DNA from: Bdellovibrio bacteriovorus str. Tiberius
Lineage (GTDB): Bacteria; Bdellovibrionota; Bdellovibrionia; Bdellovibrionales; Bdellovibrionaceae
DNA length: 64,000 nucleotides
Direction: 5' to 3'
NCBI RefSeq assembly: GCF_000317895.1
Contig: NC_019567.1
Location: 2,480,001 to 2,544,000 of the forward strand
Shown here piece after piece: positions 1 to 64,000 of this stretch. The position numbers and the translations under genes are program-made. The stretch's first letter is position 1. Each line of letters opens with the position of its first letter. The notes under the pieces were generated by a model. The model ran no database searches, was not told where the DNA came from, and saw only the letters and a program-made list of their open reading frames with translations.

Positions 1-58
1 GTCATTTTTTCTATACAACGCGTGGCAGTACAAATGGTTCAATTTAAGGGGTATCGCA

Positions 59-238
59 ATGGCTAAAAAGACAGGAAGAATCATCGTAACTCTTGAGTGC
101 ACTGAAGCTCGTGCTGAAGGCAAACCTGTTTCTCGTTACACTACTACAAAAAACAAAACTAAGACTCCAAGCCGTCTTGAGAAGAAGAAATACAATCCGA
201 ATCTTAAGCGCCACACTGTCCACAGAGAAACGAAGTAA
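59..238 (+). CDS. rpmG: 50S ribosomal protein L33
   Basis: A 59-residue basic protein that starts [10 protein letters not shown] and contains the typical L33 segments [14 protein letters not shown] and HTVHRETK. It is a component of the large ribosomal subunit. Only one cysteine is present, so this is the zinc-free (C-minus) form rather than the form with two CxxC pairs. A strong Shine-Dalgarno (AAGGGGT) lies just before the ATG. The gene is followed six bases later by dcd, so the two are probably cotranscribed. It was found by direct translation because it is short. Confidence 0.96.
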
Positions 239-244
239 TTCGTA

Positions 245-781
245 ATGATTCTGACGGATCAGCAAATTCTGGATTTCATGAAGGAAGGCTCCATTAAAGT
301 GGAACCTTTCCGCAGAGAGTGCCTGGGTACGAACTCTTATGATGTTCACCTGGGTAAAACTCTAGCTGTCTATGAAGACAAAGTGCTGGACGCCAAGAAG
401 CATAACAAAATTCGTACCTTTGAAATTCCAGAAGAGGGTTTCGTGCTAATGCCGGATACTCTCTATTTGGGCGTTACTTTTGAGTACACTGAGACTCTGA
501 AGCATGTCCCATTTTTGGAAGGCAAATCGAGCGTAGGCCGTCTCGGAATCGACATCCATGCCACTGCTGGCAAAGGAGACGTCGGTTTCTGCAACTATTG
601 GACTCTGGAAATTTCCGTGAAACAGCCTGTGCGTGTTTACACTGGAATGCCGGTTGGTCAGTTGATATACTTTGAAGTGAAGGGTGACATTTTAACTCCT
701 TATAATGTCAAACCATCAGCAAAATATAACGACAAACAACCAATCCCGGTAGAGTCCATGATGTGGAAAAATTCATTCTAA
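245..781 (+). CDS. dcd: dCTP deaminase
   Basis: This 178-residue protein matches the dCTP deaminase/dUTPase-fold family, which converts dCTP to dUTP for thymidylate synthesis. The family signature is visible: EGKSSVGRLG at about 92-101 (nucleotide binding, conserved Ser and Arg), then HATAGKGDVGF, and a Glu near residue 122 in WTLEISV at the place of the catalytic glutamate. Length is close to bacterial Dcd (about 190). It sits directly after rpmG, and its 3' end overlaps the next gene by 19 bases. A bifunctional dCTP deaminase/dUTPase activity cannot be excluded from sequence alone. Confidence 0.93.
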   Translation: MILTDQQILDFMKEGSIKVEPFRRECLGTNSYDVHLGKTLAVYEDKVLDAKKHNKIRTFEIPEEGFVLMPDTLYLGVTFEYTETLKHVPFLEGKSSVGRLGIDIHATAGKGDVGFCNYWTLEISVKQPVRVYTGMPVGQLIYFEVKGDILTPYNVKPSAKYNDKQPIPVESMMWKNSF

Positions 782-1410
782 AATCCCTACTCATACTTGG
801 TTTCCTGGCTAGCGCCGCCTGCTCATCGGGTGGCGATGTCGAAGACATTTCTGGTTTAGACAGTTACACTGTCGTATCCGGTTCGTTCAGCCAGGCTGAC
901 TCGACTGCGCTGCATATCGCAGGCACCACCGGCGTTGTTCGCTTCACTTCTACACTGCCCGGCGTCAGATCTTCCCGCTCTATTTCTCTGAAAGCTTCTT
1001 TAAATAACGTCACTTTAAGTGATGTCAGCGCCGTTTTCTATGCGAGCGACTCCAGCGTGTCAGGTTCAACGGGTATCGTGGTGACCTTCAGTCGCACGGG
1101 CGCCAGCGTGAACGCTTCGATCACATTTAATGGCCAAACTCGCACCGTCACCAGTGCTGATATGGGCTTTTACATCCCCAACAACATTGATGTGGTGATT
1201 GACCTTCACAACGTCGGCACTAAATCCCGCGTCTATATCTGGAGACGTGATAATCTGGTCTATGCACCGACCAGCGCTGATGTGGATTCAAATTCGGATG
1301 TTTCTTCGGCACTGCCAACTGCCGTTGGCCCCGGGGTCTTTGCCGGGTTGATTCTGAACTATGCGACCGTCACGGCAGCACAAGTTTCAACACCTAAAGT
1401 GCTCGATTAA
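763..1410 (+). CDS. putative lipoprotein
   Basis: A 215-residue protein starting with GTG inside the end of dcd. It has a hydrophobic leader and a lipobox-like LASAAC followed by SSGGD, so it is probably exported and lipidated at Cys20; the Ser at -3 is not the classic lipobox residue. The mature part is rich in Ser, Thr and Val with alternating beta-like patterns and no recognised domain. The 19-base overlap suggests translational coupling to dcd, although a functional link with nucleotide metabolism is not obvious. A strong terminator follows. Function unknown. Confidence 0.8.
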   Translation: MEKFILKSLLILGFLASAACSSGGDVEDISGLDSYTVVSGSFSQADSTALHIAGTTGVVRFTSTLPGVRSSRSISLKASLNNVTLSDVSAVFYASDSSVSGSTGIVVTFSRTGASVNASITFNGQTRTVTSADMGFYIPNNIDVVIDLHNVGTKSRVYIWRRDNLVYAPTSADVDSNSDVSSALPTAVGPGVFAGLILNYATVTAAQVSTPKVLD

Positions 1411-1435
1411 GAAATCTCACCACTGATTTAAGCAA

Positions 1436-1468
1436 TAAAAAAGCCCCTGTTCGGGGCTTTTGTTTTTT
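1436..1468. terminator. bidirectional intrinsic terminator
   Basis: A perfect AAGCCCC/GGGGCTT stem with an A-run on the left and a T-run on the right lies between two convergent genes, so it can stop transcription from both sides. Confidence 0.9.
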
Positions 1469-1485
1469 CTGATTTTAATTCTGAA

Positions 1486-4400
1486 TTAAAGCTGGCTTGC
1501 GGCTTTTTCAAGAGCGTCCTGGGAGGCTGGCTCTTGAATGATCTTGGCACTTGGGCTTTTAGCGACCTGTTCGGCGATATAACCCAGGATCTGAGCCAGC
1601 TGCACGCGGTCCGCCCAGACGTCCCACTTGTCTTGTTTGCCCTTCCACTTGAACATGAACCTTGCCTGCTCCATCAACGTTGTTGGCGGTTTGCCGTAAC
1701 GAAGAATGAACGTGAACACATCCAGCAGGTCTTTTTCTTTCAGCACACCACTTTTCAACTGATCCGCAGCAAGTTCTTTCAACAGACCTTTAAAGGCCGG
1801 ATAAGCTTTAATGGCTTCGCTGGTGGAAATAATGTTGTCTTTGTTCTTATCAAAGCGGGCAAAGACCATTTCCACGTACTGAATCACGTGCGGAGTCAGG
1901 GCAATATCGCCCATCTTCGCCAGATTCTTGTCATTCGGAACGTAACCGGCCGCCATAAAGACATTGTTCATATAATAAGCCCACTCGTCGGCCGAGGCCT
2001 TCTTCATGAACTTGATGTATTCCGGCGTCGCTGACATGATCGCAGGCATAGCGTCTTTATAAGCTGCACGAGCACAGCTTAAAGTCACCAGACTGTTGTC
2101 AGTCACTTCTTCATCACGACCGAAGCACTTTTTCACAAGCTCGGTGCGCAGACGCGTATTGATACCCACACCCGACCAGATCATGCCAATCAAATCCGTG
2201 ATCTCGGCCTGAGAAGCCAGGGCATTCCCGTCAGAGTGCGGAACAAAGATATTGGCTTCACGGAAGCGCGAAGATGCAAAAGAGGTGTTCTTCGGATCCA
2301 ACAAACCCATTTCCACAAAGATGGATTTCAGTTCGTTAAACGCCCCTTCCACTTCCGGTAAGGTCGCACCCTGGAACGTGTTGATACGATTCAGGTCATT
2401 AGCAAAAGAGCGAATCAGCAGTCTTGCCACCGCACGGTTGCGGTTCAGGTCACGCAAGCTCTTAAACGTGTAAAGCTGTTCAAACTTGTTCGAGATAATC
2501 ACAAAACCACGATAGTCCGTGGTCATTGGAACCGGGCTTTCCACCGACAAGATCAGTTCGGTCAGCGCCGCCTGCAATGGCAGGGCGTGAGCATCCAGGT
2601 TCTTTTCAGTTTTCTTCAACACTGCCAGCAGGTCCTTGGCTGTCAAACCTTCTTCCGGTTTCCAGCCTTCGGCCATCTGGGCAAACATCAGCTCGGTGTC
2701 GATCCAGATCTGCATTTCCTGACGACCCACTTCAACCGAAGTCAAAGTCAGCGCATCAGGTTTATGACCGGACAAACGGGCCTCTGGAGCCACCAGCATG
2801 TTGTTCAGAACCACACTGATCAATTTGTCGGCGGATTGTTCATTGATTGCACCCGGTACCAGCTCCAAGCGGATCAGGTGCTTCACAATCTTGTTCAATT
2901 CCACGCGAGTGAACTGGTTTTCTTTTTTCACCAGCAACAGATCACGCAGGATGTTCAGGGTCTGATTCCCAAACACCGAGAAATAGCTCAGATTCACCGG
3001 CTGCTGCAGGGATTCACCCATCAGGAAATACTGATAGTACAGGAAATCAGAATACGCACGGGCTGCAAAGCCCAACAACACACTCCAGTTGGATTTGCGC
3101 AAAGACGAATCATTGCCGCCCAGAACGATGTTCTTGGCGTCAATCACCAGCGGCAGATAGCTTTTAATCTGATCAGCCAGGCCCCGCCCGTCTTTCGGTG
3201 GATACAGAATTTCAATTTCACGCACGATATTGTTCAGGTCATTCAGGTCGTAAGACCCTTCAAACAACACCCCGGCTTCGCGCACAGTGGCTTCCAGAAC
3301 AAACTGGGATTCCATGAACAGCTTTTGCGCTTCATCCGGGTCATACATATCCGGATCCCATTCACGACCGTAAATGGAATAGAATGGCATGAAACGTTCG
3401 ATCAAAGTTCTGATACGGCTGACTTTCAATCTTGCCGTTTCAAAGTCCGTCGTTGTCAGGGAATCAACACTGCCACCAAAGAACAGTTGTTTGATCTTCA
3501 TACCTTCAAACACAAGACCTGAAGACACTTTAAACTCCGGCCAGACGATTTCCAGGGTTTTTAGCAGGTCAAAGACCTCGTCACGGGAAACAACACCTTC
3601 AGGCTTTTCCGCCACAAGATCCTGGAACACGGACAAAACGTCTTCCACCGTGCGGGCCAGATAACCCAGGCGATAACCAGTGCCGGTTTCGGGAACGGAC
3701 TTAATGAAATAGTGATAGCGCAGGAACTGCACATAACCACGGGCACCCAACAAAGTGAAACGGCGCCATTCGTTCGGGGTGATGGAATTTTCATCTCCAC
3801 CCGCCAGGGCCTTTTTCACTTTTTTGATCACCGGCATGTACGTCTGAATGACAGAGGGGAAGTCCCATTTTTCGCCGAAGAACTGCCCCATCTCCTGCAT
3901 CAAAACCACAAAATCAGACAGGTTGTAGCCCTGCGCATTTTGTTCAATCAAAGATGCCAGCATGCGCGCGGCGTTTTGCAGTTCTTTATTGGCTTCTTCA
4001 AAGTGACGGACATCACTTTGCATGTTCGGACTTTCAGAAACCTCCCAGTTCAGAGAGATCACTTTCATGTACGGATTCAGATTCACCGTGATAGTACGAA
4101 GGCTTTTAACCAAAGCGATGGTTTTATCCAGTTCGCTGCGGGTCAGATACTCGCGACTGCCGCCGACGAAGACCTGCTTCAGCTTCATGAACTCGGTCTG
4201 CAGCTGCTGGGAAATAACGACGTTTTCTTTGGGATCCAGGAAGTTCTTTTCAAGGAACGTAGCCAGTTCTTGTGCGGTGTAACGGTCTGCGGTGTTTCCG
4301 CGCACATAGCGTTTGAACTTTTCAACCGCGCTGCCGATGCAGTCCCAGGCCGCTTCCAATTCTTCCTTGTTGGCGTCACCGACAACGAAGGCTTTGGCCA

Positions 4401-4545
4401 CAGGCTTGGCTTCGGTCAGACACTGGGTGCCGCCAAATTCCTGGGATTCCGGCGGAGGTGGTTCCTCGCCGACTTTCGAGTCACAGGACGCCAGTCCCGC
4501 GACAAGACACAATGCCAGAACGGCCTTCAAACATTTAGAAAACAT
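1486..4545 (-). CDS. large EF-hand lipoprotein with internal duplication
   Basis: A 1019-residue predicted lipoprotein: hydrophobic leader, lipobox LASC (Cys21), then a proline-rich linker. Residues about 110-290 and 350-530 are a visible internal duplication: both start with an FxGGS motif, contain a GGDxNS/GGNDSS segment and end in a YxxFLxYxYF-like stretch. Near the C-terminus (about 899-910) there is a canonical EF-hand loop DKNKDNIISTSE with acidic ligands at 1, 5 and 12, so calcium binding is plausible. The start codon lies inside the end of the upstream barrel gene (11-base overlap), so the two are translationally coupled and may form one envelope complex. No known family was recognised. 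Confidence 0.85.
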   Translation of the reverse strand: MFSKCLKAVLALCLVAGLASCDSKVGEEPPPPESQEFGGTQCLTEAKPVAKAFVVGDANKEELEAAWDCIGSAVEKFKRYVRGNTADRYTAQELATFLEKNFLDPKENVVISQQLQTEFMKLKQVFVGGSREYLTRSELDKTIALVKSLRTITVNLNPYMKVISLNWEVSESPNMQSDVRHFEEANKELQNAARMLASLIEQNAQGYNLSDFVVLMQEMGQFFGEKWDFPSVIQTYMPVIKKVKKALAGGDENSITPNEWRRFTLLGARGYVQFLRYHYFIKSVPETGTGYRLGYLARTVEDVLSVFQDLVAEKPEGVVSRDEVFDLLKTLEIVWPEFKVSSGLVFEGMKIKQLFFGGSVDSLTTTDFETARLKVSRIRTLIERFMPFYSIYGREWDPDMYDPDEAQKLFMESQFVLEATVREAGVLFEGSYDLNDLNNIVREIEILYPPKDGRGLADQIKSYLPLVIDAKNIVLGGNDSSLRKSNWSVLLGFAARAYSDFLYYQYFLMGESLQQPVNLSYFSVFGNQTLNILRDLLLVKKENQFTRVELNKIVKHLIRLELVPGAINEQSADKLISVVLNNMLVAPEARLSGHKPDALTLTSVEVGRQEMQIWIDTELMFAQMAEGWKPEEGLTAKDLLAVLKKTEKNLDAHALPLQAALTELILSVESPVPMTTDYRGFVIISNKFEQLYTFKSLRDLNRNRAVARLLIRSFANDLNRINTFQGATLPEVEGAFNELKSIFVEMGLLDPKNTSFASSRFREANIFVPHSDGNALASQAEITDLIGMIWSGVGINTRLRTELVKKCFGRDEEVTDNSLVTLSCARAAYKDAMPAIMSATPEYIKFMKKASADEWAYYMNNVFMAAGYVPNDKNLAKMGDIALTPHVIQYVEMVFARFDKNKDNIISTSEAIKAYPAFKGLLKELAADQLKSGVLKEKDLLDVFTFILRYGKPPTTLMEQARFMFKWKGKQDKWDVWADRVQLAQILGYIAEQVAKSPSAKIIQEPASQDALEKAASQL

Positions 4546-5971
4546 AAGTCATGCCCCCGTAGAAACGGTCGTTCGCGCGATATTGATTGAGGAATCCGGA
4601 TGGATCGTGCTTTTCATCCTGCACGCCCAAAACGTCTCCTCCGACGACCACGGCCCACTTTTGGCTTGGGTAATATAAGAACTCGGTGTTCAGCAACGAG
4701 CCTCTTTGATCATAATCATACAAATACTTGAAGCGGGTCACGAACGGACGATTGAAGAAGCTTGCCAGCTGCCCCTCAACACGGAAAGAAAGTGCGTTCG
4801 TGAATTTCAAACGATCATCAAACATCGTGAAGTCATCCGGCTGGCCGTTGGACTGAATGTCCGTGATGCCGCCGCCTTCAATTTTCAGGTACTCGACCTG
4901 GAAGGCCAAAGTTTTTGCCAGGAAGTCCGCCAAAGAAAAATCAAACGCTGCAGAATACGCACGGATCGGTTCCAGCTTCTGGATGGACCACTCGGGATCA
5001 TCCGGGCGCTTTTCAATAGGATCGTCCTCAAGATAAGAAACAGAAGCCTTCATACGGCCATGAGTGTAACCCACGTCGATGGATTTGATGATGTGATGAG
5101 TAACATCCGGAGACACCGTCACGTCCACTTGTTCTTCAGAAACGTCTTTGAAGTTTTTGCGTTTCAGAATCAGTTCATTCACCGGCAGATAACCACCGCT
5201 GACCACCACCCACGGGCCACGCTCTTTGTTGCCCAGTCGGCCCATCATCGCCGCACCACCATTGGCCGTCAGCTTCGCTGCATCCGGGATGTCGAGCTGA
5301 TACTGGATGGTGTTGATGTTGTTGTTGAAGTCATAGTCCCTGGAAGGGGCACGATACCAGCGACTGTCTGAAACCAGTCCGCCACCCTCTTCACGAATAT
5401 CAGGGCCCATGCTTGGAATGAACAGAGGTGAGGCAAAACCCACAATCTGCCAGCCGTTGGTGTTATAATCCAGGAACAATCCCGTCAGCCCCTGTTCTTC
5501 GGGACGAAGGGTGTCGATAGCGAACTTCGGCTGCCACAGCCCCAGCTGCCAGCGGCGGTCCATTTCACTCCAGTCGTGCTTCTTGCGACCGGCAAAGGCG
5601 CGGAAAGGCGCTTTCTTGGAAGCCACATAAGCTTCAGAAACAACGAAGTGAGATTGTCCACGGGTGAAGAAGGTCCCGCCAGAGATGTCGGCGGCAAAGT
5701 CGATCCAGGAAGTTTCCTTAAGACCGGAAAGACGAGCGGAAAGAAGCTGGCTGTATGTCAAATTCGGAGATTCAGGAATCGGGGTCAGATACTGCATCCC
5801 CTCCATCCTGATCTGGCCGTACACCGTCGCCGGTTTTGACGAGATTTGCGGCTGTTGGATAGAGCTCACCCCTTCGGCTTGAGGAATTTTCAAGCTCGTC
5901 GATTGTGCCTTGGACTTTGAAACCACCACAACGCTCAAAAGCATCGCGGCTAAATAGGTCCTACTACTCAC
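4535..5971 (-). CDS. putative outer-membrane beta-barrel protein
   Basis: A 478-residue protein with a GTG start (GAGG Shine-Dalgarno five bases upstream) and a cleavable signal peptide ending near SKAQS. The body alternates aromatic and polar residues as barrel strands do, and it ends in the aromatic signature GMTYVF typical of outer-membrane proteins recognised by the BAM complex. It is the upstream partner of the overlapping EF-hand lipoprotein. Substrate and family are unknown; a porin or carbohydrate-porin-like role is possible but not shown. Confidence 0.75.
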   Translation of the reverse strand: MSSRTYLAAMLLSVVVVSKSKAQSTSLKIPQAEGVSSIQQPQISSKPATVYGQIRMEGMQYLTPIPESPNLTYSQLLSARLSGLKETSWIDFAADISGGTFFTRGQSHFVVSEAYVASKKAPFRAFAGRKKHDWSEMDRRWQLGLWQPKFAIDTLRPEEQGLTGLFLDYNTNGWQIVGFASPLFIPSMGPDIREEGGGLVSDSRWYRAPSRDYDFNNNINTIQYQLDIPDAAKLTANGGAAMMGRLGNKERGPWVVVSGGYLPVNELILKRKNFKDVSEEQVDVTVSPDVTHHIIKSIDVGYTHGRMKASVSYLEDDPIEKRPDDPEWSIQKLEPIRAYSAAFDFSLADFLAKTLAFQVEYLKIEGGGITDIQSNGQPDDFTMFDDRLKFTNALSFRVEGQLASFFNRPFVTRFKYLYDYDQRGSLLNTEFLYYPSQKWAVVVGGDVLGVQDEKHDPSGFLNQYRANDRFYGGMTYVF

Positions 5972-6139
5972 ATCCGCCTCTGGATAAAAGTCTAGGGGAT
6001 AGAGAATAAGAAAAGGCTTACGGAGTCAACGGAGCCACGCGTTGATGGGCTCCAGGTCGATTATATGCGAGCTGATGGTAAAAAAACCTCGCTCTGTTTG
6101 AAAAAACTTCCTTTGAAATCCTGTGTAAAAACAGGCGTT

Positions 6140-6880
6140 TTAGAGCAAGTGCTCCAGCAGCCATTGCGGGTCGTCAATGGGTACATCATGCCCCGCCCAT
6201 GGGTGCATTTCCGCGCGCACGCCCCACTTTTCTGCGATCTTCAAAGTGCAGGTTGGGGAAACCAGACGATCCCCGTGACTTCCCAGCAGGCGGATATCAC
6301 CTGGAGCTGAATCCGGGAAGCGATAACGAGACGCCGCCAGCATCTGACGAATCACGTTCTGAGGGTTCATCGGGTGCTGTTTCGTATATTCCATCATCGC
6401 GCCGATTTCTTCTTCGCGCCGTTCGTGGCTGTTGGTGATCATTCCAAGAATCGTTTTTTCCCAGAAGGTTTCATCTTTTTCACGACCGATCAGCTTCAAA
6501 CCTTTGGGAATGTTGCCGGCAATAAAGCGACGATAAAACGGAGAAAAACCGCCAGAGCTTGTGCACACCAAAGTGGCCTTGCGGATTTCATGAGGGTATT
6601 CCTTCATCCATTCCACCGTGATCATCGCCCCCAAAGAGACCGACAACACCTGAAACGGTTCGCCCTTTTGCACATAAGAACAACGTGCGCGCAGATCTTT
6701 GACGTATTCAGAAATTTTGATCGGACTGGTTTCACCGTGCCGGGAACCATTGCCCGGCAGATCCAAAAACTCGAATTTATCATTCGGGAAGTGCTGCTGA
6801 ATTTTTTCAGAGAAAGATCCCCAATGCCCCACTCCGCGCGCCAGCCCGCGCAGCAATAGCCAGTTTCTAGATGTTGCCAT
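6140..6880 (-). CDS. alpha/beta hydrolase
   Basis: A 246-residue alpha/beta-hydrolase fold protein. The nucleophile elbow is SVSLG with Ser82, the acid is Asp204 in SHGDRLVSP, and the base is His231 in WAGHD, so the catalytic triad is intact; DLPGNGSRHG early on fits the oxyanion and cap region. I chose the ATG at 6880 because GGGAG lies eight bases before it; an in-frame start at 6907 would add nine residues. It overlaps the end of the M14 peptidase gene upstream, so the two are probably translated together. No signal peptide is seen, so it is probably cytoplasmic. Substrate unknown; esterase or BioH-like hydrolase are options. Confidence 0.85.
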   Translation of the reverse strand: MATSRNWLLLRGLARGVGHWGSFSEKIQQHFPNDKFEFLDLPGNGSRHGETSPIKISEYVKDLRARCSYVQKGEPFQVLSVSLGAMITVEWMKEYPHEIRKATLVCTSSGGFSPFYRRFIAGNIPKGLKLIGREKDETFWEKTILGMITNSHERREEEIGAMMEYTKQHPMNPQNVIRQMLAASRYRFPDSAPGDIRLLGSHGDRLVSPTCTLKIAEKWGVRAEMHPWAGHDVPIDDPQWLLEHLL

Positions 6881-7883
6881 ACCAAAGCTCCCTGGCCCGG
6901 ATGTCATGCTGCCGGACCTGTTCCTGATTCTGCGTTGCCCATGCTTGCGGCGAATTCACCGCGCGGATTAAAAACTCCATCAGCGTGTTATGACGGCGCA
7001 GTGTGCGTTTGTGACGATGTCCTTTCAGTGGATTGAACGGACCTTCCGCGCTGAAAATCTGCCACGGATTTTTCTTCACCCAAAGCCATGAACCCATTTC
7101 CAGACACAGCGGCACATAGAGGCCGTTGCCAGGACGGGCGCGGTGATTGTCGTACAGATAATCCCACAAATCCCCGTGCGTGGTGTAGTTCTGGGCTTGC
7201 GGTTCAAAACGATAAAAATGATGCGGATACGTGCGATCCAAAAGGTCTTTCAGCGCGTGACACAGATGCAGTTCCGGATAAGGCTGCACCGTCTTGGCAT
7301 ACGGGAACCACAGGCGGTCCTGCAGACCAAAACCCGAATGCAGATCCAAAGTTATCGCCAGTTTGCTTTGCGCGATTTCCTGCTGGACACAGTCCACCAG
7401 AGCTTGCGCTTCAAGCTGCATCGGCGCGCCTTCTTCACCGCGATACCAAGGCAGTTTTTTACTGTAGCGATGACCGCCCAGCAAAAACTGTGGGTTGTCA
7501 GCATCGATGGGCGCATTGCGCATCAAATCCACGCCCTGAGGATTGCAGCGGGTTTTGCGATAGATCCCGACCGGGTTCACCGTCGGAATGAAAAAGATGC
7601 GGACTTTTTCAAGGGTCTGCTGAATGCTTTCGTCCCACTGGGACAGCTCCGCCAAAGAGCTCATCAAAGCAACACAGACTTGAGCACCGATGCGTTCAAG
7701 TCCGTGCACTCCACCGACAAAACCCAGCACCGGAGCCTGCGGGTCCTGACTGCCAAAAGAAACTTTGTAAATTGGAAAGCGCAGGTCTTCGTACTGACTA
7801 TGGGTCAAAATCTCCGCCCGGGCGGTGGAGCCCAGTTGCGCGATTTTTTTTTCGATTTGCTGGATCTCAGGCAATGTTGTCAT
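6867..7883 (-). CDS. M14-family zinc carboxypeptidase
   Basis: A 338-residue protein with the M14 carboxypeptidase pattern: HGLE (His60, Glu63) and His182 in LDLHSGFG as zinc ligands, a TVNPVG segment and the catalytic-type Glu262 in LEMGSW. It has no signal peptide, so it probably acts in the cytoplasm on peptides, possibly peptidoglycan-derived ones or prey-derived oligopeptides. It leads a two-gene unit with the overlapping alpha/beta hydrolase. The length fits the short bacterial members of the family. Substrate specificity cannot be read from the sequence. Confidence 0.88.
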   Translation of the reverse strand: MTTLPEIQQIEKKIAQLGSTARAEILTHSQYEDLRFPIYKVSFGSQDPQAPVLGFVGGVHGLERIGAQVCVALMSSLAELSQWDESIQQTLEKVRIFFIPTVNPVGIYRKTRCNPQGVDLMRNAPIDADNPQFLLGGHRYSKKLPWYRGEEGAPMQLEAQALVDCVQQEIAQSKLAITLDLHSGFGLQDRLWFPYAKTVQPYPELHLCHALKDLLDRTYPHHFYRFEPQAQNYTTHGDLWDYLYDNHRARPGNGLYVPLCLEMGSWLWVKKNPWQIFSAEGPFNPLKGHRHKRTLRRHNTLMEFLIRAVNSPQAWATQNQEQVRQHDIRARELWYGNI

Positions 7884-8021
7884 TCTTTTCCCCAGAGCCC
7901 CCTATTGTTCGCGATAATTCCACCGTGTCCAACGCTTAACGCTCGCGGCCATTAAAGGATTGCACCACTCTGACAACAGGGGTAGTCTCGTCAGTGCTGA
8001 AATAATATTTAGGAGATCGCC

Positions 8022-8825
8022 ATGATGAATCTGGACACTCTGTTGCAAAAGATGTGGGTGGATTACTGCCAACTGAATCCTGCGGCAAAACGCATTTACG
8101 ACATTTTCACCTCTGAAGGTGAAACCGTGCTGAATGACCATATTGCTCTTCGCACCTTCAACCACCCGCGCCTGGGGATTGAATCCCTGGCAAAGCACTT
8201 CAAAAAACTGGGTTACGTTGAAAAAGGCGAATACACGTTCGTGGAAAAAAAGCTTTACGCCAAACACTACGAACACCCGAACATGGACAATCCAAAGATC
8301 TTCATCAGCGAACTGGAGCTTGAAAAGGTGTCCCCTTTCGTCCGTGAAACTGTGAACCAACTGGTGGCACAGGTTCCGGAATCTGTGATTGAAAGCGAAA
8401 CTTTCGCCATGGCGGGACGCCCTTGGAAAGTAAACTGGGAAACTTACGCAAAACTGGCGGAAGAATCCGAATACGCTTCCTGGGTAGCGGCTTACGGCTT
8501 CCGTCCAAATCACTTCACGGTGAACGTGAACAAACTGAACAAGTTCAACGATCTGCCGACTTTGAACAAGTTCGTTCAGGACAAAGGCTATACGCTGAAC
8601 AAATCCGGCGGTGAAATCAAAGGGACCAAAGCGGACTATCTGGAGCAAAGCTCCACCATGGCTTCTGAAATTCCGGTGAGCTTCGACGACGGCAGCACCC
8701 ACAATATTCCGGGCTGCTACTATGAGTTCGCAAAACGCTATGCGCTGGACAACGGCCAGCTGTATCAGGGCTTTGTCGCAAAATCTGCTGACAAGATCTT
8801 TGAAAGCACGAACAAACAGAAATAG
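8022..8825 (+). CDS. DUF1338 / 2-oxoadipate dioxygenase-decarboxylase (HglS-like) protein
   Basis: A 267-residue protein with the DUF1338 signature NDHIALRTF and a single-domain layout. Probable Fe(II) ligands are His40 (in DHIALRTF), His164 (RPNHFTV) and Glu235 (CYYEFAKRY), matching the HxHxE triad known for HglS, which converts 2-oxoadipate to 2-hydroxyglutarate in lysine catabolism. The gene has its own AGGAG Shine-Dalgarno, is divergent from the M14 peptidase gene, and ends at a strong terminator. Lysine degradation would suit an organism living on prey protein, but no other lysine-pathway gene is nearby. Confidence 0.82.
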   Translation: MMNLDTLLQKMWVDYCQLNPAAKRIYDIFTSEGETVLNDHIALRTFNHPRLGIESLAKHFKKLGYVEKGEYTFVEKKLYAKHYEHPNMDNPKIFISELELEKVSPFVRETVNQLVAQVPESVIESETFAMAGRPWKVNWETYAKLAEESEYASWVAAYGFRPNHFTVNVNKLNKFNDLPTLNKFVQDKGYTLNKSGGEIKGTKADYLEQSSTMASEIPVSFDDGSTHNIPGCYYEFAKRYALDNGQLYQGFVAKSADKIFESTNKQK

Positions 8826-8833
8826 TTCAAATG

Positions 8834-8861
8834 AAAAAGGCCGGGAAACCGGCCTTTTTTT
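8834..8861. terminator. bidirectional intrinsic terminator
   Basis: Perfect 11-bp stem AAAAAGGCCGG / CCGGCCTTTTT with a GAAA tetraloop, placed between convergent genes. Confidence 0.95.
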
Positions 8862-9507
8862 ATGCGATTTTTTTGATCAGGTAATTCAGAGTGTCCTGAT
8901 CCTGCTTCTGGTCCTTCCAGTGCTCGTGCGCCTTCAGGAAGATCTGCACCAGCTGCGGATCGAACTGCGTGCCCGAGCAACGTTTCAGTTCTTCGTACAC
9001 CACTTCCATCGGCAGACCTTTGCGGTATGCGCGGGTTTCAGACATGGCATCACAGGTGTCAACCACCAGGATAATACGCGCAATCAGCGGAATCTCGTCG
9101 CCATTCTTTTTGTCCGGATAACCACGACCATCGACACGTTCGTGATGTCCGCGAATGCCCGGCAGAATCTCGGCAAAGAAATCATGGGTCGCCAACGGCT
9201 TGATGATCTCTTCACTCAGCACCGGATGGCACTTCATCAGTTCATATTCCTGATCAGTCAGTTTACCCGGCTTGGCGATGATCTCTTGAGGCACACCGAT
9301 TTTGCCAATATCGTGGAAAAGGCCGGCAAATTCAGCCAGCTTCTGCTGATACTCATTCAAGCCTGCATCGCGCGCCAGTTTACGAGACATCTCCCCGACA
9401 CGGCAGCAATGGGCATACGTCAAAGGGTCTACGACCTTCAATGACTGCATCAGCGCCTGGGCGGCATCGTAAGCCCAAGTTGGAATGTTTCCCCAGGAAG
9501 AAGACAT
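8860..9507 (-). CDS. HD-GYP domain protein, probable c-di-GMP phosphodiesterase
   Basis: A 215-residue stand-alone HD-GYP domain. The metal-binding HD is in FHDIGKIG (His65-Asp66) and the HHERVDGRGYP box (121-131) is intact including the GYP motif, so cleavage of c-di-GMP is expected. There is no receiver or PAS domain; the first 25 residues are a short extension. A GGGAG Shine-Dalgarno lies four bases before the ATG. The gene is divergent from a small outer-membrane protein gene. In Bdellovibrio c-di-GMP governs the predatory life cycle (established), so this enzyme is probably a life-cycle regulator (inference). Confidence 0.93.
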   Translation of the reverse strand: MSSSWGNIPTWAYDAAQALMQSLKVVDPLTYAHCCRVGEMSRKLARDAGLNEYQQKLAEFAGLFHDIGKIGVPQEIIAKPGKLTDQEYELMKCHPVLSEEIIKPLATHDFFAEILPGIRGHHERVDGRGYPDKKNGDEIPLIARIILVVDTCDAMSETRAYRKGLPMEVVYEELKRCSGTQFDPQLVQIFLKAHEHWKDQKQDQDTLNYLIKKIA

Positions 9508-9678
9508 GGCACTCCCTTTGTTCCCCTGTTTACCATCTTTTGTTCGGCTAAACGCGCCATTTACTTAAACTCGAGAAAGTTTTACGTCTCACTCTGAGAC
9601 AACTTCTCGTTGACAGCTTTCGTGCCGATTGAAAGACTTTAGTCTTGATATCCATCCTGCATGACTTGAAGAGGTGTT

Positions 9679-10341
9679 ATGAAAAAGTGCTTTCTTTTGA
9701 TCCTGTTGCTGGCCTTCTCCAGCTCCGCCTTTGCGCAAAAAATCAAAGTACGCAAAGTGAAAGGCAGCCAGGCCATTATTGACTTCTCTGGCGGCAGCCT
9801 GGCCCCGGGACAGGTCTATGAGCTGGCACCGGATGAATTCGGCGACACCACCATGAGCCAGTCCATGCGCCGCTACCTGATCGCTGTTTCCTTTGATCTG
9901 ACCAACACAAAGTCTGATGCCGCAGGCGCATCTAACGAAACAGATATTGCAATCGCGGGCCGTTTTGGCTGGAACTATGCAACCTATGAGTTCGGTCCTT
10001 TGGCGTCCTATGCAGCCGACGCCACCGGCAGCCTGACCAGCACACTGTTCAAGTTCGGCGGCTGGGCTGATTACAACATGATCGCCAATACACCGGGTGA
10101 AATCTTCATCTATGGTTTGGGTGGTTTGTTTGATATCGGTCAGCTGGATAACGGTGCCGGTTCAAAACGCGACATCATGGAATTCTTCGCAGGTCCGTTT
10201 GTGAAGTGGTTCCCGACGGGCAGCAATGTCGGTTTCCGTCTTGATGGTGGATACGTTTATCAAAAACAATCCGGCGGAGTTGCCTCTGACAACGTGGTGT
10301 CAGGCATTGCGATGCAAGCAGGCTTGATGGGCTATTTCTAA
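9679..10341 (+). CDS. small outer-membrane beta-barrel protein
   Basis: A 220-residue exported protein: lysine-rich start, hydrophobic core and signal-peptidase site after SSAFA. The mature part contains alternating strands (YLIAVSFDL, GRFGWNYATYEFG, GLGGLF, GGYVYQK) and ends in LMGYF, a typical barrel C-terminus with terminal Phe. It resembles 8-stranded OmpA/OmpW-size barrels, but no specific family is recognised. It converges with the next gene, their stop codons overlapping by four bases. Confidence 0.8.
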   Translation: MKKCFLLILLLAFSSSAFAQKIKVRKVKGSQAIIDFSGGSLAPGQVYELAPDEFGDTTMSQSMRRYLIAVSFDLTNTKSDAAGASNETDIAIAGRFGWNYATYEFGPLASYAADATGSLTSTLFKFGGWADYNMIANTPGEIFIYGLGGLFDIGQLDNGAGSKRDIMEFFAGPFVKWFPTGSNVGFRLDGGYVYQKQSGGVASDNVVSGIAMQAGLMGYF

Positions 10342-10973
10342 GTCTTTTGCGGGCGCACCCGGTTGGCCACCAGGAACCCCAGAATTCGGCCCTCTCTGTG
10401 CAGGGCCGAACCAAACTTCGGCTGAACCATAAAATGCCGTTTTTCCGCTGAAACACTTTCCCACACATCGTGTTCGGGCATATCAAATACCAAAGTTCCC
10501 GGCGTTCTGCCCTGCAGGGTTTGCAGACACATCGAAAAAAGTTTTTCCGTCAATCCAGGATTCCGTCCGAACAGCTTCCACCACTCGATACAATAAAGTT
10601 CTTCCACGGTATAACTGCTCAGCTCAAAGAATCTGAGATTGCGAAAGACCTGAAATCCTTCCTCAGTATACACCTCGACACAATCCCCGTTTTCCACGCC
10701 GATAAAGAAATCCGATGAAGGTGAAAGCCCCCAGCGTTCAAGAGCTTTTCGACAGAAGCGTTCAGAATCGCGCAGTGAGATATGCTCTTTCTGTGCGCCC
10801 TCGCAGATGTCCACGTAGTCCCGCAGGGTTTTAAAGGCCCGCTCCTTCTGCGCAGGCTCGAGCGAGTTGAAACTTGCCAGAGCCTCACTGCGGTAGGGCT
10901 TGATGTTGACATCTTCTCGCTGCAGAGACTGGCTGAGTCTTTCACATAGAGTTTTAAAATTCGCAGAATCCAT
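10338..10973 (-). CDS. hypothetical protein, paralogue of the protein at 53561-54259
   Basis: A 211-residue soluble protein of unknown function. I chose the ATG at 10973 because GAGGA lies five bases upstream; the longer frame could only begin with a TTG at 11072 without a ribosome site. The middle region (PSSDFF, VEVYTEEGFQVFRN, SSYTVEEL, EWWKLF) aligns closely with the protein at 53561-54259, which defines a paralogous family. The EEL motif followed by a Trp-rich turn is reminiscent of a PAS-like sensor fold, but this is only an inference. There is no signal peptide. It overlaps the 3' end of the convergent barrel gene by four bases. Confidence 0.8.
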   Translation of the reverse strand: MDSANFKTLCERLSQSLQREDVNIKPYRSEALASFNSLEPAQKERAFKTLRDYVDICEGAQKEHISLRDSERFCRKALERWGLSPSSDFFIGVENGDCVEVYTEEGFQVFRNLRFFELSSYTVEELYCIEWWKLFGRNPGLTEKLFSMCLQTLQGRTPGTLVFDMPEHDVWESVSAEKRHFMVQPKFGSALHREGRILGFLVANRVRPQKT

Positions 10974-11233
10974 AAATTCCTCGGTGCAACGTAAACAGGA
11001 TATAGCTTTCCTGATTTCAGAATACTCCTGAGCGCTCCGGAAGGGTTCACCTGAACGGGCTATCGCTGACAAAAAATGTCGGGTTCGACAGCCGAAACCG
11101 GCTTAAAGCAATACACTCCTTACCGACACGGCATCAGACTTGCTGGATATTGGTGGCGGAACTTTGCAATTTTTTAACTGGATAGCTGAATAAATCCGCG
11201 ATTTAAAAAGGCCCCTAACAAAGGATCACTCAA

Positions 11234-11629
11234 ATGAAAAAGCTGGCTGTATTATCCCTGTCTCTGCTGTTTGCCCTGCCCGGTTTTGCCAAGGGCCTTT
11301 CTGCCGCTGAAACCAATGCAAAAGCACTGGAAATTCTGATCGACAGCGCCAGTGCAATCACTCTGGAAGGTGATGTTCGCTCTGATGAAAAACTGTCTGC
11401 CATCTTATCCCGCGCGATGATCTCTGCGGGCCAGGGTGCTGCGACTATCAAGAATAACTGCATCTTTGTCAGCTATGACGGGATCTTTGAATGCCACTTG
11501 GACATCCAGCATCTGATCGATGGTGTCAGCTATGGCGAGACTGTGATTTCCTACGAAACATTCGCGGACAAGGACGGCGCTCCTGACAAAATGCTTATCA
11601 ACAAGGTTCGCGTGTCCCGCGGTCACTAA
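11234..11629 (+). CDS. small secreted protein
   Basis: A 131-residue protein with a clear signal peptide ending at PGFA. The mature 110 residues contain two cysteines (NNCIF and FECHL) that could form a disulfide. AGGA lies eight bases before the ATG and a strong terminator follows, so it is a monocistronic gene. Not recognised; function unknown. Confidence 0.78.
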   Translation: MKKLAVLSLSLLFALPGFAKGLSAAETNAKALEILIDSASAITLEGDVRSDEKLSAILSRAMISAGQGAATIKNNCIFVSYDGIFECHLDIQHLIDGVSYGETVISYETFADKDGAPDKMLINKVRVSRGH

Positions 11630-11657
11630 TTAGCATCCGAACTTAATTGATTTTTAT

Positions 11658-11690
11658 AAGGGGCTCCTAAGCAGAGCCCCTTCTTTTTTG
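11658..11690 (+). terminator. intrinsic terminator
   Basis: AGGGGCTC / GAGCCCCT stem with a seven-base loop followed by TTCTTTTTT, directly after the small secreted protein gene. Confidence 0.9.
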
Positions 11691-11743
11691 ACCCGCCTTG
11701 ACTTCCCCGGTTCCCGACCCACCTTTGAACTTCGGAGGTTTCG

Positions 11744-12466
11744 ATGCAGTCCACTTCACCCAATAGCTTTCTGGTCGTTCGCCGAACGTGGCTCAGCCGC
11801 CGTCCCCACTTCCGTGCAAGCCTTATAGCGGCTTGGAGTGTGTTTACGTTGATTGCCCTGTCCGTCGTCTATTGGCGCAATTGGGGCGGTATTGGGGCCC
11901 TTTTACCGGCCTCGGGTGAAGCGGTCTTTAAAAACCACGAATACTGGCGTCTGTGGACGGCCCTGTTTGCCCATGCGGATCTGGGGCATCTGGCTTCGAA
12001 TTCTTTGGGGATCTTTGTATTAGGATATTTCTTAAGCGGCTATTTCAGTCTGTGGTTTTTCCCGGCGGCGGCTTTAGTTATCGGGGGCTTCACCAATTAC
12101 TTAACTCTATTAAGTTATGACCCGGCGGTGAAACTGGTCGGCATCAGCGGTGTGGTTTACTGGATGGGGGCTGCGTGGTTGATTCTGTATCTGTTATTGG
12201 ATCAGCAGCGAACCAAGACTCAACGAATGCTGCGCGCTTTCGGTGTGGCGTTGGGGGTGTTCTTCCCGGCTTCGGCCTTTGACCCTTCGATCAGTTATCT
12301 GGCGCACTGGTATGGATTCTTGCTGGGACTTGCCAGTGGAGCTGTTTATTATTTCGTTAACCGGAAGACTTTCCTGAAGGCTCTTATTATTGAGCAGGTT
12401 GTTGAGGACTCCCCCTCCGAAGACGGCTTGCAAGAACCAGGGAATGTCCCCCCCGAGATTCTTTAG
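11744..12466 (+). CDS. rhomboid-family intramembrane serine protease
   Basis: A 240-residue polytopic membrane protein. The rhomboid core is visible: FAHADLGHLASNS (about 76-87), the catalytic GISG with Ser135 and the paired His188 in LAHWYGFLLG. The catalytic dyad is intact, so it should cleave transmembrane segments of substrates in the inner membrane. About six hydrophobic segments are seen. The soluble C-terminal tail is short and acidic. It stands alone between two terminators. The natural substrate is unknown. Confidence 0.88.
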   Translation: MQSTSPNSFLVVRRTWLSRRPHFRASLIAAWSVFTLIALSVVYWRNWGGIGALLPASGEAVFKNHEYWRLWTALFAHADLGHLASNSLGIFVLGYFLSGYFSLWFFPAAALVIGGFTNYLTLLSYDPAVKLVGISGVVYWMGAAWLILYLLLDQQRTKTQRMLRAFGVALGVFFPASAFDPSISYLAHWYGFLLGLASGAVYYFVNRKTFLKALIIEQVVEDSPSEDGLQEPGNVPPEIL

Positions 12467-12480
12467 TTCACAAAAAAGAA

Positions 12481-12509
12481 AGAGGCTCCTTTTGGGAGCC
12501 TCTTCTTTT
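12481..12509. terminator. bidirectional intrinsic terminator
   Basis: AGAGGCTCC / GGAGCCTCT stem with A-rich and T-rich flanks between the rhomboid gene and a convergent lipoprotein gene. Confidence 0.9.
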
Positions 12510-12536
12510 ACAACAACATTTAAGTTAAGAAGACAA

Positions 12537-13445
12537 TTACCAGTTGAAGCTGGATTCGTCGTAACCCCAGTTAGCAAGAGCTTTTTTGTACATGCCCTTC
12601 ATGAACTTCTGAGCCTGGTGAGGTTTCAAACCCAACGCAGCAGCAGATCTGTTAGTCAGGTCTTGCATGCCAGAGTTGTCACCGAAGGAAAGATCTTTAG
12701 CAGCAGCCAAAGCGTCAGAGAACTGAACACCGAAGACAGCTTTGAAAGTCTTGTCCATGTCTTTTTCAGAAGTAGTACCGCGTTCAGCAGCAGCAACTGC
12801 CCAAGAATTCAATGCAGAAGCAACCGCAACCGCTTTGTCTTGTTTGAACCCGTATTCTTTCATCAGACGATCAGAAGCCATTTTAACAAGCTCTTTATTG
12901 GCATCAGAGTTCAAAGCAGCAAAGTTTGTGTCTGAAGCAGAAGAAGAAGTTTTGTCATTGATAGCTTGACCGTAGTTGGATTCACCGGAGTTCGCATTGT
13001 AAAGAACGCCGTTTTTACCCAACCAGTAAGTACCACTGGAGATATCTTCCCAGTAGAAACCAGTTGTGCCCACACCGATAGTATTGCCACCAACGTAACC
13101 AGCGAATTCGCTTACGTTAGCATAGTACTGGAACACGCCAAGGTCGTTGTAAACCGCAGCTTTACCGTTGGAATCAAATTTAACATACCAAAGGTCGTCA
13201 GAACCGTAACCGCCTCTGTTGTAATCAGGATCGTCTGTTACTTTGATACGCTCGCCAGTGGATTTCAGGAAAGTACAGCCTGGAGAAGCTTCCTGAGTTT
13301 GGCACACGTCACCGTATACAGTTTCATATGGGTAGTAGATAACTGGTGCAGAGCCGCCGCCACCGCCACCACCGCCGCCGCCGCCGCAGGCAGCAAAGCT
13401 AGTCGCAACTACAGACGCAAGAACTACGCGCATAACATTTTTCAT
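12537..13445 (-). CDS. polyglycine-linker lipoprotein
   Basis: A 302-residue predicted lipoprotein with lipobox SFAAC followed at once by eleven consecutive glycines, then a Tyr/Gly-rich domain (about 35-150) and a helical C-terminal half (about 160-302). The glycine run, made of mixed GGC and GGT codons, probably acts as a flexible tether between the lipid anchor and the folded domain. The Shine-Dalgarno AAGGGG is clear. Family not recognised. It lies downstream of the subtilase gene on the same strand but 55 bases away. Confidence 0.8.
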   Translation of the reverse strand: MKNVMRVVLASVVATSFAACGGGGGGGGGGGSAPVIYYPYETVYGDVCQTQEASPGCTFLKSTGERIKVTDDPDYNRGGYGSDDLWYVKFDSNGKAAVYNDLGVFQYYANVSEFAGYVGGNTIGVGTTGFYWEDISSGTYWLGKNGVLYNANSGESNYGQAINDKTSSSASDTNFAALNSDANKELVKMASDRLMKEYGFKQDKAVAVASALNSWAVAAAERGTTSEKDMDKTFKAVFGVQFSDALAAAKDLSFGDNSGMQDLTNRSAAALGLKPHQAQKFMKGMYKKALANWGYDESSFNW

Positions 13446-13500
13446 GATGGTTCCCCCTTATAGGTTTTGTTAAAAATCGAACTCTTATATTCGTTTTTGT

Positions 13501-16500
13501 TTAGTAAGTTAAATTAACTCTCAGCAATTTATCGCCGCAGTAGTAATCGAACGAGTGGGCTCCCCTGACCCCGTCAAAGACCGGTGTATCCATCGGACGA
13601 CACCCTGTCGAAGACTTGAATCTCAAGCGCGCTGGTGACACCAGTTCGATCGCAGATCCATCCCTTGCAAAAACCGGTACCAACATTTTGACACCACGGC
13701 TGAGTTCCGAACTTTCCGTGGTAAATAGCGCTGGAATCTTCGTTGATGCGTCGCGCGCATCCTTTAAAGTCAGCGGGAAGTACAAATTCGTCATCAACAT
13801 GTCGGGGAAGAACGTGTAACGCTCGAAACTTTTGCTTACTACACGGGTCCTCACGAGGTCGTGATACTGGATTTCCGAGTTCGTTAGAACAAAGGCTCCT
13901 TTACGCTGCAGCCCCGCAAACACGGCGCGCACCCACAAAGCGGAGTCAAATTGGGACCGTTCCGCCCCCAGCTGCTGGTCTAACAGTTCCCAGTTCTTGT
14001 TATCAAAGACCGACAAACGCTGTTGACGGTTCAAACCTTCACCGAACCAGAAGCTGCCCGCGAACTCGTCCTTGCCGTAATCCAGGGCATGAACCTTGTC
14101 GACACGGGTATCAAGGATGTTGCGGTAAGTGGTTTGGTGGGCAAACAGATCCAGCTCCATGAAGTTTTCGATACGGCCTTCCACCACCTCAGCGATGGCG
14201 AAATTATATAGATAGCTTGGCTTGGCTTCTGTTCCCTGATTTTTTGCCAGCAAAACAGGCACACGTCCCGCCACCATCTGTTCACGGCGCGGTTCGATCA
14301 CGTCGATGATCTTGTAACCCTGATGTTCTTCCAGGGCTTTGAGTTCATTCTTTTCGTTCAGGAAATAGAAACGTGTCTGGGCCTTTTCATAGTTGTCCGG
14401 ATTTTCCCAGCGCTCTTTCAAACCACGTTTTTTGGATGGATCTTTACCACCTCCCACCCACGCCGGGCGTTTGGTGCCACCAATTTTCTGCCAGTACATC
14501 TGATAAGGCGCCGGAGCCAGCTCTGCAGAATACTTGAAGGTCTCTAGCAGCTTCATGGCTTTATCAAAGATATAGAACGTCATTGGGGATGCTTCGGGTT
14601 CGTCCAACTCGGATTTGTCTTCCAGAATACCCATCACGTATTCGCTTTGACCGTCACCGTTTAGATCCAAACGGGTCAGAACCTGTTCACGCAGATTGTC
14701 GGCTTCACCTTCAGGGCGGATTTTAGTGCCACCCACAGCGGTGTAAGCGCCGTTGCCGTTGTCAGCAACCAGCCACAACTGCCAGGTGTTGTTCTGCTGA
14801 CCCAAAGCCAGGTAATCACGCTGTTCCGGATGGTTGTCCAGATTTTCATCCAAAGGCAGGAAGGACACACGGGTTCTTGGCATGCCAGTGATATTAAACG
14901 TCTTCACATCGGCGGAAGCCATTTCCGGCGTCACGCTGACCACGACTTCACTTTCAAAGACATAACGGCGGGCTTCGGCATCACCAACACGCACGTCTAC
15001 GGTCAAATCCAGTTCACTTGGGATGCGGGACTGGGATGGATCCTGAGAATCCACCAGACTCATCATCACCACGTACTTGCGCACTTCGTTCTGCTTCCAC
15101 ACACCTGGATATGGAGCCGCTTCTTTGATGGCTGTGATCCAAGGGCGAACCGCATCCACATGAGGCTTGATGAACTGAGCGTTCATTTTCACCTTGCCGA
15201 TATCAATGGCCTGCCATTTGTTCACAAAAGAAATCTCGAAGCTCAAATCTTTGCTCTTACGATCCCAGTTGATTTCGACTTTTTCCTTGTCAGCAGGAAC
15301 AATCAACGGCTGCACGAAAACTTTCAGGGACTGCTCAACGTCCATGTTACCGGCAACAGAATATTTTTTGTAAATTTCCCTTTCCGGGCTCAGCGCTTGT
15401 CCTTGTTCATGAGAGCCGCCAGAAACCAGAGAAAGGTTGGATTTCAAAGGACGGGCACCCAGCACAAGTCTTGCGTAAATCTCATCAGCCGGAACACCGC
15501 GAGCCATCAGCTCGGCCACCGCGGCCGCCACATAAGGCGACGCTTGAGAAGTTCCAGAAAGGTATTCATAACCCAAAGTCGAACGGAAACGCACCGGACG
15601 TTTGCTTTCAGGATAAGTGCTGAGGATATTCACACCCGGAGCCACAATATCCACACCGCTACCAAAGTTAGAGAAATGCGAGAACGCGCCATCAGGACCG
15701 GCCGCTCCCACGCAAATCACATTTGGATAAGCGCACGGACGAAGAAGCGCACGAGTCGAGTCATTGCCGGCAGCAGCCACGATGATCACACCGCGGGCTT
15801 GAGCTTCCGCAATCACTTTGCGCATGAAATCAGAATCTTTCGCCTGAGGCCAACCCATAGAGAAGTTGATCACCTTGGCGCCCGAACGCATCGCATAGAT
15901 CACACCACGGCCAACCATGTCCCCCAGACTGCGGGTGACACTTTCACGGCCGGTCTCTTGCGGGGAATCATAAATAGACAAAGGCTTCATCGGTTCAGAA
16001 GGCTGAACACCGATCACCTGCACGGGCAGGATCTCGACGTTTTCGCTCAAACCACGCACACCGATATTGTTGTCGACTTCCGCCGCGATAATACCTGCGA
16101 CGTGAGTCCCGTGACCCTGGTCATCGCCAAAGTCCGGACGGCCCATAATGCCGGCGGCATTCACGCCACCCAGCAAGCTCCAGCCCTGACAATCCAGTGG
16201 GTATCCGTTTTTATCCTGATCCACTTCCGGATTGCTCAGATCCATCCATTTCTTTTCACAAGTTTTGCGGTCGCTGTCGGCCACGCAGGCTTCAAACTTC
16301 ACCAAAGCCCGGCACTCGGATTCATTGCGACGAATGACACCCTTCAGATCCGGGTGATTTTTGGCGATACCGGTATCCAGCACGGCCACGATGACTTTGT
16401 TTTTCGCTTTTACCGGGGATGGCAGACGCACGTCTTCCTGAACTCGGGCAGGAATTTTATAGGTGTGCAATGGATCCAGGTCGATCATTTGCGGCACCCC

Positions 16501-16602
16501 CTGATTGTTCAAACCCCATTGCATGTGCGCAAAAGGATCGGCAGCCACAGCGTGGCTTGCCAGGAAGCTCAAGGAGACAACAGAAAGAATCAAGGATCTC
16601 AT
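13501..16602 (-). CDS. secreted subtilisin-like serine protease (S8) with long C-terminal region
   Basis: A 1033-residue exported protease with signal peptide (to about residue 20). The S8 triad is complete: Asp76 in VLDTGIA, His164 in GHGTHVAG, Ser352 in LSGTSQASP, plus the oxyanion Asn280 in AAAGN. About 650 residues follow the catalytic domain and include an FG-GAP-like repeat (LDLNGDGQSEYVMG), suggesting a beta-propeller. No clear removable propeptide is seen before the catalytic domain. Its ATG overlaps the stop of the upstream 1133-residue gene by four bases, so the pair is translationally coupled. Degradation of prey or envelope proteins is a plausible role. Confidence 0.9.
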   Translation of the reverse strand: MRSLILSVVSLSFLASHAVAADPFAHMQWGLNNQGVPQMIDLDPLHTYKIPARVQEDVRLPSPVKAKNKVIVAVLDTGIAKNHPDLKGVIRRNESECRALVKFEACVADSDRKTCEKKWMDLSNPEVDQDKNGYPLDCQGWSLLGGVNAAGIMGRPDFGDDQGHGTHVAGIIAAEVDNNIGVRGLSENVEILPVQVIGVQPSEPMKPLSIYDSPQETGRESVTRSLGDMVGRGVIYAMRSGAKVINFSMGWPQAKDSDFMRKVIAEAQARGVIIVAAAGNDSTRALLRPCAYPNVICVGAAGPDGAFSHFSNFGSGVDIVAPGVNILSTYPESKRPVRFRSTLGYEYLSGTSQASPYVAAAVAELMARGVPADEIYARLVLGARPLKSNLSLVSGGSHEQGQALSPEREIYKKYSVAGNMDVEQSLKVFVQPLIVPADKEKVEINWDRKSKDLSFEISFVNKWQAIDIGKVKMNAQFIKPHVDAVRPWITAIKEAAPYPGVWKQNEVRKYVVMMSLVDSQDPSQSRIPSELDLTVDVRVGDAEARRYVFESEVVVSVTPEMASADVKTFNITGMPRTRVSFLPLDENLDNHPEQRDYLALGQQNNTWQLWLVADNGNGAYTAVGGTKIRPEGEADNLREQVLTRLDLNGDGQSEYVMGILEDKSELDEPEASPMTFYIFDKAMKLLETFKYSAELAPAPYQMYWQKIGGTKRPAWVGGGKDPSKKRGLKERWENPDNYEKAQTRFYFLNEKNELKALEEHQGYKIIDVIEPRREQMVAGRVPVLLAKNQGTEAKPSYLYNFAIAEVVEGRIENFMELDLFAHQTTYRNILDTRVDKVHALDYGKDEFAGSFWFGEGLNRQQRLSVFDNKNWELLDQQLGAERSQFDSALWVRAVFAGLQRKGAFVLTNSEIQYHDLVRTRVVSKSFERYTFFPDMLMTNLYFPLTLKDARDASTKIPALFTTESSELSRGVKMLVPVFARDGSAIELVSPARLRFKSSTGCRPMDTPVFDGVRGAHSFDYYCGDKLLRVNLTY

Positions 16603-19600
16603 CGGAAGCTCCCCAGGGATTTATCCAGTTCGATTGGAGAAATACGGGTTTTCGTCGCGAACATCTGAATCAGACCGTTGGCGTATTCGATGTTCTGCTT
16701 CGGATCACCCAAAGTGTTGGAGAAGTACTCAATATCCCCGTCTTCATCGCCAGCACGGAAGCCGTTGATGCGCACGAAGTAAATGTAGTTGTCCTTACCC
16801 AGGAACTTCAAAAGCTGAGGCAATGGAATCGCCTCTTCCAGAGTGTAAACAACGTTGGTCATCCACTGCGTCTGGGATTTTTTGTCTTTCGGGTAGCTGG
16901 CAGAAAGCTTCAGCAGTCTTTCCATCCACGGCAACATACAGTCGAAGTATGTCCCATTCACCCAAGAGCCCTGATAGTTCATCGTTCTTTCTTTTTTGTG
17001 GGCATCCTGTTCTTCCTGACATGCAGTGATGAACTCGGATTTACCACGTTTGAAGTCACCGTTACCCAGAACTGTGACCATATCATTGAACATCTCCTGA
17101 TCGTGAGGACGGGCTTTACGGCCCATTTTCTCGCTCAGTTTCTGGAACAGACGACCGATGAACTTGGCTTTAGGAACAGACTTCCCGTCCTGATCCGGTT
17201 GCAGGATCAGGTCTTTGATCTTGTCCAAACCACCCGGAAGGATGGAAAGGTTCGCCGTGATACGATAGAAATCCACCGCCGTCACATTCGAGAACGCTTC
17301 TTTTTCAATCAGGCGGTAAGATCCGACCGGAGAACTTTTCAGTTCGCCCTGAACCTCGTCGATCAATTTCAGGAATTTCTTGCGGTTCAAGTGCCAGCCG
17401 CCCCATACACGCTGAACCACACCCACGGATGGATACTGTTTCGCATTGGTCGTCAGGTCGGATTCGGTGGTTACGGTTCTCCAGTACGCTTTACCGTACG
17501 GAGTATTGGCTGGATTTGGATCGTCAGAACGAGCCAGATCCACACGGCCTTTTGGCCACCACTTGTTCATCAGACCTTCAACCCAGTCAAAGGCAAAGCC
17601 CAGCAAATCACGACCGATCAGTTCACCGCGCTTATTAGAGAACAGCGTCACTTCTTCGTCTTTAGGATCCAGATCCGGAGCTTCTGCACTGCGCGGGTAA
17701 CGAATTTTCAAAGTGTGATCTTCGTTAAAGGAATTCACACGCATCGCGAAGAACTTGTTTCGGATCTCGCGGGTTTTCAGGTTGTGGTCGATCTCGAACT
17801 TGCGGTGATTGAAGTTGGCGTACAACAACTCCGGGTCATTACTCTTAAACAATGCACGCAATGCCGGTTTCAGGTCATTACGGGTTTTGATGAAGTCTTT
17901 TACGAACTTCGCTTCCTGATTTTCAGAATCAATGTATTCCGCGTACTCAGGATTGTAATCAATCACGAACGCGTCCGTGCTTAGTTCCGCCCATGTGGTA
18001 TTGGCGCGAACACGCATCACGTTGATGAAATAGTTGATGTCCAGGGTCATACCCATGGCTTTGCTGTTCTGGGAACGAACGTAAACCTGCACGCCCTCTT
18101 TGGTGCGCATGAAGCTGGTTTGTCTCAGGATCGCGCGGTTTGCATCCACACCCACAGCCACAGTGTTCAGGAAGTTCAACGGGGAAATACCCATCAAAAC
18201 ATCCAAAGATGAAGACGCCTGAGCGTAAGCGGACAAAGCAATAGAGTCCGTCACCGTGAACACTTCACCTTCGCGCAGTTCGCTCAGGAAAGCATCCAGA
18301 GGTTGACGAGCTGGTTTGCCCTCTTCCTGGGATTTGATAGGGTCTTTTTCGTCCAGAACCGCTGACAGTTTCGACATAAAGCGCGGAACCAGAAGATCTT
18401 TCCAGGACACTTTCGTGCCTTCCTGGATGGAGTTCAAAGGGCGTACGTGAGTGTAATCACGCATTACCATGATGTTCGCGCCGGCCATTGGCGTGATCTT
18501 AGGCACCCCGTCCAGAGTCATGAAGTAACCCAGACGACCCGCTACGGACACGTTATCCACCAACTGAATTGGCGCAGAACTGCCGAAGTAAGTGCCCGTC
18601 GTCACGTGACGAGTTGCACCCAGATTGAAGCCACCTACGGGACCGCCCCACGCTTCCACTTTTTGGTAAAGTGGCTCGTACGGACGCTCACGGATGTGCT
18701 CCAGAACTCGCTGAGTAATTTCATCACGACGGTTTTGGAACAGATCAGATGTAGAAAGCAAATCCAGCTTTTCGTTGATGTGGTTCATCACGGTGCCGAT
18801 CACAGCGGATTTGGCACGGATACCCATATAACGCTCAAGGTCCCCGTCCTGGAACGGCGACTGACGGTCCCCGTGCGCAAAACGCTGAGGATAGCCCGGA
18901 ACGAATTCCTGCGTGACTTTTCCGTCTTTAACCAAACCAGATCGCGAAGTGATATTCAGGTCCGGCAATGGCAACGCGGAAGTATTCTTAACGTTGAAAA
19001 GCTCCAGTGCATTGTGAGCACGGTGCAGAAGTTTTGCCACGATCAGGTCTTCAAGTTCCTGCGGGTAAGCGCCGGCACGCACGATTTCAACAAAATCACT
19101 GTGGCGAAGTTCTGCCATACGGCGAACCAACCAGCGCACGTCTTCATAGCTTGCCGCCGAGAATGATTCAGCTGAAGGATGATTGATCACCACGTGACCG
19201 GAAAGAACCGCACCGAACTTGGCACTGAATCTGTTCACGGATTCTGGCAAATCAACCAAAGCAAATGGCAGGATCAAAGCGCGGTAAGCTCTGTAACGGG
19301 AATAGCGTTGTACCGCAGGCAGTTGATTGGGATTGTTTGGATCTGGAGCATAACCCCACTGGATATCGAAATATTCCGCAACAGCCGGTTCAAGAACCGC
19401 ATCCGAAAACACCACAGAGTGATTGGTTTTATTGTCTTCCGTCACCCAGCCACGGCTTTCGAAGTCAGAAATCATGGATTCCTGGGCGTTTTTCAGGAAG
19501 GATTCTTTTTCCGCTTCCGTTTTGAAGAATACACGCAGGTTGCGGTAATACTTCGGAGACGGAACATAGTAACCCAGCTTTCTTAACAAAGCCGCACGCA

Positions 19601-20000
19601 TCAAAGTTGTATGAGTCAAACGGGACAGGCTTAGTCGATAGAACAGATTCGGATTTTCCAGCGACTGAACGCGGGACATGTAAGTGAATGGCAAGGCGGC
19701 TTCTTCAGACAGGAACTGCACCCCGCGCTGAGCAACCGGATAGCTGCCTGGAATGTCTTCCACACCCGGATAAACGCGGTTTTGCCACATCTTGTTTTCA
19801 AGAGGATTTAGCAGACTGAGATCAGCCCCCTGATTGGCAAGGGCTGCGGCCTGCCCCACATCCAAAGCCGTTCCGGAGCTGTTGACCAGATCCATCGCCG
19901 GCTTCTTTACAGAGTTCAATGGCAGGGAAACACTCTCGGCACTTGCGATGGAGAGCGCCATCAAACACAGGGCGCAGACTATAACTATTCTGAGAGACAT
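16599..20000 (-). CDS. large secreted protein coupled to the subtilase
   Basis: A 1133-residue protein with a signal peptide (cleavage near SIASA) and no recognised domain. It contains long helical stretches and a central glycine-rich region around GGPVGGFNLGATRHVTTG that could form beta structure. The gene has an AAGGA Shine-Dalgarno and ends in an ATGA overlap with the subtilase gene, so the two are made together. It could be a chaperone, inhibitor, anchor or substrate of the protease; nothing in the sequence decides between these. An 8-bp perfect inverted repeat lies about 56-82 bases upstream of its start. Confidence 0.78.
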   Translation of the reverse strand: MSLRIVIVCALCLMALSIASAESVSLPLNSVKKPAMDLVNSSGTALDVGQAAALANQGADLSLLNPLENKMWQNRVYPGVEDIPGSYPVAQRGVQFLSEEAALPFTYMSRVQSLENPNLFYRLSLSRLTHTTLMRAALLRKLGYYVPSPKYYRNLRVFFKTEAEKESFLKNAQESMISDFESRGWVTEDNKTNHSVVFSDAVLEPAVAEYFDIQWGYAPDPNNPNQLPAVQRYSRYRAYRALILPFALVDLPESVNRFSAKFGAVLSGHVVINHPSAESFSAASYEDVRWLVRRMAELRHSDFVEIVRAGAYPQELEDLIVAKLLHRAHNALELFNVKNTSALPLPDLNITSRSGLVKDGKVTQEFVPGYPQRFAHGDRQSPFQDGDLERYMGIRAKSAVIGTVMNHINEKLDLLSTSDLFQNRRDEITQRVLEHIRERPYEPLYQKVEAWGGPVGGFNLGATRHVTTGTYFGSSAPIQLVDNVSVAGRLGYFMTLDGVPKITPMAGANIMVMRDYTHVRPLNSIQEGTKVSWKDLLVPRFMSKLSAVLDEKDPIKSQEEGKPARQPLDAFLSELREGEVFTVTDSIALSAYAQASSSLDVLMGISPLNFLNTVAVGVDANRAILRQTSFMRTKEGVQVYVRSQNSKAMGMTLDINYFINVMRVRANTTWAELSTDAFVIDYNPEYAEYIDSENQEAKFVKDFIKTRNDLKPALRALFKSNDPELLYANFNHRKFEIDHNLKTREIRNKFFAMRVNSFNEDHTLKIRYPRSAEAPDLDPKDEEVTLFSNKRGELIGRDLLGFAFDWVEGLMNKWWPKGRVDLARSDDPNPANTPYGKAYWRTVTTESDLTTNAKQYPSVGVVQRVWGGWHLNRKKFLKLIDEVQGELKSSPVGSYRLIEKEAFSNVTAVDFYRITANLSILPGGLDKIKDLILQPDQDGKSVPKAKFIGRLFQKLSEKMGRKARPHDQEMFNDMVTVLGNGDFKRGKSEFITACQEEQDAHKKERTMNYQGSWVNGTYFDCMLPWMERLLKLSASYPKDKKSQTQWMTNVVYTLEEAIPLPQLLKFLGKDNYIYFVRINGFRAGDEDGDIEYFSNTLGDPKQNIEYANGLIQMFATKTRISPIELDKSLGSFR

Positions 20001-20055
20001 AGCTTATCCTTATCAAAAAGGTGACAAAGTGGTGTCAAAAGGGCCTTACACGGAC

Positions 20056-20082
20056 CCCGTTCCCGGAACAGCAAGGAACGGG
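20056..20082. promoter_or_regulatory. 8-bp inverted repeat upstream of the secreted-protein/subtilase operon
   Basis: CCCGTTCC at 20056-20063 and GGAACGGG at 20075-20082 form a perfect inverted repeat with an 11-base spacer in the leader of the two-gene operon. It could be an operator or a leader hairpin. No clear U-run follows on the minus strand. Confidence 0.4.
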
Positions 20083-20137
20083 CCACAAATTGTCAGTCAT
20101 TTAGAAATAAATTCCCGTTTAACTGCTTCAGAAACGA

Positions 20138-20163
20138 AATGACCGCCTTGCACGGCGGTCATC
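20138..20163 (-). terminator. probable intrinsic terminator
   Basis: ATGACCGCC / GGCGGTCAT perfect 9-bp stem with a six-base loop, 3' of the papain-like gene; on the minus strand it is followed by a moderate T-rich stretch (TTTCGTTTC). Confidence 0.65.
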
Positions 20164-20189
20164 TGAAGCTTTTACAAGCTCTGCTTAAG

Positions 20190-21242
20190 TTATCGGCACT
20201 TGATGCGATAGTGCGCCATCATGGCGTCTTCCAGCATTTCCCGCTCGTCTTCATCCACAACATACACGCCCAATGAGCGGCTGGTGTTTTCAAGCACGAA
20301 GCGTCCCACGATATCCGGCGCATAGAACGCGCTGTTCTTCACAGAGTAATAAAGCAGCTGATCTTTTGACGGCTGATTCGAGTCATAAACAGTAAAGGTA
20401 ATGATGTCGTTAGTGACCTTGTAAGACTTCACCATCACGATGTGCTGAGCCGTGCGACCAGCACGCAGATTAATCAGCGTCAGGCGTTTGGTGTCGGCAT
20501 TACGGCGCAGAATAGAAACAGACTCCTGATTTTTTTTAGCGCTGCGATCACCCGAACCCGCACCCATACCGATATTGGCGGCACGGAAGAAGTGGCGGGC
20601 CTGATTTTCTTCAATCTCTGCACGGAAATGCCTGTGAACGTTCTTGCCATCCACATTTTCAACATAGCCTTCCAGCAAACGCATCCACAAACTGTTGGTG
20701 TGCCATTTGTCTTCGCTCAAAGAATTGGATGGAACCGGGAAGATGCTGTTGGCTCTCAATGAACGCGTGATAATGCGCTCAGTGCTGGAGCTGCTGCCGC
20801 GGTTGTCGTTGTTGTGATTGTCATTGATAAGTTCAAGAGTTCCACCGCGAATCTGATTCAGCAGACCCGGTGAAATCTGGTCCATCCGCAAGCTGGTTGG
20901 CTCATTATAACGAGCCATATAAGAGATCATGCGCTGGGTGCTGCTTAAAGCCCAGCAGCCCGCGATCGTGGCTACGCCGCTGCGGAAAGGCCAATTGGTG
21001 ATGGGCATATTACGGGACTCATGAAAGGCGTCAGCTTTAATTCGATAGTAAATACCATCGATGCTAAGCTTGTTACAGGTCAGATCCTGCACCAAAGAGT
21101 CCGTGACTCTTTTATTGGAGATAAATTCAGAGGCGGAAGTACTTCGTTTCTTGCCCCAGGCATAAGCGCGGTCTGCCGTCGCGGCCATAGCCGTGGCAAA
21201 GGCGCATAAAAACAGCACAGCAGTCTTTAATAGCTTCAACAT
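20190..21242 (-). CDS. secreted protein, possible papain-like cysteine peptidase fold
   Basis: A 350-residue exported protein (signal peptide to about residue 25). I chose the ATG at 21242, which has AAGGA seven bases upstream, over one five codons earlier. The segment IAGCWALSSTQ with Cys96 resembles the nucleophile helix of papain-like peptidases, and AQHIVMVKSY (His267) followed by VYDSNQP (Asp287/Asn289) resembles the distal His-Asp/Asn part of the triad. This match is by eye and a C39- or papain-like fold is an inference. The gene is monocistronic. An 11-bp hairpin lies upstream. Confidence 0.65.
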   Translation of the reverse strand: MLKLLKTAVLFLCAFATAMAATADRAYAWGKKRSTSASEFISNKRVTDSLVQDLTCNKLSIDGIYYRIKADAFHESRNMPITNWPFRSGVATIAGCWALSSTQRMISYMARYNEPTSLRMDQISPGLLNQIRGGTLELINDNHNNDNRGSSSSTERIITRSLRANSIFPVPSNSLSEDKWHTNSLWMRLLEGYVENVDGKNVHRHFRAEIEENQARHFFRAANIGMGAGSGDRSAKKNQESVSILRRNADTKRLTLINLRAGRTAQHIVMVKSYKVTNDIITFTVYDSNQPSKDQLLYYSVKNSAFYAPDIVGRFVLENTSRSLGVYVVDEDEREMLEDAMMAHYRIKCR

Positions 21243-21311
21243 ACAACGTCCTTTCATTTCAACGTCGGATGCTAAAGCAATTCACAATCCACACTGGTTC
21301 CATGTTTAATT

Positions 21312-21340
21312 CCTGTTCAGGTGTCAAAGACCTGAACAGG
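21312..21340. repeat. 11-bp perfect inverted repeat
   Basis: CCTGTTCAGGT (21312-21322) and ACCTGAACAGG (21330-21340) with a seven-base loop. It lies between the PAP2 operon end and the papain-like gene. It could terminate the PAP2 operon, although a U-run is missing, or act as an operator for the downstream gene. Confidence 0.6.
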
Positions 21341-21365
21341 TGCCCTAAAACGTAGGACATCTGGG

Positions 21366-22067
21366 CTAAAACTCGCGACTGAAGCTGAGACCCACGACTC
21401 CGCCCCCGACGACGGGGACTATATTATAGTCGCTCTTTCCGGTGTTCAGGGCGCTGGCGCGGCCCCAATAAATGCCCAAGGCGGCACCCGCCACCACATC
21501 GCTGGTCCAATGGATGTTTTCACTGACCCGGGAAGCAGCCACGAAGGTTGCCAAGGCAAAGGCCGGAATGCCGATCTTGTAGCCGTACGCGTAGGCCAGC
21601 GATGTGGCCGTGGCATAGGAAGAGGATGCGTGCCCCGACGGGAACGACAGATAATCTCGTCCGCTGGGGCGTTCGCGGCCTATGACAGAGGCCATGGTGA
21701 TGTGACTGGCCGCTGTGAGGGCCAGAGCCATGCTATGAGCCAGGCCATTTTGCGGATCCAGCCACAGTTGCGCTAGCGCAATGGCGATCCCCGGGCCACC
21801 ACTTCCCAGATACGCCCCGATATCGGCGGTGTCTTTATCCATGATCAGCTTGTCGGGATTAAGATTGTTTTTATAAACCGTTTGATCGTACTGGCGTGCC
21901 GTCACCGTGGCAGCCGTGCCCACCAGCAAAATCAGCTGTCCCCCACTGTCGAAGGAATTTGTGATGGTGGGTTTTAGTTCCTGATGCCAAAGCCACGAAA
22001 AAGTATTTTCTTCAGCCTGAGCTGCCGCAGAAAAGGCGAACAAGAAAGCGACAACAAGGCTTTTCAT
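21366..22067 (-). CDS. PAP2-family phosphatase, periplasmic
   Basis: A 233-residue protein with a signal peptide (MKSLVVAFLFAFSAAAQAEE). It carries PAP2 motifs FPSGHAS and SRVSENIHWTSD with both histidines, but the first motif reads IGRERPSG without the usual lysine of KxxxxxxRP. It probably removes phosphate from a lipid or isoprenoid headgroup on the periplasmic side. I chose the ATG at 22067, which overlaps the stop of the previous PAP2 gene in an ATGA; the frame stays open upstream but lacks a ribosome site there. Last gene of a four-gene operon. Confidence 0.85.
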   Translation of the reverse strand: MKSLVVAFLFAFSAAAQAEENTFSWLWHQELKPTITNSFDSGGQLILLVGTAATVTARQYDQTVYKNNLNPDKLIMDKDTADIGAYLGSGGPGIAIALAQLWLDPQNGLAHSMALALTAASHITMASVIGRERPSGRDYLSFPSGHASSSYATATSLAYAYGYKIGIPAFALATFVAASRVSENIHWTSDVVAGAALGIYWGRASALNTGKSDYNIVPVVGGGVVGLSFSREF

Positions 22068-22630
22068 GACGGACCCCTTTGCCATTTCATCAGGATCTGC
22101 TTTGCGATAAGCGCCAGCACGGCCCCCAGAAGACCGCCAAGAAGCGCCCCGACGGCAACGTCTGCCGGGAAGTGCACCCCACAATACACGCGGGAATAAG
22201 CTGTTAACGACGCCAGTGCCAGCAGAGGGATTCTTGCTTTGGGATAAAACACTGCAATGAAAGCAACCAATGCAAAGGCATCCACGGCGTGACTGGAAGG
22301 GAAAGAAAACCCACCCTGCTGTGGCCCGCGTAGCATCACCAGATCGGCGATATCAGAGCGAAACGGCCTTGCCCGTTGAAACAGGGGTTTGATCAGATCT
22401 CCGGAAAGGACATCAGCAACACTTGCCACCAGCGTGGCCGAAACCACGACCAACACACCTTTCACGCGGGTTCGCGTGAACAACCAGAATAGAATAGTCG
22501 GCAGCACCATAAACAGGAACCACGGGGATTTCTGAAAGTCCGTCCACCATGGAAAAAACACATCAAACAGCGGATTGGCAGTAGTGCTGTTGATGAATAA
22601 AAATATCTGATGATCGATTTGTTCCCACAT
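22064..22630 (-). CDS. PAP2-family membrane phosphatase
   Basis: A 188-residue integral membrane PAP2 protein with all three motifs: KPLFQRARPF (KxxxxxxRP), FPSSHA (PSGH variant) and SRVYCGVHFPAD. It resembles undecaprenyl-diphosphate or lipid A phosphatases. About six hydrophobic helices are seen. The ATG at 22630 has GGCAGG six bases upstream; a GTG lies one codon earlier. It overlaps the next PAP2 gene by four bases and follows the barrel gene after about a dozen bases. Substrate is not decided by sequence. Confidence 0.9.
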   Translation of the reverse strand: MWEQIDHQIFLFINSTTANPLFDVFFPWWTDFQKSPWFLFMVLPTILFWLFTRTRVKGVLVVVSATLVASVADVLSGDLIKPLFQRARPFRSDIADLVMLRGPQQGGFSFPSSHAVDAFALVAFIAVFYPKARIPLLALASLTAYSRVYCGVHFPADVAVGALLGGLLGAVLALIAKQILMKWQRGPS

Positions 22631-22642
22631 CACACACCTGCC

Positions 22643-23302
22643 TTAAAAGGCCAAAATCCCGAAGGTGACGGCGATACTGTAAATGCGTGCGTTGTTAGTG
22701 ACCTGGTTGCGGGAAAGGACCAGGGGCACTTCACCGTCCATCATCACGTCCTCTTCACTTTCCAGGGTCTGGGCGGTGGCAGCGATTTCTGTGAACCACA
22801 CTTGTCCTTTCGAATTCTTTTTCAAAATACCCCAGCCCAACCCCACAACCGGCCCGTCGAAATGAATGCGACTGGTGCTGGGATCAGAAACGCCTTTTGG
22901 AGTTTCGCCATTCAGAAATAAAACTGTCGGAGCCCGCCCCACAAAGAGCCTTGCATAAGGCGTCCCTTCCATTTCGGGATAAATCTTTGGCAACTGAGTG
23001 CGAATCCCCATGGTCAGCAGTGTGTCCCATAAAAGGAAACTGTCCTCCATGCGGTTGAATTTCACACTGGCACTCCATTCCACGGCCCATTCGGGATGAA
23101 AGACATAAAGCAGGTCGGTCTTCAGATTCACGCCCACGCCGCCATCGGAATGGTCGTCATCAGAGGTGTACAAAGCAGAATTGAATCCACCACCGGCCAG
23201 CAGATGCAGACCGTCGCTCCAATTGTCGGTCTCAAAATCTGTCGCCAGGGCACTCACCGACAGCAGCATTGAAAGCAAAAATACAGACAGTGATTCTTTC
23301 AT
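22643..23302 (-). CDS. exported probable outer-membrane barrel protein
   Basis: A 219-residue exported protein; signal peptide ends near VSALA. Alternating strands and a C-terminal aromatic (GILAF) suggest an outer-membrane barrel. The ATG at 23302 has GGAGG seven bases upstream, and the stop of the preceding gene overlaps this ribosome site region (TGATATG). It has no recognised family, but its place between a DUF3943-like gene and two PAP2 genes suggests work on envelope lipids. Confidence 0.75.
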   Translation of the reverse strand: MKESLSVFLLSMLLSVSALATDFETDNWSDGLHLLAGGGFNSALYTSDDDHSDGGVGVNLKTDLLYVFHPEWAVEWSASVKFNRMEDSFLLWDTLLTMGIRTQLPKIYPEMEGTPYARLFVGRAPTVLFLNGETPKGVSDPSTSRIHFDGPVVGLGWGILKKNSKGQVWFTEIAATAQTLESEEDVMMDGEVPLVLSRNQVTNNARIYSIAVTFGILAF

Positions 23303-23303
23303 A

Positions 23304-23912
23304 TCAATACCTCCAGGACACATTCAGTCCCAGGGAGTCCGTTCCCACATTTGGCATCGCCGCCAGTTCCTGCGGATAGTTTGGCAACAAGGTGAAAGGA
23401 TTCAGAGCGTAGCCCAAAGCGCGCATCCACGCCGAATCCTGCCCGCGCAGATGATGGCTTAAGCGTTCAAAGCCCATCCCCACAAGAGTTCCAAAGACCG
23501 GCGTCTGATAGATATCCTGAATGCTTGGAGGCTCGGTGTAGGTTTCCACCGCAAACTCGAAAGCCAGCGAAGAAAGGAATGTCCAGACAAAGGCTTCAGT
23601 TTCGGTATAACCACGATAGCGATAGAAAAGATAATAATACTGCCCGGCCAAGGCGTGTTTGAAGATGTTGTAGTCAAAGCTGTCTTTATCAAATTCAGGC
23701 TTGAACGGATAGCTGGTGAAATTGTCCCAGGAACCGTGATCGGCGACGGTCTTTTCCTGCGTGATCAGATACACGCTCCACTGTGCCACATAGACGGCAC
23801 CGAAATTCAGAGCGTACTCACCTGCCGTGCGTGCTGGTGGTGTTGACGTGTCTGCCGCAATTCCTTGTGCGGCAAATAGAAGGGTTAAAAGGACGGTAAC
23901 GAGGGCTTTCAT
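23304..23912 (-). CDS. DUF3943-like exported protein
   Basis: A 202-residue exported protein (signal peptide to AQGIA). The central part, with FEFAVETYTEPPSIQDIYQ and TPVFGTLVGMGFE, resembles the DUF3943 family of envelope proteins of unknown function; this is recalled by eye. It is the first gene of the four-gene operon, has a GGAG Shine-Dalgarno, and lies behind an AT-rich promoter region full of repeats. Confidence 0.65.
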   Translation of the reverse strand: MKALVTVLLTLLFAAQGIAADTSTPPARTAGEYALNFGAVYVAQWSVYLITQEKTVADHGSWDNFTSYPFKPEFDKDSFDYNIFKHALAGQYYYLFYRYRGYTETEAFVWTFLSSLAFEFAVETYTEPPSIQDIYQTPVFGTLVGMGFERLSHHLRGQDSAWMRALGYALNPFTLLPNYPQELAAMPNVGTDSLGLNVSWRY

Positions 23913-23973
23913 GGGAAACTCCGCATATCGCGAAACACCCTGTGAGTTTGGACTCCGAAGTATCTATCTGTAA

Positions 23974-23994
23974 TTGTTGATCAAATATCAACAA
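23974..23994. promoter_or_regulatory. 8-bp inverted repeat, operator-like
   Basis: TTGTTGAT and ATCAACAA separated by CAAAT form a perfect inverted repeat about 60-80 bases upstream of the first gene of the PAP2 operon, the right place for a repressor or activator site. Confidence 0.5.
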
Positions 23995-24017
23995 AAGCTC
24001 ACTTATGTATGTACGCG

Positions 24018-24078
24018 ATTACTTACTTATCTAAAAGCCAAACTAACGGAATCTGCATAAGTAATCAAGTAATTACTT
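24018..24078. promoter_or_regulatory. cluster of four AAGTAAT heptamers, including a 12-bp palindrome
   Basis: The heptamer AAGTAAT or its complement occurs at 24018-24024, 24059-24065, 24067-24073 and 24072-24078. The last two overlap in the perfect palindrome AAGTAATTACTT. The cluster lies in the AT-rich stretch upstream of the PAP2 operon and looks like a multi-site operator. Confidence 0.5.
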
Positions 24079-24118
24079 AAAAAATGAGTATTGGGGGACG
24101 AAGCTTCGCATGAAAAGA

Positions 24119-24151
24119 ATAAAAAAAGGAAGGCTTTGGGGGCCTTCCTTT
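24119..24151 (-). terminator. intrinsic terminator
   Basis: AAAGGAAGGC / GCCTTCCTTT perfect stem followed on the minus strand by a T-run, 3' of the large barrel gene. Confidence 0.9.
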
Positions 24152-24178
24152 CGCACTTTGATTTTATAATTCAACAGC

Positions 24179-26251
24179 TTAGAAGTTGATTCCGAGACCT
24201 ACGGTTCCGTAGAACGTGTTCAGTTCGGCTTTCTGATTTACAGACCCATCAGTGAATCCGTAACGTTTCATCCCGAAACCTGCCTCCCCGAAGTATCTCT
24301 CGGACCACAACACCTTACCGTGGAAGTTCAGAGACATTGGCGCATTCAGAGTCACGTTGGAATCCATCGAGCTGACATAGTAAATGAATTCCATGTCCAC
24401 CCATTTTGGATAACGCATGAATGGCAGGATATTGAAGAAGTCATCAAACACCTTCGGCATAGAGCGCGCCCAGAAGGCCCCCACCCCCAGCATCGGCGCC
24501 TTCAGTTGATCGAAGGTCACGCTCTGATAGGACACCATCGCACCAACAGATTCATCACGCCCCCACAGACCTGGTGTTGCACGGTATTTCAAGTCGACAG
24601 TCATCACACTGAGCGGAGCCGTGTTGCCCGCAGCATCGACTTTCAACTGATTGAAAGACTGGAAGTACTTCGCACTGAAGCCCCAGCGCTGACGGGACAA
24701 CCAATAGTTGGTCCAGCCGAACAGATCCTCGAACCACTGATTGTAGGCCACTTCACCCATAAAGATGAATTCACCGGAAGCCTGAACCGCCGTGAAACGA
24801 CCGGAAAGCTCGCGCGGATAACCTTTATAGATTTCATAGTAAGACTTGTACGTCTTGCCGTCGATATCCACATTCAAGTAAGAACGATTGATCTGACCAC
24901 GCTCGGTCGCTTTGAAGTCCCACACGAAAGACGCTGGATCCTGAGAATTTTCCTTCACGGAATTCTGCTCGGAAGACACTTGAGCCACCGGCTGTTTGCG
25001 ACCTTCCAGCTTGATACCATCGATGTATGTACCGGTCGGAGTTCTTTTGCTCAGGTAAACACGGGACTGAGTGCGCGGGATTTCCGACAGTTCGAATTTC
25101 TGTTTAAAGATACCGCCGCCCTGGCCTGGCAGATAAATTTTTGGATCGTCTTTCTTGATCGCGGCCGCCCAGAATTTACGTGGATCACCAATCGTGGATT
25201 CAAAGCCCAGCATCTTGGTGAAGGAACTGTACTGATCCGGATTCAAAATGACTGAACGTCCCACCGGGCGCGTGTCATAGCCGACAATTCTTAAAACACC
25301 CGGCTTCTTGGTGTCAGAAATGTCCATCAGCTCCAGCTTGTTTGGCAAAGTCACAAATTCATAGGACTCGCCGGTTCCCAATTCTGCAAAGAAAGAACTT
25401 GGCATGTCCGCCGCCACGGGAACGGAATTCTTCAATGCCGCCTCTTCGTTATTCACCAGCACTCGCGGAGTCACCGCATCCGCACGCACTTTCCCCATCA
25501 CCACCGTCTTACCGCTGGATTTGGAACCGTAACGCTGAGAACACATTTTCGTGGAATTACGACCATCCGTCTGAGTCAGACAGAAGCGGAAAGATTCCTT
25601 CTGACCCCAGAATGGAGCCTTCGCAGATTCAGCATCACTGATCGCAAACTGAGAACCGAAGATGCCGGAGCGAACCACGTCTTTTGACGGAACACCTTTC
25701 GCAACCAGTTCTTTTCTCCACGTATCCAGTTGTTTTTGCCATTGGGTGCGATCCGCTTCTGTGAAGGAATAACTCCAAAGCACAGTTCCAGTACGAGAGA
25801 TCATCTCGATTGTTCCGTGGCTCATCAGTTTTTCAGGCCATGCCATCACCAAAGCCACTTTACCGGCTTCACCGCTGCCAAGGATCTGATTGATTTGTGA
25901 GTGAGTTTTACCCAGTGGCAAAAGGGCGAAGAAGAAGTTCTTCTCGTTCAGTTGCACGTTCCCGATTTTCAGATTTTTCCCGCCAGCAGCGCTCAGGTCG
26001 TATTCCATCTCCAAGGGAGGCAGGATCACGCCATTATCCAGCTGATCGAAATAAAGGGGCTTATTGAAATCACGAGTCGCCGCTGTCTTTAGCAAGGAGC
26101 GTTGAGGCGCCGGAATTTCTTCCGTAGACTCAGTGGCTTCCGCCGGGGCCGGATTTGGCGCCGCTGCGGGTGTTCCCTCTGGCGTTTGAGCGTGTGCAAA
26201 GGACGCAAAAGACAATAATACGGACAATACAAGATGCTGCGCACTATTCAC
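24179..26251 (-). CDS. large exported protein with C-terminal outer-membrane barrel
   Basis: A 690-residue exported protein with signal peptide (SFASFAHA), a proline/alanine linker (about 25-50), a central region of mixed beta structure and a C-terminal barrel-like part ending in the outer-membrane signature VGLGINF. I chose the GTG at 26251 with GAGG eight bases upstream; the frame extends nine codons further to a TTG lacking a ribosome site. Two cysteines (FRFCL, KMCSQ) lie close together and may form a disulfide. No family recognised; the gene is monocistronic with its own terminator. Confidence 0.78.
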   Translation of the reverse strand: MNSAQHLVLSVLLSFASFAHAQTPEGTPAAAPNPAPAEATESTEEIPAPQRSLLKTAATRDFNKPLYFDQLDNGVILPPLEMEYDLSAAGGKNLKIGNVQLNEKNFFFALLPLGKTHSQINQILGSGEAGKVALVMAWPEKLMSHGTIEMISRTGTVLWSYSFTEADRTQWQKQLDTWRKELVAKGVPSKDVVRSGIFGSQFAISDAESAKAPFWGQKESFRFCLTQTDGRNSTKMCSQRYGSKSSGKTVVMGKVRADAVTPRVLVNNEEAALKNSVPVAADMPSSFFAELGTGESYEFVTLPNKLELMDISDTKKPGVLRIVGYDTRPVGRSVILNPDQYSSFTKMLGFESTIGDPRKFWAAAIKKDDPKIYLPGQGGGIFKQKFELSEIPRTQSRVYLSKRTPTGTYIDGIKLEGRKQPVAQVSSEQNSVKENSQDPASFVWDFKATERGQINRSYLNVDIDGKTYKSYYEIYKGYPRELSGRFTAVQASGEFIFMGEVAYNQWFEDLFGWTNYWLSRQRWGFSAKYFQSFNQLKVDAAGNTAPLSVMTVDLKYRATPGLWGRDESVGAMVSYQSVTFDQLKAPMLGVGAFWARSMPKVFDDFFNILPFMRYPKWVDMEFIYYVSSMDSNVTLNAPMSLNFHGKVLWSERYFGEAGFGMKRYGFTDGSVNQKAELNTFYGTVGLGINF

Positions 26252-26371
26252 GATATATACCTCACTGCTGTGCTTCAATTTTATTGAATGCGAGGTTTTG
26301 TAACAAGCTAAAATATTGGACTGTCTGGGTTTTTCGGTTTATGAAGACGGGACCGATTATGAAGGAGCCTT

Positions 26372-27094
26372 ATGTCTGCCGCTCGTACTATCTATCACAT
26401 GAGAGTTGAAGAAATCATCGACCACACCCCAACGGTGCGTGAATTGGTCCTGAAGACGGAAACTCCGAATGAATTCGGCTTTAAAGCGGGCCAGTTCGTC
26501 ATGCTTCACGTGCCTCAGGGCGAGGCAAAGCCCGCTTTGCGTGCTTACTCTATCGCATCTGATGACCGCACCAAAAATGGATTCCGACTGCTTTTCAAAT
26601 TCGTAGAAAACGGCTTAGCCTCGACTTTCGTTTGGCAACTCAAAGGCGGCGAGCTTCTGAACTTCACCGGCCCGTTCGGTAAAGTCTTCTTCCAAGAGCC
26701 TCCAACGGAGCAAATCGTCTTCCTGAACACGGGTACCGGCTTGTCCCAACACTTGTGCTATCTGCTTTCCAAAAAAGAGCAGTACCCGAACCTTCGTTAC
26801 CGCATGCTGTTTGGTGTGCGCACCGAAAAGGACATGTACTACCAAAAAGAGATCGAAGAGCTGCAAAATGCATTGCCTGACTTCAAGTTTGAATTTGTCC
26901 TGAGCCGTCCACAAGACGACTGGAAAGGCAAAAAAGGCTATGTTCAGAACTTTATCTCTGAATTTGATTACAAAAACATTCCGACGACGTTCTACCTTTG
27001 CGGTAACGGCGGCATGATCAAAGACGTGAAACACCAGCTTCTGGAAGTCGACGGCTTTGATAAAACAAAAATCTGGGCCGAGGCGTTTGACTAA
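26372..27094 (+). CDS. ferredoxin-NADP reductase-type FAD/NAD(P)H oxidoreductase
   Basis: A 240-residue FNR-fold flavoprotein. RAYSIAS (57-63) is the FAD-binding RxYS motif, NTGTGLS (119-125) the dinucleotide GTG loop, and LCGNGGMIKDV the CGxxxM motif before a C-terminal aromatic tail (EAFD). It should pass electrons between NAD(P)H and a ferredoxin, flavodoxin or oxygenase partner. AAGGAG lies upstream of the ATG. The next gene begins inside its last codons, so they form an operon. No ferredoxin gene is adjacent, so the partner is unknown. Confidence 0.9.
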   Translation: MSAARTIYHMRVEEIIDHTPTVRELVLKTETPNEFGFKAGQFVMLHVPQGEAKPALRAYSIASDDRTKNGFRLLFKFVENGLASTFVWQLKGGELLNFTGPFGKVFFQEPPTEQIVFLNTGTGLSQHLCYLLSKKEQYPNLRYRMLFGVRTEKDMYYQKEIEELQNALPDFKFEFVLSRPQDDWKGKKGYVQNFISEFDYKNIPTTFYLCGNGGMIKDVKHQLLEVDGFDKTKIWAEAFD

Positions 27095-27977
27095 AAATCG
27101 CGCGGCTCTGGAGCTGATCTTCGCCGGAGTCCTTTGGGGCTTCGGCTTTGTCGCCACCGTCTGGGCTCTGGAGGCCTTCACTCCGGTAGAGACCCTGTTC
27201 TTCCGCTTTGTCATCGCCTCTGTCATCGGCGAATTTTTATACCTGATCATCAAAGGCCCGAACTTCACCAGCTTGCGTGAGGAAATCTTTCGCGCCCTGC
27301 CCGCCGGCCTTCTTCTGGGCGGCATGCTGCTTTTGCAAACCATCGGATTGAAATACACCACCGCCACCAAGAGCGGATTTCTGACCAGTCTGTATGTGAT
27401 TTTGGTGCCGCTGTTCAATGCGTGGTTCTTTAAATCTTCCGGCAACTGGAAGAACTATGCACTGACCGCCCTGGCCTTACTGGGAACTTTCATTCTGGTC
27501 GATGCCAATCTTTCCGGAATCAATTCGGGCGACCTGTGGACGCTGGGCTGTTCGGTGTTTGCGGCTTTTCATATTATCTATATCGGAAAGATTTCAAACA
27601 AAGTCGGCAACGCGTTTCGTTTCAACAATTTCCAGTCGGCGTGGTGCCTGCTGGCACTGACTCCGTTGCTGTTCACACAGGAACAAATCAGCTGGCATTT
27701 TTCAGACACAAAACCGCTTCTGGGGATTCTGTGTCTGGGCCTTGGGTCCAGCATCATCGCCTTTTACCTGCAGATACGCACGCAGAAGGTGCTTTCAGAT
27801 TCCACTGCAAGCATGCTGTTTTTGCTGGAATCCCCGTTTGCGGCGCTTTTCGGGTTTATAATTTTAAGCGAGCGACTGAGCTGGTTCCAGATTTCGGGGG
27901 CGGTGATAATTATGATTGCCTCGGTTCTGCAGATCCTGACGGACACCGCGAGCAAAACCGAAAGCCCGAAGACCTAA
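27087..27977 (+). CDS. EamA/DMT-family transporter
   Basis: About 296 residues with ten hydrophobic segments in two EamA halves, a drug/metabolite-type inner-membrane exporter fold. Landmarks are LIFAGVLWGFGFVAT at the start and FLLESPFAALFGFIILSE near the end. I favour the TTG at 27087, which overlaps the upstream stop and gives the usual short N-terminus; an earlier TTG at 27057 is an alternative. It is coupled to the flavin reductase gene and ends at a strong terminator. The substrate is unknown. Confidence 0.85.
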   Translation: MTKNRAALELIFAGVLWGFGFVATVWALEAFTPVETLFFRFVIASVIGEFLYLIIKGPNFTSLREEIFRALPAGLLLGGMLLLQTIGLKYTTATKSGFLTSLYVILVPLFNAWFFKSSGNWKNYALTALALLGTFILVDANLSGINSGDLWTLGCSVFAAFHIIYIGKISNKVGNAFRFNNFQSAWCLLALTPLLFTQEQISWHFSDTKPLLGILCLGLGSSIIAFYLQIRTQKVLSDSTASMLFLLESPFAALFGFIILSERLSWFQISGAVIIMIASVLQILTDTASKTESPKT

Positions 27978-28007
27978 AAAAAGCCTGCTCTTTGAAGCAG
28001 GCTTTTT
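27978..28007. terminator. bidirectional intrinsic terminator
   Basis: AAAAAGCCTGC / GCAGGCTTTTT perfect 11-bp stem between convergent genes. Confidence 0.95.
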
Positions 28008-28011
28008 ATTT

Positions 28012-29043
28012 TTAGTGGGAAGCTTGAACATCGCCCTTTTTCAGGGACCAGATGAAGGATGTCAGGATGATCACCCCACCGCTCAAACCGGTGAACCACT
28101 CTGGGATATGCAGGAACGGATCCGCCAGCATGATCATCGCCAGCAAACCAATCGCATAGAAGGCCCCGTGCTCCAGGAACGCGAACTTGGTCAGGGCTTC
28201 TTTTTCCACGAACATGATAGTCAAGCTACGCACGAAGAACGCCCCGATGCTTAGACCGATCATGATAATGAACAGATTGTGCGTGATCGCAAACGCGCCC
28301 ACAACACCGTCAAAGCTGAAGGACGCATCCAGAACTTCCAGATACAGGAACATACCGGCGCTGGCTTTGTGCACGTCTTTGATTTGATCATCAGACGCTT
28401 CCAACCACGAACCGATGCCATCCACGATCACATAAGTGATCAGGCCCGCCATACCGGCCATCAGGAACGGAAGCTGCTCGTGGCTTTTCAGGAAGTGCGT
28501 GATCAGGATCAGAATGATCAAGGTCAAGCACACTTCGATCGCTTCCACTTTGCTGCCGATGTAGCGAGTTGGCTTTTCGATGAACGGGATCCAGTGCAGA
28601 TCTTTGCTGCCGTCATAGAAGTACTTCAGTGCCACCATCAACAGGAAGCTTCCACCGAAGGCGGCCACTTGCAAGTGAGCATCCAGCATCATCTTGGCGT
28701 AATCATCCGGCTTGGTCGCCGCGATCACCAGAGCTTCCCAAGGGTTGACGTCAGCCATGAAGGTCACGATCAACAACGGGAACACCAAACGCATCCCGAA
28801 GACCGCGATCAACATACCCCACGTCAGGAAGCGATGACGCCAAACCGGAGTCATCTCTTTCAAAACCACGGCATTCACGATGGCATTATCGAAAGACAAA
28901 GAGATTTCAAGAATCGCCAGAATCGTAGCGATAAACAAAGCCTGAAAACCCGCCGCGACTGTGCCGCCATAAAAATGACCCACAAAGTACGAGGCGATCA
29001 AACCAAAGAAGGTAAAGACAAAGGAACCTGTAAAGTATTTCAT
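28012..29043 (-). CDS. DUF475/TerC-family integral membrane protein
   Basis: A 343-residue polytopic protein of the TerC/DUF475 type. Two acidic membrane motifs are present: LEISLSFDNAIVNA in the first half and LEVLDASFSFDGVVGAFA in the second, as expected for proteins linked to metal-ion (manganese) export or tellurite resistance. The ATG at 29043 gives a proper membrane start; a weaker TTG 12 codons upstream lacks a ribosome site. It lies downstream of uvrA but is separated by a terminator. The transported ion is inferred from the family only. Confidence 0.88.
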   Translation of the reverse strand: MKYFTGSFVFTFFGLIASYFVGHFYGGTVAAGFQALFIATILAILEISLSFDNAIVNAVVLKEMTPVWRHRFLTWGMLIAVFGMRLVFPLLIVTFMADVNPWEALVIAATKPDDYAKMMLDAHLQVAAFGGSFLLMVALKYFYDGSKDLHWIPFIEKPTRYIGSKVEAIEVCLTLIILILITHFLKSHEQLPFLMAGMAGLITYVIVDGIGSWLEASDDQIKDVHKASAGMFLYLEVLDASFSFDGVVGAFAITHNLFIIMIGLSIGAFFVRSLTIMFVEKEALTKFAFLEHGAFYAIGLLAMIMLADPFLHIPEWFTGLSGGVIILTSFIWSLKKGDVQASH

Positions 29044-29106
29044 TCCCACAGATTTCACCGATTCAGCCCAAAGAATCAAGGACCGCTTCGGGGGACACAG
29101 GATGTC

Positions 29107-29135
29107 AAAAGACCCGGTTTTAGCCGGGTCTTTTT
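29107..29135 (-). terminator. intrinsic terminator of uvrA
   Basis: AAAAGACCCGG / CCGGGTCTTTT stem with six-base loop, 3' of uvrA. Confidence 0.92.
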
Positions 29136-29141
29136 AAAGCT

Positions 29142-31742
29142 TTATTTTAATAAGGGCTTCAGGAATTTGCCCGTTTCACTGGCAGTGACCTTGGCCACTT
29201 TTTCAGGTGTTCCGGCGGCCACGATCTGACCTCCACCTTTGCCGCCGTCCGGCCCCAGATCAATCACATAGTCCGACGATTTGACGACTTCCATGTTGTG
29301 CTCAATGACCAGCACGGTGTTCCCTTGATCAGCCAGTTCCTGAATCAGTTCGACCAGTTTGCGGACGTCATCGAAATGCAAACCCGTGGTCGGTTCGTCC
29401 AAAATGTAAAGCGTCTTACCGGTGCCACGGCGGGAAAGCTCTTTGGAAAGCTTCACGCGCTGGGCTTCACCACCCGACAGGGTTGTCGAGCTTTGCCCCA
29501 GGGTCATGTAATCAAGCCCCACCCGGTGCAGGGTTTCAAGCTTGCGGTAAATCTGAGTGTGGTTGCGGAAGAATTCCAAGGCCTCGCCCACGCTCATTTC
29601 CAGAACGTCCGCGATGGATTTGGATTTGTACTTGATATTCAAAGTCTCGCGGTTGTAACGACGGCCCTGACAGGTGTCGCAGGTCACGAAGACGTCACTT
29701 AAGAAGTGCATCTCCATACGGATCTGCCCGTGGCCCATACAGGTTTCACAGCGCCCACCCTTGACGTTAAAACTGAAACGCCCCGGCTCGTAACCGCGCA
29801 GTTTCGAATCCGGCAGATTCGCGAATAAATCCCTAATCATCGGGAACAATCCGACATAGGTTGCCGGTGTCGAGCGCGGTGTGCGCCCGATCGGTCTTTG
29901 ATTGATATCGATGACCTTGTCGATCTTATCCAGGCCTTCAATTTTCTTGTAAGGCGAAGGTTGCGCCAAAGCCTTATAAAAGTGCTGCGCTAAAATCTTG
30001 TAAAGTGTATCGATGATCAGGGTGCTTTTTCCAGAACCCGAAACTCCGGTCACGGTGGTGAAAGTCCCCAGTGGGATTTCCAGATCGACGTTTTGCAGGT
30101 TGTTCCCGGTGGCTCCGGTCAAACGCACAACCTGCCCGTTGCCTTTACGGCGTTCTTTCGGGATCGGAATGCGCATTTCACCGTTCAGATATTTTCCGGT
30201 CAAAGAATTCGGGTTGGCCGCCAGCTCATCCGGAGTCCCTTGCGCCATCATCTCGCCACCCAGAACCCCGGCACGAGGTCCCAGATCGACCACGAAGTCA
30301 GCATAACGGATGGTGTCTTCGTCGTGTTCGACCAACAAGATGGTGTTCCCACGCTCTTTCAGTTCGCCGATGATATCAAGAAGTCTATGATGATCGCGCG
30401 GATGCAAGCCGATGCTTGGTTCATCCATGACATACAGACAGCCAATCAAGGATGATCCCACTTGGGTCGCCAGACGAATGCGCTGGGCTTCGCCACCGGA
30501 CAGGGTGCGCGAAGGACGACTGAGCGAAAGATACCCGGTGCCCACGCGAATCAGATAATCCAGACGCGCCAGAATTTGTTTTACAATTTTTTCAGCAATC
30601 AGCTGATCTTTGGATTTCCATTGAAGTTTGGCAACCCAGTCGCGCAGTTCGATCGCACCGAGGTCGGAAAGCTCGGCAATGGTTTTGCCACCCAGACGGA
30701 TATTCAGAGCTTCATTTTTTAAACGAGCGCCGTGGCAATCCGGACAGTCGTTCAGAACCATCTCTTCGCCCTCTTCGTCCTCATCGTCCGAAGTTTTTTT
30801 GCCTTTGTATTTGTAGACGACTTTATCCAGTTTCTTGCCGCCGACTTCGCCGTCAGAGAACTGCTCTTCTTCCTCCAGATCGATCGTGCCCAACCCATGG
30901 CACGTCGGGCAAGCCCCGCGCGGATTGTTGAAACTGAACAAACGAGGTTCAATCTCGGGGAAACTGTAACCACACTCTGGACACGCCGAGTGCAAAGAAT
31001 AGTTCGTGCGCTCGCCGTCCAGGGTTTCAATGATCACGCGGCCGTTGGCCATGCTAAGCGCCGTATTGATGCTTTCAGAAAGGCGCAGCTTCAGTGAATC
31101 CTTCAGAATCAACTGATCCACGACCAGATCAATATCGTGCGTTTTGGTCTTGGCAAGTTTTGTGGCCTTGTCGAGTTCAATCATCTTGCCGTCGACTTTG
31201 GCTTTCACGAATCCTTTTTTAGCCCAGCGTTGGAATTCCGCCAGGAACTCACCCTTTTTACCGGAAGCCATCGGCGCCAGAACAAAGAACTTGGTGCCGA
31301 CACCTTTTTTAAAGACCTCTTCAATGATCTGCTGCGGGGTCTGGCTGCTGACCGGAATGTGGTGAGTCGGACACTCGGGAATCCCCAGCTTCGCAAAAAG
31401 CAAACGAAGATAATCATAGATCTCGGTCACCGTGCCCACTGTGGAGCGCGGATTGGTGCTGACAGATTTTTGGTCAATCGCTATGGCCGGAGAAAGCCCG
31501 GTGATGGAATCGACTTCCGGTTTTTTAAGCTGTTCAAGGAAGTTGCGCGCGTAAGCAGAAAGACTTTCCACATAACGACGCTGACCTTCAGCATACACGG
31601 TATCAAACGCCAGCGACGACTTCCCGCTGCCACTCAACCCCGTAAATACGGTGATCTTATTGCGCGGAATAGTCACACTGACATTCTTCAGATTATGCTC
31701 TTTTGCACCCTTAACTACGATTCCATCTTCAGCATGCGACAT
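29142..31742 (-). CDS. uvrA: UvrABC system protein A with shortened insertion domain
   Basis: An 866-residue UvrA, the damage sensor of nucleotide excision repair. Both ATPase modules are intact: Walker A at 35-43 (GLSGSGKSS) and 566-573 (GVSGSGKST), ABC signatures LSGGEAQ (414-420 and C-terminal). The zinc modules CPEC-CPTC (254-281) and CETC...CDTC are present. The segment between CPTC (278-281) and CPDC (333-336) is only about 50 residues and very acidic (EEEEQ, DDEDEEGEE), whereas the usual protein has roughly a 110-residue insertion domain there; this explains the length against about 940 in E. coli. Confidence 0.97.
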   Translation of the reverse strand: MSHAEDGIVVKGAKEHNLKNVSVTIPRNKITVFTGLSGSGKSSLAFDTVYAEGQRRYVESLSAYARNFLEQLKKPEVDSITGLSPAIAIDQKSVSTNPRSTVGTVTEIYDYLRLLFAKLGIPECPTHHIPVSSQTPQQIIEEVFKKGVGTKFFVLAPMASGKKGEFLAEFQRWAKKGFVKAKVDGKMIELDKATKLAKTKTHDIDLVVDQLILKDSLKLRLSESINTALSMANGRVIIETLDGERTNYSLHSACPECGYSFPEIEPRLFSFNNPRGACPTCHGLGTIDLEEEEQFSDGEVGGKKLDKVVYKYKGKKTSDDEDEEGEEMVLNDCPDCHGARLKNEALNIRLGGKTIAELSDLGAIELRDWVAKLQWKSKDQLIAEKIVKQILARLDYLIRVGTGYLSLSRPSRTLSGGEAQRIRLATQVGSSLIGCLYVMDEPSIGLHPRDHHRLLDIIGELKERGNTILLVEHDEDTIRYADFVVDLGPRAGVLGGEMMAQGTPDELAANPNSLTGKYLNGEMRIPIPKERRKGNGQVVRLTGATGNNLQNVDLEIPLGTFTTVTGVSGSGKSTLIIDTLYKILAQHFYKALAQPSPYKKIEGLDKIDKVIDINQRPIGRTPRSTPATYVGLFPMIRDLFANLPDSKLRGYEPGRFSFNVKGGRCETCMGHGQIRMEMHFLSDVFVTCDTCQGRRYNRETLNIKYKSKSIADVLEMSVGEALEFFRNHTQIYRKLETLHRVGLDYMTLGQSSTTLSGGEAQRVKLSKELSRRGTGKTLYILDEPTTGLHFDDVRKLVELIQELADQGNTVLVIEHNMEVVKSSDYVIDLGPDGGKGGGQIVAAGTPEKVAKVTASETGKFLKPLLK

Positions 31743-31778
31743 AACTCCAAAGTCTAAAACGCCCCTCGTAAAAAGGAA

Positions 31779-31849
31779 AGGTGCCTGGTTGTTTTTTCTG
31801 GCAATGCAGCGTTAAACGCGCCTTAGCCAGAAAAAACAACCAGGCACCT
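31779..31849. repeat. perfect 24-bp inverted repeat
   Basis: Arms at 31779-31802 and 31826-31849 are perfect inverted complements of 24 bp with a 23-base loop. The arms begin AGGTGCCTGG and include a T6 run. The element sits one base after the stop of the gene at 31851-33128 and about 37 bases before the uvrA start. It may terminate that gene or be a small dispersed palindromic element. Confidence 0.9.
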
Positions 31850-31850
31850 C

Positions 31851-33128
31851 TTAAAGGCCGAAGCCGCATTTTCTTTTAAGATATGTATCGAAATCCGAAT
31901 CGGAGAAGTATTTGAAGTGCACGGGAGAGTTCTGAGCCTGATTCGGCCACAGATCGCGCACAGGGACTTTGCAGGATTTGCCTTGTTTGGTCACCGTCGC
32001 CGTGCCGTTTGCCAGCAGACGTGGTTCTTCACCTCGACGATCGACCCGGACCATGACGCCGTTACCGCGGTAAGAAACCTTGGCAGGCGCCAGAATTTTG
32101 CCTCCGCCAGTCATGGGACCGTCTTCAGAAAAGGCACCCCCGATGACTTCACGGGTTTGAGCATTGTAGGTCACCGTTTCCCCAGTGGGCAGGGTCACGA
32201 TCTGACGATTTCCTTCCACACGAATATGCGGCAGGGTTTTACGCGGGAACAGCATGATGTAACTTTCCTGCGTGTGACTGACCGTCGAATTTGGAGAATC
32301 ACTGATACTGATTCCAATATCCTGACGAGCCCCTGCTTCGTATTCGAAAGACCATTCACGAATGCGGTAGTCACCCTTGGAAACAACTTTGTTGGGACCC
32401 ATATTTCGAAGTTTGAATTTCCCCTCGGAACTGTCCCCTTCAAAAACACAACTGTCATAAGTACCCACGGTGCGACAACGAGTCGGACGAATCCCAAACG
32501 GATTCACCGTGCGAGTCGGAGAACGCAACACCGGCGCATCCGAAGAAGCCCTCGGCGCAAAAGTGCTGACAACTTTCGCAGAATCATTCGGCACCGTATC
32601 GCGGGCTTGTTCTTTGACCACTTCACAGCCATCACAAGGCTTGGTCTCTTGAACTTTTTTATTGGCATCACGAATCTGCTGATTCAGCTCTTGAACAGCC
32701 TGTTTTTCTTCGGCCTTTTCAGCCGCCGCAGGAACACGCAAAGCCTCAGTCTTGCGTGTAGTCTCGACCGACTTGGACTTTTCAACTTCAGCAGATGCCA
32801 AAGCTTCGCCAGCAGCCTCAGAATTTTCAAAAAGCTTCATCCCGGGATTTGCTGGTTTGTAGTATACCCAAACCTTCTCTCCCTTATGCTTGCCGGAAAG
32901 CACTTCCACCTTCAGGCCATAATTACCTGAACCAAACTGTTTTGTTTCTTCAATTTTCCCCCGCGTCCCCGGAGGCATGACAAACTTGACGTTACGAGTG
33001 GATTTCAAAAAGTTAGCCGAGTAACGAGCATTAAAGTAGCCTTCGAGTTCAACAACCCCGCCACTGCTCACACCCAAAATAAGAGGAATCAGCAGGAAAA
33101 CTCCCCACCGTTTCATAGCCAACTTCAT
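31851..33128 (-). CDS. secreted protein with SH3-like N-terminal region
   Basis: A 425-residue exported protein with a hydrophobic leader. Residues about 28-92 (FLKSTRNVKFVMPPGTRGKI, ending VWVYYKPANPG) look like a bacterial SH3-type domain. A charged Ala/Glu/Lys-rich segment (about 100-165) follows, likely coiled coil, then a Cys pair (CDGC) and a beta-rich C-terminal domain with a cysteine near the end (KRKCGFGL). SH3b domains often bind peptidoglycan, so a periplasmic role is possible. No known family for the whole protein. Confidence 0.75.
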   Translation of the reverse strand: MKLAMKRWGVFLLIPLILGVSSGGVVELEGYFNARYSANFLKSTRNVKFVMPPGTRGKIEETKQFGSGNYGLKVEVLSGKHKGEKVWVYYKPANPGMKLFENSEAAGEALASAEVEKSKSVETTRKTEALRVPAAAEKAEEKQAVQELNQQIRDANKKVQETKPCDGCEVVKEQARDTVPNDSAKVVSTFAPRASSDAPVLRSPTRTVNPFGIRPTRCRTVGTYDSCVFEGDSSEGKFKLRNMGPNKVVSKGDYRIREWSFEYEAGARQDIGISISDSPNSTVSHTQESYIMLFPRKTLPHIRVEGNRQIVTLPTGETVTYNAQTREVIGGAFSEDGPMTGGGKILAPAKVSYRGNGVMVRVDRRGEEPRLLANGTATVTKQGKSCKVPVRDLWPNQAQNSPVHFKYFSDSDFDTYLKRKCGFGL

Positions 33129-33165
33129 AAAGAGTTTATCGGCCGTTCCAATTCAAGACTTAACA

Positions 33166-33287
33166 GGACGTTGAAAAAGGCCCTTCGTCTTCGTTGTCGA
33201 GCCTCATCTTCCACTCCAGCGTACATTAAGTACGCTTCCGCTACAGCTGAGACTCTCCGCCTCGCCGCTGAACCTTTTTGAACGTCC
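33166..33287. repeat. dispersed palindromic repeat element, copy A (122 bp)
   Basis: The ends GGACGTTGAAAAAGG and CCTTTTTGAACGTCC are inverted complements with one mismatch. The interior contains the palindrome CGTACATTAAGTACG. It is an inverted relative of copy B at 33389-33511. Together they fill most of the 387-base gene-free stretch between 33129 and 33515, which holds no convincing ORF. Confidence 0.85.
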
Positions 33288-33388
33288 TGACCCCGACCAA
33301 AAGCAAGCGATGGCGAAGCCGAGCGATCCGGGCGGCCGCAAAGCGCAGCCATTCCCCGATCCCCGTCCCCAAAAATACCGGGAGCGAA

Positions 33389-33511
33389 GACCGTTCAAAA
33401 AGGTCCAGATGCAAGGCGGAGGGTTTTTCGCGAAACGGAGGCGTGCTTCAAGCACGTCGGAGAGCAGCGAAAGGCCCGACAACGAAGTCAGATGGGCCTT
33501 TTTCAACGGTC
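33389..33511. repeat. dispersed palindromic repeat element, copy B (123 bp)
   Basis: The ends GACCGTTCAAAAAGG and CCTTTTTCAACGGTC are inverted complements with one mismatch. The interior has the palindrome CGTGCTTCAAGCACG. Sequence blocks CAAGGCGGAG-like, CGACAACGAAG and GGGCCTTTTTCAAC are shared with the reverse complement of copy A. It lies immediately 3' of the Fur-family gene. Confidence 0.85.
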
Positions 33512-33515
33512 GCCT

Positions 33516-34013
33516 TTAAAGATTCTTGGCTTGGCAGGACGGGCAAACACCATACAACTCCAGGATGTGATGAGTCAGTTTGAATCCAAACTGATTCGCC
33601 ACCTTCTCTTGAAGTCCTTCGATGGCTTTATTCTCGAACTCACAGATCTTACCGCACTTCACGCACGTCAAGTGATCGTGGTGACCTTTTGGAGTCAGCT
33701 CGTAACGAGCTGGCAAACCACCCATGCGGACTTCCGTCACAAAAGTGCCTTCAGTCAGGGTTCTTAGGAAACGATAGACAGTAGCGAAACCAATATCCGG
33801 ATGTTCTTTGTTCAGTTTTTCATAAAGCTCTTGAGCGGTGACGTGACGACGGCCTTCATGCAGGGCTTTCAGGATCGCCATACGCTGGCTGGTGACCTTC
33901 AGATTCAAGGCGCGGATGATGCGCTTCAATTCGGCTTCGTCGAATTGATCGGCGTGTACGACGATGTCGTCATCATGCTGTCTTGGAAGAAATGGAACTG
34001 CGTCTTTACCCAT
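33516..34013 (-). CDS. Fur-family metalloregulator
   Basis: A 165-residue Fur-family repressor: winged helix with VTSQRMAILKAL and TVYRFLRTL, followed by the metal-binding motif HHDHLTCVKCGKICEF and a C-terminal CPSC, giving the structural CxxC...CxxC zinc site. I chose the ATG at 34013 with GAGG at the right spacing over the GTG two codons earlier. The upstream neighbour is folE2, a gene often zinc-regulated, so Zur is a candidate; Fur or PerR are also possible. Confidence 0.92.
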   Translation of the reverse strand: MGKDAVPFLPRQHDDDIVVHADQFDEAELKRIIRALNLKVTSQRMAILKALHEGRRHVTAQELYEKLNKEHPDIGFATVYRFLRTLTEGTFVTEVRMGGLPARYELTPKGHHDHLTCVKCGKICEFENKAIEGLQEKVANQFGFKLTHHILELYGVCPSCQAKNL

Positions 34014-34060
34014 GGTCACCTCAGGGCTTCTTTATAGGGGAAGCCCCTGGAGATGTCCAC

Positions 34061-34079
34061 ATTATTAAGAATCATTTTC
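34061..34079. promoter_or_regulatory. Fur-box-like sequence
   Basis: This AT-rich 19-mer ends in ATCATTTTC and matches about 13 of 19 positions of the classical Fur box. It lies upstream of the Fur-family gene, where autoregulation is common. A hairpin-capable segment CAGGGCTTC...GAAGCCC at about 34022-34048 lies between it and the start codon. Confidence 0.4.
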
Positions 34080-34110
34080 AGTTGGTTTCCAGTAAGTTGA
34101 CACTGGAGGA

Positions 34111-35025
34111 CTAAAAACTACGTAGTTTCAAGCCCTTAGAGATATGAGAAACGGCATTGTGAGGGTGCAGGCTCTCAACATGGCTGAATTCAGCCACATA
34201 GTCCAAAACATCCGCCTTGGCATCCAAAGCTTCCTTCACACGGCGAGCGGCATCTTCACAGAACATCAGGTTCTGGCCGTTACGAAGTGCGAACTCCTGC
34301 TCGTCCTCGCGTTTCACTGCGCCTTGAACGGCGGTCTGCAAAGCCTCTTCAACGATGTCGATCAGATCGCCATAGTTGTAGTTCGCCCCGACTTCCGCTT
34401 TCACGCGGGCAAAACTGCGTTGCGCGTGCGGAGTCGCCACGATCCCTTGCGGAGTTCCCAACCAGGAATGAACCACATCGAAATCCAAAGGTTTGTCAGT
34501 CGAGAAATTCTGTTTGAAACCATCCTGAATCAGCTGACGGGACAAGGCCGCCGACGCGGGACAAGTGCTGGAATAAGTCACCACCACTTCAACGAAGTAA
34601 CTGATCTGCCCTTCTTCGTTGAAAGCCGAAGTGATCACCGGATACGAGCGCCATGCCTGATTCGCACTTTTCAAAGCTTTGCGAATCAGAGGCGCTTCAA
34701 ACTGAACCTGAACCAAAGCTTTGGTGGAAAGGTCTTCGTGCGTGCGCAGGAATTCCGTCGTTACATTGCCCAGAAGGCCCAAAGAAAGTTCAGACCTGGT
34801 CAGAAGCTCCTGGGACAAAAGATACAGGCGTGACATGTGGATGCCACGGGAGGGTTTTTTATCAAGGCTGACTTTCGCATCCACGCGCGCGGGAATGCGG
34901 TAAACCCCATCGGTCTGCTTCAGCATCACCGGCAGTTCGATAGCGCCCATGCCGACCCAGTCGATCGGGGCAAAACGTTCAGAATGGGTTTCTTTGGCTA
35001 CGTCAGGAAGAGATTGTTTCGTCAT
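34111..35025 (-). CDS. folE2: GTP cyclohydrolase FolE2 (GCYH-IB)
   Basis: A 304-residue FolE2 of the zinc-independent type IB GTP cyclohydrolase family, which makes dihydroneopterin triphosphate for folate and related pathways. Recognisable segments are DWVGMGAIELPV, RGIHMSRLY, STCPASA (Cys155), PHAQRSFA and FCEDAARR with HVESLHPHNAV at the C-terminus. The gene lies upstream of the Fur-family regulator gene. In other bacteria folE2 is induced by zinc limitation through Zur (established), which suggests a similar link here (inference). Confidence 0.93.
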   Translation of the reverse strand: MTKQSLPDVAKETHSERFAPIDWVGMGAIELPVMLKQTDGVYRIPARVDAKVSLDKKPSRGIHMSRLYLLSQELLTRSELSLGLLGNVTTEFLRTHEDLSTKALVQVQFEAPLIRKALKSANQAWRSYPVITSAFNEEGQISYFVEVVVTYSSTCPASAALSRQLIQDGFKQNFSTDKPLDFDVVHSWLGTPQGIVATPHAQRSFARVKAEVGANYNYGDLIDIVEEALQTAVQGAVKREDEQEFALRNGQNLMFCEDAARRVKEALDAKADVLDYVAEFSHVESLHPHNAVSHISKGLKLRSF

Positions 35026-35198
35026 AAATTTATATCCAATTCACTGCTGGTCTTATCGCAATTTCCTGTAAATGGCTCTCACTTTTACCACCCAGCGAAG
35101 CTTTTTCAGACAGGTACTGCCCAGGGGCCTTTGAAGCACCGCAAGGCAGAGCCCGAAAAGAGTGTCGCCCTCGATAAGAAGCGATATATTGAGCCCCT

Positions 35199-35768
35199 AT
35201 GTCACAAAAGCAACTGATCCTCGCAAGCACGTCCAAATACCGCCAAGAGCTTCTTTCTCGATTGGCTTACAGCTATTCGGCCCAAGCGCCTTTGATTGAC
35301 GAAGAAAAAGAAAAAGACCCGTCCCTGCCCCCCCAGGCCCTGGCTGAAAAACTGGCGGACCTGAAAGCCGCAAGCCTTAAAGCCGCCGGCAAAGTCGTCA
35401 TTGGCGGAGACCAACTGGTGTCCTTCGAAGGCCGCATTATCGGCAAGGCCCACACGGCAGAAAACGCGGTGGAGCAGCTTATGTCCATGCAGGGAAAAAC
35501 CCACGACCTGATCACGGCAATCTGCGTGTATGACGGCGACAAGAAAATCGCCTACACCGACATCACCCGCATGCACATGAAAAAAATGACCCGCGCCCAG
35601 ATTGAACGCTATGTGCATCTGGACAATCCGATTGATTGCGCCGGCAGCTATAAAATTGAAAAACACGGCATCATGCTGTTTGATAAAATTGAAAGCCAGG
35701 ATTTCACCGCGATTCAAGGTTTGCCCTTGATCGAACTTGGCAAAATATTAGAGAATGCAAACCTATGA
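35199..35768 (+). CDS. maf: Maf-family nucleotide pyrophosphatase
   Basis: A 189-residue Maf protein with the family motifs LASTSKYRQELL (residues 8-19), GGDQLV and DNPIDCAGSYKIE. Maf proteins hydrolyse noncanonical or modified nucleoside triphosphates; the pattern is closest to the YceF-type m7GTP pyrophosphatases, but that subgroup choice is by eye. The cytidine deaminase gene overlaps its last four bases (ATGA), so the two nucleotide-salvage genes form an operon. Confidence 0.92.
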   Translation: MSQKQLILASTSKYRQELLSRLAYSYSAQAPLIDEEKEKDPSLPPQALAEKLADLKAASLKAAGKVVIGGDQLVSFEGRIIGKAHTAENAVEQLMSMQGKTHDLITAICVYDGDKKIAYTDITRMHMKKMTRAQIERYVHLDNPIDCAGSYKIEKHGIMLFDKIESQDFTAIQGLPLIELGKILENANL

Positions 35769-36169
35769 ACGATACACAGAAAAAACTATTTGAAGCCGCC
35801 TGCAAGGCACAGAAAAAAGCCCACGCCCCTTATTCCGACGCCTTGATTGGCGCAGCAGTACTGATGAGCGATGGTCAGATTTTCAATGGCTGTAATGTTG
35901 AAAACGCCTCTTACGGCGGCACCGTGTGTGCTGAACGCGTGGCCATCTTTAAAGCCGTCAGCGAAGGCGCACACAAGCTGATCAAGGAAGTGCTGGTTGT
36001 CAGCGATGCTGAAAAACCATGGCCACCGTGCGGATTCTGCCGTCAGGTGATCGCAGAATTTGCCAATGAACACACCATGATTCACACCGCGAACCTGCAA
36101 GGCAAAATCAAGACCTTCCAGTTCCCGGAAATCTTCCCCGAAGCCTTTACTCCAAAGCATTTGGATTAG
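35765..36169 (+). CDS. cdd: cytidine deaminase
   Basis: A 134-residue homotetrameric-type cytidine deaminase. The zinc site is TVCAERVA (Cys55, catalytic Glu57) and PPCGFCRQ (Cys89, Cys92), and NGCNVENASYGG is the substrate-binding segment. It converts cytidine and deoxycytidine to the uridine forms, useful for reuse of prey nucleosides. It is translationally coupled to maf, and the binding-protein gene follows after 24 bases. Confidence 0.94.
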   Translation: MNDTQKKLFEAACKAQKKAHAPYSDALIGAAVLMSDGQIFNGCNVENASYGGTVCAERVAIFKAVSEGAHKLIKEVLVVSDAEKPWPPCGFCRQVIAEFANEHTMIHTANLQGKIKTFQFPEIFPEAFTPKHLD

Positions 36170-36193
36170 ACAATCAGGGAAAAGGGAAATCCA

Positions 36194-36910
36194 ATGCCAT
36201 TGCTGATGCTGGTTTTATTTCTTTTTTCCCCCTGGGCCGAGGCCAAGAAAATCATCTTCGCCTCAGATCCCTATCCGCCGTTCATCTATGAAGAAAATGG
36301 CGAAGCCAAAGGCCTGGCCCTTGAGGCCCTGGAAAAAGTTCTGGAAATTCCCCGCAAAGACATCGAAGTCCGCATCATCCCGTGGAAGCGCGCTTTAAAA
36401 GCCGCCGAACAAGGCAGCGTCGACGTTATCGGACCGATGCAGATTGATCCCAAAAAAGACTATCTGCTCTTCACCAAAAAAATCTTCCCTTCCGAAGAGG
36501 CCGTATGGACGCTGGCCTCCAGCCAGTATCTGAGCCAGCTGAACTGGAAAACCACCGAAGAGCTGCGCAATCACAACCTGGGTTTCGTGCTGGGCTATGA
36601 ATACGCCGAGCCCTTCGGAAGTTACCTGAAGTCCCCGCTGGCCAAAAAAGTTGAAGTGCAGGACGTGATTCAGGGAATGCGCAAACTTTTATCCGGCGAT
36701 ATCAGTCTGTTTATCTGCAACACCCAGGTGCTGGAATTTTACGCCAAAAGCGAAGGCATTCCGCTGAAGACTTTCAAACGCATTGGTCCGCCGATCACAG
36801 AGGAATTCGGGGTCTTTGGGATTTCCCACAAATCAAAACTGGCGCGCGATCTTGAAAAGATCAACGCGCGCATTTCGAAACTGCCACCAACAAAGTCAGG
36901 CTTGAATTAA
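36194..36910 (+). CDS. periplasmic solute-binding protein (SBP family 3-like)
   Basis: A 238-residue exported protein with signal peptide ending at AEA. It has the amino-acid-binding protein layout: IIFASDPYPPFIYEENGEAKG at the start (two stretches), WKRALKAAEQGSVDV in the first lobe and a C-terminal GVFGISHKSKLA. No permease or ATPase gene is near, so it may be an orphan sensor or scavenger. It sits in a cluster of three related binding proteins. The ligand is unknown. Confidence 0.85.
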   Translation: MPLLMLVLFLFSPWAEAKKIIFASDPYPPFIYEENGEAKGLALEALEKVLEIPRKDIEVRIIPWKRALKAAEQGSVDVIGPMQIDPKKDYLLFTKKIFPSEEAVWTLASSQYLSQLNWKTTEELRNHNLGFVLGYEYAEPFGSYLKSPLAKKVEVQDVIQGMRKLLSGDISLFICNTQVLEFYAKSEGIPLKTFKRIGPPITEEFGVFGISHKSKLARDLEKINARISKLPPTKSGLN

Positions 36911-37986
36911 CGGAAGCTTGAGAAATAGTTCCAGAACGCGCCGGACTTGGTCTGCAGCTGTTCTGTCATTTTGCGCAAAGCCTCAAGGTATGGTTTGAAC
37001 TCGGGCTCTTTGGCCGCCGCCAGAATCTTTTCGGCTTTGGCAAAGTTGTCCAGGGCATAAGACCTGCGAAGCTCGATACCCAGCGCATTGGTTTCAGAAG
37101 TTTTCGGATCCACTGAGAACTGCACACGCACACCATAATGATCAGACAACGGTCGGCGTGGAGTCCCCTGCATATTCACCTGCCCGTCCACCACCTGAAG
37201 CGTCGTGCCGGACTGACCCACGTTAGAATAGAAGATATAATCAAAAACCTGATCGCTGAACAACCAGCCCAGCGGGTTTCTTGCGCAGTAAGTGCAATAG
37301 CCTTTTTTGGGGTATCCGCCCATGGCATCTTCCATGGCGTCTCGTGTAGCCAGAGTCGCCATCACAAAACCGCGCTCGACACTGTCGACATTGGCATTGA
37401 AATCCCCGGACAAAAGCATCTTCAGATCCTGATGATCCATGCGCCAGCGCAACAGATCCAGAACTTGAGTCAGGCGCACGGCTTCGGACGTCGGGTGCAA
37501 ATGAGTATTAATAAAATAAAAATCCTCGTCGATGCCAAAGAATCCGGACTTAACGACGTGGAAGGCTTTACGCACATTGAGGGCTTCTCGAACAGTATCC
37601 AGTACTCCGCCTTCATTGTTAACCGCAAAGGCATGGGTTTCTGTGCCCTTCACATCGCCCATGAACAAAGACATCACACCGATGCGTTCGGTTTTATTGG
37701 GTGCACTGATGCTGTATTGTCTTTTCAGGTCATTTTCAATTTGATTGATTTGCGAATCATTCCAGACTTCCTGCAGGTGAACAACGTCACACTTGGGGAT
37801 GCCTTGTAAGAGCGCGGTCATGCGCCCGGTGCGTTCTTCGATTCCCTTGGCGTAAACGGGACCATAAGCATTGAAGTTCTGCAGGCAGAATCTTGGCGGA
37901 CGATTGTCGGGAACCCAATACTGCTCGGCAAACGCCTGAGCCGACATCAGAAGAGCACCACCCAATAGCCATGCTTTTAGTTTCAT
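36907..37986 (-). CDS. secreted endonuclease/exonuclease/phosphatase (DNase I/sphingomyelinase fold)
   Basis: A 359-residue exported protein (signal peptide to AQAFA) of the EEP superfamily. Metal and catalytic motifs are LQNFNAY, HLQEVW (Glu), FINTHLHPT (His), LSGDFNANVDS (Asp, Asn) and SDHYGV (Asp-His). It could be a secreted nuclease or a neutral-sphingomyelinase-like phosphodiesterase; EEP motifs alone do not separate these. A secreted nuclease or phospholipase would suit digestion of prey. Its stop overlaps the convergent binding-protein gene by four bases. Confidence 0.87.
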   Translation of the reverse strand: MKLKAWLLGGALLMSAQAFAEQYWVPDNRPPRFCLQNFNAYGPVYAKGIEERTGRMTALLQGIPKCDVVHLQEVWNDSQINQIENDLKRQYSISAPNKTERIGVMSLFMGDVKGTETHAFAVNNEGGVLDTVREALNVRKAFHVVKSGFFGIDEDFYFINTHLHPTSEAVRLTQVLDLLRWRMDHQDLKMLLSGDFNANVDSVERGFVMATLATRDAMEDAMGGYPKKGYCTYCARNPLGWLFSDQVFDYIFYSNVGQSGTTLQVVDGQVNMQGTPRRPLSDHYGVRVQFSVDPKTSETNALGIELRRSYALDNFAKAEKILAAAKEPEFKPYLEALRKMTEQLQTKSGAFWNYFSSFR

Positions 37987-38072
37987 ATGAAGTCCTCGCC
38001 GCCTTAAAATTTAGGGCATTCAGGAACTGATGTTTCAAGAGTCGTGCAAAGCCGAGGAAGCTTTATATTGAA

Positions 38073-38140
38073 GGCCGCACCGCCCGGGGTGTCCAAGAAA
38101 TCGACACTGCACCCGAGTGCGGCCCTGGGGACGGGACACC
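38073..38140. repeat. interleaved inverted repeats (possible pseudoknot)
   Basis: Pair 1: GGCCGCAC (38073-38080) with GTGCGGCC (38117-38124). Pair 2: GGTGTCC (38088-38094) with GGACACC (38134-38140). The pairs are interleaved, not nested. A smaller GCAC-CCGA-GTGC hairpin lies inside at 38109-38120. The region is intergenic, upstream of the EEP gene and downstream of a binding-protein gene on the same strand. Confidence 0.6.
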
Positions 38141-38163
38141 TTCGTCACTGTATAGATGGAAGA

Positions 38164-38970
38164 TCAAAGCGCTGAATAGGATTTTTTCAAGGGACTTTTT
38201 TCGCTGTTGTGTGGGAACCCACTGGCAGCAGGTGTTTCGCTGCGAAGATGCCGCAGAACAATTTTCTCATAGCTTCCGGATTTTTTAAGATCCATCAAAG
38301 ACTCATTGAACTTCCTCACGAACTCTACGCCATTTGGGTGACTGCGACTGATAATAAAATACAACTGTGTTTTCGGCAGCAGGTGCGGAGTCAGACTGAT
38401 GCTTTCCACAAGCCCGGTTTCACGCAATGCCGCTTCCCCTTGAGCATCATCTGTGACAAAGAAATCCGCGCGCCCGCTATTGACCATCTTTGCACAGGTG
38501 GACGTGTTCAGCGCTTCAAACACCTTCACACGTTTTTTCTGCACCAACTCCGCCAGCTCATGGGTCGCAGGAGCCCACCCCAGCGGCAGGCAATAGGTTT
38601 TGCCCTTCAGACTTTCAAGGCTGGAATAAAAACCACTTTCCCCTTTTAAGGAAAAAACGGTGTTACGGATTTCATAAAGAGGTTCAGAGAACAGGAACTC
38701 TTTTTCCCGGTCGGCGGTTTTCAAATAAGGGAAAAGGCCGTCGAACTGCGCTTGTCTGGCTTTTTCAAAACCGCGCCGCCATGGCAGCCAGGTCAAATCC
38801 ACCGAGTGCCCCATGCCGGAAACCACTTCCTGCACGATCTCAGTCACCATACCACCGCGTGACAGCTTCTGTCCGGTGTAAGGCGCATAGCCATCGTCCG
38901 TGCTCAGCTTCACAGTTTTGGACCACGCGGGAGGGGTCATAAAAAGAACTGCAAGAACGATCCATCTCAT
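38164..38970 (-). CDS. periplasmic solute-binding protein
   Basis: About 268 residues. A signal peptide (LAVLFMTPPAWS) is followed by the binding-protein pattern KLSTDDGYAPYTGQ, WLPWRRGFEKAR and ADFFVTDDAQGEAAL. The start at 38970 gives a normal signal peptide but lacks a good ribosome site; the open frame continues to 39036 and in-frame ATG 39006 is an alternative. It is divergent from a third binding-protein gene. No transporter nearby; the ligand is unknown. Confidence 0.8.
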   Translation of the reverse strand: MRWIVLAVLFMTPPAWSKTVKLSTDDGYAPYTGQKLSRGGMVTEIVQEVVSGMGHSVDLTWLPWRRGFEKARQAQFDGLFPYLKTADREKEFLFSEPLYEIRNTVFSLKGESGFYSSLESLKGKTYCLPLGWAPATHELAELVQKKRVKVFEALNTSTCAKMVNSGRADFFVTDDAQGEAALRETGLVESISLTPHLLPKTQLYFIISRSHPNGVEFVRKFNESLMDLKKSGSYEKIVLRHLRSETPAASGFPHNSEKSPLKKSYSAL

Positions 38971-39173
38971 GCCTTTATTATCGGCTGCTTTCTGGTTGAT
39001 TTTCATTAAGGCATGGCAATGATGCGCGGAAACCAAAATGATTCATCTTGCTGTTCGCAAACTGGATACGAACACTGGGGAGAAGGCATTACTGTGAGGA
39101 TTGTTCCTATTGCGTTTTGGTAATTGGCGTTCCAAGTCCCCATCTCATACAACTGGGGATTACTGAGGTCGCA

Positions 39174-39935
39174 TTGTTTCACATGGTATTGTTCTTAATA
39201 TTAGCTGTCTGTCTGTGGTCGCCACCAAGTCTTGCGGTAAACGCCGGCAAAGTCATTCATCTGCTCACCATGGAAGCGCCACCTTTTATGAGCGACTCGC
39301 TGCCGGAAAAAGGGGCCGCCGTGCATGCGCTTCGCCAGATTTTTAAAAAGAACGGCTATGATCTGAAAGTCACCTTCACCCCTTACCTGCGCGCCAAAAT
39401 TCAGGCCCTGCAAAAAGACGACGTGTCGGGCTTTTTTCCCGCCGCCGAAGAAAACATCACCACCGGCTATGTGCTTTCAAAAATCATGTACGTCACACCG
39501 TGGGGCTTTGCCGAACGCAAAGACAAGCCCATCCACTGGAACCAGCCGGAGGATCTGCTGCCATATAAAATCGGAAATGTGATGGGTTATGAATTGTCCC
39601 GGGTTCTGGCGCCGGCGCAGAAAAAGAAAAAGTTCCAGATCGAAAATGTTTCCAGCGACGAGCAGAACCTGCTGAAGCTTGCCAGAAAACGTGTGGATTT
39701 GGCATTTATTGACGCCACCATGTTTGAATATCTGATGAAAAGCAGCGAAAACCTTCGCCCTTATCAGAATAAACTGCAGATCAACGCCAAAATCATTCGC
39801 ATGGATGAATACGGTGTGGCCTTCAAAAACAGCGGCAAAGGCAAAGCTCACCTTGATGTCTTCAATCGACTCATTCAAAAAGAAGAATTCCACCGTCTGG
39901 TGGAACTTTACTTTAAAACTCACATGCCGGAATAG
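39174..39935 (+). CDS. periplasmic solute-binding protein
   Basis: About 253 residues. I chose the TTG at 39174 because GAGG lies five to six bases upstream; an ATG at 39183 is close by and the frame stays open further upstream without support. The signal peptide ends near PSLAV. The body has the family pattern IHLLTMEAPPFM, FTPYLRAKIQALQKDDVSGF and RVDLAFIDATMFEYL. It is third of a cluster of binding proteins without permease genes. Ligand unknown. Confidence 0.8.
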   Translation: MFHMVLFLILAVCLWSPPSLAVNAGKVIHLLTMEAPPFMSDSLPEKGAAVHALRQIFKKNGYDLKVTFTPYLRAKIQALQKDDVSGFFPAAEENITTGYVLSKIMYVTPWGFAERKDKPIHWNQPEDLLPYKIGNVMGYELSRVLAPAQKKKKFQIENVSSDEQNLLKLARKRVDLAFIDATMFEYLMKSSENLRPYQNKLQINAKIIRMDEYGVAFKNSGKGKAHLDVFNRLIQKEEFHRLVELYFKTHMPE

Positions 39936-39950
39936 ATTCTTTATCCCCGA

Positions 39951-40595
39951 CTAAATGGTCAGACAAACTTGTTCAGACAACACATTGACACGGATTGATT
40001 CAAGATGACTTTCGGAGGAAAGCTTATGGCCTTTAAGCAATGCCATTTGTGTCAGGACATCCTCCAGGCCTGACAACTTCAGACCTTTCAGCAAGCGGAA
40101 ACCTTCGTGCTGATAGTCCTCTTCACAGTCAAAAACCCGGCACCAGACAAAATCCAGACGCAAAAGCCGACTGCTCTGCCCTTGAGGCACTAATTCCAGA
40201 AAATGAGAATAAACAAAACGCTGCTGTTCCGGGGATTGCTGCGAGTTCCACTGAAAACTCCAGCCGCGCTCTTCACGGAACGTCAGACTGGTCAGTACGG
40301 CCTCTGCCTGCTCGGCGTTTTCGGCAAGCTTCAGGCGGGCCACCGCCATCACTTCAGCCAGGGCATGGTTCAGGCTGGCGCTTTTAGAAACAAACAGATC
40401 CTGTTCAAGCTCGGCCGTCAAGGCCCCCAGCCACTGATCCACGTCCATCAAATTCACGCTCATCCCCGACAATGGATCAATACGGCCGCCTTTCGGGGAA
40501 AACCCCGCAGCCAGATGAAACAAAAAACCCCGTCGTGATGACAGGGCTCCTTGCAAAGTGATTCGAATGGGAATCTCTCTTACGAATTGAAGCAT
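39951..40595 (-). CDS. hypothetical protein, possible tunnel-fold (PTPS-like) relation
   Basis: A 214-residue cytoplasmic protein. I start it at the ATG in the TAATG overlap with the stop of the upstream PpiD-like gene; the longer frame would need a start inside that gene. The segment DPLSGMSVNLMDVDQWL resembles the GMVxDFxxL signature of 6-pyruvoyltetrahydropterin synthase-like proteins, but the zinc-binding histidines of that family are not evident. The rest is not recognised. Treat the family hint as weak. Confidence 0.7.
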   Translation of the reverse strand: MLQFVREIPIRITLQGALSSRRGFLFHLAAGFSPKGGRIDPLSGMSVNLMDVDQWLGALTAELEQDLFVSKSASLNHALAEVMAVARLKLAENAEQAEAVLTSLTFREERGWSFQWNSQQSPEQQRFVYSHFLELVPQGQSSRLLRLDFVWCRVFDCEEDYQHEGFRLLKGLKLSGLEDVLTQMALLKGHKLSSESHLESIRVNVLSEQVCLTI

Positions 40596-41635
40596 TAGTT
40601 CAACTGCAGAGCCTGGGTGTTCATAGTCACGTGAGACTTGGAACGGAACATATTGATCCAAGCTTCGAACATACCGTCGCCACGGCGTTTTTGCATCATC
40701 TCTGCAGACATTGGCTCCAGAGCTGTTTTTACTTCTTCAACTTTGCTTTCTTTCAGTTTCAGAACGTATTTGCTGTTGCCGTCACGAACCAAACGCTTCA
40801 ACAGCGGCTCGGTTTTGCTCAGCTCAAATACGGCTTCTGTCGCCACTGTGCTGGTGATTTTCGGGAAAGTCTCAGAACCCAATTCAACCAAACCAGTTTC
40901 TTCCCAAGTTGCTTTCAGCTCTTTCAGTTGTGCGTTAACTGCGGCTTCATCGCCTTTCACCAAAGCTTCATCCAAAGCCTTGATCGCTGCGTCGGCTTTT
41001 TCTTTGGTCATCGCTTTAGTCGCCGCTTCAGAGTCAATTTTCACGAAAAGAACATTGATCTTAGCCGCGCGCAGATCCTGGATCTTTTTCAGCTCCACAG
41101 CTGTTGGCTGAGTCGCCAGTTCGAACAATGCACGTGTGCGAACATTGGAGATGTCTTTACGGACTTTATCTTCAAAGTTAGCCGGAGTGGTGCGGGTCTG
41201 TTCGATATAACGCATGTAGAACTCTTTCTGGAACATGCCGTTTTGCTGGAAGAACGGGATGTCTTTCACGATAAAATCGCGAACTTCCGCGTCTGTAGCC
41301 AAAATGCCGTTCTTTTGAGCAGCCTGGGAAACAAGTTCCATGCGCACCAGATTCTCAAGCGCTTGTTGGCGCAGCAGCTGACGCTGAGAGCCAAAGTCCA
41401 TCTGATTGCCGAACAGGTTTTGGTAGTACTGCTGAATGCGGTTTTCTTCCTGCTGGAAGTCCGCCAGAGAGATCAAAGTGTTGTTCACGCGAGCCACGGA
41501 GCCAACGCCCGCGCCCATTCTTTCGGGCATGCCGAAGAAGACGAAAACCATAATGATGGCACCGAAAATCACCATCGCTGTCACGCTCTTCGCGTTGATT
41601 CCGCGCTTCATCTTATCTGCCATATTTTCGCTCAT
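40595..41635 (-). CDS. PpiD/SurA-like membrane-anchored periplasmic folding factor
   Basis: A 346-residue protein with a short cytoplasmic start, one membrane segment (about 18-36, VTAMVIFGAIIMVFVFFGM) and a periplasmic SurA_N-like domain (VARVNNTLISLADFQQEENR..., with the many-helix QALENLVRMELVSQAA block). It resembles PpiD, which assists folding of outer-membrane and periplasmic proteins; a full parvulin isomerase domain was not recognised. The ATG at 41635 has AAGGAAGG upstream. It is divergent from the mre operon and coupled to the next gene by TAATG. Confidence 0.82.
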   Translation of the reverse strand: MSENMADKMKRGINAKSVTAMVIFGAIIMVFVFFGMPERMGAGVGSVARVNNTLISLADFQQEENRIQQYYQNLFGNQMDFGSQRQLLRQQALENLVRMELVSQAAQKNGILATDAEVRDFIVKDIPFFQQNGMFQKEFYMRYIEQTRTTPANFEDKVRKDISNVRTRALFELATQPTAVELKKIQDLRAAKINVLFVKIDSEAATKAMTKEKADAAIKALDEALVKGDEAAVNAQLKELKATWEETGLVELGSETFPKITSTVATEAVFELSKTEPLLKRLVRDGNSKYVLKLKESKVEEVKTALEPMSAEMMQKRRGDGMFEAWINMFRSKSHVTMNTQALQLN

Positions 41636-41850
41636 AACTTTTCCTTCCTTAAACAAGCTTGCAAACAAACCGCTTCATTACCTTACGAATTTTATAAATA
41701 TTCAAGGGGAAATTGTTGTATTCCTTAGCGGTTTTTACTAGCGTTGAGAAATATTAATACAGCGAAGCTAAAATACGCAGAACGACGCGATGCTTTTTGC
41801 TGGTTTTAGAGATGGTTTTTAAGATTGGTTTTTAAAAAGAGGAACGACCT

Positions 41851-42867
41851 TTGAATTTCTTCAACTTTGATCTCAAGAAACTTGTGATGATCGGGATTGT
41901 CCTGGCTCTGCCACTGATTTCCATCAACATGCAGCAGCGCCCGCAAGAATCCAACTGGCTGGCAAAACCCTTCAGCCTTCTGGGCAGCGCGGTTTCTGAA
42001 TCCTTCTATGGCTTCAGCTCCGGCGTCAAAGGCACCACCGCCATGTATCTTGATCTTATCAACATCAAGAAACACAGCGAACAGCTGACCAGCACCAACA
42101 ATGAACTTCAGGCGCGTCTTGAAAAAATGAACGAGCTGCTGATCGAAAACGACCGCCTGCGCGGCCTTTTGACGTTCAAAGAGCAGACCAAAATGTCCCT
42201 GATGGCAGCACAGGTCATCGGCCGTGATCTGGTGATCGATCACAACACCATCACCATCAACAAGGGCACCCAGGACGGCCTGAAAGCCGGCCAGGCCGTG
42301 ATCACCACCGGCGGGGTTCTGGGTTACATCTTCAAACCGGACACCTTCACTTCCCACGTCATGCTGATCACCGACCGTTACGCAGTGGTGGATGGTATCG
42401 TGCAAAGAACCCGCGCCCACGGGATTGTCGAGGGTAAATCCCAGTACAGCAGCAGCCTGCAGCTGAAATATGTGGAAAGAACCGAAGACGTTCAGGAAGG
42501 CGACCTGGTTGTGACCGGCGGCCTGGACAACATCTTCCCGAAAGGCTTCCCGGTGGCCGTGGTTGATTCCGTTGAAAAGAAGACCTTCAGTGTTTCCTTG
42601 AAAGTCGACCTGCGCCCGGTGGTGGACCCTTACAAAGTGGAAGAGGTCTTCATCGTGCTTCAGGGCAATAACGAAGATTTCGGCGACAAGTTCGCGCCAG
42701 CTTCCGCAAAGGCGGAAACTCCGGCAGACGGTTCTGCTCCGGCTGCAGCGGCGACTCCTGCTGCGACACCGGCAGCCACTCCCGCCGCAACTCCGGCCGT
42801 GAAGCCTGCGGCGACTCCGGCAGCAAAACCAGCGGTGACTCCTAAACCTCAGGAGAACAGACAGTGA
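41851..42867 (+). CDS. mreC: rod-shape protein MreC
   Basis: A 338-residue MreC. One N-terminal membrane segment (11-27), a coiled-coil (about 75-110, LTSTNNELQARLEKMNE), then the periplasmic beta domain (VIGRDLVIDHNTITINKG, GLKAGQAVITTGGVLGYI, DLVVTGGLDNIFPKGFPV). The C-terminal 50 residues are an alanine/proline repeat (ATPAATPAATPA). The start is TTG with GAGGA before it. It recruits the cell-wall elongation complex. It leads the operon mreC-mreD-mrdA-rodA; mreB is not in the window. Confidence 0.95.
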   Translation: MNFFNFDLKKLVMIGIVLALPLISINMQQRPQESNWLAKPFSLLGSAVSESFYGFSSGVKGTTAMYLDLINIKKHSEQLTSTNNELQARLEKMNELLIENDRLRGLLTFKEQTKMSLMAAQVIGRDLVIDHNTITINKGTQDGLKAGQAVITTGGVLGYIFKPDTFTSHVMLITDRYAVVDGIVQRTRAHGIVEGKSQYSSSLQLKYVERTEDVQEGDLVVTGGLDNIFPKGFPVAVVDSVEKKTFSVSLKVDLRPVVDPYKVEEVFIVLQGNNEDFGDKFAPASAKAETPADGSAPAAAATPAATPAATPAATPAVKPAATPAAKPAVTPKPQENRQ

Positions 42868-43400
42868 AAATCCGCTGGAATGCCCTTTTGAATTTCCTGG
42901 TTTTCCTGGCGGTGCTGATGCTGCTGGCTGGATTCCAGACAACCTTCTGGTTCCAGCTTTTCGGGAATGTTCCATCCCCGCTGCTGTGGCTGAATCTGGT
43001 TGTATATATGATCCTTTATCGCAAACCGTTCCCGGCGATCTTCACGATTTACGCCATGGGCTTCATTTTGCTCACATTCACGGCGATGCCGCTGAAGATG
43101 ATGTGGATCAGCCTCATTATTCTCTTTACCTTGGTCTATACTATCAAGAGTCGCGTCTTTTGGTCGGGCTCAGGATATTATACGATTATGTGTGCATTCT
43201 CTGCCGTGGCCTATCACCTGATCTATTTCTTTGGATCGATGGTGCTGGAGAAAAACCCTGCGAGCTTTGAGATTGTCGATCGCCTTGTACAAATCATCCT
43301 GACTCCCTCCTTTGCATTCCCGATGTACTGGCTTCTGGCCAAGATCGACAAGGTCACTCAGGACGAGCTGGTTCATGAGCCCGGAGGGTTGGAGCTATGA
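42864..43400 (+). CDS. mreD: rod-shape protein MreD
   Basis: A 178-residue membrane protein with five to six hydrophobic segments. It starts with GTG overlapping the mreC stop (GTGA) and its stop overlaps the mrdA start (ATGA). MreD sequences are poorly conserved, so the call rests on size, topology (short cytoplasmic start, LNLVVYMILYRKPF, KSRVFWSGSG) and the position between mreC and mrdA. Confidence 0.9.
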   Translation: MKIRWNALLNFLVFLAVLMLLAGFQTTFWFQLFGNVPSPLLWLNLVVYMILYRKPFPAIFTIYAMGFILLTFTAMPLKMMWISLIILFTLVYTIKSRVFWSGSGYYTIMCAFSAVAYHLIYFFGSMVLEKNPASFEIVDRLVQIILTPSFAFPMYWLLAKIDKVTQDELVHEPGGLEL

Positions 43401-45382
43401 GTACATACGTCAGTAATCCGGACGAGGCAAAAGAGTACCTGAGCCGGTACAAGATCTTTTATATCGCCATCGGCTTTGCCCTGACCATCTTCACGATGCG
43501 TCTGTGGTATCTACAGATCATTTCTGGAAATGAGCTGCGCGAGTTCTCGGAAAAAAACCGTATCAAACAAAACAAAATCACTGCTCCGCGCGGACTGATG
43601 CTGGATCGTGATGGCAAGGTGCTGGTGGAAAATCTGCCGGGCTTTGAAGCGATCCTGTCCCCGCAGTACATTGAAAGCCTTGATGAGCTGGCAAAAACCG
43701 TCGGCCCGGTTCTGGGCATGGAGCCGGACAAGGTTGTTCTGAAGGTTCAGAAAAGCCGCCGTCAAAACGGTCCGTTTGCACAGATCCGTCTGAAAGAAAA
43801 CCTCAGCCGCGAAGAAGTTTTCCGTCTAAAACGCATGCGTCTGGACACTCCGGGGCTTGAAATCCGCGAATCCATCGTGCGCTTCTACCCGCTTCGTGAC
43901 AACGGCGCCCAGCTGTTTGGTTACGTGGGTGAGATCTCAAAACGTCAGTTGCCGGTACTAAACGACCTGTACAAGGGCGCACTGAAATTTGATCAGGGTG
44001 ACATCATCGGCAAATCGGGCCTGGAAGAAACTCTGGAAAGAGACATCCGTGGTTCTGACGGCGTCAGCTTCATCCAGGTCGATGCCCACGGGCGTGAAAC
44101 TGTGACTCAGACACCGAACATTTACGGTGAGCAGATCAAGGACATGATCCCGGTTCACGGGAACAACGCCATTTTGACGATTGACCGTGATATCCAGGAA
44201 GCGGCCTTTAAATCCTTCATGAGCCTGAATCGTATCGGTGCCGTCGTAGCCATGCGAACCAACGGTGAAATTTTGGCGTGGGTCAGCACCCCGTCTTTTG
44301 ATCCGAATGAGTTTTCCACCGGTATTTCGGCGCAAACCTGGTCGAAACTGATCAACGATCCGTTCAAACCACTGCGCAACAAAGTCATCCAGGATCACAA
44401 TGCCCCGGGTTCGACTTTCAAACCCTTGGTGGCAGTTCCGGCTTTGCAGGAAAAAGTGATCACCCCGACAACGATTGTCTCGGCTCCGGGTGTGTTCTAT
44501 TTCGGCCGTCGTCCTTATCATGACCACTTAAAAGGCGGTCACGGTAACATCACGGTGTTTGAAGCCCTGGAAAGATCCTCCAACGTGTTCTTCTATAAAA
44601 TGGGTATCGCGTTGGGCGTTGATAAAATGTTCGACTATATCAGTCTGCTGGGTATCGGCCAGAAAACCGGTATCGAGCTGGCGCGTGAGGTTTCCGGAAC
44701 CATGCCAAACTCGGCTTGGAAGAAATCCACGGTCGGTGAAGAATGGCAGCCGGGGGAAAATCTTTCCACGGCGATTGGTCAGGGCTTCGTGAACGTGACT
44801 CCGCTTTCCATGGCGATTGCTTACAACGCGATCGGCACCGAAGGAAAAGTCGTAAAACCATTCCTGCTTAGAAAGATCATCGATCAGGACGGAAAAGTCC
44901 TGCGCGAAAACTTCCCGCAAGTGGTTCGTGATCTGCAACAGACGCAGCCAAATGGCGTGCACATCTCTGCAGAAACGTTCAAAACGGTCAAAGAAGGCAT
45001 GCGACGCGTGGCCAATGGCGAGCGCGGGACTGCAAAACGCTATAAAGTTCCGGGCGTGCAAATGGCCGGTAAAACCGGTACGGCCCAGGTCATGGGCTTC
45101 TCTGCAGATCAGATCTATGCGAAGTGCGAAAGCCGTCCGATTCATATGCGTCACCATGGTTGGTTCATTGCGTTTGCTCCGGCAGACAATCCTGAAATCA
45201 CCATCGCTGCATTGGCTGAACACTCGTGCCACGGAAGTTCCGGGGCGGCACCGATTGTTCGCGACATTGTGGAGGCTTATTTCATGAAATATCACCCTGA
45301 AGTGATCGAAGCGGCGTTGAAAGCCACTGGTGGCAAACGCGCGCAAGCTCCGGCAGCCGCACCGGAAATTGAAGGAGAATAA
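43397..45382 (+). CDS. mrdA: penicillin-binding protein 2, elongation transpeptidase
   Basis: A 661-residue class B PBP. One N-terminal membrane segment (about 20-40), a pedestal domain, and the transpeptidase motifs STFK (Ser339), SSN (394-396) and KTGT (559-562). It cross-links peptidoglycan during side-wall elongation with RodA as glycosyltransferase partner. The ATG overlaps the mreD stop, and rodA starts two bases after its stop. The C-terminal Ala/Pro-rich tail is short. Confidence 0.96.
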   Translation: MSTYVSNPDEAKEYLSRYKIFYIAIGFALTIFTMRLWYLQIISGNELREFSEKNRIKQNKITAPRGLMLDRDGKVLVENLPGFEAILSPQYIESLDELAKTVGPVLGMEPDKVVLKVQKSRRQNGPFAQIRLKENLSREEVFRLKRMRLDTPGLEIRESIVRFYPLRDNGAQLFGYVGEISKRQLPVLNDLYKGALKFDQGDIIGKSGLEETLERDIRGSDGVSFIQVDAHGRETVTQTPNIYGEQIKDMIPVHGNNAILTIDRDIQEAAFKSFMSLNRIGAVVAMRTNGEILAWVSTPSFDPNEFSTGISAQTWSKLINDPFKPLRNKVIQDHNAPGSTFKPLVAVPALQEKVITPTTIVSAPGVFYFGRRPYHDHLKGGHGNITVFEALERSSNVFFYKMGIALGVDKMFDYISLLGIGQKTGIELAREVSGTMPNSAWKKSTVGEEWQPGENLSTAIGQGFVNVTPLSMAIAYNAIGTEGKVVKPFLLRKIIDQDGKVLRENFPQVVRDLQQTQPNGVHISAETFKTVKEGMRRVANGERGTAKRYKVPGVQMAGKTGTAQVMGFSADQIYAKCESRPIHMRHHGWFIAFAPADNPEITIAALAEHSCHGSSGAAPIVRDIVEAYFMKYHPEVIEAALKATGGKRAQAPAAAPEIEGE

Positions 45383-45384
45383 GA

Positions 45385-46509
45385 GTGTTTACCTCTTTGC
45401 ATGTTGAAGAAAGAACCCTCTTCAAGAAATTAGACATCAATCTGATCATCGTGATCCTGGCCCTGAATGTGATCGGTTTGATCAATCTTTGGAGCGCCAC
45501 CCATGGCCCGACAACTCAGGACGTGGCGTCCTTGTTCATTTCCCAGATCATGTGGTTGATCGTGGGCTGGACGGTATTCCTGGTTGTAACCATTTTGGAT
45601 TATTCTGTCGTCACCCGCATTGCGCTGATTGCCTATGTGCTGAATCTGGGCGCGATTTTGTATGTGACCTTCTTTGGTAAGGTTGCCCTGGGTGCGCAGC
45701 GCTGGATTGATCTGGGCTTCTTCCGTTACCAGCCGTCTGAAACGATGAAGTTGGCGCTCATTATGCTGATGGCTAAGATCCTTGCCACACGCAGCACTCA
45801 CGGTTCGGGCATGGGCTTGAAAGAACTGGCCCTGCCACTGACCGCACTGTTGATTCCATTTGGTCTGGTTGTTGAACAACCGGATTTGGGAACGGCGATG
45901 ATGCTGGCAGCGATCGGCGGATCCATGCTGATCTTTGCAAAAATCCGCAAAAGCATTCTGGCGACAATCATTGCCTTGGGAATCATCGCCATTCCCATCG
46001 CCTGGAAATTCGTTTTGCATGATTATCAGAAAAACCGCGTTTTGACGTTCCTGTCCCCGACCAGTGACCCTCGTGGTACCGGTTACAACAGCATCCAGTC
46101 AAAAATCGCCGTGGGTTCCGGCCGCTTCTTTGGAAAAGGCTTTATGAAAGGCACCCAGTCCCAGCTGGAGTTCCTGCCAGAACGTCACACGGACTTTATT
46201 TACTCGGTTCTAAGTGAAGAGCATGGCTTCGTCGGCTCGATCGCTGTGGTGGGTTTGTTCTGCTTCCTGTTCATCACCGGAATCCGCATTGCCTCCAACG
46301 CCCGCGACAAGTTCGGGGCTTTGTTAACAGTCGGAGTCCTTTGTTACATCTTCTGGCATATGTTCGTGAACATCGGGATGGTTATCGGACTTCTGCCCAT
46401 CGTGGGGGTTCCGTTACCGCTGCTGTCTTACGGTGGATCCAGCATGCTGACCACCATGGCCGGTCTGGGCCTGGTGTCGAGTGTCGCTTATCGCAGATAT
46501 CTGTTCTAG
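45385..46509 (+). CDS. rodA: SEDS-family peptidoglycan glycosyltransferase RodA
   Basis: A 374-residue polytopic protein of the SEDS family (FtsW/RodA/SpoVE) with about ten membrane segments. Diagnostic pieces are GAQRWIDLGFFRYQPSE, VVEQPDLGTAMM, and the C-terminal GVPLPLLSYGGSSMLT. It polymerises lipid II and works with PBP2. GTG start with AAGGAG seven bases upstream. Last gene of the operon, followed by a strong terminator. Confidence 0.96.
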   Translation: MFTSLHVEERTLFKKLDINLIIVILALNVIGLINLWSATHGPTTQDVASLFISQIMWLIVGWTVFLVVTILDYSVVTRIALIAYVLNLGAILYVTFFGKVALGAQRWIDLGFFRYQPSETMKLALIMLMAKILATRSTHGSGMGLKELALPLTALLIPFGLVVEQPDLGTAMMLAAIGGSMLIFAKIRKSILATIIALGIIAIPIAWKFVLHDYQKNRVLTFLSPTSDPRGTGYNSIQSKIAVGSGRFFGKGFMKGTQSQLEFLPERHTDFIYSVLSEEHGFVGSIAVVGLFCFLFITGIRIASNARDKFGALLTVGVLCYIFWHMFVNIGMVIGLLPIVGVPLPLLSYGGSSMLTTMAGLGLVSSVAYRRYLF

Positions 46510-46529
46510 AGTTCATTAAAAACAGAAAT

Positions 46530-46558
46530 AAAAAAGGCAGGTTCATCCTGCCTTTTTT
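46530..46558. terminator. bidirectional intrinsic terminator
   Basis: AAAAAAGGCAGG / CCTGCCTTTTTT perfect 12-bp stem with a five-base loop, between rodA and a convergent gene. Confidence 0.95.
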
Positions 46559-46560
46559 AT

Positions 46561-49500
46561 TTAGAACAATGCATGCAGCAGAACCCGGCGATTGACCCGG
46601 TCAAGCATCATCAGCCCCAAAGGACTCACTTCAAGACGGACATGGGTTAAACCCATATTCACCCCACTGACCAAGGCCGATCGCGCCGGCATGTTCAAAC
46701 CTGCCGTCGAAATCTGGCGCCAGCCCAGAGTGGCGTGAGCCGCCCACACCTGCACCGTGCCTGTCGGAGACTCCGATGCCGCAGAAACAAAATACATCCA
46801 ACCCGTCGATTCATCATAACGGGAATGAGTCCACAGCGTCACTGCCGCCGGGTATCCGGCCAAAGAGGCATAATCCACCACATCAAAGTAAGTCGGAGTG
46901 GCATCCAGGATTTTAAATTTTTTCAGTTTCATATCATCGACAACCCAAAGATTGCCATCGCTGGCCTTTTGCAATCCCACCACATCTTTCAGCGGGCTGC
47001 TTTGCAAGGTTGCCGGAGCCAGCTCTGTCGCTGCCGGGGCCGACTGAGGGTCCCCCATCACACCGGCAATAAAGGTCACGGTTGTGCCATTGGAGCGGAA
47101 AAGCATCAGGTTGCGCTGCGAACCAGAGTTTTCTGTACCCGTGAAGTAAAGATTTTCGTCACCACCAAAATCCATCAGGTAACGATAGTTCGAAACCAGA
47201 ACATTCGCCCCCGCGCCAAATGACGAATTGTACGTCGGGAAGCTTGCCGCCCCCGAGTTGGTCCGCAAATAGCGCACGGGTGTCGTGGCTGCCGCTATTG
47301 TTCCCGCCAGGGGATCATAAGAGCCAAGATTCAAGGCGTTGATATAACGGGTGTCACCCGAAACTCCCGCCACCGTCAAAATCGTGCCGGCACCATTGAC
47401 GGCGATCCCCGCTGTCGCCATGGAGTTGGCGATCGTCACGTTGTTATAACCCGTCGAAATTGTGGTGGCCACTCCAGAACCGTCAAATTCGATGCGACGC
47501 AGGTGACTGAGTGCACGCACATACAAGGTGTTGTTGCGATAAAGCAGATCGCTGATTTCTGAAAACAAGACTTTGCGCAAATCCGCTGGACTGCCATCGG
47601 TATTGTTGCCGATCGTCGTCAGCGGATTATCGGCAACAACCGTATAAGTCCAAGCCTCATCCGGGCCGCTCCACTCTTTGTATTTCAATTCAAACAATTG
47701 ATTGGTGGAACTGAAAACCAGCATCGAGCTGCGGGCACTTCCCACAAAAAGACGTATGCTGGTATTGCCACGCTCAACAGGAACAACATTGGTTTTATAG
47801 GTTTCAGTGTCGGTATTAAAGACCATGGCCTGATTCCCCGTCTCTGAGGACCCATAACAGACCAGCAAAGCCGTGTCTGACGATGAGGTGTTCGGCTGGC
47901 ACTGGGAAGCCTGCAACGGAAGATTTGGATTGCCGGATTCTTTCAGACGATAGCCGCCTTCCATGCTGCCTCGCAAAGACATACTCGGACCGGTCCCCGT
48001 TCCGGCGCGGGGAATAAGCCAGATTTTGGAAAGATCCGCAGAAATAATCATCCCCATCTGATTCAAGCTGCTGCAAGGTATAGGCAAATCCGCGCCCGCA
48101 GTTTCCACGGCTGGCGCGACACTGGAGCAAGTCCCCGCCACTCCCACAATTTTCTGAGGCGTGCTGGCCGGATTACTCAAATCCAAAGAATAGAAAACAA
48201 AGTTGTCATAATAGATGTAATATCGCTCCAGCACCAGGCGTTCGTACTCGATACCACTGGTGTACTTTCTTTCCGGCAAAGTCCGAATGGAAAGAAGCTG
48301 CCCGTCTGACAGACGGATGCGCAGCAAAGCCGAACACGAAACAGATTTACCTGACGCCACATAAGCAACGTCATTGGCGTCGATTCCCAAAAGCAGAGCG
48401 CCATCCAGGAAGCCGGCGGCGCATTTTTCTTCTGACAGACTTCCATAGACACGCTTCACGGAAGCCGTCTGACGGTCGATCTTCATCAATGCGCCGGATT
48501 TGATATAGTAGAAATTATTATTGCTGTCCCCGTAAAAGAAAGAACGATCCAGATCCGCTTTGGCCACGTTGACGTTTTCACTCAACGCACTTCCGCCCAC
48601 CAGAATTTTCCACGGCGAGTTATACAAACCCGAAGTGGTCTGACTGATCGCCCCGCTTTGCGAACTGCAGCTGACCTTGAATTTCAATGGCAGCGACGTC
48701 GTCACAGCGACCCCCGAAGGAGTAGTCACCGGCACAGTCCATGAATAGGGTGCATTCGGCAGGTTGGTGCCGATCACATGGTAGGTTAAACCATCATCTA
48801 CCGAATAAGACAGCTCGCCCACAGGCAGCGCCGGCAGAACTCCGGACGAACTGCAATTCCAGGACAGGCTGTGAGTGCTGGATGGCGCCAGAGTATTGCC
48901 CTCTGCAGGCCCGGTCCAGCTCAGTTCAGGGGGTGCTTCGGGTTGATAGTTTACGATGGCCGAAACCACATTACTTTCCAGCCCCGTCGTACTGCGCACC
49001 TTTACATAAACCGTTTTGTCGCCAGCCAGGGCACTCAGTCTAAAAGACGATTTCGCGCCGGTGTAATTCACCCACGAAGCCCCGGTGAACAGCGTACTTT
49101 CTGAAAGCATGATCTCTTTGATCGGAGCCACTTGCGAAAACACCGTCAAGGCCACGTTGATATCCGGAACAAAGACCACCGGCGCCCCCTCAGCCAGCAC
49201 CAGATCCAGCACACGCAAAACCGGGGACGTCATCTCGACCGCAAAAACCTTGGAAAGCTGACGGGTCTCATTCCCCGCCTCGTCTGTCACAGAGATCCGG
49301 TACCGGGCGGTCGTGATATCTGCTGAGGGCATCGCAATTCCTGAAAGTGTGTAGGTCTGCTCATTGTTATCACCGGCATTCGCAGCGACCCGTCCGGCTT
49401 CGGACCATGCGGAGCCATCGAAAAATTCAACAATAAACTCAGCCCCGGCTTCGATGTTTTCTTCCGTCAATTTCCAGGACACCGAACCATTGGTTCCACC

Positions 49501-50208
49501 GCGAACTGCCGAAGGACTGGTGATCGCAATTTCCGGAGGCAAAATATCAACAGTCCAGGTCTGTTGCGGCACGGAAGACACATTCCCCGCGCGATCACGA
49601 CTGCGCAATTCAAAAGTATGCTCACCATGAGACAACGCCGTCAGCACAACCGGACTCAGACAAAGTCCCCACGAACCTCCATCAGTACGGCATTCCGTGT
49701 TTTCGATGCCGGATCCCCCAGGGTTGTCACCCGATGTGAAAGTAAAATTGGCTGCGGCCCCGTCAATAGTGGCTGGTCCCGACACCACGGCCACTGTCGG
49801 AGATGTCAAATCAACCGTCCATTTCAAAGACGTGATACCAAACTTATCCGAGCCGGTGCCGCCGCGAATCTGGAACAGGCATTCGCCTTCGAAGAGATCG
49901 TTTAATTCAATGGATTTTTCGGCACTGCCACCTTCAATGCGGATCCAGCCATTGCTCATGGCAGTGGGATCGTCGGGATTGATCCGATATTCATAATATT
50001 CCGGCACAATACCACGAGGTTTGAATGTGATGGTTTTTGAAGAGCTGTTGGAAAATTCGTTTTGCGACGGGCCTTGCGAAAATTCAATATCCATACTTGT
50101 CGCTTCATAGGTCGCCGTCATCCAACCACATCCGGTTAGCCACAGTGACAGTACAAGTATAAGCAGAGGTGCAAAAAGACGACCCCGAACATCTGCTATA
50201 GATCCCAT
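46561..50208 (-). CDS. giant lipoprotein with Ig-like domains and propeller-type repeats
   Basis: A 1215-residue lipoprotein (lipobox LTGC, Cys27). The N-terminal third contains several bacterial Ig-like domains (DLTSPTVAVVSGP, SRDRAGNVSSVPQQTW, DILPPEIAITSP). The C-terminal two thirds hold long repeats of beta character such as GSGVATTIST and DGNLWVVDDMKLKKFK that suggest an NHL-type beta-propeller. It is probably surface exposed and adhesive. No Shine-Dalgarno is obvious at the ATG, so the exact start is less certain. The promoter region of about 300 bases upstream is shared divergently with the transglycosylase gene. Confidence 0.82.
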   Translation of the reverse strand: MGSIADVRGRLFAPLLILVLSLWLTGCGWMTATYEATSMDIEFSQGPSQNEFSNSSSKTITFKPRGIVPEYYEYRINPDDPTAMSNGWIRIEGGSAEKSIELNDLFEGECLFQIRGGTGSDKFGITSLKWTVDLTSPTVAVVSGPATIDGAAANFTFTSGDNPGGSGIENTECRTDGGSWGLCLSPVVLTALSHGEHTFELRSRDRAGNVSSVPQQTWTVDILPPEIAITSPSAVRGGTNGSVSWKLTEENIEAGAEFIVEFFDGSAWSEAGRVAANAGDNNEQTYTLSGIAMPSADITTARYRISVTDEAGNETRQLSKVFAVEMTSPVLRVLDLVLAEGAPVVFVPDINVALTVFSQVAPIKEIMLSESTLFTGASWVNYTGAKSSFRLSALAGDKTVYVKVRSTTGLESNVVSAIVNYQPEAPPELSWTGPAEGNTLAPSSTHSLSWNCSSSGVLPALPVGELSYSVDDGLTYHVIGTNLPNAPYSWTVPVTTPSGVAVTTSLPLKFKVSCSSQSGAISQTTSGLYNSPWKILVGGSALSENVNVAKADLDRSFFYGDSNNNFYYIKSGALMKIDRQTASVKRVYGSLSEEKCAAGFLDGALLLGIDANDVAYVASGKSVSCSALLRIRLSDGQLLSIRTLPERKYTSGIEYERLVLERYYIYYDNFVFYSLDLSNPASTPQKIVGVAGTCSSVAPAVETAGADLPIPCSSLNQMGMIISADLSKIWLIPRAGTGTGPSMSLRGSMEGGYRLKESGNPNLPLQASQCQPNTSSSDTALLVCYGSSETGNQAMVFNTDTETYKTNVVPVERGNTSIRLFVGSARSSMLVFSSTNQLFELKYKEWSGPDEAWTYTVVADNPLTTIGNNTDGSPADLRKVLFSEISDLLYRNNTLYVRALSHLRRIEFDGSGVATTISTGYNNVTIANSMATAGIAVNGAGTILTVAGVSGDTRYINALNLGSYDPLAGTIAAATTPVRYLRTNSGAASFPTYNSSFGAGANVLVSNYRYLMDFGGDENLYFTGTENSGSQRNLMLFRSNGTTVTFIAGVMGDPQSAPAATELAPATLQSSPLKDVVGLQKASDGNLWVVDDMKLKKFKILDATPTYFDVVDYASLAGYPAAVTLWTHSRYDESTGWMYFVSAASESPTGTVQVWAAHATLGWRQISTAGLNMPARSALVSGVNMGLTHVRLEVSPLGLMMLDRVNRRVLLHALF

Positions 50209-50506
50209 ACAAGGCTTTTCGGTCTAAACATCGAAACATAGAGAGTTATCCTCTATAACAAGACCTTTTATGCTCCCATTTTTCACATTATGAAAACGTC
50301 TCACAGTGGGTGTCTCGAAACAGGATTCCATCCCATATCGACTAACCACTAATCAGACAGTGTTCATACATTGGTTGACACCCCCCTTTGCCAGCTTCAA
50401 TCCATGGCATTTGAAAGGTGCTTCAAAGCAAGACCTGAAACATTCCGCACACCTGGCCGTTCGGCACGGCACTTGAACTATACCTCTGTAACAGGAGGAC
50501 GCGGAT
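50209..50506. other. divergent intergenic region
   Basis: Nearly 300 bases without a gene between the giant lipoprotein (minus) and the transglycosylase (plus). It contains a six-base inverted repeat ATAGAG/CTCTAT at 50238-50256 and a TTGACA at 50375 without a convincing -10 partner. An AGGAGG-like ribosome site precedes the transglycosylase ATG. Nothing else is recognised. Confidence 0.5.
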
Positions 50507-51226
50507 ATGAAAACGAAACATCTCAAAATCGGAATCGCCTTTGTCACCGCATCGCTCACGTCGGTTCTATTTAATAACTTTTCTTTCACCCAGTGGCAGC
50601 GCCCTGAGGTGCCAGCGATTGAAAGCGTGAACGAAGCTTCACGTGTTTCTCACGCGAAAGAACTGCTGGGTGGCGGCTATAAAGGCAGTGACGCCCAGAA
50701 AATTGAAGGTCAAAAGGCATTGAATCAGGCCATTCTTTCCAAAGTTCAATCTCAGTTGCCGGCAAAATTCAAAGGCCAGGCGCGTGCCATCGCCCGCACG
50801 GTGATTTCTGAAAGTGCCAAATACGGTATGGATCCGGTGTTTGTTCTGGCCGTGATCAAAACTGAATCCAAATTCAATCCATTGGTGGTGGGTCGCCATG
50901 GTGAAATCGGTCTGATGCAAATCAAACCGGACACGGCGGAATGGATCGCAAAGAAATTTGATCTGCCTTTCAACGGCAAAAAGACTTTGCAAAGCCCGTC
51001 TGCGAACATCAAGATCGGCATGGCTTACATGAACTATCTGCGTGCAAAGTTCGACAAAAAGGCGATGAAGTATGTCAGCGCTTATAATATGGGTCCGACA
51101 AATGTGCGCCGTCTGCTGGCTAAAAACGTGAAACCGGCAGAATACAATTCACGTGTGATGAAGAACTACAGCGTTCTTTACTCCAACATCAATTCCAAAA
51201 ACCCGCACACCTTGGCGGCTCTGTAA
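50507..51226 (+). CDS. lytic transglycosylase (SLT domain)
   Basis: A 239-residue exported protein with an N-terminal hydrophobic signal or anchor. The SLT domain (about 98-225) shows the catalytic Glu120 in VIKTESKFNP, the GLMQIKP motif and AYNMGPTNV. It cleaves peptidoglycan glycan strands with formation of 1,6-anhydroMurNAc, in cell-wall turnover or in entry into or remodelling of prey. An RNA-like structured region follows the gene. Confidence 0.93.
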   Translation: MKTKHLKIGIAFVTASLTSVLFNNFSFTQWQRPEVPAIESVNEASRVSHAKELLGGGYKGSDAQKIEGQKALNQAILSKVQSQLPAKFKGQARAIARTVISESAKYGMDPVFVLAVIKTESKFNPLVVGRHGEIGLMQIKPDTAEWIAKKFDLPFNGKKTLQSPSANIKIGMAYMNYLRAKFDKKAMKYVSAYNMGPTNVRRLLAKNVKPAEYNSRVMKNYSVLYSNINSKNPHTLAAL

Positions 51227-51241
51227 TACACAAGTGTTCCC

Positions 51242-51348
51242 GCTCGCGATTGCGATCAGCGAGCATATCGTAAGGGGCTCAATCCACAGGCACCAAACTT
51301 GGCCCGCATCCCGCGGTGGTAAGGATGCCAAAGATTGTCCCCTTTTTT
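51242..51348 (+). ncRNA. candidate structured RNA 1 with TAAGGATG hairpin
   Basis: First hairpin GCTCGC/GCGAGC (51242-51264). A second domain is closed by AAGGGG (51272-51277) and CCCCTT (51339-51344) followed by a T-run (51343-51348), a terminator-like end. Inside it, TGG-TAAGGATG-CCA (51317-51330) is a small hairpin that shares its loop with candidate RNA 2. An alternative pairing GCATCC/GGATGC (51306-51328) would bury the loop. It may be a small RNA or the structured 3' end of the transglycosylase mRNA. Confidence 0.5.
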
Positions 51349-51443
51349 GCGTTTCAGACACTCCCCTGCCTTCTACCACAATTTAATGGTTTCTCGCATT
51401 GGAACGGTTATCGCAAGAAAACCTCCTATCAGGAGAAAACCAT

Positions 51444-52004
51444 ATGAAAAAGAGTCTGACGGCCCTGGTGGCCCTGTTCCTATTAAGCAGTATCGGTCAC
51501 GCAGCCCCTTATTATACTGGTATCGGGTGTAACGAAGAAGGCACGTCGTGCACCTTCGGAAAGCCCTCTAAACGCGTTCTGCAGTGGTCCCGCAAAGGTA
51601 CAATTGATGAACTGGGTTCCCGTTGTGAGAAATTCTTCGACAATCTGGAACAGCGTCAGCGTGTGATCGGCACTCAGCGCGCGATCGACCTGAAGTACAA
51701 GAACTTCACCTATAACTGGGTTGCGGGCGACCTTGATCAGAATGGTCACGCCAAAATCAAATGCCATATTGAATTGCACTCTGAAATCGCTGACGTGAAA
51801 ATCGTGGGCGAAAAAGTAAAAAGTCTTTACTGGGTTTGTGAAAACGAAAACAGCGGCGGCATCTGCAAAAACTACGAGTCTGATTGCGAAGCTCTTCGTC
51901 AGCAGACCCTGAAAGACCCTTCTGTTCTGGATGCAACGATCTATCGTGGCGCGTCCCTGATGCAGGGTAATATCTGCGACGTGGTGGCAGCTCGTTTCAA
52001 ATAG
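51444..52004 (+). CDS. cysteine-rich secreted protein
   Basis: A 186-residue exported protein with signal peptide ending at GHAAP. The mature part has eight cysteines (29, 36, 61, 107, 132, 141, 148, 178), an even number consistent with four disulfides, so it should be oxidised in the periplasm or outside. The ATG at 51444 has AGGAG; the open frame 15 codons upstream is unsupported. A strong terminator follows. No known family; function unknown. Confidence 0.82.
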   Translation: MKKSLTALVALFLLSSIGHAAPYYTGIGCNEEGTSCTFGKPSKRVLQWSRKGTIDELGSRCEKFFDNLEQRQRVIGTQRAIDLKYKNFTYNWVAGDLDQNGHAKIKCHIELHSEIADVKIVGEKVKSLYWVCENENSGGICKNYESDCEALRQQTLKDPSVLDATIYRGASLMQGNICDVVAARFK

Positions 52005-52027
52005 TCCTGACTTCACTCTTCTCTAAT

Positions 52028-52058
52028 AAAAAAGCCGGAGCATACCTCCGGCTTTTTT
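52028..52058. terminator. bidirectional intrinsic terminator
   Basis: AAAAAAGCCGGAG / CTCCGGCTTTTTT perfect 13-bp stem between convergent genes. Confidence 0.95.
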
Positions 52059-52068
52059 ATTTTTACAC

Positions 52069-52716
52069 TTAAGCGGCGCTGCGCCCCCGGGCCCGGGATA
52101 TTTCACGACACTCATTCAGCATCTGGTCATAATAGCTCAAAGTCTGCCGCAGGTTCTGCATCACCACCACCTGGTCATCCGGCGACAGCGTGGCAATCTT
52201 ATTCAGAGCCTCTTCGGTATGCCCCACGTCCTCTTCCGCATGCACGCGGATAAAGTGCGCGGCCTTCGGGCCCCAGGCTTTTTCAATGCGTTTGTTCATG
52301 TAATCACCAAAGTGCGCGGCCAGTGCTTCCAGCCCCAGAATGTATCCAAAGAAGGCCATCGGTGAATGGTGTTCAATATAATAGTACTGCGTCTGATAAA
52401 GCGCGCAGGTGCCCGGCATTTCCGGCCACTCGTCCATCTTGCTGCCCAGGGTTTTCAGATCATTCACCAGCAACTTGTCGTGGCCTTTTTCTTCCGCACA
52501 ATGAGCCAGGAACCGGTTGTGGAACTCGGGCGCCCCAAACGGAGTGCGCGCCCCGGCCATGGCCAGCAGGCGTGTTGTGTGCCGGGCAAAATAGAAGGTC
52601 TGTGACACCCAGGCGGAATAGGCGTTTTTATCCTCCCACGGGAAAGCTTCGATCTGTTTTTTGGAGAAATTCAAAAGGGTCATCAGTTCATCGTTAACGT
52701 TCTTATTGTTAGGCAT
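52069..52716 (-). CDS. heme-oxygenase-like (HDO/TenA/PqqC fold) metalloenzyme
   Basis: A 215-residue all-helical protein. Putative metal ligands are in HCAEEKGHD (Glu75/76, His79), Glu130 (GYILGLEAL) and HAEEDVGH (His159, Asp163, His166), the arrangement seen in heme-oxygenase-like diiron oxidases and oxygenases. It is 30 bases downstream of an acyltransferase-like gene, so the pair is probably cotranscribed. A small biosynthetic reaction such as oxidation of an acylated amino compound is possible. The substrate is unknown. Confidence 0.78.
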   Translation of the reverse strand: MPNNKNVNDELMTLLNFSKKQIEAFPWEDKNAYSAWVSQTFYFARHTTRLLAMAGARTPFGAPEFHNRFLAHCAEEKGHDKLLVNDLKTLGSKMDEWPEMPGTCALYQTQYYYIEHHSPMAFFGYILGLEALAAHFGDYMNKRIEKAWGPKAAHFIRVHAEEDVGHTEEALNKIATLSPDDQVVVMQNLRQTLSYYDQMLNECREISRARGRSAA

Positions 52717-52746
52717 TTGTCTCTCTTTTCAGGTTTTATAAAACCA

Positions 52747-53427
52747 TTAAGCTGCAATTTTCAGATTGTTTCTGCGAACTTCGCGCAGACAAGTCACGTG
52801 GGATTTTTTATCGGCCCACAGGCTTTCCACCAGCGCGTTGGATTTCGGATCAGGCAGAGGCACAACCTCCCCTTTTGCCGTCATCAGGATTTCGCATTCA
52901 TAGTTCATCTTCATCACACTGCCAAAATAAGCGGTTCCGCTTTTTTCAGCCTTGCGCCGCACATGCAGATCCTTGCGGGCCGTGCCCACCCAGCAGTCCC
53001 ATGGCGAAGACTCCATCACCTTGCTTCCCAGCGCGATGATGATTTCAGCCCAGTTCACTTCAGCACTGCGTGACCGGTATTCGGGAATCACCGTCAAATA
53101 TTCCATGCTCATCAGGGTATTGATGCCGTGGCTTTTGAATTTATCAATGATCGCCTGATCAAAGGCTTTCATATAGTGGTGATCACGAAGGGCGTCCGAG
53201 CGCAGATCAAAAGCGCTGTACAAATGGAAACCGAAAACTTTTCCGTTATCGGTCAGGCAGACGACAATGTCGTTGCGATGAAAATCATCCGGGTTCAAAG
53301 GTTCGCCGACTTTGCCCAGCACCTCTGAATAGACCCGCCTCCATACCTCGTAGACGTCGTTGCTTAATTTTACTGTTTCGGGATTCAACTCGCGTGGATT
53401 GAAAAGGTGATACTGAAACTTACCCAT
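52747..53427 (-). CDS. GNAT-like N-acyltransferase
   Basis: A 226-residue protein of GNAT-type fold. The segment MEYLTVIPEYRSRSAEVNWAE (two stretches) looks like the acyl-CoA/ACP-binding strand and P-loop of N-acyl amino acid synthase or autoinducer-synthase-like GNATs, with DNGKVFGFHLYS as the preceding strand. AAGGAG lies before the ATG. It heads a two-gene unit with the heme-oxygenase-like enzyme. The exact GNAT subfamily and substrate need a profile search. Confidence 0.72.
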   Translation of the reverse strand: MGKFQYHLFNPRELNPETVKLSNDVYEVWRRVYSEVLGKVGEPLNPDDFHRNDIVVCLTDNGKVFGFHLYSAFDLRSDALRDHHYMKAFDQAIIDKFKSHGINTLMSMEYLTVIPEYRSRSAEVNWAEIIIALGSKVMESSPWDCWVGTARKDLHVRRKAEKSGTAYFGSVMKMNYECEILMTAKGEVVPLPDPKSNALVESLWADKKSHVTCLREVRRNNLKIAA

Positions 53428-53560
53428 ACACTCTCCTTCCGGCAGAGTGTTTCGGATGTTCCACTTGTGAACTTGATAGTGTTTACTAATTTAAGACGTT
53501 TGATTCTGAGAACAAGTGACTTGTGTGCTGTGATTCTCAAAAAATCACATTGCAAAAAAA

Positions 53561-54259
53561 TCAGTTGCGGAGCATTTCCACTTTTTCAAGAACGATCACG
53601 CAGTCAGGGCGCTTGTTTCGGTACACTGGAGCCATTCTGCGGATTTCGCAGTTCATCGTCAAACGCTCCGCCGAACGCGCTTCGCGCAGTTGGTGAACCG
53701 GAACATCCGGTACAAATGTACCATCCACTTCGCCGTTGAACACCAGGTTGCAGGCATCAATAATCTTCTGAGTGATGGTTTCTTCTCTTTCAAACAGGGA
53801 CCACCACTCGTAGGCGTTCAGTTCTTCAAGAGTATAAGAACAGCAGTCAAAGAAATTGAAATTACGGAACAGTTGAACGTGCTCTTTGGAATAGATCTCA
53901 ATGATATCTTCGTTCTGGATATGGCTGAACAAATCAGAACTTGGCACCAACCCCAGACGACGGAACGCCTTCCATGTGAAGGACAGACTGTCGTTGATTT
54001 TGTAGCCTTCAGCCAGCTGGGAATGACACAGCTCCTGATAGAAGCGCACTTTTTCAACGGCGTCTCTTTTTTTATCCAGAGGCAAACGGGAAAAATACGG
54101 AAGACCCGGAACATACGGGCGCACGGTTTTACCTTCAGCTTTCAGCATCAGGGAAATATCCGTGGTGATCGTCTTGAACTCTTCGTTCAGAACTTCGTGT
54201 TCATTGTCTCTAACGTAAATCTCTGGGTACATGATATCCTCGGTCGGCTCTTCAAACAT
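53561..54259 (-). CDS. hypothetical protein, paralogue of the protein at 10338-10973
   Basis: A 232-residue soluble protein without signal peptide. Its central part (GLVPSSDLF, EIYSKEHVQLFRNFNFF, CCSYTLEELNAYEWWSLF) aligns with the protein at 10338-10973 (GLSPSSDFF, VEVYTEEGFQVFRNLRFF, SSYTVEELYCIEWWKLF). The EEL and Trp-rich block suggest a PAS-like or other sensory fold. AGGA lies nine bases before the ATG. The gene is monocistronic. Function unknown; one of at least two family members in the genome. Confidence 0.8.
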   Translation of the reverse strand: MFEEPTEDIMYPEIYVRDNEHEVLNEEFKTITTDISLMLKAEGKTVRPYVPGLPYFSRLPLDKKRDAVEKVRFYQELCHSQLAEGYKINDSLSFTWKAFRRLGLVPSSDLFSHIQNEDIIEIYSKEHVQLFRNFNFFDCCSYTLEELNAYEWWSLFEREETITQKIIDACNLVFNGEVDGTFVPDVPVHQLREARSAERLTMNCEIRRMAPVYRNKRPDCVIVLEKVEMLRN

Positions 54260-54316
54260 TGTTTGGGATCCTGTGAAGTATCATAGTGAAACGCAGGACT
54301 CTTGTCCAATTCAAAC

Positions 54317-54347
54317 AAAAAAAGGCCCCCACTTGGGAGCCTTCTTT
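54317..54347 (-). terminator. intrinsic terminator of trxA
   Basis: Imperfect AAGGC-CCC / GGG-GCCTT hairpin with a long T-run on the minus strand, 3' of trxA. Confidence 0.8.
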
Positions 54348-54380
54348 ACCTACTTCTAATAATTCTAAACAGAGACGCGA

Positions 54381-54707
54381 TTAAACGTTCTTATTCAGGA
54401 ATTCAAGAATAGCGTCTTTTGGGTGGTTGCCAACCAATTGGCCCACTTCACTGCCGCCTTTGAACAACAACATCGCAGGGATACCGCGGATGCCGTATTT
54501 GCCAGGAACGCTTGGGTTTTCGTCCACGTTCACTTTTACGATTTTTACTTTCGCACCCAACTCCTGTGCAACTTCTTCAAGCTTAGGAGCCAAAGCACGG
54601 CAAGGTCCACACCACTCGGCCCAGAAATCCACCAACACTGGGGTGGATGAATTTAGAACTTCTGCATCGAAAGACGTGTCTGTAACTGCTTTAGTAAATG
54701 TGCCCAT
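54381..54707 (-). CDS. trxA: thioredoxin
   Basis: A 108-residue thioredoxin with active site WCGPC (32-36), FWAEWCGPCRALAP and cis-proline segment GIRGIPAMLLF. It reduces disulfides in cytoplasmic proteins with electrons from thioredoxin reductase, which is not encoded in this window. It is a monocistronic gene with its own terminator. Confidence 0.96.
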   Translation of the reverse strand: MGTFTKAVTDTSFDAEVLNSSTPVLVDFWAEWCGPCRALAPKLEEVAQELGAKVKIVKVNVDENPSVPGKYGIRGIPAMLLFKGGSEVGQLVGNHPKDAILEFLNKNV

Positions 54708-54777
54708 GAATGGCCTCCGTAATATCTACACTCAATGTGATCACGGAAACCTTATCGTCAAGCCCGGTGAGGATCAA

Positions 54778-55800
54778 TTACTTTTTAAAGAGGGCTTTTG
54801 TGAACTCTTGGCGCAACTTATCGAGTTCGTTGATGTTTTGACTATCCCAGTCAGCCTCCAGGTCTTTTTGACGACGACGCGCCTCAACCCGAGTCACGGT
54901 GCTTTTCGGAGATACCTTCACATCCTCCACAAGCTTCGCATACTTAGCCATCTTTTCTTGAAGTGCTTTATCAGCGTTTTGCAAACTTTCCTGAGCCCGC
55001 GAAACCAGCTGCGCCTGCTCGTCTTCTTCATTCCCCAGGCCCGTTCCAGGCACTGGAACTTCGACTTTTTCAACCTCGGGAGCCCCGCCACCCAAAAGCT
55101 CGCGTTCAAAAGCCTTCAGATCCACATCCGGAAAGTCCGACGCCTCTTCCGCTGCTGCGCCGCGCTCAGCATCCGCGGCAGCCATACGATCACCAAAGCG
55201 GAAAGATGGTTTTTCCCTTTGCTCTTCATCAGTTACAAGCAGGCCTTCAGAATTCTCATCAATTCTTTCAGGGCGTAAAGACTGCTCGCCATGGGCTTGC
55301 ACTTCCTCCGTGGAACCCTTGATAAAAATCGCTTCATCCTCGGGGGAAAACTTTCCGCTGCCGGCCACGGTGGTGGCAGACTTTTGCGGGCTTTCAACAT
55401 GCATGGCTTTGTTCAGGCGCTCCAGCAACACGGCTTCATCATGCCCCAACATGCGACCAATCACCTGCACCAGGCGCACCGGAGCCACCGGGGACTCCAA
55501 CACCATGTCGACGCGGATCTTAATAAGATCCTGCGGATTGGGTTTGAAGTTTGCCGGAAAAATAAGCACCGACTTTCCCTGCCAGCGGGACATCTCTTTC
55601 AGACGCTTCCCGACCCCCAGTGAGCTGACCTTGCCGCCTTTACCAGCGCCCACAACAAGATCCGGATTGAATGCCAGCATCTGCTCGGCCACAGCGTATT
55701 CGCTGGACAGACCGATGACATCAAAGCCCACCTTTTTCAAAGTGCCTTCAACAGACATCAAGTCAGCATAATCCTCGTAAACCAAAAGAATCTTGTTCAT
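54778..55800 (-). CDS. pseudo-receiver protein with coiled-coil tail
   Basis: A 340-residue protein. Residues 1-120 resemble a response-regulator receiver (KILLVYEDYADLMSVEGTLKK, FNPDLVVGAG), but the phosphorylatable aspartate is replaced by Gly51 and the conserved lysine is not evident, so it is probably not phosphorylated. The rest is acidic and low-complexity (about 125-260) and ends in a coiled-coil (about 265-340). It could be a scaffold in a signalling or polarity complex. Not a known family by eye. Confidence 0.75.
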   Translation of the reverse strand: MNKILLVYEDYADLMSVEGTLKKVGFDVIGLSSEYAVAEQMLAFNPDLVVGAGKGGKVSSLGVGKRLKEMSRWQGKSVLIFPANFKPNPQDLIKIRVDMVLESPVAPVRLVQVIGRMLGHDEAVLLERLNKAMHVESPQKSATTVAGSGKFSPEDEAIFIKGSTEEVQAHGEQSLRPERIDENSEGLLVTDEEQREKPSFRFGDRMAAADAERGAAAEEASDFPDVDLKAFERELLGGGAPEVEKVEVPVPGTGLGNEEDEQAQLVSRAQESLQNADKALQEKMAKYAKLVEDVKVSPKSTVTRVEARRRQKDLEADWDSQNINELDKLRQEFTKALFKK

Positions 55801-55928
55801 AGTTCTATTGTCAGATAAGCAGAGTCATGGGTCAATAAGGCTTCTTCTGGACAATGGGCGCGATGACGTTGGGCCCAAGGCACTCTAGAATAGGTTCAAC
55901 ACACGGGCGACCAAGACGGAGACCAGAT

Positions 55929-57032
55929 TTGAGTATTTTTAACGGAAAAAAAGCCGCACAGTACATTTTCTTTGAGATGCTCCCGAGTTTTATTTTGGGA
56001 TTGCTGGTCTTTGTCTCCATTATTTTGATGTTCCAGGTTCTGCGACTTACGGAATTCGCCCTGGTGCACGGCGTGGCCATGAAAACCATCGCCGAAATCA
56101 TCGGTTACGTCATTATCTCGATGCTGCCGATTCTGTTCCCCATGGCTTTGCTGTTCTCAGTTTTATTGACCTATGGGCGACTTAGTCAGGATTCTGAGAT
56201 CGTCGCTATGAAAGCATCCGGCCTGCCGATGGGCACACTGCTGCTGCCCGCCCTGGTTTTGGCCACTTTGGTGGGTGTGATTTCCGCCCAGATGTCCTTC
56301 AACATCGCACCCTGGGGAAATCGTCAGTTCGAAGTTCTTTATTCCCGCCTGGCCAACACGAAGGCTGCCGCGATTATCAAGGAAGGCACTTTTGCGGAAG
56401 GCTTCTTTGACATGGTCATTTACGCCAACGAGGTCAACACCGACAAGGGCCTGCTTAAAAAGGTCTTTATCTATGACGAGAAAAACGGCGACGTGCCTTT
56501 GACCATCATCGCCAAGGCCGGAGAAATTGTTCCGGATCCCTCACGCCCGGGGCATGAGATTTTGCTGCAATTAAACCAGGGCGAAATTCACCGTCAGGCC
56601 AAAACTCACACCAAGATCAGCTTTGACACTTATGACGTGCGCTTCTCGGAACCTCAAAACATCGAGGAAAAAGCCAAGTCGCCGCCTTCATTGACGTTGG
56701 AAGAAGTCCGCAACCGCCTGAAAGAGGACATCAAAGACAAAGAGGTCCGTCGCACCTTGCAGAGTGAATACCACAAACGCTGGGCCATCTCGGTCTTGTG
56801 TATCGTCTTTGCGATGATCGGTGTGGGTTTGGGAACAACCACCAACCGTCGTGCAGCCAAAGCCGGCGGCATGATTCTTTGTATTGGTATCATCATCTTC
56901 TATTGGATTTTGTATGTGGCTGCTGAAGGTGCAGCACGAAGCGGAACTTTACCAGCGGCACTTGCCATCTGGACACCGAATGTTCTATTTGCTGCTTTGG
57001 GTGTGGAAACTTTAAGAAGAAACTGGAACTAA
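55929..57032 (+). CDS. LptF/LptG-family permease (LPS export)
   Basis: About 367 residues; YjgP/YjgQ family. Four hydrophobic segments near the start (YIFFEMLPSFILGLLVFVS), then a periplasmic beta-jellyroll part (TFAEGFFDMVIYANEV) and two to three C-terminal membrane segments. LptF/G pull lipopolysaccharide out of the inner membrane with LptB. I chose TTG 55929 with GGAG eight bases upstream; the open frame begins earlier at 55854. A single permease gene stands alone here, so a partner must be elsewhere. Confidence 0.9.
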   Translation: MSIFNGKKAAQYIFFEMLPSFILGLLVFVSIILMFQVLRLTEFALVHGVAMKTIAEIIGYVIISMLPILFPMALLFSVLLTYGRLSQDSEIVAMKASGLPMGTLLLPALVLATLVGVISAQMSFNIAPWGNRQFEVLYSRLANTKAAAIIKEGTFAEGFFDMVIYANEVNTDKGLLKKVFIYDEKNGDVPLTIIAKAGEIVPDPSRPGHEILLQLNQGEIHRQAKTHTKISFDTYDVRFSEPQNIEEKAKSPPSLTLEEVRNRLKEDIKDKEVRRTLQSEYHKRWAISVLCIVFAMIGVGLGTTTNRRAAKAGGMILCIGIIIFYWILYVAAEGAARSGTLPAALAIWTPNVLFAALGVETLRRNWN

Positions 57033-57039
57033 GATTGGG

Positions 57040-57112
57040 CTTGAAAAATAGAGCGATGCAGTAGCATCCTTACTACCACGGTCGTCCCTGACCACATCGC
57101 CCCTCCCTTACT
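57040..57112 (-). ncRNA. candidate small RNA 2 with TAAGGATG hairpin
   Basis: Read on the minus strand: closing stem GCGATG/CATCGC (57100-57095 with 57058-57053), an inner GGTC/GACC hairpin, and TAG-TAAGGATG-CTA (57075-57062) with the same loop as candidate RNA 1, then CTCTATTTTT. A promoter-like TTGCAA (57145-57140), 17-base spacer and TACCAT (57122-57117) lies upstream, predicting a start near 57110 and a transcript of about 70 bases. It lies between the convergent LptF/G and dprA genes. Confidence 0.55.
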
Positions 57113-57116
57113 TCAA

Positions 57117-57145
57117 ATGGTAGGGGCAATACCTTGAGCTTGCAA
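57117..57145 (-). promoter_or_regulatory. putative sigma-70 promoter of candidate small RNA 2
   Basis: TTGCAA and TACCAT with exact 17-base spacing, on the minus strand, upstream of the structured RNA and 3' of dprA. Confidence 0.4.
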
Positions 57146-57204
57146 AAGGTTTTTTTAGATCATTTCATTTTTTTCCCAAGCATTTTGGCCACTTAGCACA
57201 TCCA

Positions 57205-58152
57205 CTACAGGTAGTGTTGCAGCTCAAGTGTCTTACCTACCCCTGCTGGTGTTCTTTGTTCACCAGCATTTTCTGAATGGAAAAACATGAGCAAGTCTTG
57301 AGCATCACGAACCGCCTGTGCACCGTCCATCAACAAATCCAAAGCGCCTTGAAAATGCGGATCCAACGGATGCCCCGGAACCACCCACACAGGCCTTCCG
57401 ATCTGTGCTGCTTGATGTGCGGTGATCAGCGTTCCGCTGCGACGACGAGCTTCCACCAATAAACTTGCGCGTCCCAAAGCGGCGATCAATCGGTTGCGAT
57501 GATGGAACAGATGTTTGTGCATCTTTTGGTGATGATCATACTCACTTAAAAAACATCCACCCTGTTCAATCACAAGCCCCATCCACTCTTTCAAGTTCGC
57601 CGGATAGACTTCACCCAGCCCCGAGGGTAACACCACCACGGTGGGACAGAATTTGCGCAAAGCCACGCTGTGAGCCTTTTGATCCACCCCGCGCGCACCA
57701 CCGCTGACAATGCAGGGCTTTTCATGCTCACAGAAATGACCCAGCTCTTTTTCCATCCATAACAATGAATCCGCCGCTGGCTCCCGACTGCCCACGACGG
57801 AAAGAGTTTTGGCATTGAGCCAAGCCGGCGAACCGCGATAACTCAGGGTCAACGGCGGGTCCGCCATCTGATAGCAAAGTTCCGGATACAAGGCCTCGCC
57901 ATAAACGACAAAATTCACCCCCTGCAGTTTCAGCTGCAGACTTTCTTCGCAGTGTTTTTTGAACAGCTCATGGTTTTTCGACAAAGCCTCGGCCAGATCC
58001 GGCCACCGGGGGCGAAGTTCGACCAGCACCTGATCGGCGGCAAGCCTCCCAGCGCGGGCAAGCTCGCGATAAAGGGCATGAATACCGTCACGGTCGACGG
58101 CGTAAAGCGGATGACTTTTTATTATTTGCGAAATCGAGTAAAGATCGTTCAT
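57205..58152 (-). CDS. dprA: DNA processing protein DprA
   Basis: A 315-residue DprA/Smf protein. The Rossmann-like core has VVGSREPAADS, IVSGGARGVDQKAHSVALR, VVVLPSGLGEVYP and RNRLIAALG. DprA loads RecA on incoming single-stranded DNA during transformation. The final region is short, so a C-terminal winged-helix domain is probably absent. A terminator lies just upstream of the start codon, and the weak Shine-Dalgarno (AGGG) falls inside that hairpin. The split comEC genes are only 2.5 kb away. Confidence 0.93.
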   Translation of the reverse strand: MNDLYSISQIIKSHPLYAVDRDGIHALYRELARAGRLAADQVLVELRPRWPDLAEALSKNHELFKKHCEESLQLKLQGVNFVVYGEALYPELCYQMADPPLTLSYRGSPAWLNAKTLSVVGSREPAADSLLWMEKELGHFCEHEKPCIVSGGARGVDQKAHSVALRKFCPTVVVLPSGLGEVYPANLKEWMGLVIEQGGCFLSEYDHHQKMHKHLFHHRNRLIAALGRASLLVEARRRSGTLITAHQAAQIGRPVWVVPGHPLDPHFQGALDLLMDGAQAVRDAQDLLMFFHSENAGEQRTPAGVGKTLELQHYL

Positions 58153-58154
58153 AA

Positions 58155-58188
58155 GAAAAAAGGCCCTGCAATTTGCAGAGCCTTCTTA
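58155..58188 (-). terminator. intrinsic terminator between the LysM gene and dprA
   Basis: AAGGCCCTGCAA / TTGCAGAGCCTT stem followed on the minus strand by TTTTTT, ending three bases before the dprA ATG. It should stop the upstream transcript and limit read-through into dprA. Confidence 0.85.
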
Positions 58189-58196
58189 AAAGAGTC

Positions 58197-59831
58197 TTAA
58201 AAATCAAGATCGGAATCATCCAGTCCGCCATCCGGCGCCGGAGTGTCTGCCGGGGTGCTCGGAGCGTTGTCAAATTCCTTTTCAAAGTCCTCGTCCGCTG
58301 CGGCGGGGGCTTCCACCACCGGAGCCTCGCGCATCGCCTGAACCACCGGTTTACCGACATAGTCGCCAACCAGGATGTTGTCCGAAGCTTTGATCACGTA
58401 GGCCGTCGCGAAGTTTGGCGATACACGCACAATTTTCACTGATCCCACCACGCGGTCGTTCATCACGGCTTCATTTTTCTTGTTACGAACGCGCTCGTCC
58501 GCAAACACCGCCAGCGTCTGACCTTCCTGCAACCCGGAAGCAGAACCGCCATCCAGGAACACCAACGTGCTATTGCCGAAGATATTACGTTTTTTGTCGA
58601 ACTGCCCACCCATGATTTTTGCGCCCACACCAGACACCATGCCTGACGGAGACGGATCGATCATCGGCAGTTTTCCCGGAGTCAGGATCGCCCCCACGTC
58701 CACCGGCTGAATGGATTTTTTCACAATCGCGCGATAGATGTTTTGCTGATCGTTCACTTTTTCCAGAACTTCGATTTCACCCTGCAGTTCCACCATCTGT
58801 CCCTGACGGTCTTTCACCAGAGGATCTTTCACCATGGTCAGATTCTTCTGAGCCACGAAATCCTTGCCGCCATTGCTGTCCAGACGAACATAAATGTACT
58901 GGAATTCACCGGCCGTTTTCATGTCCATTTCAGTTGCGGTCACACGACCCACACCCTGAACCGGCGCATCCGCCAGATAGTATTCCAAAAACTCGGGCGC
59001 TGTCGGGAACTGGGTTTTCGGCAATTCGATCTGCAATTCCAACTTAGGATCGTTCATCGCACCCATGCGATAAGAAGGCAGACTGTTCGGCAGAGTCTTC
59101 AGCAGCGGTGCGCGCTTTTTTCCGCGCGGCAAAGCCACGGTGTCCGTCTTGGCGCCAGCCTCAGGCTTCACGTCCGTCACCACTGTGCCGTCCGCTTTCC
59201 CCGCGGTATCAGCCGCTGCCAGATCCAAAGTCGGCGCTTCATCGGCCGTACCCGGGAAGAACTGAATGTTCATCTTCGGGTCAATTTCGTGCGGATTGTG
59301 AACCGCACCGTTATTCAAAGACCAAATTTTCGGCCAGAAATTCGGATCGCCGAAGAACGTTGTCGAGATCCCCCACAACGTGTCCCCTTTTTGCACCTGA
59401 TAGATTTCCGCTTCGCGGTTGCCTACGGCTTTTTCCCACAGCTCTACAGAGGTGGGCTGTTCATTGTAGCTTTTGTAAATGCGGTGGAATTCAGCCTCGC
59501 GGGAATAATCCGGTTCCGACCCCACGACGCCCGTTGCCGGTGCCGGGCTGAATGTTTCAACCGTCTGAGTTTCCTGAGTGGGCGCTGAAGGAGCAATGTC
59601 TTCCATCGTCGGTTCAGGGCTTGCCACTTCCGGAGCCGGAGGCGGCGGCACATCTGCGCCGGAATCATCAACGTCTTTGAACTCTGGCACGCTGGGTTCA
59701 ACCACTTCCTGCTGTTGGCTTTCCAGCACGTCCAATGGATCCGACTCCCAGGTCGCATCCGGTGGGTTGTCTTGCGCCTGCGCCAGCAGTGCCGTCAGGA
59801 TCAGGGCCATCATTACGGAGAACTTCTTGTT
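58197..59831 (-). CDS. LysM-domain protein
   Basis: A 544-residue exported protein with signal peptide (ALLAQAQ), a long proline/acidic disordered segment (about 22-125) and a LysM domain at about 144-194 (YQVQKGDTLWGIS...NPHEIDP), which binds peptidoglycan or chitin-type glycans. The C-terminal half (about 260-500) has beta-rich segments and an acidic, proline-rich tail. I chose the ATG at 59831 as the start of the signal peptide; another ATG lies five codons upstream. Downstream partner of the TPR gene 30 bases away. Confidence 0.85.
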   Translation of the reverse strand, partial: NKKFSVMMALILTALLAQAQDNPPDATWESDPLDVLESQQQEVVEPSVPEFKDVDDSGADVPPPPAPEVASPEPTMEDIAPSAPTQETQTVETFSPAPATGVVGSEPDYSREAEFHRIYKSYNEQPTSVELWEKAVGNREAEIYQVQKGDTLWGISTTFFGDPNFWPKIWSLNNGAVHNPHEIDPKMNIQFFPGTADEAPTLDLAAADTAGKADGTVVTDVKPEAGAKTDTVALPRGKKRAPLLKTLPNSLPSYRMGAMNDPKLELQIELPKTQFPTAPEFLEYYLADAPVQGVGRVTATEMDMKTAGEFQYIYVRLDSNGGKDFVAQKNLTMVKDPLVKDRQGQMVELQGEIEVLEKVNDQQNIYRAIVKKSIQPVDVGAILTPGKLPMIDPSPSGMVSGVGAKIMGGQFDKKRNIFGNSTLVFLDGGSASGLQEGQTLAVFADERVRNKKNEAVMNDRVVGSVKIVRVSPNFATAYVIKASDNILVGDYVGKPVVQAMREAPVVEAPAAADEDFEKEFDNAPSTPADTPAPDGGLDDSDLDF

Positions 59832-59861
59832 CATCACTCTTTGCATCCTTGCCGTGATTTT

Positions 59862-60389
59862 TTATTTCAGAATTTTCAACTCAGCATCTGCGCGGAACGA
59901 TTCCGGGCTGCCCGGGTAACGGGAGCGGACGTCCAGCAGGGCTTTGCGTGAAAACTCGGGCAGATTCATTTTTTTGTAGGTCATGGCTTTGGCAAACTTG
60001 GCTGCAGCCACTTTGTTGCTGCGAGGATATTGCTTTTCAATTTGCGCAAAGTACTTGATCGCTTCAGCGTAATTGCCGTTATCCACGGCCATACGGCCCG
60101 CGACAAACAATGCATTGTCGGCGTAAGAGCTTTGCGGATAGCGGGACAGAAGGCTTTGCAAGCGGCTCTTAAAGGCGATTTCATCATTGTTCTGATAGGC
60201 GCTTACCATTTCAGCATAAAGGCCGATGTCACTTTCTTTCGAAAGGTCTTTCCCCGTCAGCTCCACAAGCAGAGCTTCTTGGCTCAGGTCACGAGAAGAG
60301 CTCTTTGCTCCACTGGTTGCAGGTTTGGCGAACGAGGCCAAAGGCAGGCTTAAAAGGACCGTTGCTGCTAATAGTCTAAGTTGCTTCAT
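59862..60389 (-). CDS. TPR-type periplasmic protein (CpoB/YbgF-like)
   Basis: A 175-residue exported protein; signal peptide ends at LASFAK. It contains TPR-like repeats (YPQSSYADNALFVAGRMAVD, NYAEAIKYFAQIEKQYPRSN, AAAKFAKAMTYKKM) of the type found in the C-terminal domain of CpoB/YbgF and in BamD. These proteins coordinate cell-wall synthesis with outer-membrane constriction or outer-membrane assembly. A GAGG Shine-Dalgarno is seen. First gene of an operon with the LysM protein. Confidence 0.85.
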   Translation of the reverse strand: MKQLRLLAATVLLSLPLASFAKPATSGAKSSSRDLSQEALLVELTGKDLSKESDIGLYAEMVSAYQNNDEIAFKSRLQSLLSRYPQSSYADNALFVAGRMAVDNGNYAEAIKYFAQIEKQYPRSNKVAAAKFAKAMTYKKMNLPEFSRKALLDVRSRYPGSPESFRADAELKILK

Positions 60390-60704
60390 CTATCGACACC
60401 TCTTGATCTTTTACTAGTATGACACGCCTTGAGAAGTGCAAACAAGCAGGAGTTATCCACATAAAATGTTGAGTTATTGTAATGCTAGACCTTAGACCTA
60501 TTTGTTTTCAAGGCTTTCAGCGATTTGCACGGATCTTAAGCAGCATGTAAACTACCGATATTACTAGAATTTATAGCATTAATGCCCTGTAATTATGCTC
60601 TGAAATTTCAGATCTTAAAATCCGTCCCCCGAAGACGCGCGGACCCAATAACAGACTATTTTAGAAATCCACTGCGTTATGAAAATTGCTAAGTGCTTAG
60701 AACC
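60390..60704. other. AT-rich intergenic region with DnaA box and palindromes
   Basis: About 315 bases between the TPR gene and the split comEC genes. It has TTATCCACA at 60453-60461 (a perfect DnaA-box consensus), the palindrome GCATTAATGC at 60576-60585 and the 14-bp palindrome TCTGAAATTTCAGA at 60599-60612. The two palindromes lie 90-130 bases upstream of the ComEC start, so they may be operators. No gene or terminator is recognised. Confidence 0.5.
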
Positions 60705-61607
60705 ATGATCATTCTTCTAAGCCTTGCCCTTTGCTTAAGCATCGCCGCTCCAGACGGTTTGCTGATAAACACAACACATCTGTCACAGAATTTTCAGAAA
60801 AAGTGTGTTCACTTTCTGCCAAAGAATTCACTAGAACAGCAGTCTTTAGCATCTCTTCTTTGTGGTGAAAAAATCACAGACACTGATTTGCAGAAAAATC
60901 TGCAACGCACATCACTGATTCACATCTTTGTTATTTCAGGATCTCACCTGATTTTGCTTGATGAACTCTTAAGCATCTTAAGAATTCCACTCTTTGTAAG
61001 AATCCTTTTTCTGGGCTTCTATTCGCTGGTCGTAGGCTGGCAACCGCCGGCGGTGCGGGCGCTGATCGCGCTCGGAACACGTCACGGTTTCAAACATTTT
61101 CGGCTGCATCTGCCACCGGATTTGATGGTGCTGGTGGCAGGAATGGTGACGCTGACCCTGTTCCCGGCGTGGTGGGATTCCCTGTCCCTGCTGATGAGCT
61201 GGTGCGCGGCCCTGGCGCTGTGCTGGGGTTCTTTGCTGCGGGTGAAGGCAACCCTGCCCCGCCTGCTGCTGTCCCAGATCGGCATCTTTGTCTTTATGAG
61301 CGCCCCGCTGTGGGGCTTGGGAAGCCTGCACCCATTGAGTCTGATTTACAACCTGCTGCTGGCCCCGGTGGTGAGCTATATTTTACTGCCACTGGCGTTC
61401 TTCGTGACCCTGCTGCCCTCAGGGGTTTTCATCTTTGACGGCGTGATGGAGTTTTTCCGGCAGGCGCTGACAGCACTTTCTGAACCCATCGTTTTGCACA
61501 AAACCCGCCCACCTTCCGTGGCGCAACTGTGGCTGTGGATTTGTTTCTGGCAGGTGGTCATGCACTTTTTAAGACTGCATCTATGGCAGGGGCGGGATTC
61601 ACGATGA
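60705..61607 (+). CDS. comEC: ComEC/Rec2 competence membrane domain (separate subunit)
   Basis: About 300 residues of the ComEC channel domain: IHIFVISGSHLILL corresponds to the HxxxISGxH motif, followed by about seven membrane segments. ComEC moves single-stranded DNA through the inner membrane during transformation. The usual N-terminal OB-type domain is lacking and the C-terminal metallo-beta-lactamase domain is encoded by the next gene, which overlaps in an ATGA. The start could be the GTG at 60693; neither has a strong Shine-Dalgarno. Confidence 0.85.
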   Translation: MIILLSLALCLSIAAPDGLLINTTHLSQNFQKKCVHFLPKNSLEQQSLASLLCGEKITDTDLQKNLQRTSLIHIFVISGSHLILLDELLSILRIPLFVRILFLGFYSLVVGWQPPAVRALIALGTRHGFKHFRLHLPPDLMVLVAGMVTLTLFPAWWDSLSLLMSWCAALALCWGSLLRVKATLPRLLLSQIGIFVFMSAPLWGLGSLHPLSLIYNLLLAPVVSYILLPLAFFVTLLPSGVFIFDGVMEFFRQALTALSEPIVLHKTRPPSVAQLWLWICFWQVVMHFLRLHLWQGRDSR

Positions 61608-62344
61608 ATCTGTTTTTCTTTTTACTGATCACGCTCAGTACTTCACAAATTAAACACATTCTTCCCGGCCACTATTTTGTGATCTGGAATGTCGGTCAGG
61701 GCCAATGGGTCAGCGAAGTGTCCCCGCTGCGCTGTCGGCATTTTGATATGGGTGGAGAATTCTTTCCGTGGGCACGCCTGCGCTTTGCCTGTGCGGAAAA
61801 AGAAAATCAGGTGTTTTTATCCCACTGGGACTGGGATCATATCGGGGCTTTGTCGAAAGACTTTCAAATCCGGCCATTTCGCTTCTGTCTGGCATTGCCT
61901 CCATTGGGAAAATCCTCGCGCTACAAAATGCGCCTGGTGAAGGCGCTGCCACTGTGTCTGCAAAAAGATCTGCCGGTCTGGACACCCGCCTTAAACAAAG
62001 ACAGCAATGCCGAAAGCCACGTGCTGCGCGCTGGCCCGGTGCTGTTACCCGGAGATTCCCCTAAATCCCAAGAGCTTTTATGGCGCCAGCAAAGCTTCGT
62101 GCGCACATCCACAGTGCTGGTGTTGGGTCACCATGGCAGTAAAACCAGCACCTCCACGGAACTACTGACGTCACTGCCGCACCTGCGACAAGCCGTCACC
62201 TCGGCGCGCTGGTCGCGCTACAAACATCCTCACCCTTCGGTCGTGCAACGACTGCAAGTGTCTCGCGTTCCCCTGCTGCGCACTGAGGACTGGGGGCACA
62301 TCTGGATTGAAGGGAACACTTGGGACCACAAAAGTCCCCTGTGA
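61604..62344 (+). CDS. ComEC metallo-beta-lactamase domain (separate subunit)
   Basis: A 246-residue protein with a short hydrophobic start and a metallo-beta-lactamase fold: VGQGQWVSE near the start, SHWDWDHIG (the HxHxDH motif with Ser at the first position), LLPGD, and LVLGHHGSKTS. In usual ComEC this domain is the C-terminal end and is thought to process DNA. Here it starts four bases inside the end of the membrane domain gene. Together the two proteins are expected to act as one split ComEC. Confidence 0.88.
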   Translation: MNLFFFLLITLSTSQIKHILPGHYFVIWNVGQGQWVSEVSPLRCRHFDMGGEFFPWARLRFACAEKENQVFLSHWDWDHIGALSKDFQIRPFRFCLALPPLGKSSRYKMRLVKALPLCLQKDLPVWTPALNKDSNAESHVLRAGPVLLPGDSPKSQELLWRQQSFVRTSTVLVLGHHGSKTSTSTELLTSLPHLRQAVTSARWSRYKHPHPSVVQRLQVSRVPLLRTEDWGHIWIEGNTWDHKSPL

Positions 62345-62455
62345 AACTTTTAATCAACCTTTTCAACTTCGACAACTTTCTCCAGCAGGCCGCCCGCCAA
62401 TTTCGCAATACCAAGAACGGCGTTTGCAGGTCCTTTTCCCTGGGGGACGATTCAA

Positions 62456-64000
62456 ATGAAAATTTTCAAGACAAGCCTGATACTGACGACCTTAAGCGTT
62501 TCATCTGCGGCAGCTGATGTAACGGGCTATATTGATACAGTGAAGGAACTTGAAGACGGAACCGTGTCCATCCGTGGCTGGGCCTGCGATAGTGCGGTGA
62601 GTTCCACCATCAATGTGCATTTGTACGCCGGCGCACCGGCTGGCAATAAAGACACCCAGTTTGTCACCTCCACGGCTGCAAATCTTGCTTCCGAATCGCA
62701 GGTCAGCAGTGCCTGCCAGACCCAAAAAGTTTCTCATCGCTTTGAAGCACGCCTGCCCCGCGCCACCGCCTTGAAATATTCCTCTCAGCCTTTGTATGCC
62801 TATGGCATTTCACTTTCCAAAAAAGCCAATCTGCAACTGGCACAATCTGGAAAGCACAGCATTCCCAGCCGCCGCGAAATCGCTGGCCAGATTGACTCCG
62901 TTCAGGAACGCACGTCTGACGGTGCGGTGGTGATCCGAGGCTGGGCGTGCGATCGCTTCAACGATAAAAGCATTTCCGTGCACCTTTACGCCAATGCCGC
63001 GGCCGGTGGGGCTTCCGCCATTTTTGTGAAGTCTGCCCTAACAGGCAAATCTTCAGAATCCGCGATCAAAACCATTTGCGGCACAAAAGCCTCTGGCCAC
63101 CGCTTTGAATCCGTGATCCCAAAAGGGGTGGCGTTGCGCTTTGCCGGAAGCCCCGTATTTGCTCACGGCATTTCCACTTCCGGCGGCGCCAACAGCCTGA
63201 TCGGAAATGCCGGGCGTTTTTCCATCCCGAACTACCCTGCCGATCAAAAGCTGTCGCAGCTGATGCTGAACGCCGATGGCAGTTCAATCAGTGGTGATTT
63301 TGTGATTCCCGCCGGCTTTCGCGTGGAAATGGACCGCAATATCAACGTCAGAAATCTGACCATTCAGGGCCGCTTATTCTGCCCGGCAAAGGGTCATTTC
63401 ACCCTGAAGGCCTCCTCCCTGCATGTGCATGGATCAGAGGCATTACTTCAGTGCGGAACCAGCATGACGCCGTTTCAAGGACAACTGAAAATCGCCATCA
63501 AAGGTGGCGTGTTTCTCAAGGACAACTGCGACGGCGCTTTGGTCCCGTGCAGTGATCGCAACATCATGGCCATGAAAGGCGGGACCATCCGTCTGATTGG
63601 CAACAAGGCAAATTCCAAATGGCTGAAACTAAATAAAACAGCCGAACCCGGTTCTGCGGAAATAGTTCTGACCGAAGCCGTGCAATGGAAAGCAGGCGAC
63701 CGCATTGCCATCGCCCCCACGGCCTACCGCTATCTGGAAGCTGAAGAAGCCGTGATCAAATCCGTACAAGGCACACGCGTGATTTTGACGGCTCCGCTGA
63801 AGTATCGCCACAACGGGCAAAGTCACAGCTATAAAACCCCCACCAAAACCTGGGTTGTGGATGAACGCGCCGAAGTCGCCAACCTCACCCGCAATATTCA
63901 TATCACTTCTGATGGCAACACCGAGGCCATGAACTTCAAGGGCGCACATCTGATGATCATGCCCTCTTCCTATGGTTACATCGACGGAGTGGAATTTTCC
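62456..64000 (+). CDS. partial: G8/CEMIP-like secreted protein with two GWACD repeats
   Basis: An open reading frame that continues past the window end (515 codons visible). It starts with a signal peptide (MKIFKTSLIL, cleavage after SSAAA) and two tandem repeats of about 115 residues (22-137 and 142-258), each with GxIDSV or GYIDTV, IRGWACD, HLYA, HRFE and HGIS/YGIS. A beta-helix region follows with G8/CEMIP-like features (QCGTSMTPFQGQ, GDRIAIAPTAY, DERAEVANLTRNI). G8 proteins act on glycans or cell surfaces in other organisms. The 3' end is outside the window. Confidence 0.8.
   Translation, partial: MKIFKTSLILTTLSVSSAAADVTGYIDTVKELEDGTVSIRGWACDSAVSSTINVHLYAGAPAGNKDTQFVTSTAANLASESQVSSACQTQKVSHRFEARLPRATALKYSSQPLYAYGISLSKKANLQLAQSGKHSIPSRREIAGQIDSVQERTSDGAVVIRGWACDRFNDKSISVHLYANAAAGGASAIFVKSALTGKSSESAIKTICGTKASGHRFESVIPKGVALRFAGSPVFAHGISTSGGANSLIGNAGRFSIPNYPADQKLSQLMLNADGSSISGDFVIPAGFRVEMDRNINVRNLTIQGRLFCPAKGHFTLKASSLHVHGSEALLQCGTSMTPFQGQLKIAIKGGVFLKDNCDGALVPCSDRNIMAMKGGTIRLIGNKANSKWLKLNKTAEPGSAEIVLTEAVQWKAGDRIAIAPTAYRYLEAEEAVIKSVQGTRVILTAPLKYRHNGQSHSYKTPTKTWVVDERAEVANLTRNIHITSDGNTEAMNFKGAHLMIMPSSYGYIDGVEFS

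Follow-up and report, generated by a model that had tools for sequence, protein, structure and literature searches.

Between dprA and lptF of Bdellovibrio bacteriovorus str. Tiberius lies a short stretch, RNA 2, that is, as a prediction from sequence, a previously uncatalogued small RNA (sRNA) conserved across the predatory Bdellovibrio and their relatives. What might so small an RNA do? Probably, RNA 2 is a stand-alone, non-coding sRNA that presents two ANGGAX loops and with them sequesters CsrA in trans. If this is true, it would be a CsrA-decoy RNA from outside the Gammaproteobacteria, and a very small one whose two loop sites serve a single dimer, and it would offer a short, genetically accessible entry to the switch from attack to growth in Bdellovibrio.

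In the mechanism that we envisage, the RNA's own promoter would start transcription just upstream of a closing stem (P1), and P1 together with a U-run would end the transcript. Within P1, two hairpins would each display an ANGGAX hexaloop, with 18 nt from GGA to GGA; one CsrA dimer would dock on both loops, and the docked dimer would be kept from mRNAs of lower affinity. Less surely, transcription of RNA 2 in Bdellovibrionaceae may also be tied to a regulator of paired palindromes, most likely NrdR. The features concerned lie as follows in the window (the whole stretch of 64,000 nucleotides that was analysed), together with RNA 1, which the original prediction had joined to RNA 2:

51271..51345, plus: RNA 1, 3' terminator region of an SLT gene, outside the RNA 2 family (8.6 bits)
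55854..57032, plus: lptF, convergent neighbour of RNA 2 (TIGR04407, above cut-off)
57044..57110, minus: RNA 2, predicted sRNA of about 65-67 nt, three-way junction (family-model match 57042-57113)
57050..57059, minus: 3' arm of P1, terminator-like, followed by the U-run at 57044-57049
57066..57071, minus: hexaloop AAGGAT (ANGGAX) of hairpin 2, stem 57072-57077 / 57060-57065
57084..57089, minus: hexaloop AGGGAC (ANGGAX) of hairpin 1, stem 57090-57093 / 57080-57083
57094..57103, minus: 5' arm of P1, GGGGCGATGT, pairing with 57050..57059
57104..57108, minus: third AGGGA, unpaired, on the 5' side (the GGA 5' of P1)
57117..57122, minus: -10-like TACCAT, the TANCAT element of the family
57140..57145, minus: -35-like TTGCAA, 17-nt spacer to TACCAT
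57203..57216, minus: palindrome CACTACCTGTAGTG, CACTAN4TAGTG, NrdR-box-like, overlapping the dprA stop codon
57237..57246, minus: GCAGGGGTAG, degenerate partner of the palindrome at a distance of 32 bp
57205..58152, minus: dprA, upstream neighbour of RNA 2 (PF02481, E 6.5e-64; TIGR00732 at 179 bits, under its 191-bit cut-off)

RNA 2 had been described as closed by a longer stem that a U-run follows, and both are present, the U-run being short: the predicted fold is a closed three-way junction with a z-score of -3.7 (0 of 200 shuffles were equally stable), and RNAalifold, given the 24 genus sequences, recovered the same fold unaided. Covariation within the genus alone is uninformative (one pair with a double change, and 105 of 500 shuffles equally good), and the search was therefore carried across the order. 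In the resulting alignment (A2), 97.6% of cells are paired (98.1% in P1), and double-sided changes, which 0 of 500 shuffles matched in number, occur in 11 of 20 pairs and 94 cells, including all four pairs of the hairpin 1 stem and all six of the hairpin 2 stem, although A2 was aligned to the family model and so favours its own structure. When the pairing partners were shifted by 1-3 columns as a control, only 37-66% of cells were paired.

The RNA family is present in 24 of 24 Bdellovibrio genomes and, with family model R2 at E<=1e-3 (the threshold for the order-wide counts), in 62 of the 66 genomes of Bdellovibrionaceae and 101 of the 140 of the order. Beyond the order, the same search matched in 5 of 228 genomes; of the two matches inspected, that in G204 retains AGGGAGGGGC as well as two GGA hairpins, with most of P1 absent, and that in G259 is a bare terminator hairpin. 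No Rfam match was found for the window, RNA 2 or eight homologous loci, only unrelated names below gathering scores, and the known CsrB, CsrC, RsmY and RsmZ families were rejected as its identity because their covariance models gave no match. The expectation of an unnamed RNA family, with further copies and covarying stems in related genomes, is thus borne out for RNA 2 and not for RNA 1. An exact-pattern scan of genome contigs returned 96 stretches, 48 of which score at least 46 bits with R2 (the next best scores 21), and the record titles of these strong stretches, as read for all but L265-L280, name Bdellovibrio, Pseudobdellovibrio, Bdellovibrionales and similar. Other titles among them are those of broad or odd MAGs: Deltaproteobacteria, Proteobacteria, Oligoflexia, "bacterium" and one "Streptomyces griseus" (L212).

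What the family conserves is a loop pattern. Among its 85 distinct members, loop 1 reads C-ANGGAX-G in 64 and loop 2 reads (T/C)-ANGGAX-G in 71, and in these members the N and X positions of both loops vary while A, GG and A stay constant. At least two GGAs stand between the P1 arms in 79 of the 85, and six have fewer; in the weak matches from the small genomes G095 and G096, loop 1 is AAGAU. Within Bdellovibrionaceae (57 distinct members), the two GGAs start 18 nt apart in 53, the predicted folds leave both unpaired in 50, and a GGA lies 5' of P1 in all 57; outside it, the 18-nt spacing is kept in only 7 of 22 members, both GGAs are unpaired in only 13 of 28 predicted folds, and 10 of 28 have the 5' GGA. 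The high-affinity CsrA/RsmE site consists of a stem capped by an ANGGAX hexaloop (as described in a portion of PMC4005645), and a single CsrA dimer bridges sites 10-63 nt apart, with a stated optimum of >18 (an excerpt of PMC7652899). Two such loops with their GGAs 18 nt apart mean that one dimer could dock on both.

The presumed target is there to be bound: all 24 Bdellovibrio genomes have csrA, and the Tiberius protein, as read from its sequence, carries L4, R6 and R44, of which L4 and R6 are important residues of CsrA. The gene is nearly universal in the phylum (333 of 368 genomes), so little can be read from its co-occurrence with RNA 2; G027, G078 and G108, three genomes that have the RNA and are 54-84% complete, yielded no csrA. 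From the ANGGAX loops and their conservation, the CsrA sponge that had been proposed for both RNAs is well supported as a prediction for RNA 2, and it does not extend to RNA 1.

Might the conserved loops bind something other than CsrA, such as the ribosome, another RNA-binding protein or a base-pairing target? GGA loops resemble Shine-Dalgarno sequences too, but an ANGGAX pattern with N and X free, occurring twice and at a dimer-bridging distance, points to CsrA, and we think another partner quite unlikely. Nor does RNA 2 look like a short translated ORF. The frame would be GGAGGGGCG-AUG with the peptide MWSRMTVVV..., behind a purine-rich stretch, and its 12 commonest lengths in Bdellovibrionaceae are 16-38 codons; elsewhere, however, the frame is no longer than 8 codons at 15 of 29 loci (overall range 1-50), and many substitutions preserve the pairing of RNA 2. 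Because other families do not preserve the AUG frame, we have rejected this reading, which is very improbable.

There is also the unlikely case that RNA 2 acts in cis, as a terminator, attenuator or leader, and that its two CsrA sites put a neighbouring gene under CsrA control. P1 is terminator-like, and in four loci from other families (L151, L158, L163 and L166) a phosphoglycerate mutase-like gene, its identity confirmed in L166, lies on the same strand 84-621 bp downstream, so that a cis role is conceivable there. Yet lptF is convergent in Bdellovibrionaceae (37 loci have it, 35 of them at no more than 150 bp), and the neighbours change between families while the promoter-like element remains with RNA 2: outside the genus, dprA and lptF each flank the RNA in 37 of 38 Bdellovibrionaceae loci and in 0 of 29 loci from other families. 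That element, predicted as TTGCAA-17-TACCAT, is present in the sequence; TANCAT, at no fewer than four of its five fixed bases, occurs in 58 of 85 members vs 10-16 in four control windows, and 52 of the 58 have TTG 16-18 nt from it (a count without a control). A sigma-70 scan returned no promoter for the window, and the single terminator-like hairpin that it gave is weak. We take G001 to be HD100; its family match lies at 2374940-2375011 on the minus strand. In Table 2 of PMC3627812 (regions >4-fold up in attack phase), none lies at the place of RNA 2, its position being taken via G001 as HD100.

RNA 1, by contrast with what had been claimed, is a chance look-alike of the RNA 2 hairpin. The original prediction gave the sequences, the coordinates and the agreement of the two at 17 of 20 bases correctly, and this agreement is what favours two members of one family, a reading that is hardly credible. 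Run with filters off, R2 gives RNA 1 E 1.9 at its 8.6 bits (rank 10 in the window), and RNA 1 was rejected as a member on this score and on its lack of conservation: in sister genomes it is lost or without GGA, the orthologous site being TAAGGTTG in the nearest genome, G004, and unrelated sequence in G001. With RNA 1 outside the family, the claim of a shared hairpin fails. The predicted minimum-energy fold of RNA 1, moreover, pairs the TAAG of the supposed loop with CUUG and so lacks the claimed hairpin. By extrapolation from 1500 random 20-mers, which gave 32 hits, the window has about 680 pairs of 20-mers that match at 17 positions or more; for the RNA 2 20-mer, RNA 1 is the sole partner in the window at >=16 positions. 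Because look-alike pairs are common and the RNA 1 hairpin is unformed in that prediction and unconserved, the "compensatory" stem change is not evidence, and genuine covariation is confined to RNA 2's own family.

How would such a decoy compare with known ones? Like CsrB, CsrC and RsmX/Y/Z, RNA 2 has GGAs in hairpin loops, is apparently non-coding, and may have its own promoter and terminator, with a palindrome upstream (which differs by eye from the csrB palindrome as quoted in an excerpt of PMC4682653). Unlike those RNAs with their many sites, it is about 65 nt long and has just two loop sites, matching one dimer, and it stands outside the Gammaproteobacteria, without an Rfam match, in an order where 117 of 140 genomes have fliW (some 0.4 kb after csrA in Tiberius). 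In the survey of PMC4682653, as excerpted, FliW almost never occurs together with BarA-UvrY, which activates Csr sRNAs. FliW shares the presumed target, CsrA, but is a protein and a noncompetitive antagonist (an excerpt of PMC7652899). The word "Bdellovibrio" is absent from the main text of PMC5568370, a broad prediction of CsrA sRNAs, and among the matches listed, open-access titles and opening abstracts described no CsrA-type sRNA in Bdellovibrio.

What might control RNA 2? In Bdellovibrionaceae, the palindrome occurs at >=9/10 in 46 of 61 upstream regions vs 0.36 expected; outside, one of 28 reaches 8/10 and none is higher. Its only other exact copy in the Tiberius genome precedes a ribonucleotide reductase (RNR) gene, which suggests control of RNA 2 by NrdR. 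The two palindromic boxes that NrdR uses are spaced by a whole number of helical turns (a portion of PMC12051234), and the putative partner here, 32 bp or three turns away, would be like those of RNR promoters: offset 32 ranks first of 112 both in the genus (24 rows) and in the other Bdellovibrionaceae (26 rows), with a narrow lead in the genus (4.08 vs 3.92). Unlike the boxes at RNR genes, the RNA 2 box would control an sRNA from far upstream of the promoter, its centre is variable and its partner degenerate. We would tentatively suggest, then, and with more doubt than belief, that CsrA in Bdellovibrionaceae is under two antagonists, FliW and a one-dimer decoy sRNA, and that NrdR, which senses dATP/ATP, controls the latter. 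Such wiring might connect dNTP sensing with global control at the post-transcriptional level and, if true, would couple the change between attack and growth programmes to the supply of nucleotides and the replication of DNA within the prey. The gene nrdR is present in 24 of 24 genus genomes and 110 of 140 in the order, and CTAGAT(A/C)TAG lies upstream of the RNR gene in all 24 main genus loci, four of which have the full CACTAN4TAGTG.

How much should one make of two short hairpins that look alike? The original prediction paired RNA 1 with RNA 2 around a shared loop; both stretches lie in the window exactly as it wrote them, and the 17 identical positions between the two 20-mers are borne out.

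51271-51345, plus strand: RNA 1
57110-57044, minus strand: RNA 2, a predicted sRNA of about 67 nt
57203-57216, minus strand: palindrome upstream of RNA 2

By extrapolation from 32 hits among 1500 random 20-mers, about 680 pairs of 20-mers in the window match as well, at 17 positions, so a pair picked by eye carries little weight; within the window, RNA 2's own 20-mer has RNA 1 as its sole partner at 16 or more matching positions. The idea that the two form one family did not hold up: RNA 1 scores 8.6 bits against the family model (E 1.9, the tenth-ranked hit of an unfiltered scan of the window) and is not kept in sister genomes. It follows a transglycosylase SLT gene (PF01464), and a DNA search of the 24 genus genomes gave one strong match beyond RNA 1 itself, a 34-nt stretch of G004 (E 2.7e-8) just 3′ of the SLT orthologue. 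That copy of the element is shortened, with the sequence TAAGGTTG and without GGA. At the orthologous site (leaving aside G018 and G014 of the 24 rows, where the locus lies at a contig edge), G001 has unrelated sequence and several other genus genomes have a plain hairpin followed by a T-run. The predicted fold of RNA 1 pairs TAAG with CUUG, and the element is most plausibly a variable terminator region.

As for RNA 2, it is conserved as an RNA: every one of the 24 genus genomes has a match at E 2.2e-18 or better, and 45 of the 72 columns in the alignment of those sequences are invariant; RNAalifold, unaided, folds this alignment into a three-way junction of 20 pairs, and a covariance model of the junction finds matches, at E≤1, in 94 of the order's 140 genomes. 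A second alignment holds 91 matches, with 67 loci fetched from outside the genus. It was aligned to the model and is hence biased toward the model's structure, with 97.6% of its cells paired, against 37–66% when partners are slid by one to three columns. Double-sided changes fall on 11 of the 20 pairs (94 cells), as many as none of 500 shuffles reaches, and they include 10 of 10 pairs in the two hairpins and 1 of 10 in the closing stem, P1. Further copies with covarying stems, which the original prediction had named as its check, exist in related genomes for RNA 2 and do not for RNA 1. With a wider model at E≤1e-3, RNA 2 is carried by 62 of the 66 same-family genomes, by 5/5, 5/13 and 29/47 genomes of three other families of the order (f5, f7 and f9), and by 0/9 in the rest, a total of 101 of 140 with weak members included.

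What might such an RNA do? Among 85 distinct members, hairpin 1 has the form C-ANGGAX-G in 64 and hairpin 2 the form (T/C)-ANGGAX-G in 71, N and X being free, and 79 have at least two GGAs between the P1 arms (those with fewer are L158, L162, L164, L170, L175 and L179). The two GGA starts are separated by 18 nt in 53 of 57 members from the same family and in 7 of 22 from elsewhere; both GGAs are unpaired in the predicted fold in 50/57 and 13/28, respectively, and a third GGA stands 5′ of P1 in 57/57 and 10/28. Of 12 weaker matches examined, two come from small genomes, G095 and G096; P1 is kept in both, and loop 1 is AAGAU. A high-affinity CsrA/RsmE site is described in PMC4005645 as an ANGGAX hexaloop seated directly on a stem; PMC7652899 gives RUACARGGAUGU as the CsrA SELEX consensus and lets a single dimer span sites 10–63 nt apart. 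The optimum is printed there as >18 nt, so that the 18-nt spacing lies at its edge. Judged from its sequence, RNA 2 most likely would titrate CsrA, one dimer per RNA molecule.

The gene for this protein is widespread: csrA is present in 24/24 genus and 333/368 phylum genomes. Of the order's 101 genomes with the RNA, three yielded no csrA, namely G027, G078 and G108 (54%, 84% and 84% complete). The CsrA of this genome carries the RNA-binding-face residues L4, R6 and R44, and also N55. PMC13407953 names N55 as a FliW contact. In the order, fliW is found in 117 of 140 genomes; 12 of the 20 fliW-negative genomes listed carry the RNA at E≤1e-3, several of the 12 being incomplete drafts, and three fliW-negative genomes (G104, G120 and G121) combine the RNA at E≤2e-11 with csrA. 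A survey (PMC4682653) describes BarA-UvrY and FliW as nearly exclusive of each other and proposes that BarA-UvrY–type systems drive CsrA-antagonist sRNAs throughout Gammaproteobacteria, rarely or never elsewhere.

Among 38 loci of the family that lie beyond the genus, 37 have dprA upstream, on the strand of the RNA, and 37 a convergent lptF downstream, within 150 bp in 35; this comparison covered those 38 and not the other 23 genomes of the genus. Neighbours vary in other families, and neither gene was found within the 2–4 kb examined at 29 loci there. Four of 10 downstream proteins listed for those families (L151, L158, L163 and L166, spread over two families) look like phosphoglycerate mutase, encoded on the strand of the RNA, an identity confirmed for L166; such a gene is a plausible CsrA-linked metabolic neighbour.

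A generic promoter scan of the window found none at the promoter-like site of RNA 2, and we infer its promoter from conservation: a TANCAT element (at least 4/5 fixed bases) lies upstream in 58 of 85 members versus 10–16 in control windows, 10–14 nt before GGGCGATG in 54 of the 58, with TTG 16–18 nt from the element in 52 of the 58 (a count without control). The one transcriptome study consulted (PMC3627812) tabulates attack-phase-specific RNAs alone and has no entry at the position of RNA 2, which may therefore lack attack-phase specificity, have escaped the protocol or be silent. Between palindrome and promoter runs an A-rich stretch (57142-57212, minus strand), perhaps an UP element; 55 of 61 upstream regions from the family contain an AAxTGAAA-like motif there (again without control).

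The palindrome, CACTAN4TAGTG, resembles the NrdR-box consensus. It occurs at 9–10 of 10 bases in 46 of 61 same-family upstream regions, with 0.36 expected from shuffles, and at 8 or more in 52, 41 of them 98–101 nt before GGGCGATG (locus L126, too short, was left out). Its overlap with the dprA stop codon in the window means that coding constraint may account for part of its conservation. This genome has two exact copies, against 11 of a reversed control pattern; the second stands some 120 bp before the first start codon in a ribonucleotide reductase (RNR) large-subunit gene. Upstream of that gene, CTAGAT(A/C)TAG is found at 24/24 main genus loci, scoring, on the ten bases of the palindrome, 10 in 4, 9 in 2 and 8 in 18 (7 in a G021 paralogue); after shuffling, about 4.6 of 25 regions score at least 8. 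Upstream of the palindrome, 32 bp farther from the RNA, lies a candidate partner box. Of 112 offsets, 32 comes first in each of two sets: 24 genus rows average 4.08 there (next best 3.92), and 26 rows from elsewhere in the family average 3.31 (next best 2.96), 11 of the 61 rows being left out for want of a palindrome at ≥8 in the narrower search range. Partner boxes reach 5/6 in only 8/24 and 5/26. According to PMC12051234, NrdR boxes are spaced by whole helical turns, commonly three. The gene nrdR is present in 24/24 genus and 110/140 order genomes, and the palindrome is not seen in other families, where one of 28 regions reaches 8/10 and none scores higher. Together, these results make NrdR control of RNA 2 a family-level hypothesis of moderate strength.

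Most genus RNR promoters (L331–L349) also have a conserved block like GATACCCGCCTTATKGAYRAGGCRCC about 30 bases upstream of their palindrome; it does not resemble a box at 32 bp. A shortened relative (L315, 501-563; 33 bits) occurs in G204, which belongs to a different family of the phylum; it has the 5′ AGGGAGGGGC in common and a pair of GGA hairpins, with most of P1 absent.

Follow-up and report, generated by a model that had tools for sequence, protein, structure and literature searches.

Organization of the locus

The window analysed here, a stretch of 64,000 nucleotides, is part of the complete genome of Bdellovibrio bacteriovorus str. Tiberius (3,988,594 bases). On its minus strand lie three genes in the order A, B and C, separated by 133 bp (A to B) and 30 bp (B to C), respectively, together with a putative promoter and two C-terminal tails that will be described below (Table 1). 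A first-pass annotation of this DNA had drawn attention to two same-strand genes 30 bases apart within positions 52069-53427, and minus-strand open reading frames corresponding to B and C were indeed found there. The bounds of that locus were nevertheless too narrow, as they left out the linked gene A; the tails and the promoter had also gone unmentioned. B and C are not chance open reading frames, since both recur, linked, in dozens of other genomes.

Table 1. Features of the A-B-C locus and of a second A-type gene, in window coordinates
Feature	Position	Strand	Description
Gene A	53561..54259	(-)	232 aa, or 223 aa from the conserved Met10 (54232); PAS-like partner, likely sensor
FliA (sigma-28)-type promoter	53450..53476	(-)	TCAAG-N16-CCGAAA; directly before the ribosome-binding site of B
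Gene B	52747..53427	(-)	226 aa; GNAT fold, probably of the LuxI/FeeM (N-acyl synthase) type; proposed first enzyme
Tail of B	52750..52764	(-)	-LKIAA; ClpX-degron-like, matches C-motif 1/2 (PMC9775585)
Gene C	52069..52716	(-)	215 aa; predicted heme-oxygenase-like dimetal oxidase (HDO); proposed second enzyme
Tail of C	52072..52086	(-)	-GRSAA; ClpX-degron-like, matches C-motif 1/2 (PMC9775585)
Second A-type (PAS-like) gene	10338..11072	(-)	Solitary; 36% identity to the A protein of the module; neighbours unrelated to B/C

Protein C carries the complete ligand set of an HDO

C had been proposed to be an HDO on account of two metal-ligand motifs, HCAEEKGHD and HAEEDVGH, both of which are present in the protein, and the assignment holds. 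The protein matches PF14518 (Haem_oxygenas_2) with an E-value of 1.3e-16, over the curated cut-off, and a profile of 26 homologues retrieved from the solved structures both 3dde (E 3e-18) and, at E 1e-7, the diiron acetylenase MboA. The 3-His/3-carboxylate ligands of C (E76, H79, E130, H159, D163 and H166) do not vary among the 26 sequences and align, over three core helices, with the residues that hold the irons of MboA, namely Glu86, His89, Glu143, His172, Asp176 and His181 (PMC13185094). Similarly, the H-x3-D-x2-H spacing of C equals that of the AetD ligands H172/E176/H179 (PMC10654658), and the 3H/3C set as such is that of the majority of HDOs (PMC13108848). H72, E75 and D86 are likewise invariant among the homologues.

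By these sequence criteria, C is a member of the HDO superfamily, for which metal binding and O2-dependent oxidation are predicted. It shares the full 3H/3C ligand set and its spacing with MboA, AetD, UndA and CADD, but differs from them in being partnered with a putative acyl synthase and in having the additional invariant H72 and E75, which lie on the same helix.

Fold and family of protein B

The first-pass annotation had labelled B a GNAT, a label to which Pfam is blind. The window protein matched no Pfam or NCBIfam family, and the Pfam search of 50 members gave the same outcome: a GNAT family was matched by none of 25 members, and by one among the 50 at an E-value of 0.12. Both the window protein and the 50 members stayed below the curated cut-off of the FeeM family PF21926 and lacked a match to Autoind_synth (the LuxI family, PF00765), and a B profile compared with PDB sequences yielded nothing significant.

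Profile-profile and structure comparisons, on the other hand, support a fold of the LuxI/FeeM type. An AF2 model of B, built from a shallow alignment of two sequences (the window protein and L002) and therefore of low confidence (mean pLDDT 49), has its strands and helices in GNAT order. Among 350,542 PDB chains searched by Foldseek, the top matches to this model were BjaI, FeeM and LasI, and structural realignment by VIA placed RpaI first (185 residues, Z 9.6); BjaI, FeeM and MesI were likewise in the top rows amid other GNATs. Both lists consist of GNATs nearly throughout, human NatF, dopamine N-acetyltransferase and aminoglycoside acetyltransferase following close behind. In hhalign, a 50-sequence B profile reached a probability of 74.8% against divergent FeeM proteins of the same phylum and 0.15% against an unrelated PAS profile, while the match to canonical FeeM was weak (10.9%). 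Since a Z-score near 8 is only moderately informative, we regard the GNAT fold of B as firm at the level of these models and profiles, and its placement in the LuxI/FeeM (acyl-synthase) branch as probable.

B resembles the FeeM N-acyl amino acid synthases (PF21926; 2g0b) in fold and size, FeeM being a top structural match, but lacks a PF21926 match and a PilZ domain and is paired with an HDO. With the LuxI-type AHL synthases (BjaI, RpaI, MesI and LasI) it shares fold, length and a conserved Glu on the central strand (E109, in 38 of 50 sequences), whereas it has neither an Autoind_synth match nor a LuxR neighbour. Long FeeM proteins were also considered as carrying an HDO in their C-terminal half, but this was ruled out, as that part was PilZ wherever anything was recognised. 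A search for B on plasmids gave a single weak match, in Bdellovibrio itself. A second B gene of this genome, solitary and without an adjoining C (G000:C1:3355492-3356133; L094:5493-6227), encodes a protein that also ends in alanines (-AEAAA).

B and C form a phylum-wide module

The first-pass annotation had suggested conservation of the gene pair as a check. Among 60 related genomes, matches were found to B in 43, to C in 49 and to A in 50. B adjoined C at 45 loci in this survey, with A alongside at 36 of the 45, and a profile survey across 241 genomes from the phylum placed B next to C at 50 loci, which were further or re-found ones, so that the two surveys overlap and their counts are not additive. 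The order and orientation of B and C vary widely between loci while the linkage stays, and one congeneric genome encodes the two as a single fused protein of 449 aa (L160:986-2335). Across the 45 linked loci, distances of B and C were correlated (r 0.78, reached in 0 of 2000 permutations), a correlation to which shared ancestry contributes. B and C are thus kept together, and the pair is a phylum-wide module. The novelty that had been expected for this particular bacterium therefore dissolves into a trait widespread in Bdellovibrionota, and the description as a minimal two-gene module has to be amended, since the PAS-like third gene is usually present.

Comparable pairings were found in parallel: GNATs of the FeeM family, or close to it, lie beside divergent HDOs at six loci in other genomes (L162, L163, L164, L165, L167 and L175), and at L166 a FeeM-type GNAT and an HDO are 2 kb apart. 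At L161:1065-3377 (-), B is fused to a FAD_binding_4 oxidase domain in a protein of 770 aa. The fusions and the parallel FeeM-HDO pairs indicate that the combination of an acyl synthase with an oxidase is a recurring theme in the phylum.

The PAS-like third gene

As a rule, gene A lies near B and C: it either precedes them on their strand or follows them in convergent orientation. At some B-C loci it is absent or located elsewhere. The genome holds six copies of the A family, i.e. that of the module and five more, one of which lies within the window (Table 1); the four remaining ones sit among unrelated genes. No significant match of A to Pfam or NCBIfam was obtained, nor did its profile retrieve anything significant from the PDB sequences. 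PAS_9 was matched by 4 of 54 members at a best E-value of 0.025, below the curated cut-off. In hhalign, the second half of A (residues ~123-226) matched PAS at 26.7% with the order of the PAS core (controls, 0.07-0.2%), and a model of A, built from a shallow alignment and with a pLDDT of 59, gave weak PAS-fold rows in VIA (Z 4-6). An Autoind_bind match of one member, also at E 0.025, was discarded, as about one such chance match is expected among 54 members. A search for relatives of A in viral contigs found none.

A thus shares with PAS sensor domains the residue order of the core, by a weak match, but differs from PAS sensors in its helical N-terminal half and in that no kinase, cyclase or DNA-binding domain was recognised. 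From its sequence, the protein is best called PAS-like, and its likely role would be that of a sensor.

Degron-like tails on both enzymes

Alanine was the terminal residue of 43 of 58 B proteins (74%) and of 36 of 52 C proteins (69%), 31 of the latter ending in Ala-Ala. The corresponding background was 16 of 223 neighbouring proteins at the same loci (7.2%) and 20 of 316 proteins from this genome, and a single Ala-terminal protein was present among 63 A proteins; the sequences are related, so a Fisher test on these counts overstates the significance. The tails of B and C follow the consensus [KR][KR]AA. In B, the last conserved Trp is followed by 11 to 43 residues up to the end, meaning that a linker of variable length, not conserved, precedes a tail that is.

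Published C-motifs of ClpX comprise LAA/NAA/PAA/EAA and RRKKAI/RAKKVA/HIKKAS/HARKVA (PMC9775585), which are closely matched by endings such as -LRKVA, -NKKAA and -YRKAS. The genome encodes ClpX, and its own tmRNA tag is GNDYALAA. Canonical FeeM proteins from other genomes of the phylum (L140, L141, L143 and L144) end in -KKVA, -PKAA or -KKAG, tails of the same degron-like kind, several of these proteins having a C-terminal PilZ domain. Given the match of the tails to the ClpX C-motifs, B and C are probably short-lived, predicted ClpX substrates. The protein encoded at 8860-9507 of the window, which ends in -KKIA, reads by sequence as an unrelated HD-domain phosphohydrolase and was set aside. 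The fused B-C protein carries no degron-like tail and ends in -TPAVL.

A promoter of the attack-phase type

Attack-phase promoters of B. bacteriovorus have the form TTAAG-N16-CCGATA, which is a FliA (sigma-28) site (PMC3627812). The site upstream of B has two mismatches to this consensus and the exact spacing. The degenerate pattern TYAAG-N16-CCGAWA occurs 2 times in the 64-kb window, compared to 0.18 expected; in 928 kb of strand sequence it was found 4 times. Sites of this kind also lie ahead of B in several members of the genus, while a sigma-28-like -10 element was present in only 17 of 51 B upstream regions (2.4 expected), mostly within the genus. FliA is encoded in the genome, and inverted repeats upstream of B are not conserved in relatives. 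Judging from this site, FliA (sigma-28) probably drives transcription of the B-C operon during the attack phase.

A perfect site, TTAAG-N16-CCGATA, was also noted at 33137-33163 (-) of the window, 8 bases ahead of the first ATG in a 425-aa open reading frame (31851-33128). With the site this close to the ATG, translation may in fact begin at a codon further downstream; the reading frame is likely an attack-phase gene, going by its promoter.

A proposed pathway and its alternatives

Enzymes of the FeeM and LuxI types acylate amines, with an acyl thioester as donor. B would correspondingly draw on such a thioester (of ACP or CoA), and its acceptor amine would most likely be an amino acid; C, as a diiron or Fe/Mn HDO, would oxidise the resulting N-acyl product. 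The substrate itself is a ligand of Fe1 in five HDOs whose structures have been studied (PMC13108848), in MboA via the C-terminal carboxylate of the substrate, which makes the free carboxylate of an N-acyl amino acid a likely handle for C; desaturation, decarboxylation or C-C cleavage would be the likely chemistry. A would most likely sense the product. The enzymes would be produced in the attack phase via FliA, and with ClpX-type degrons on both of them, synthesis would stop fast once the cell leaves this phase.

We thus lean, with slightly more belief than doubt, towards B and C being an attack-phase, degron-controlled pathway to an oxidised N-acyl metabolite, probably a signal. The gene linkage, the fusion, the ligand set, the tails and the promoter site are direct observations, from which we infer the substrate (acyl donor and acceptor), the reaction of C and its product, sensing by A and signalling, the proteolysis itself and the timing. 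The pair looks like an unrecognised pathway that makes, and rapidly shuts off, a small acylated molecule in the hunting phase. A more tentative and somewhat unlikely extension is an unrecognised cell-signalling system of predatory bacteria, with B as a LuxI/FeeM-like synthase, C finishing the signal, A as a PAS-like receptor family, activity in the attack phase and removal by ClpXP. The solitary extra copies of A could then be likened to LuxR solos. In the immediate surroundings, neither an exporter nor a gene for acyl-ACP supply nor a DNA-binding receptor was identified, and no output domain is recognised in A.

The two-step pathway could also be real and lead to a structural lipid, a protective compound or a secondary metabolite rather than a signal, in which case A might regulate by sensing something else, such as the redox state. 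This would agree with N-acyl amino acids from FeeM-type enzymes, which can be lipids, with the HDOs, which serve mostly natural-product synthesis (PMC13108848), with the search for a receptor with an output domain, which found none, and with the absence or remote position of A at some loci. However, the degron-like tails on both enzymes and the phase-specific promoter type agree more with a transient compound than with a bulk lipid, and A is linked at most loci; we rate a non-signal product as rather unlikely. The tails, in turn, may be docking or substrate peptides instead of degrons, for example a shared anchor of B and C, or themselves be modified. They are common to both enzymes, and the fused protein lacks one, as expected if the tail replaced a covalent link. 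Yet a match to ClpX C-motifs 1 and 2 (LAA, KKVA and KKAS; PMC9775585), the variable-length linker in front and the occurrence of such tails on FeeM-PilZ proteins of other genomes speak against docking, which appears improbable.

Less probable still is that B is an ordinary protein or polyamine acetyltransferase and C an unrelated oxidative-stress or metal protein, the two being co-regulated and having no common substrate. B does lack a Pfam family, and the rows of NatF, dopamine N-acetyltransferase and aminoglycoside acetyltransferase are near in the structure comparisons, but the closest fold matches are acyl-signal synthases, and the B-C fusion, the linkage kept despite shuffled gene order and the parallel FeeM-HDO pairing argue for one pathway. 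Returning to the preferred reading of an oxidised N-acyl metabolite, a limited literature search returned neither a signal system of the LuxI/FeeM-plus-oxidase kind for Bdellovibrio nor any account of an acyl synthase paired with an HDO. With its phylum-wide distribution, hunting-phase promoter type and degron-like tails, the module is a concrete candidate for self-made chemistry controlling predation. It would offer the HDOs a new substrate class and is a testable case of paired-enzyme removal by ClpXP, and if A binds the product, a new signalling system would be at hand.

Other gene arrangements involving HDOs

Two further arrangements were encountered during the surveys. At L167:3619-7107 (-), a protein of 1162 aa combines PilZ, FeeM, GAF and adenylate/guanylate cyclase domains beside a divergent HDO, so that an acyl synthase is apparently coupled to second-messenger domains. 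At L168:1270-2904 and L169:993-2627, an HDO is fused behind a predicted FkbM methyltransferase in a protein of 544 aa (domains called on L168). Behind these FkbM-HDO genes lie two genes with relatives that seem to be found repeatedly beside HDOs in other genomes.
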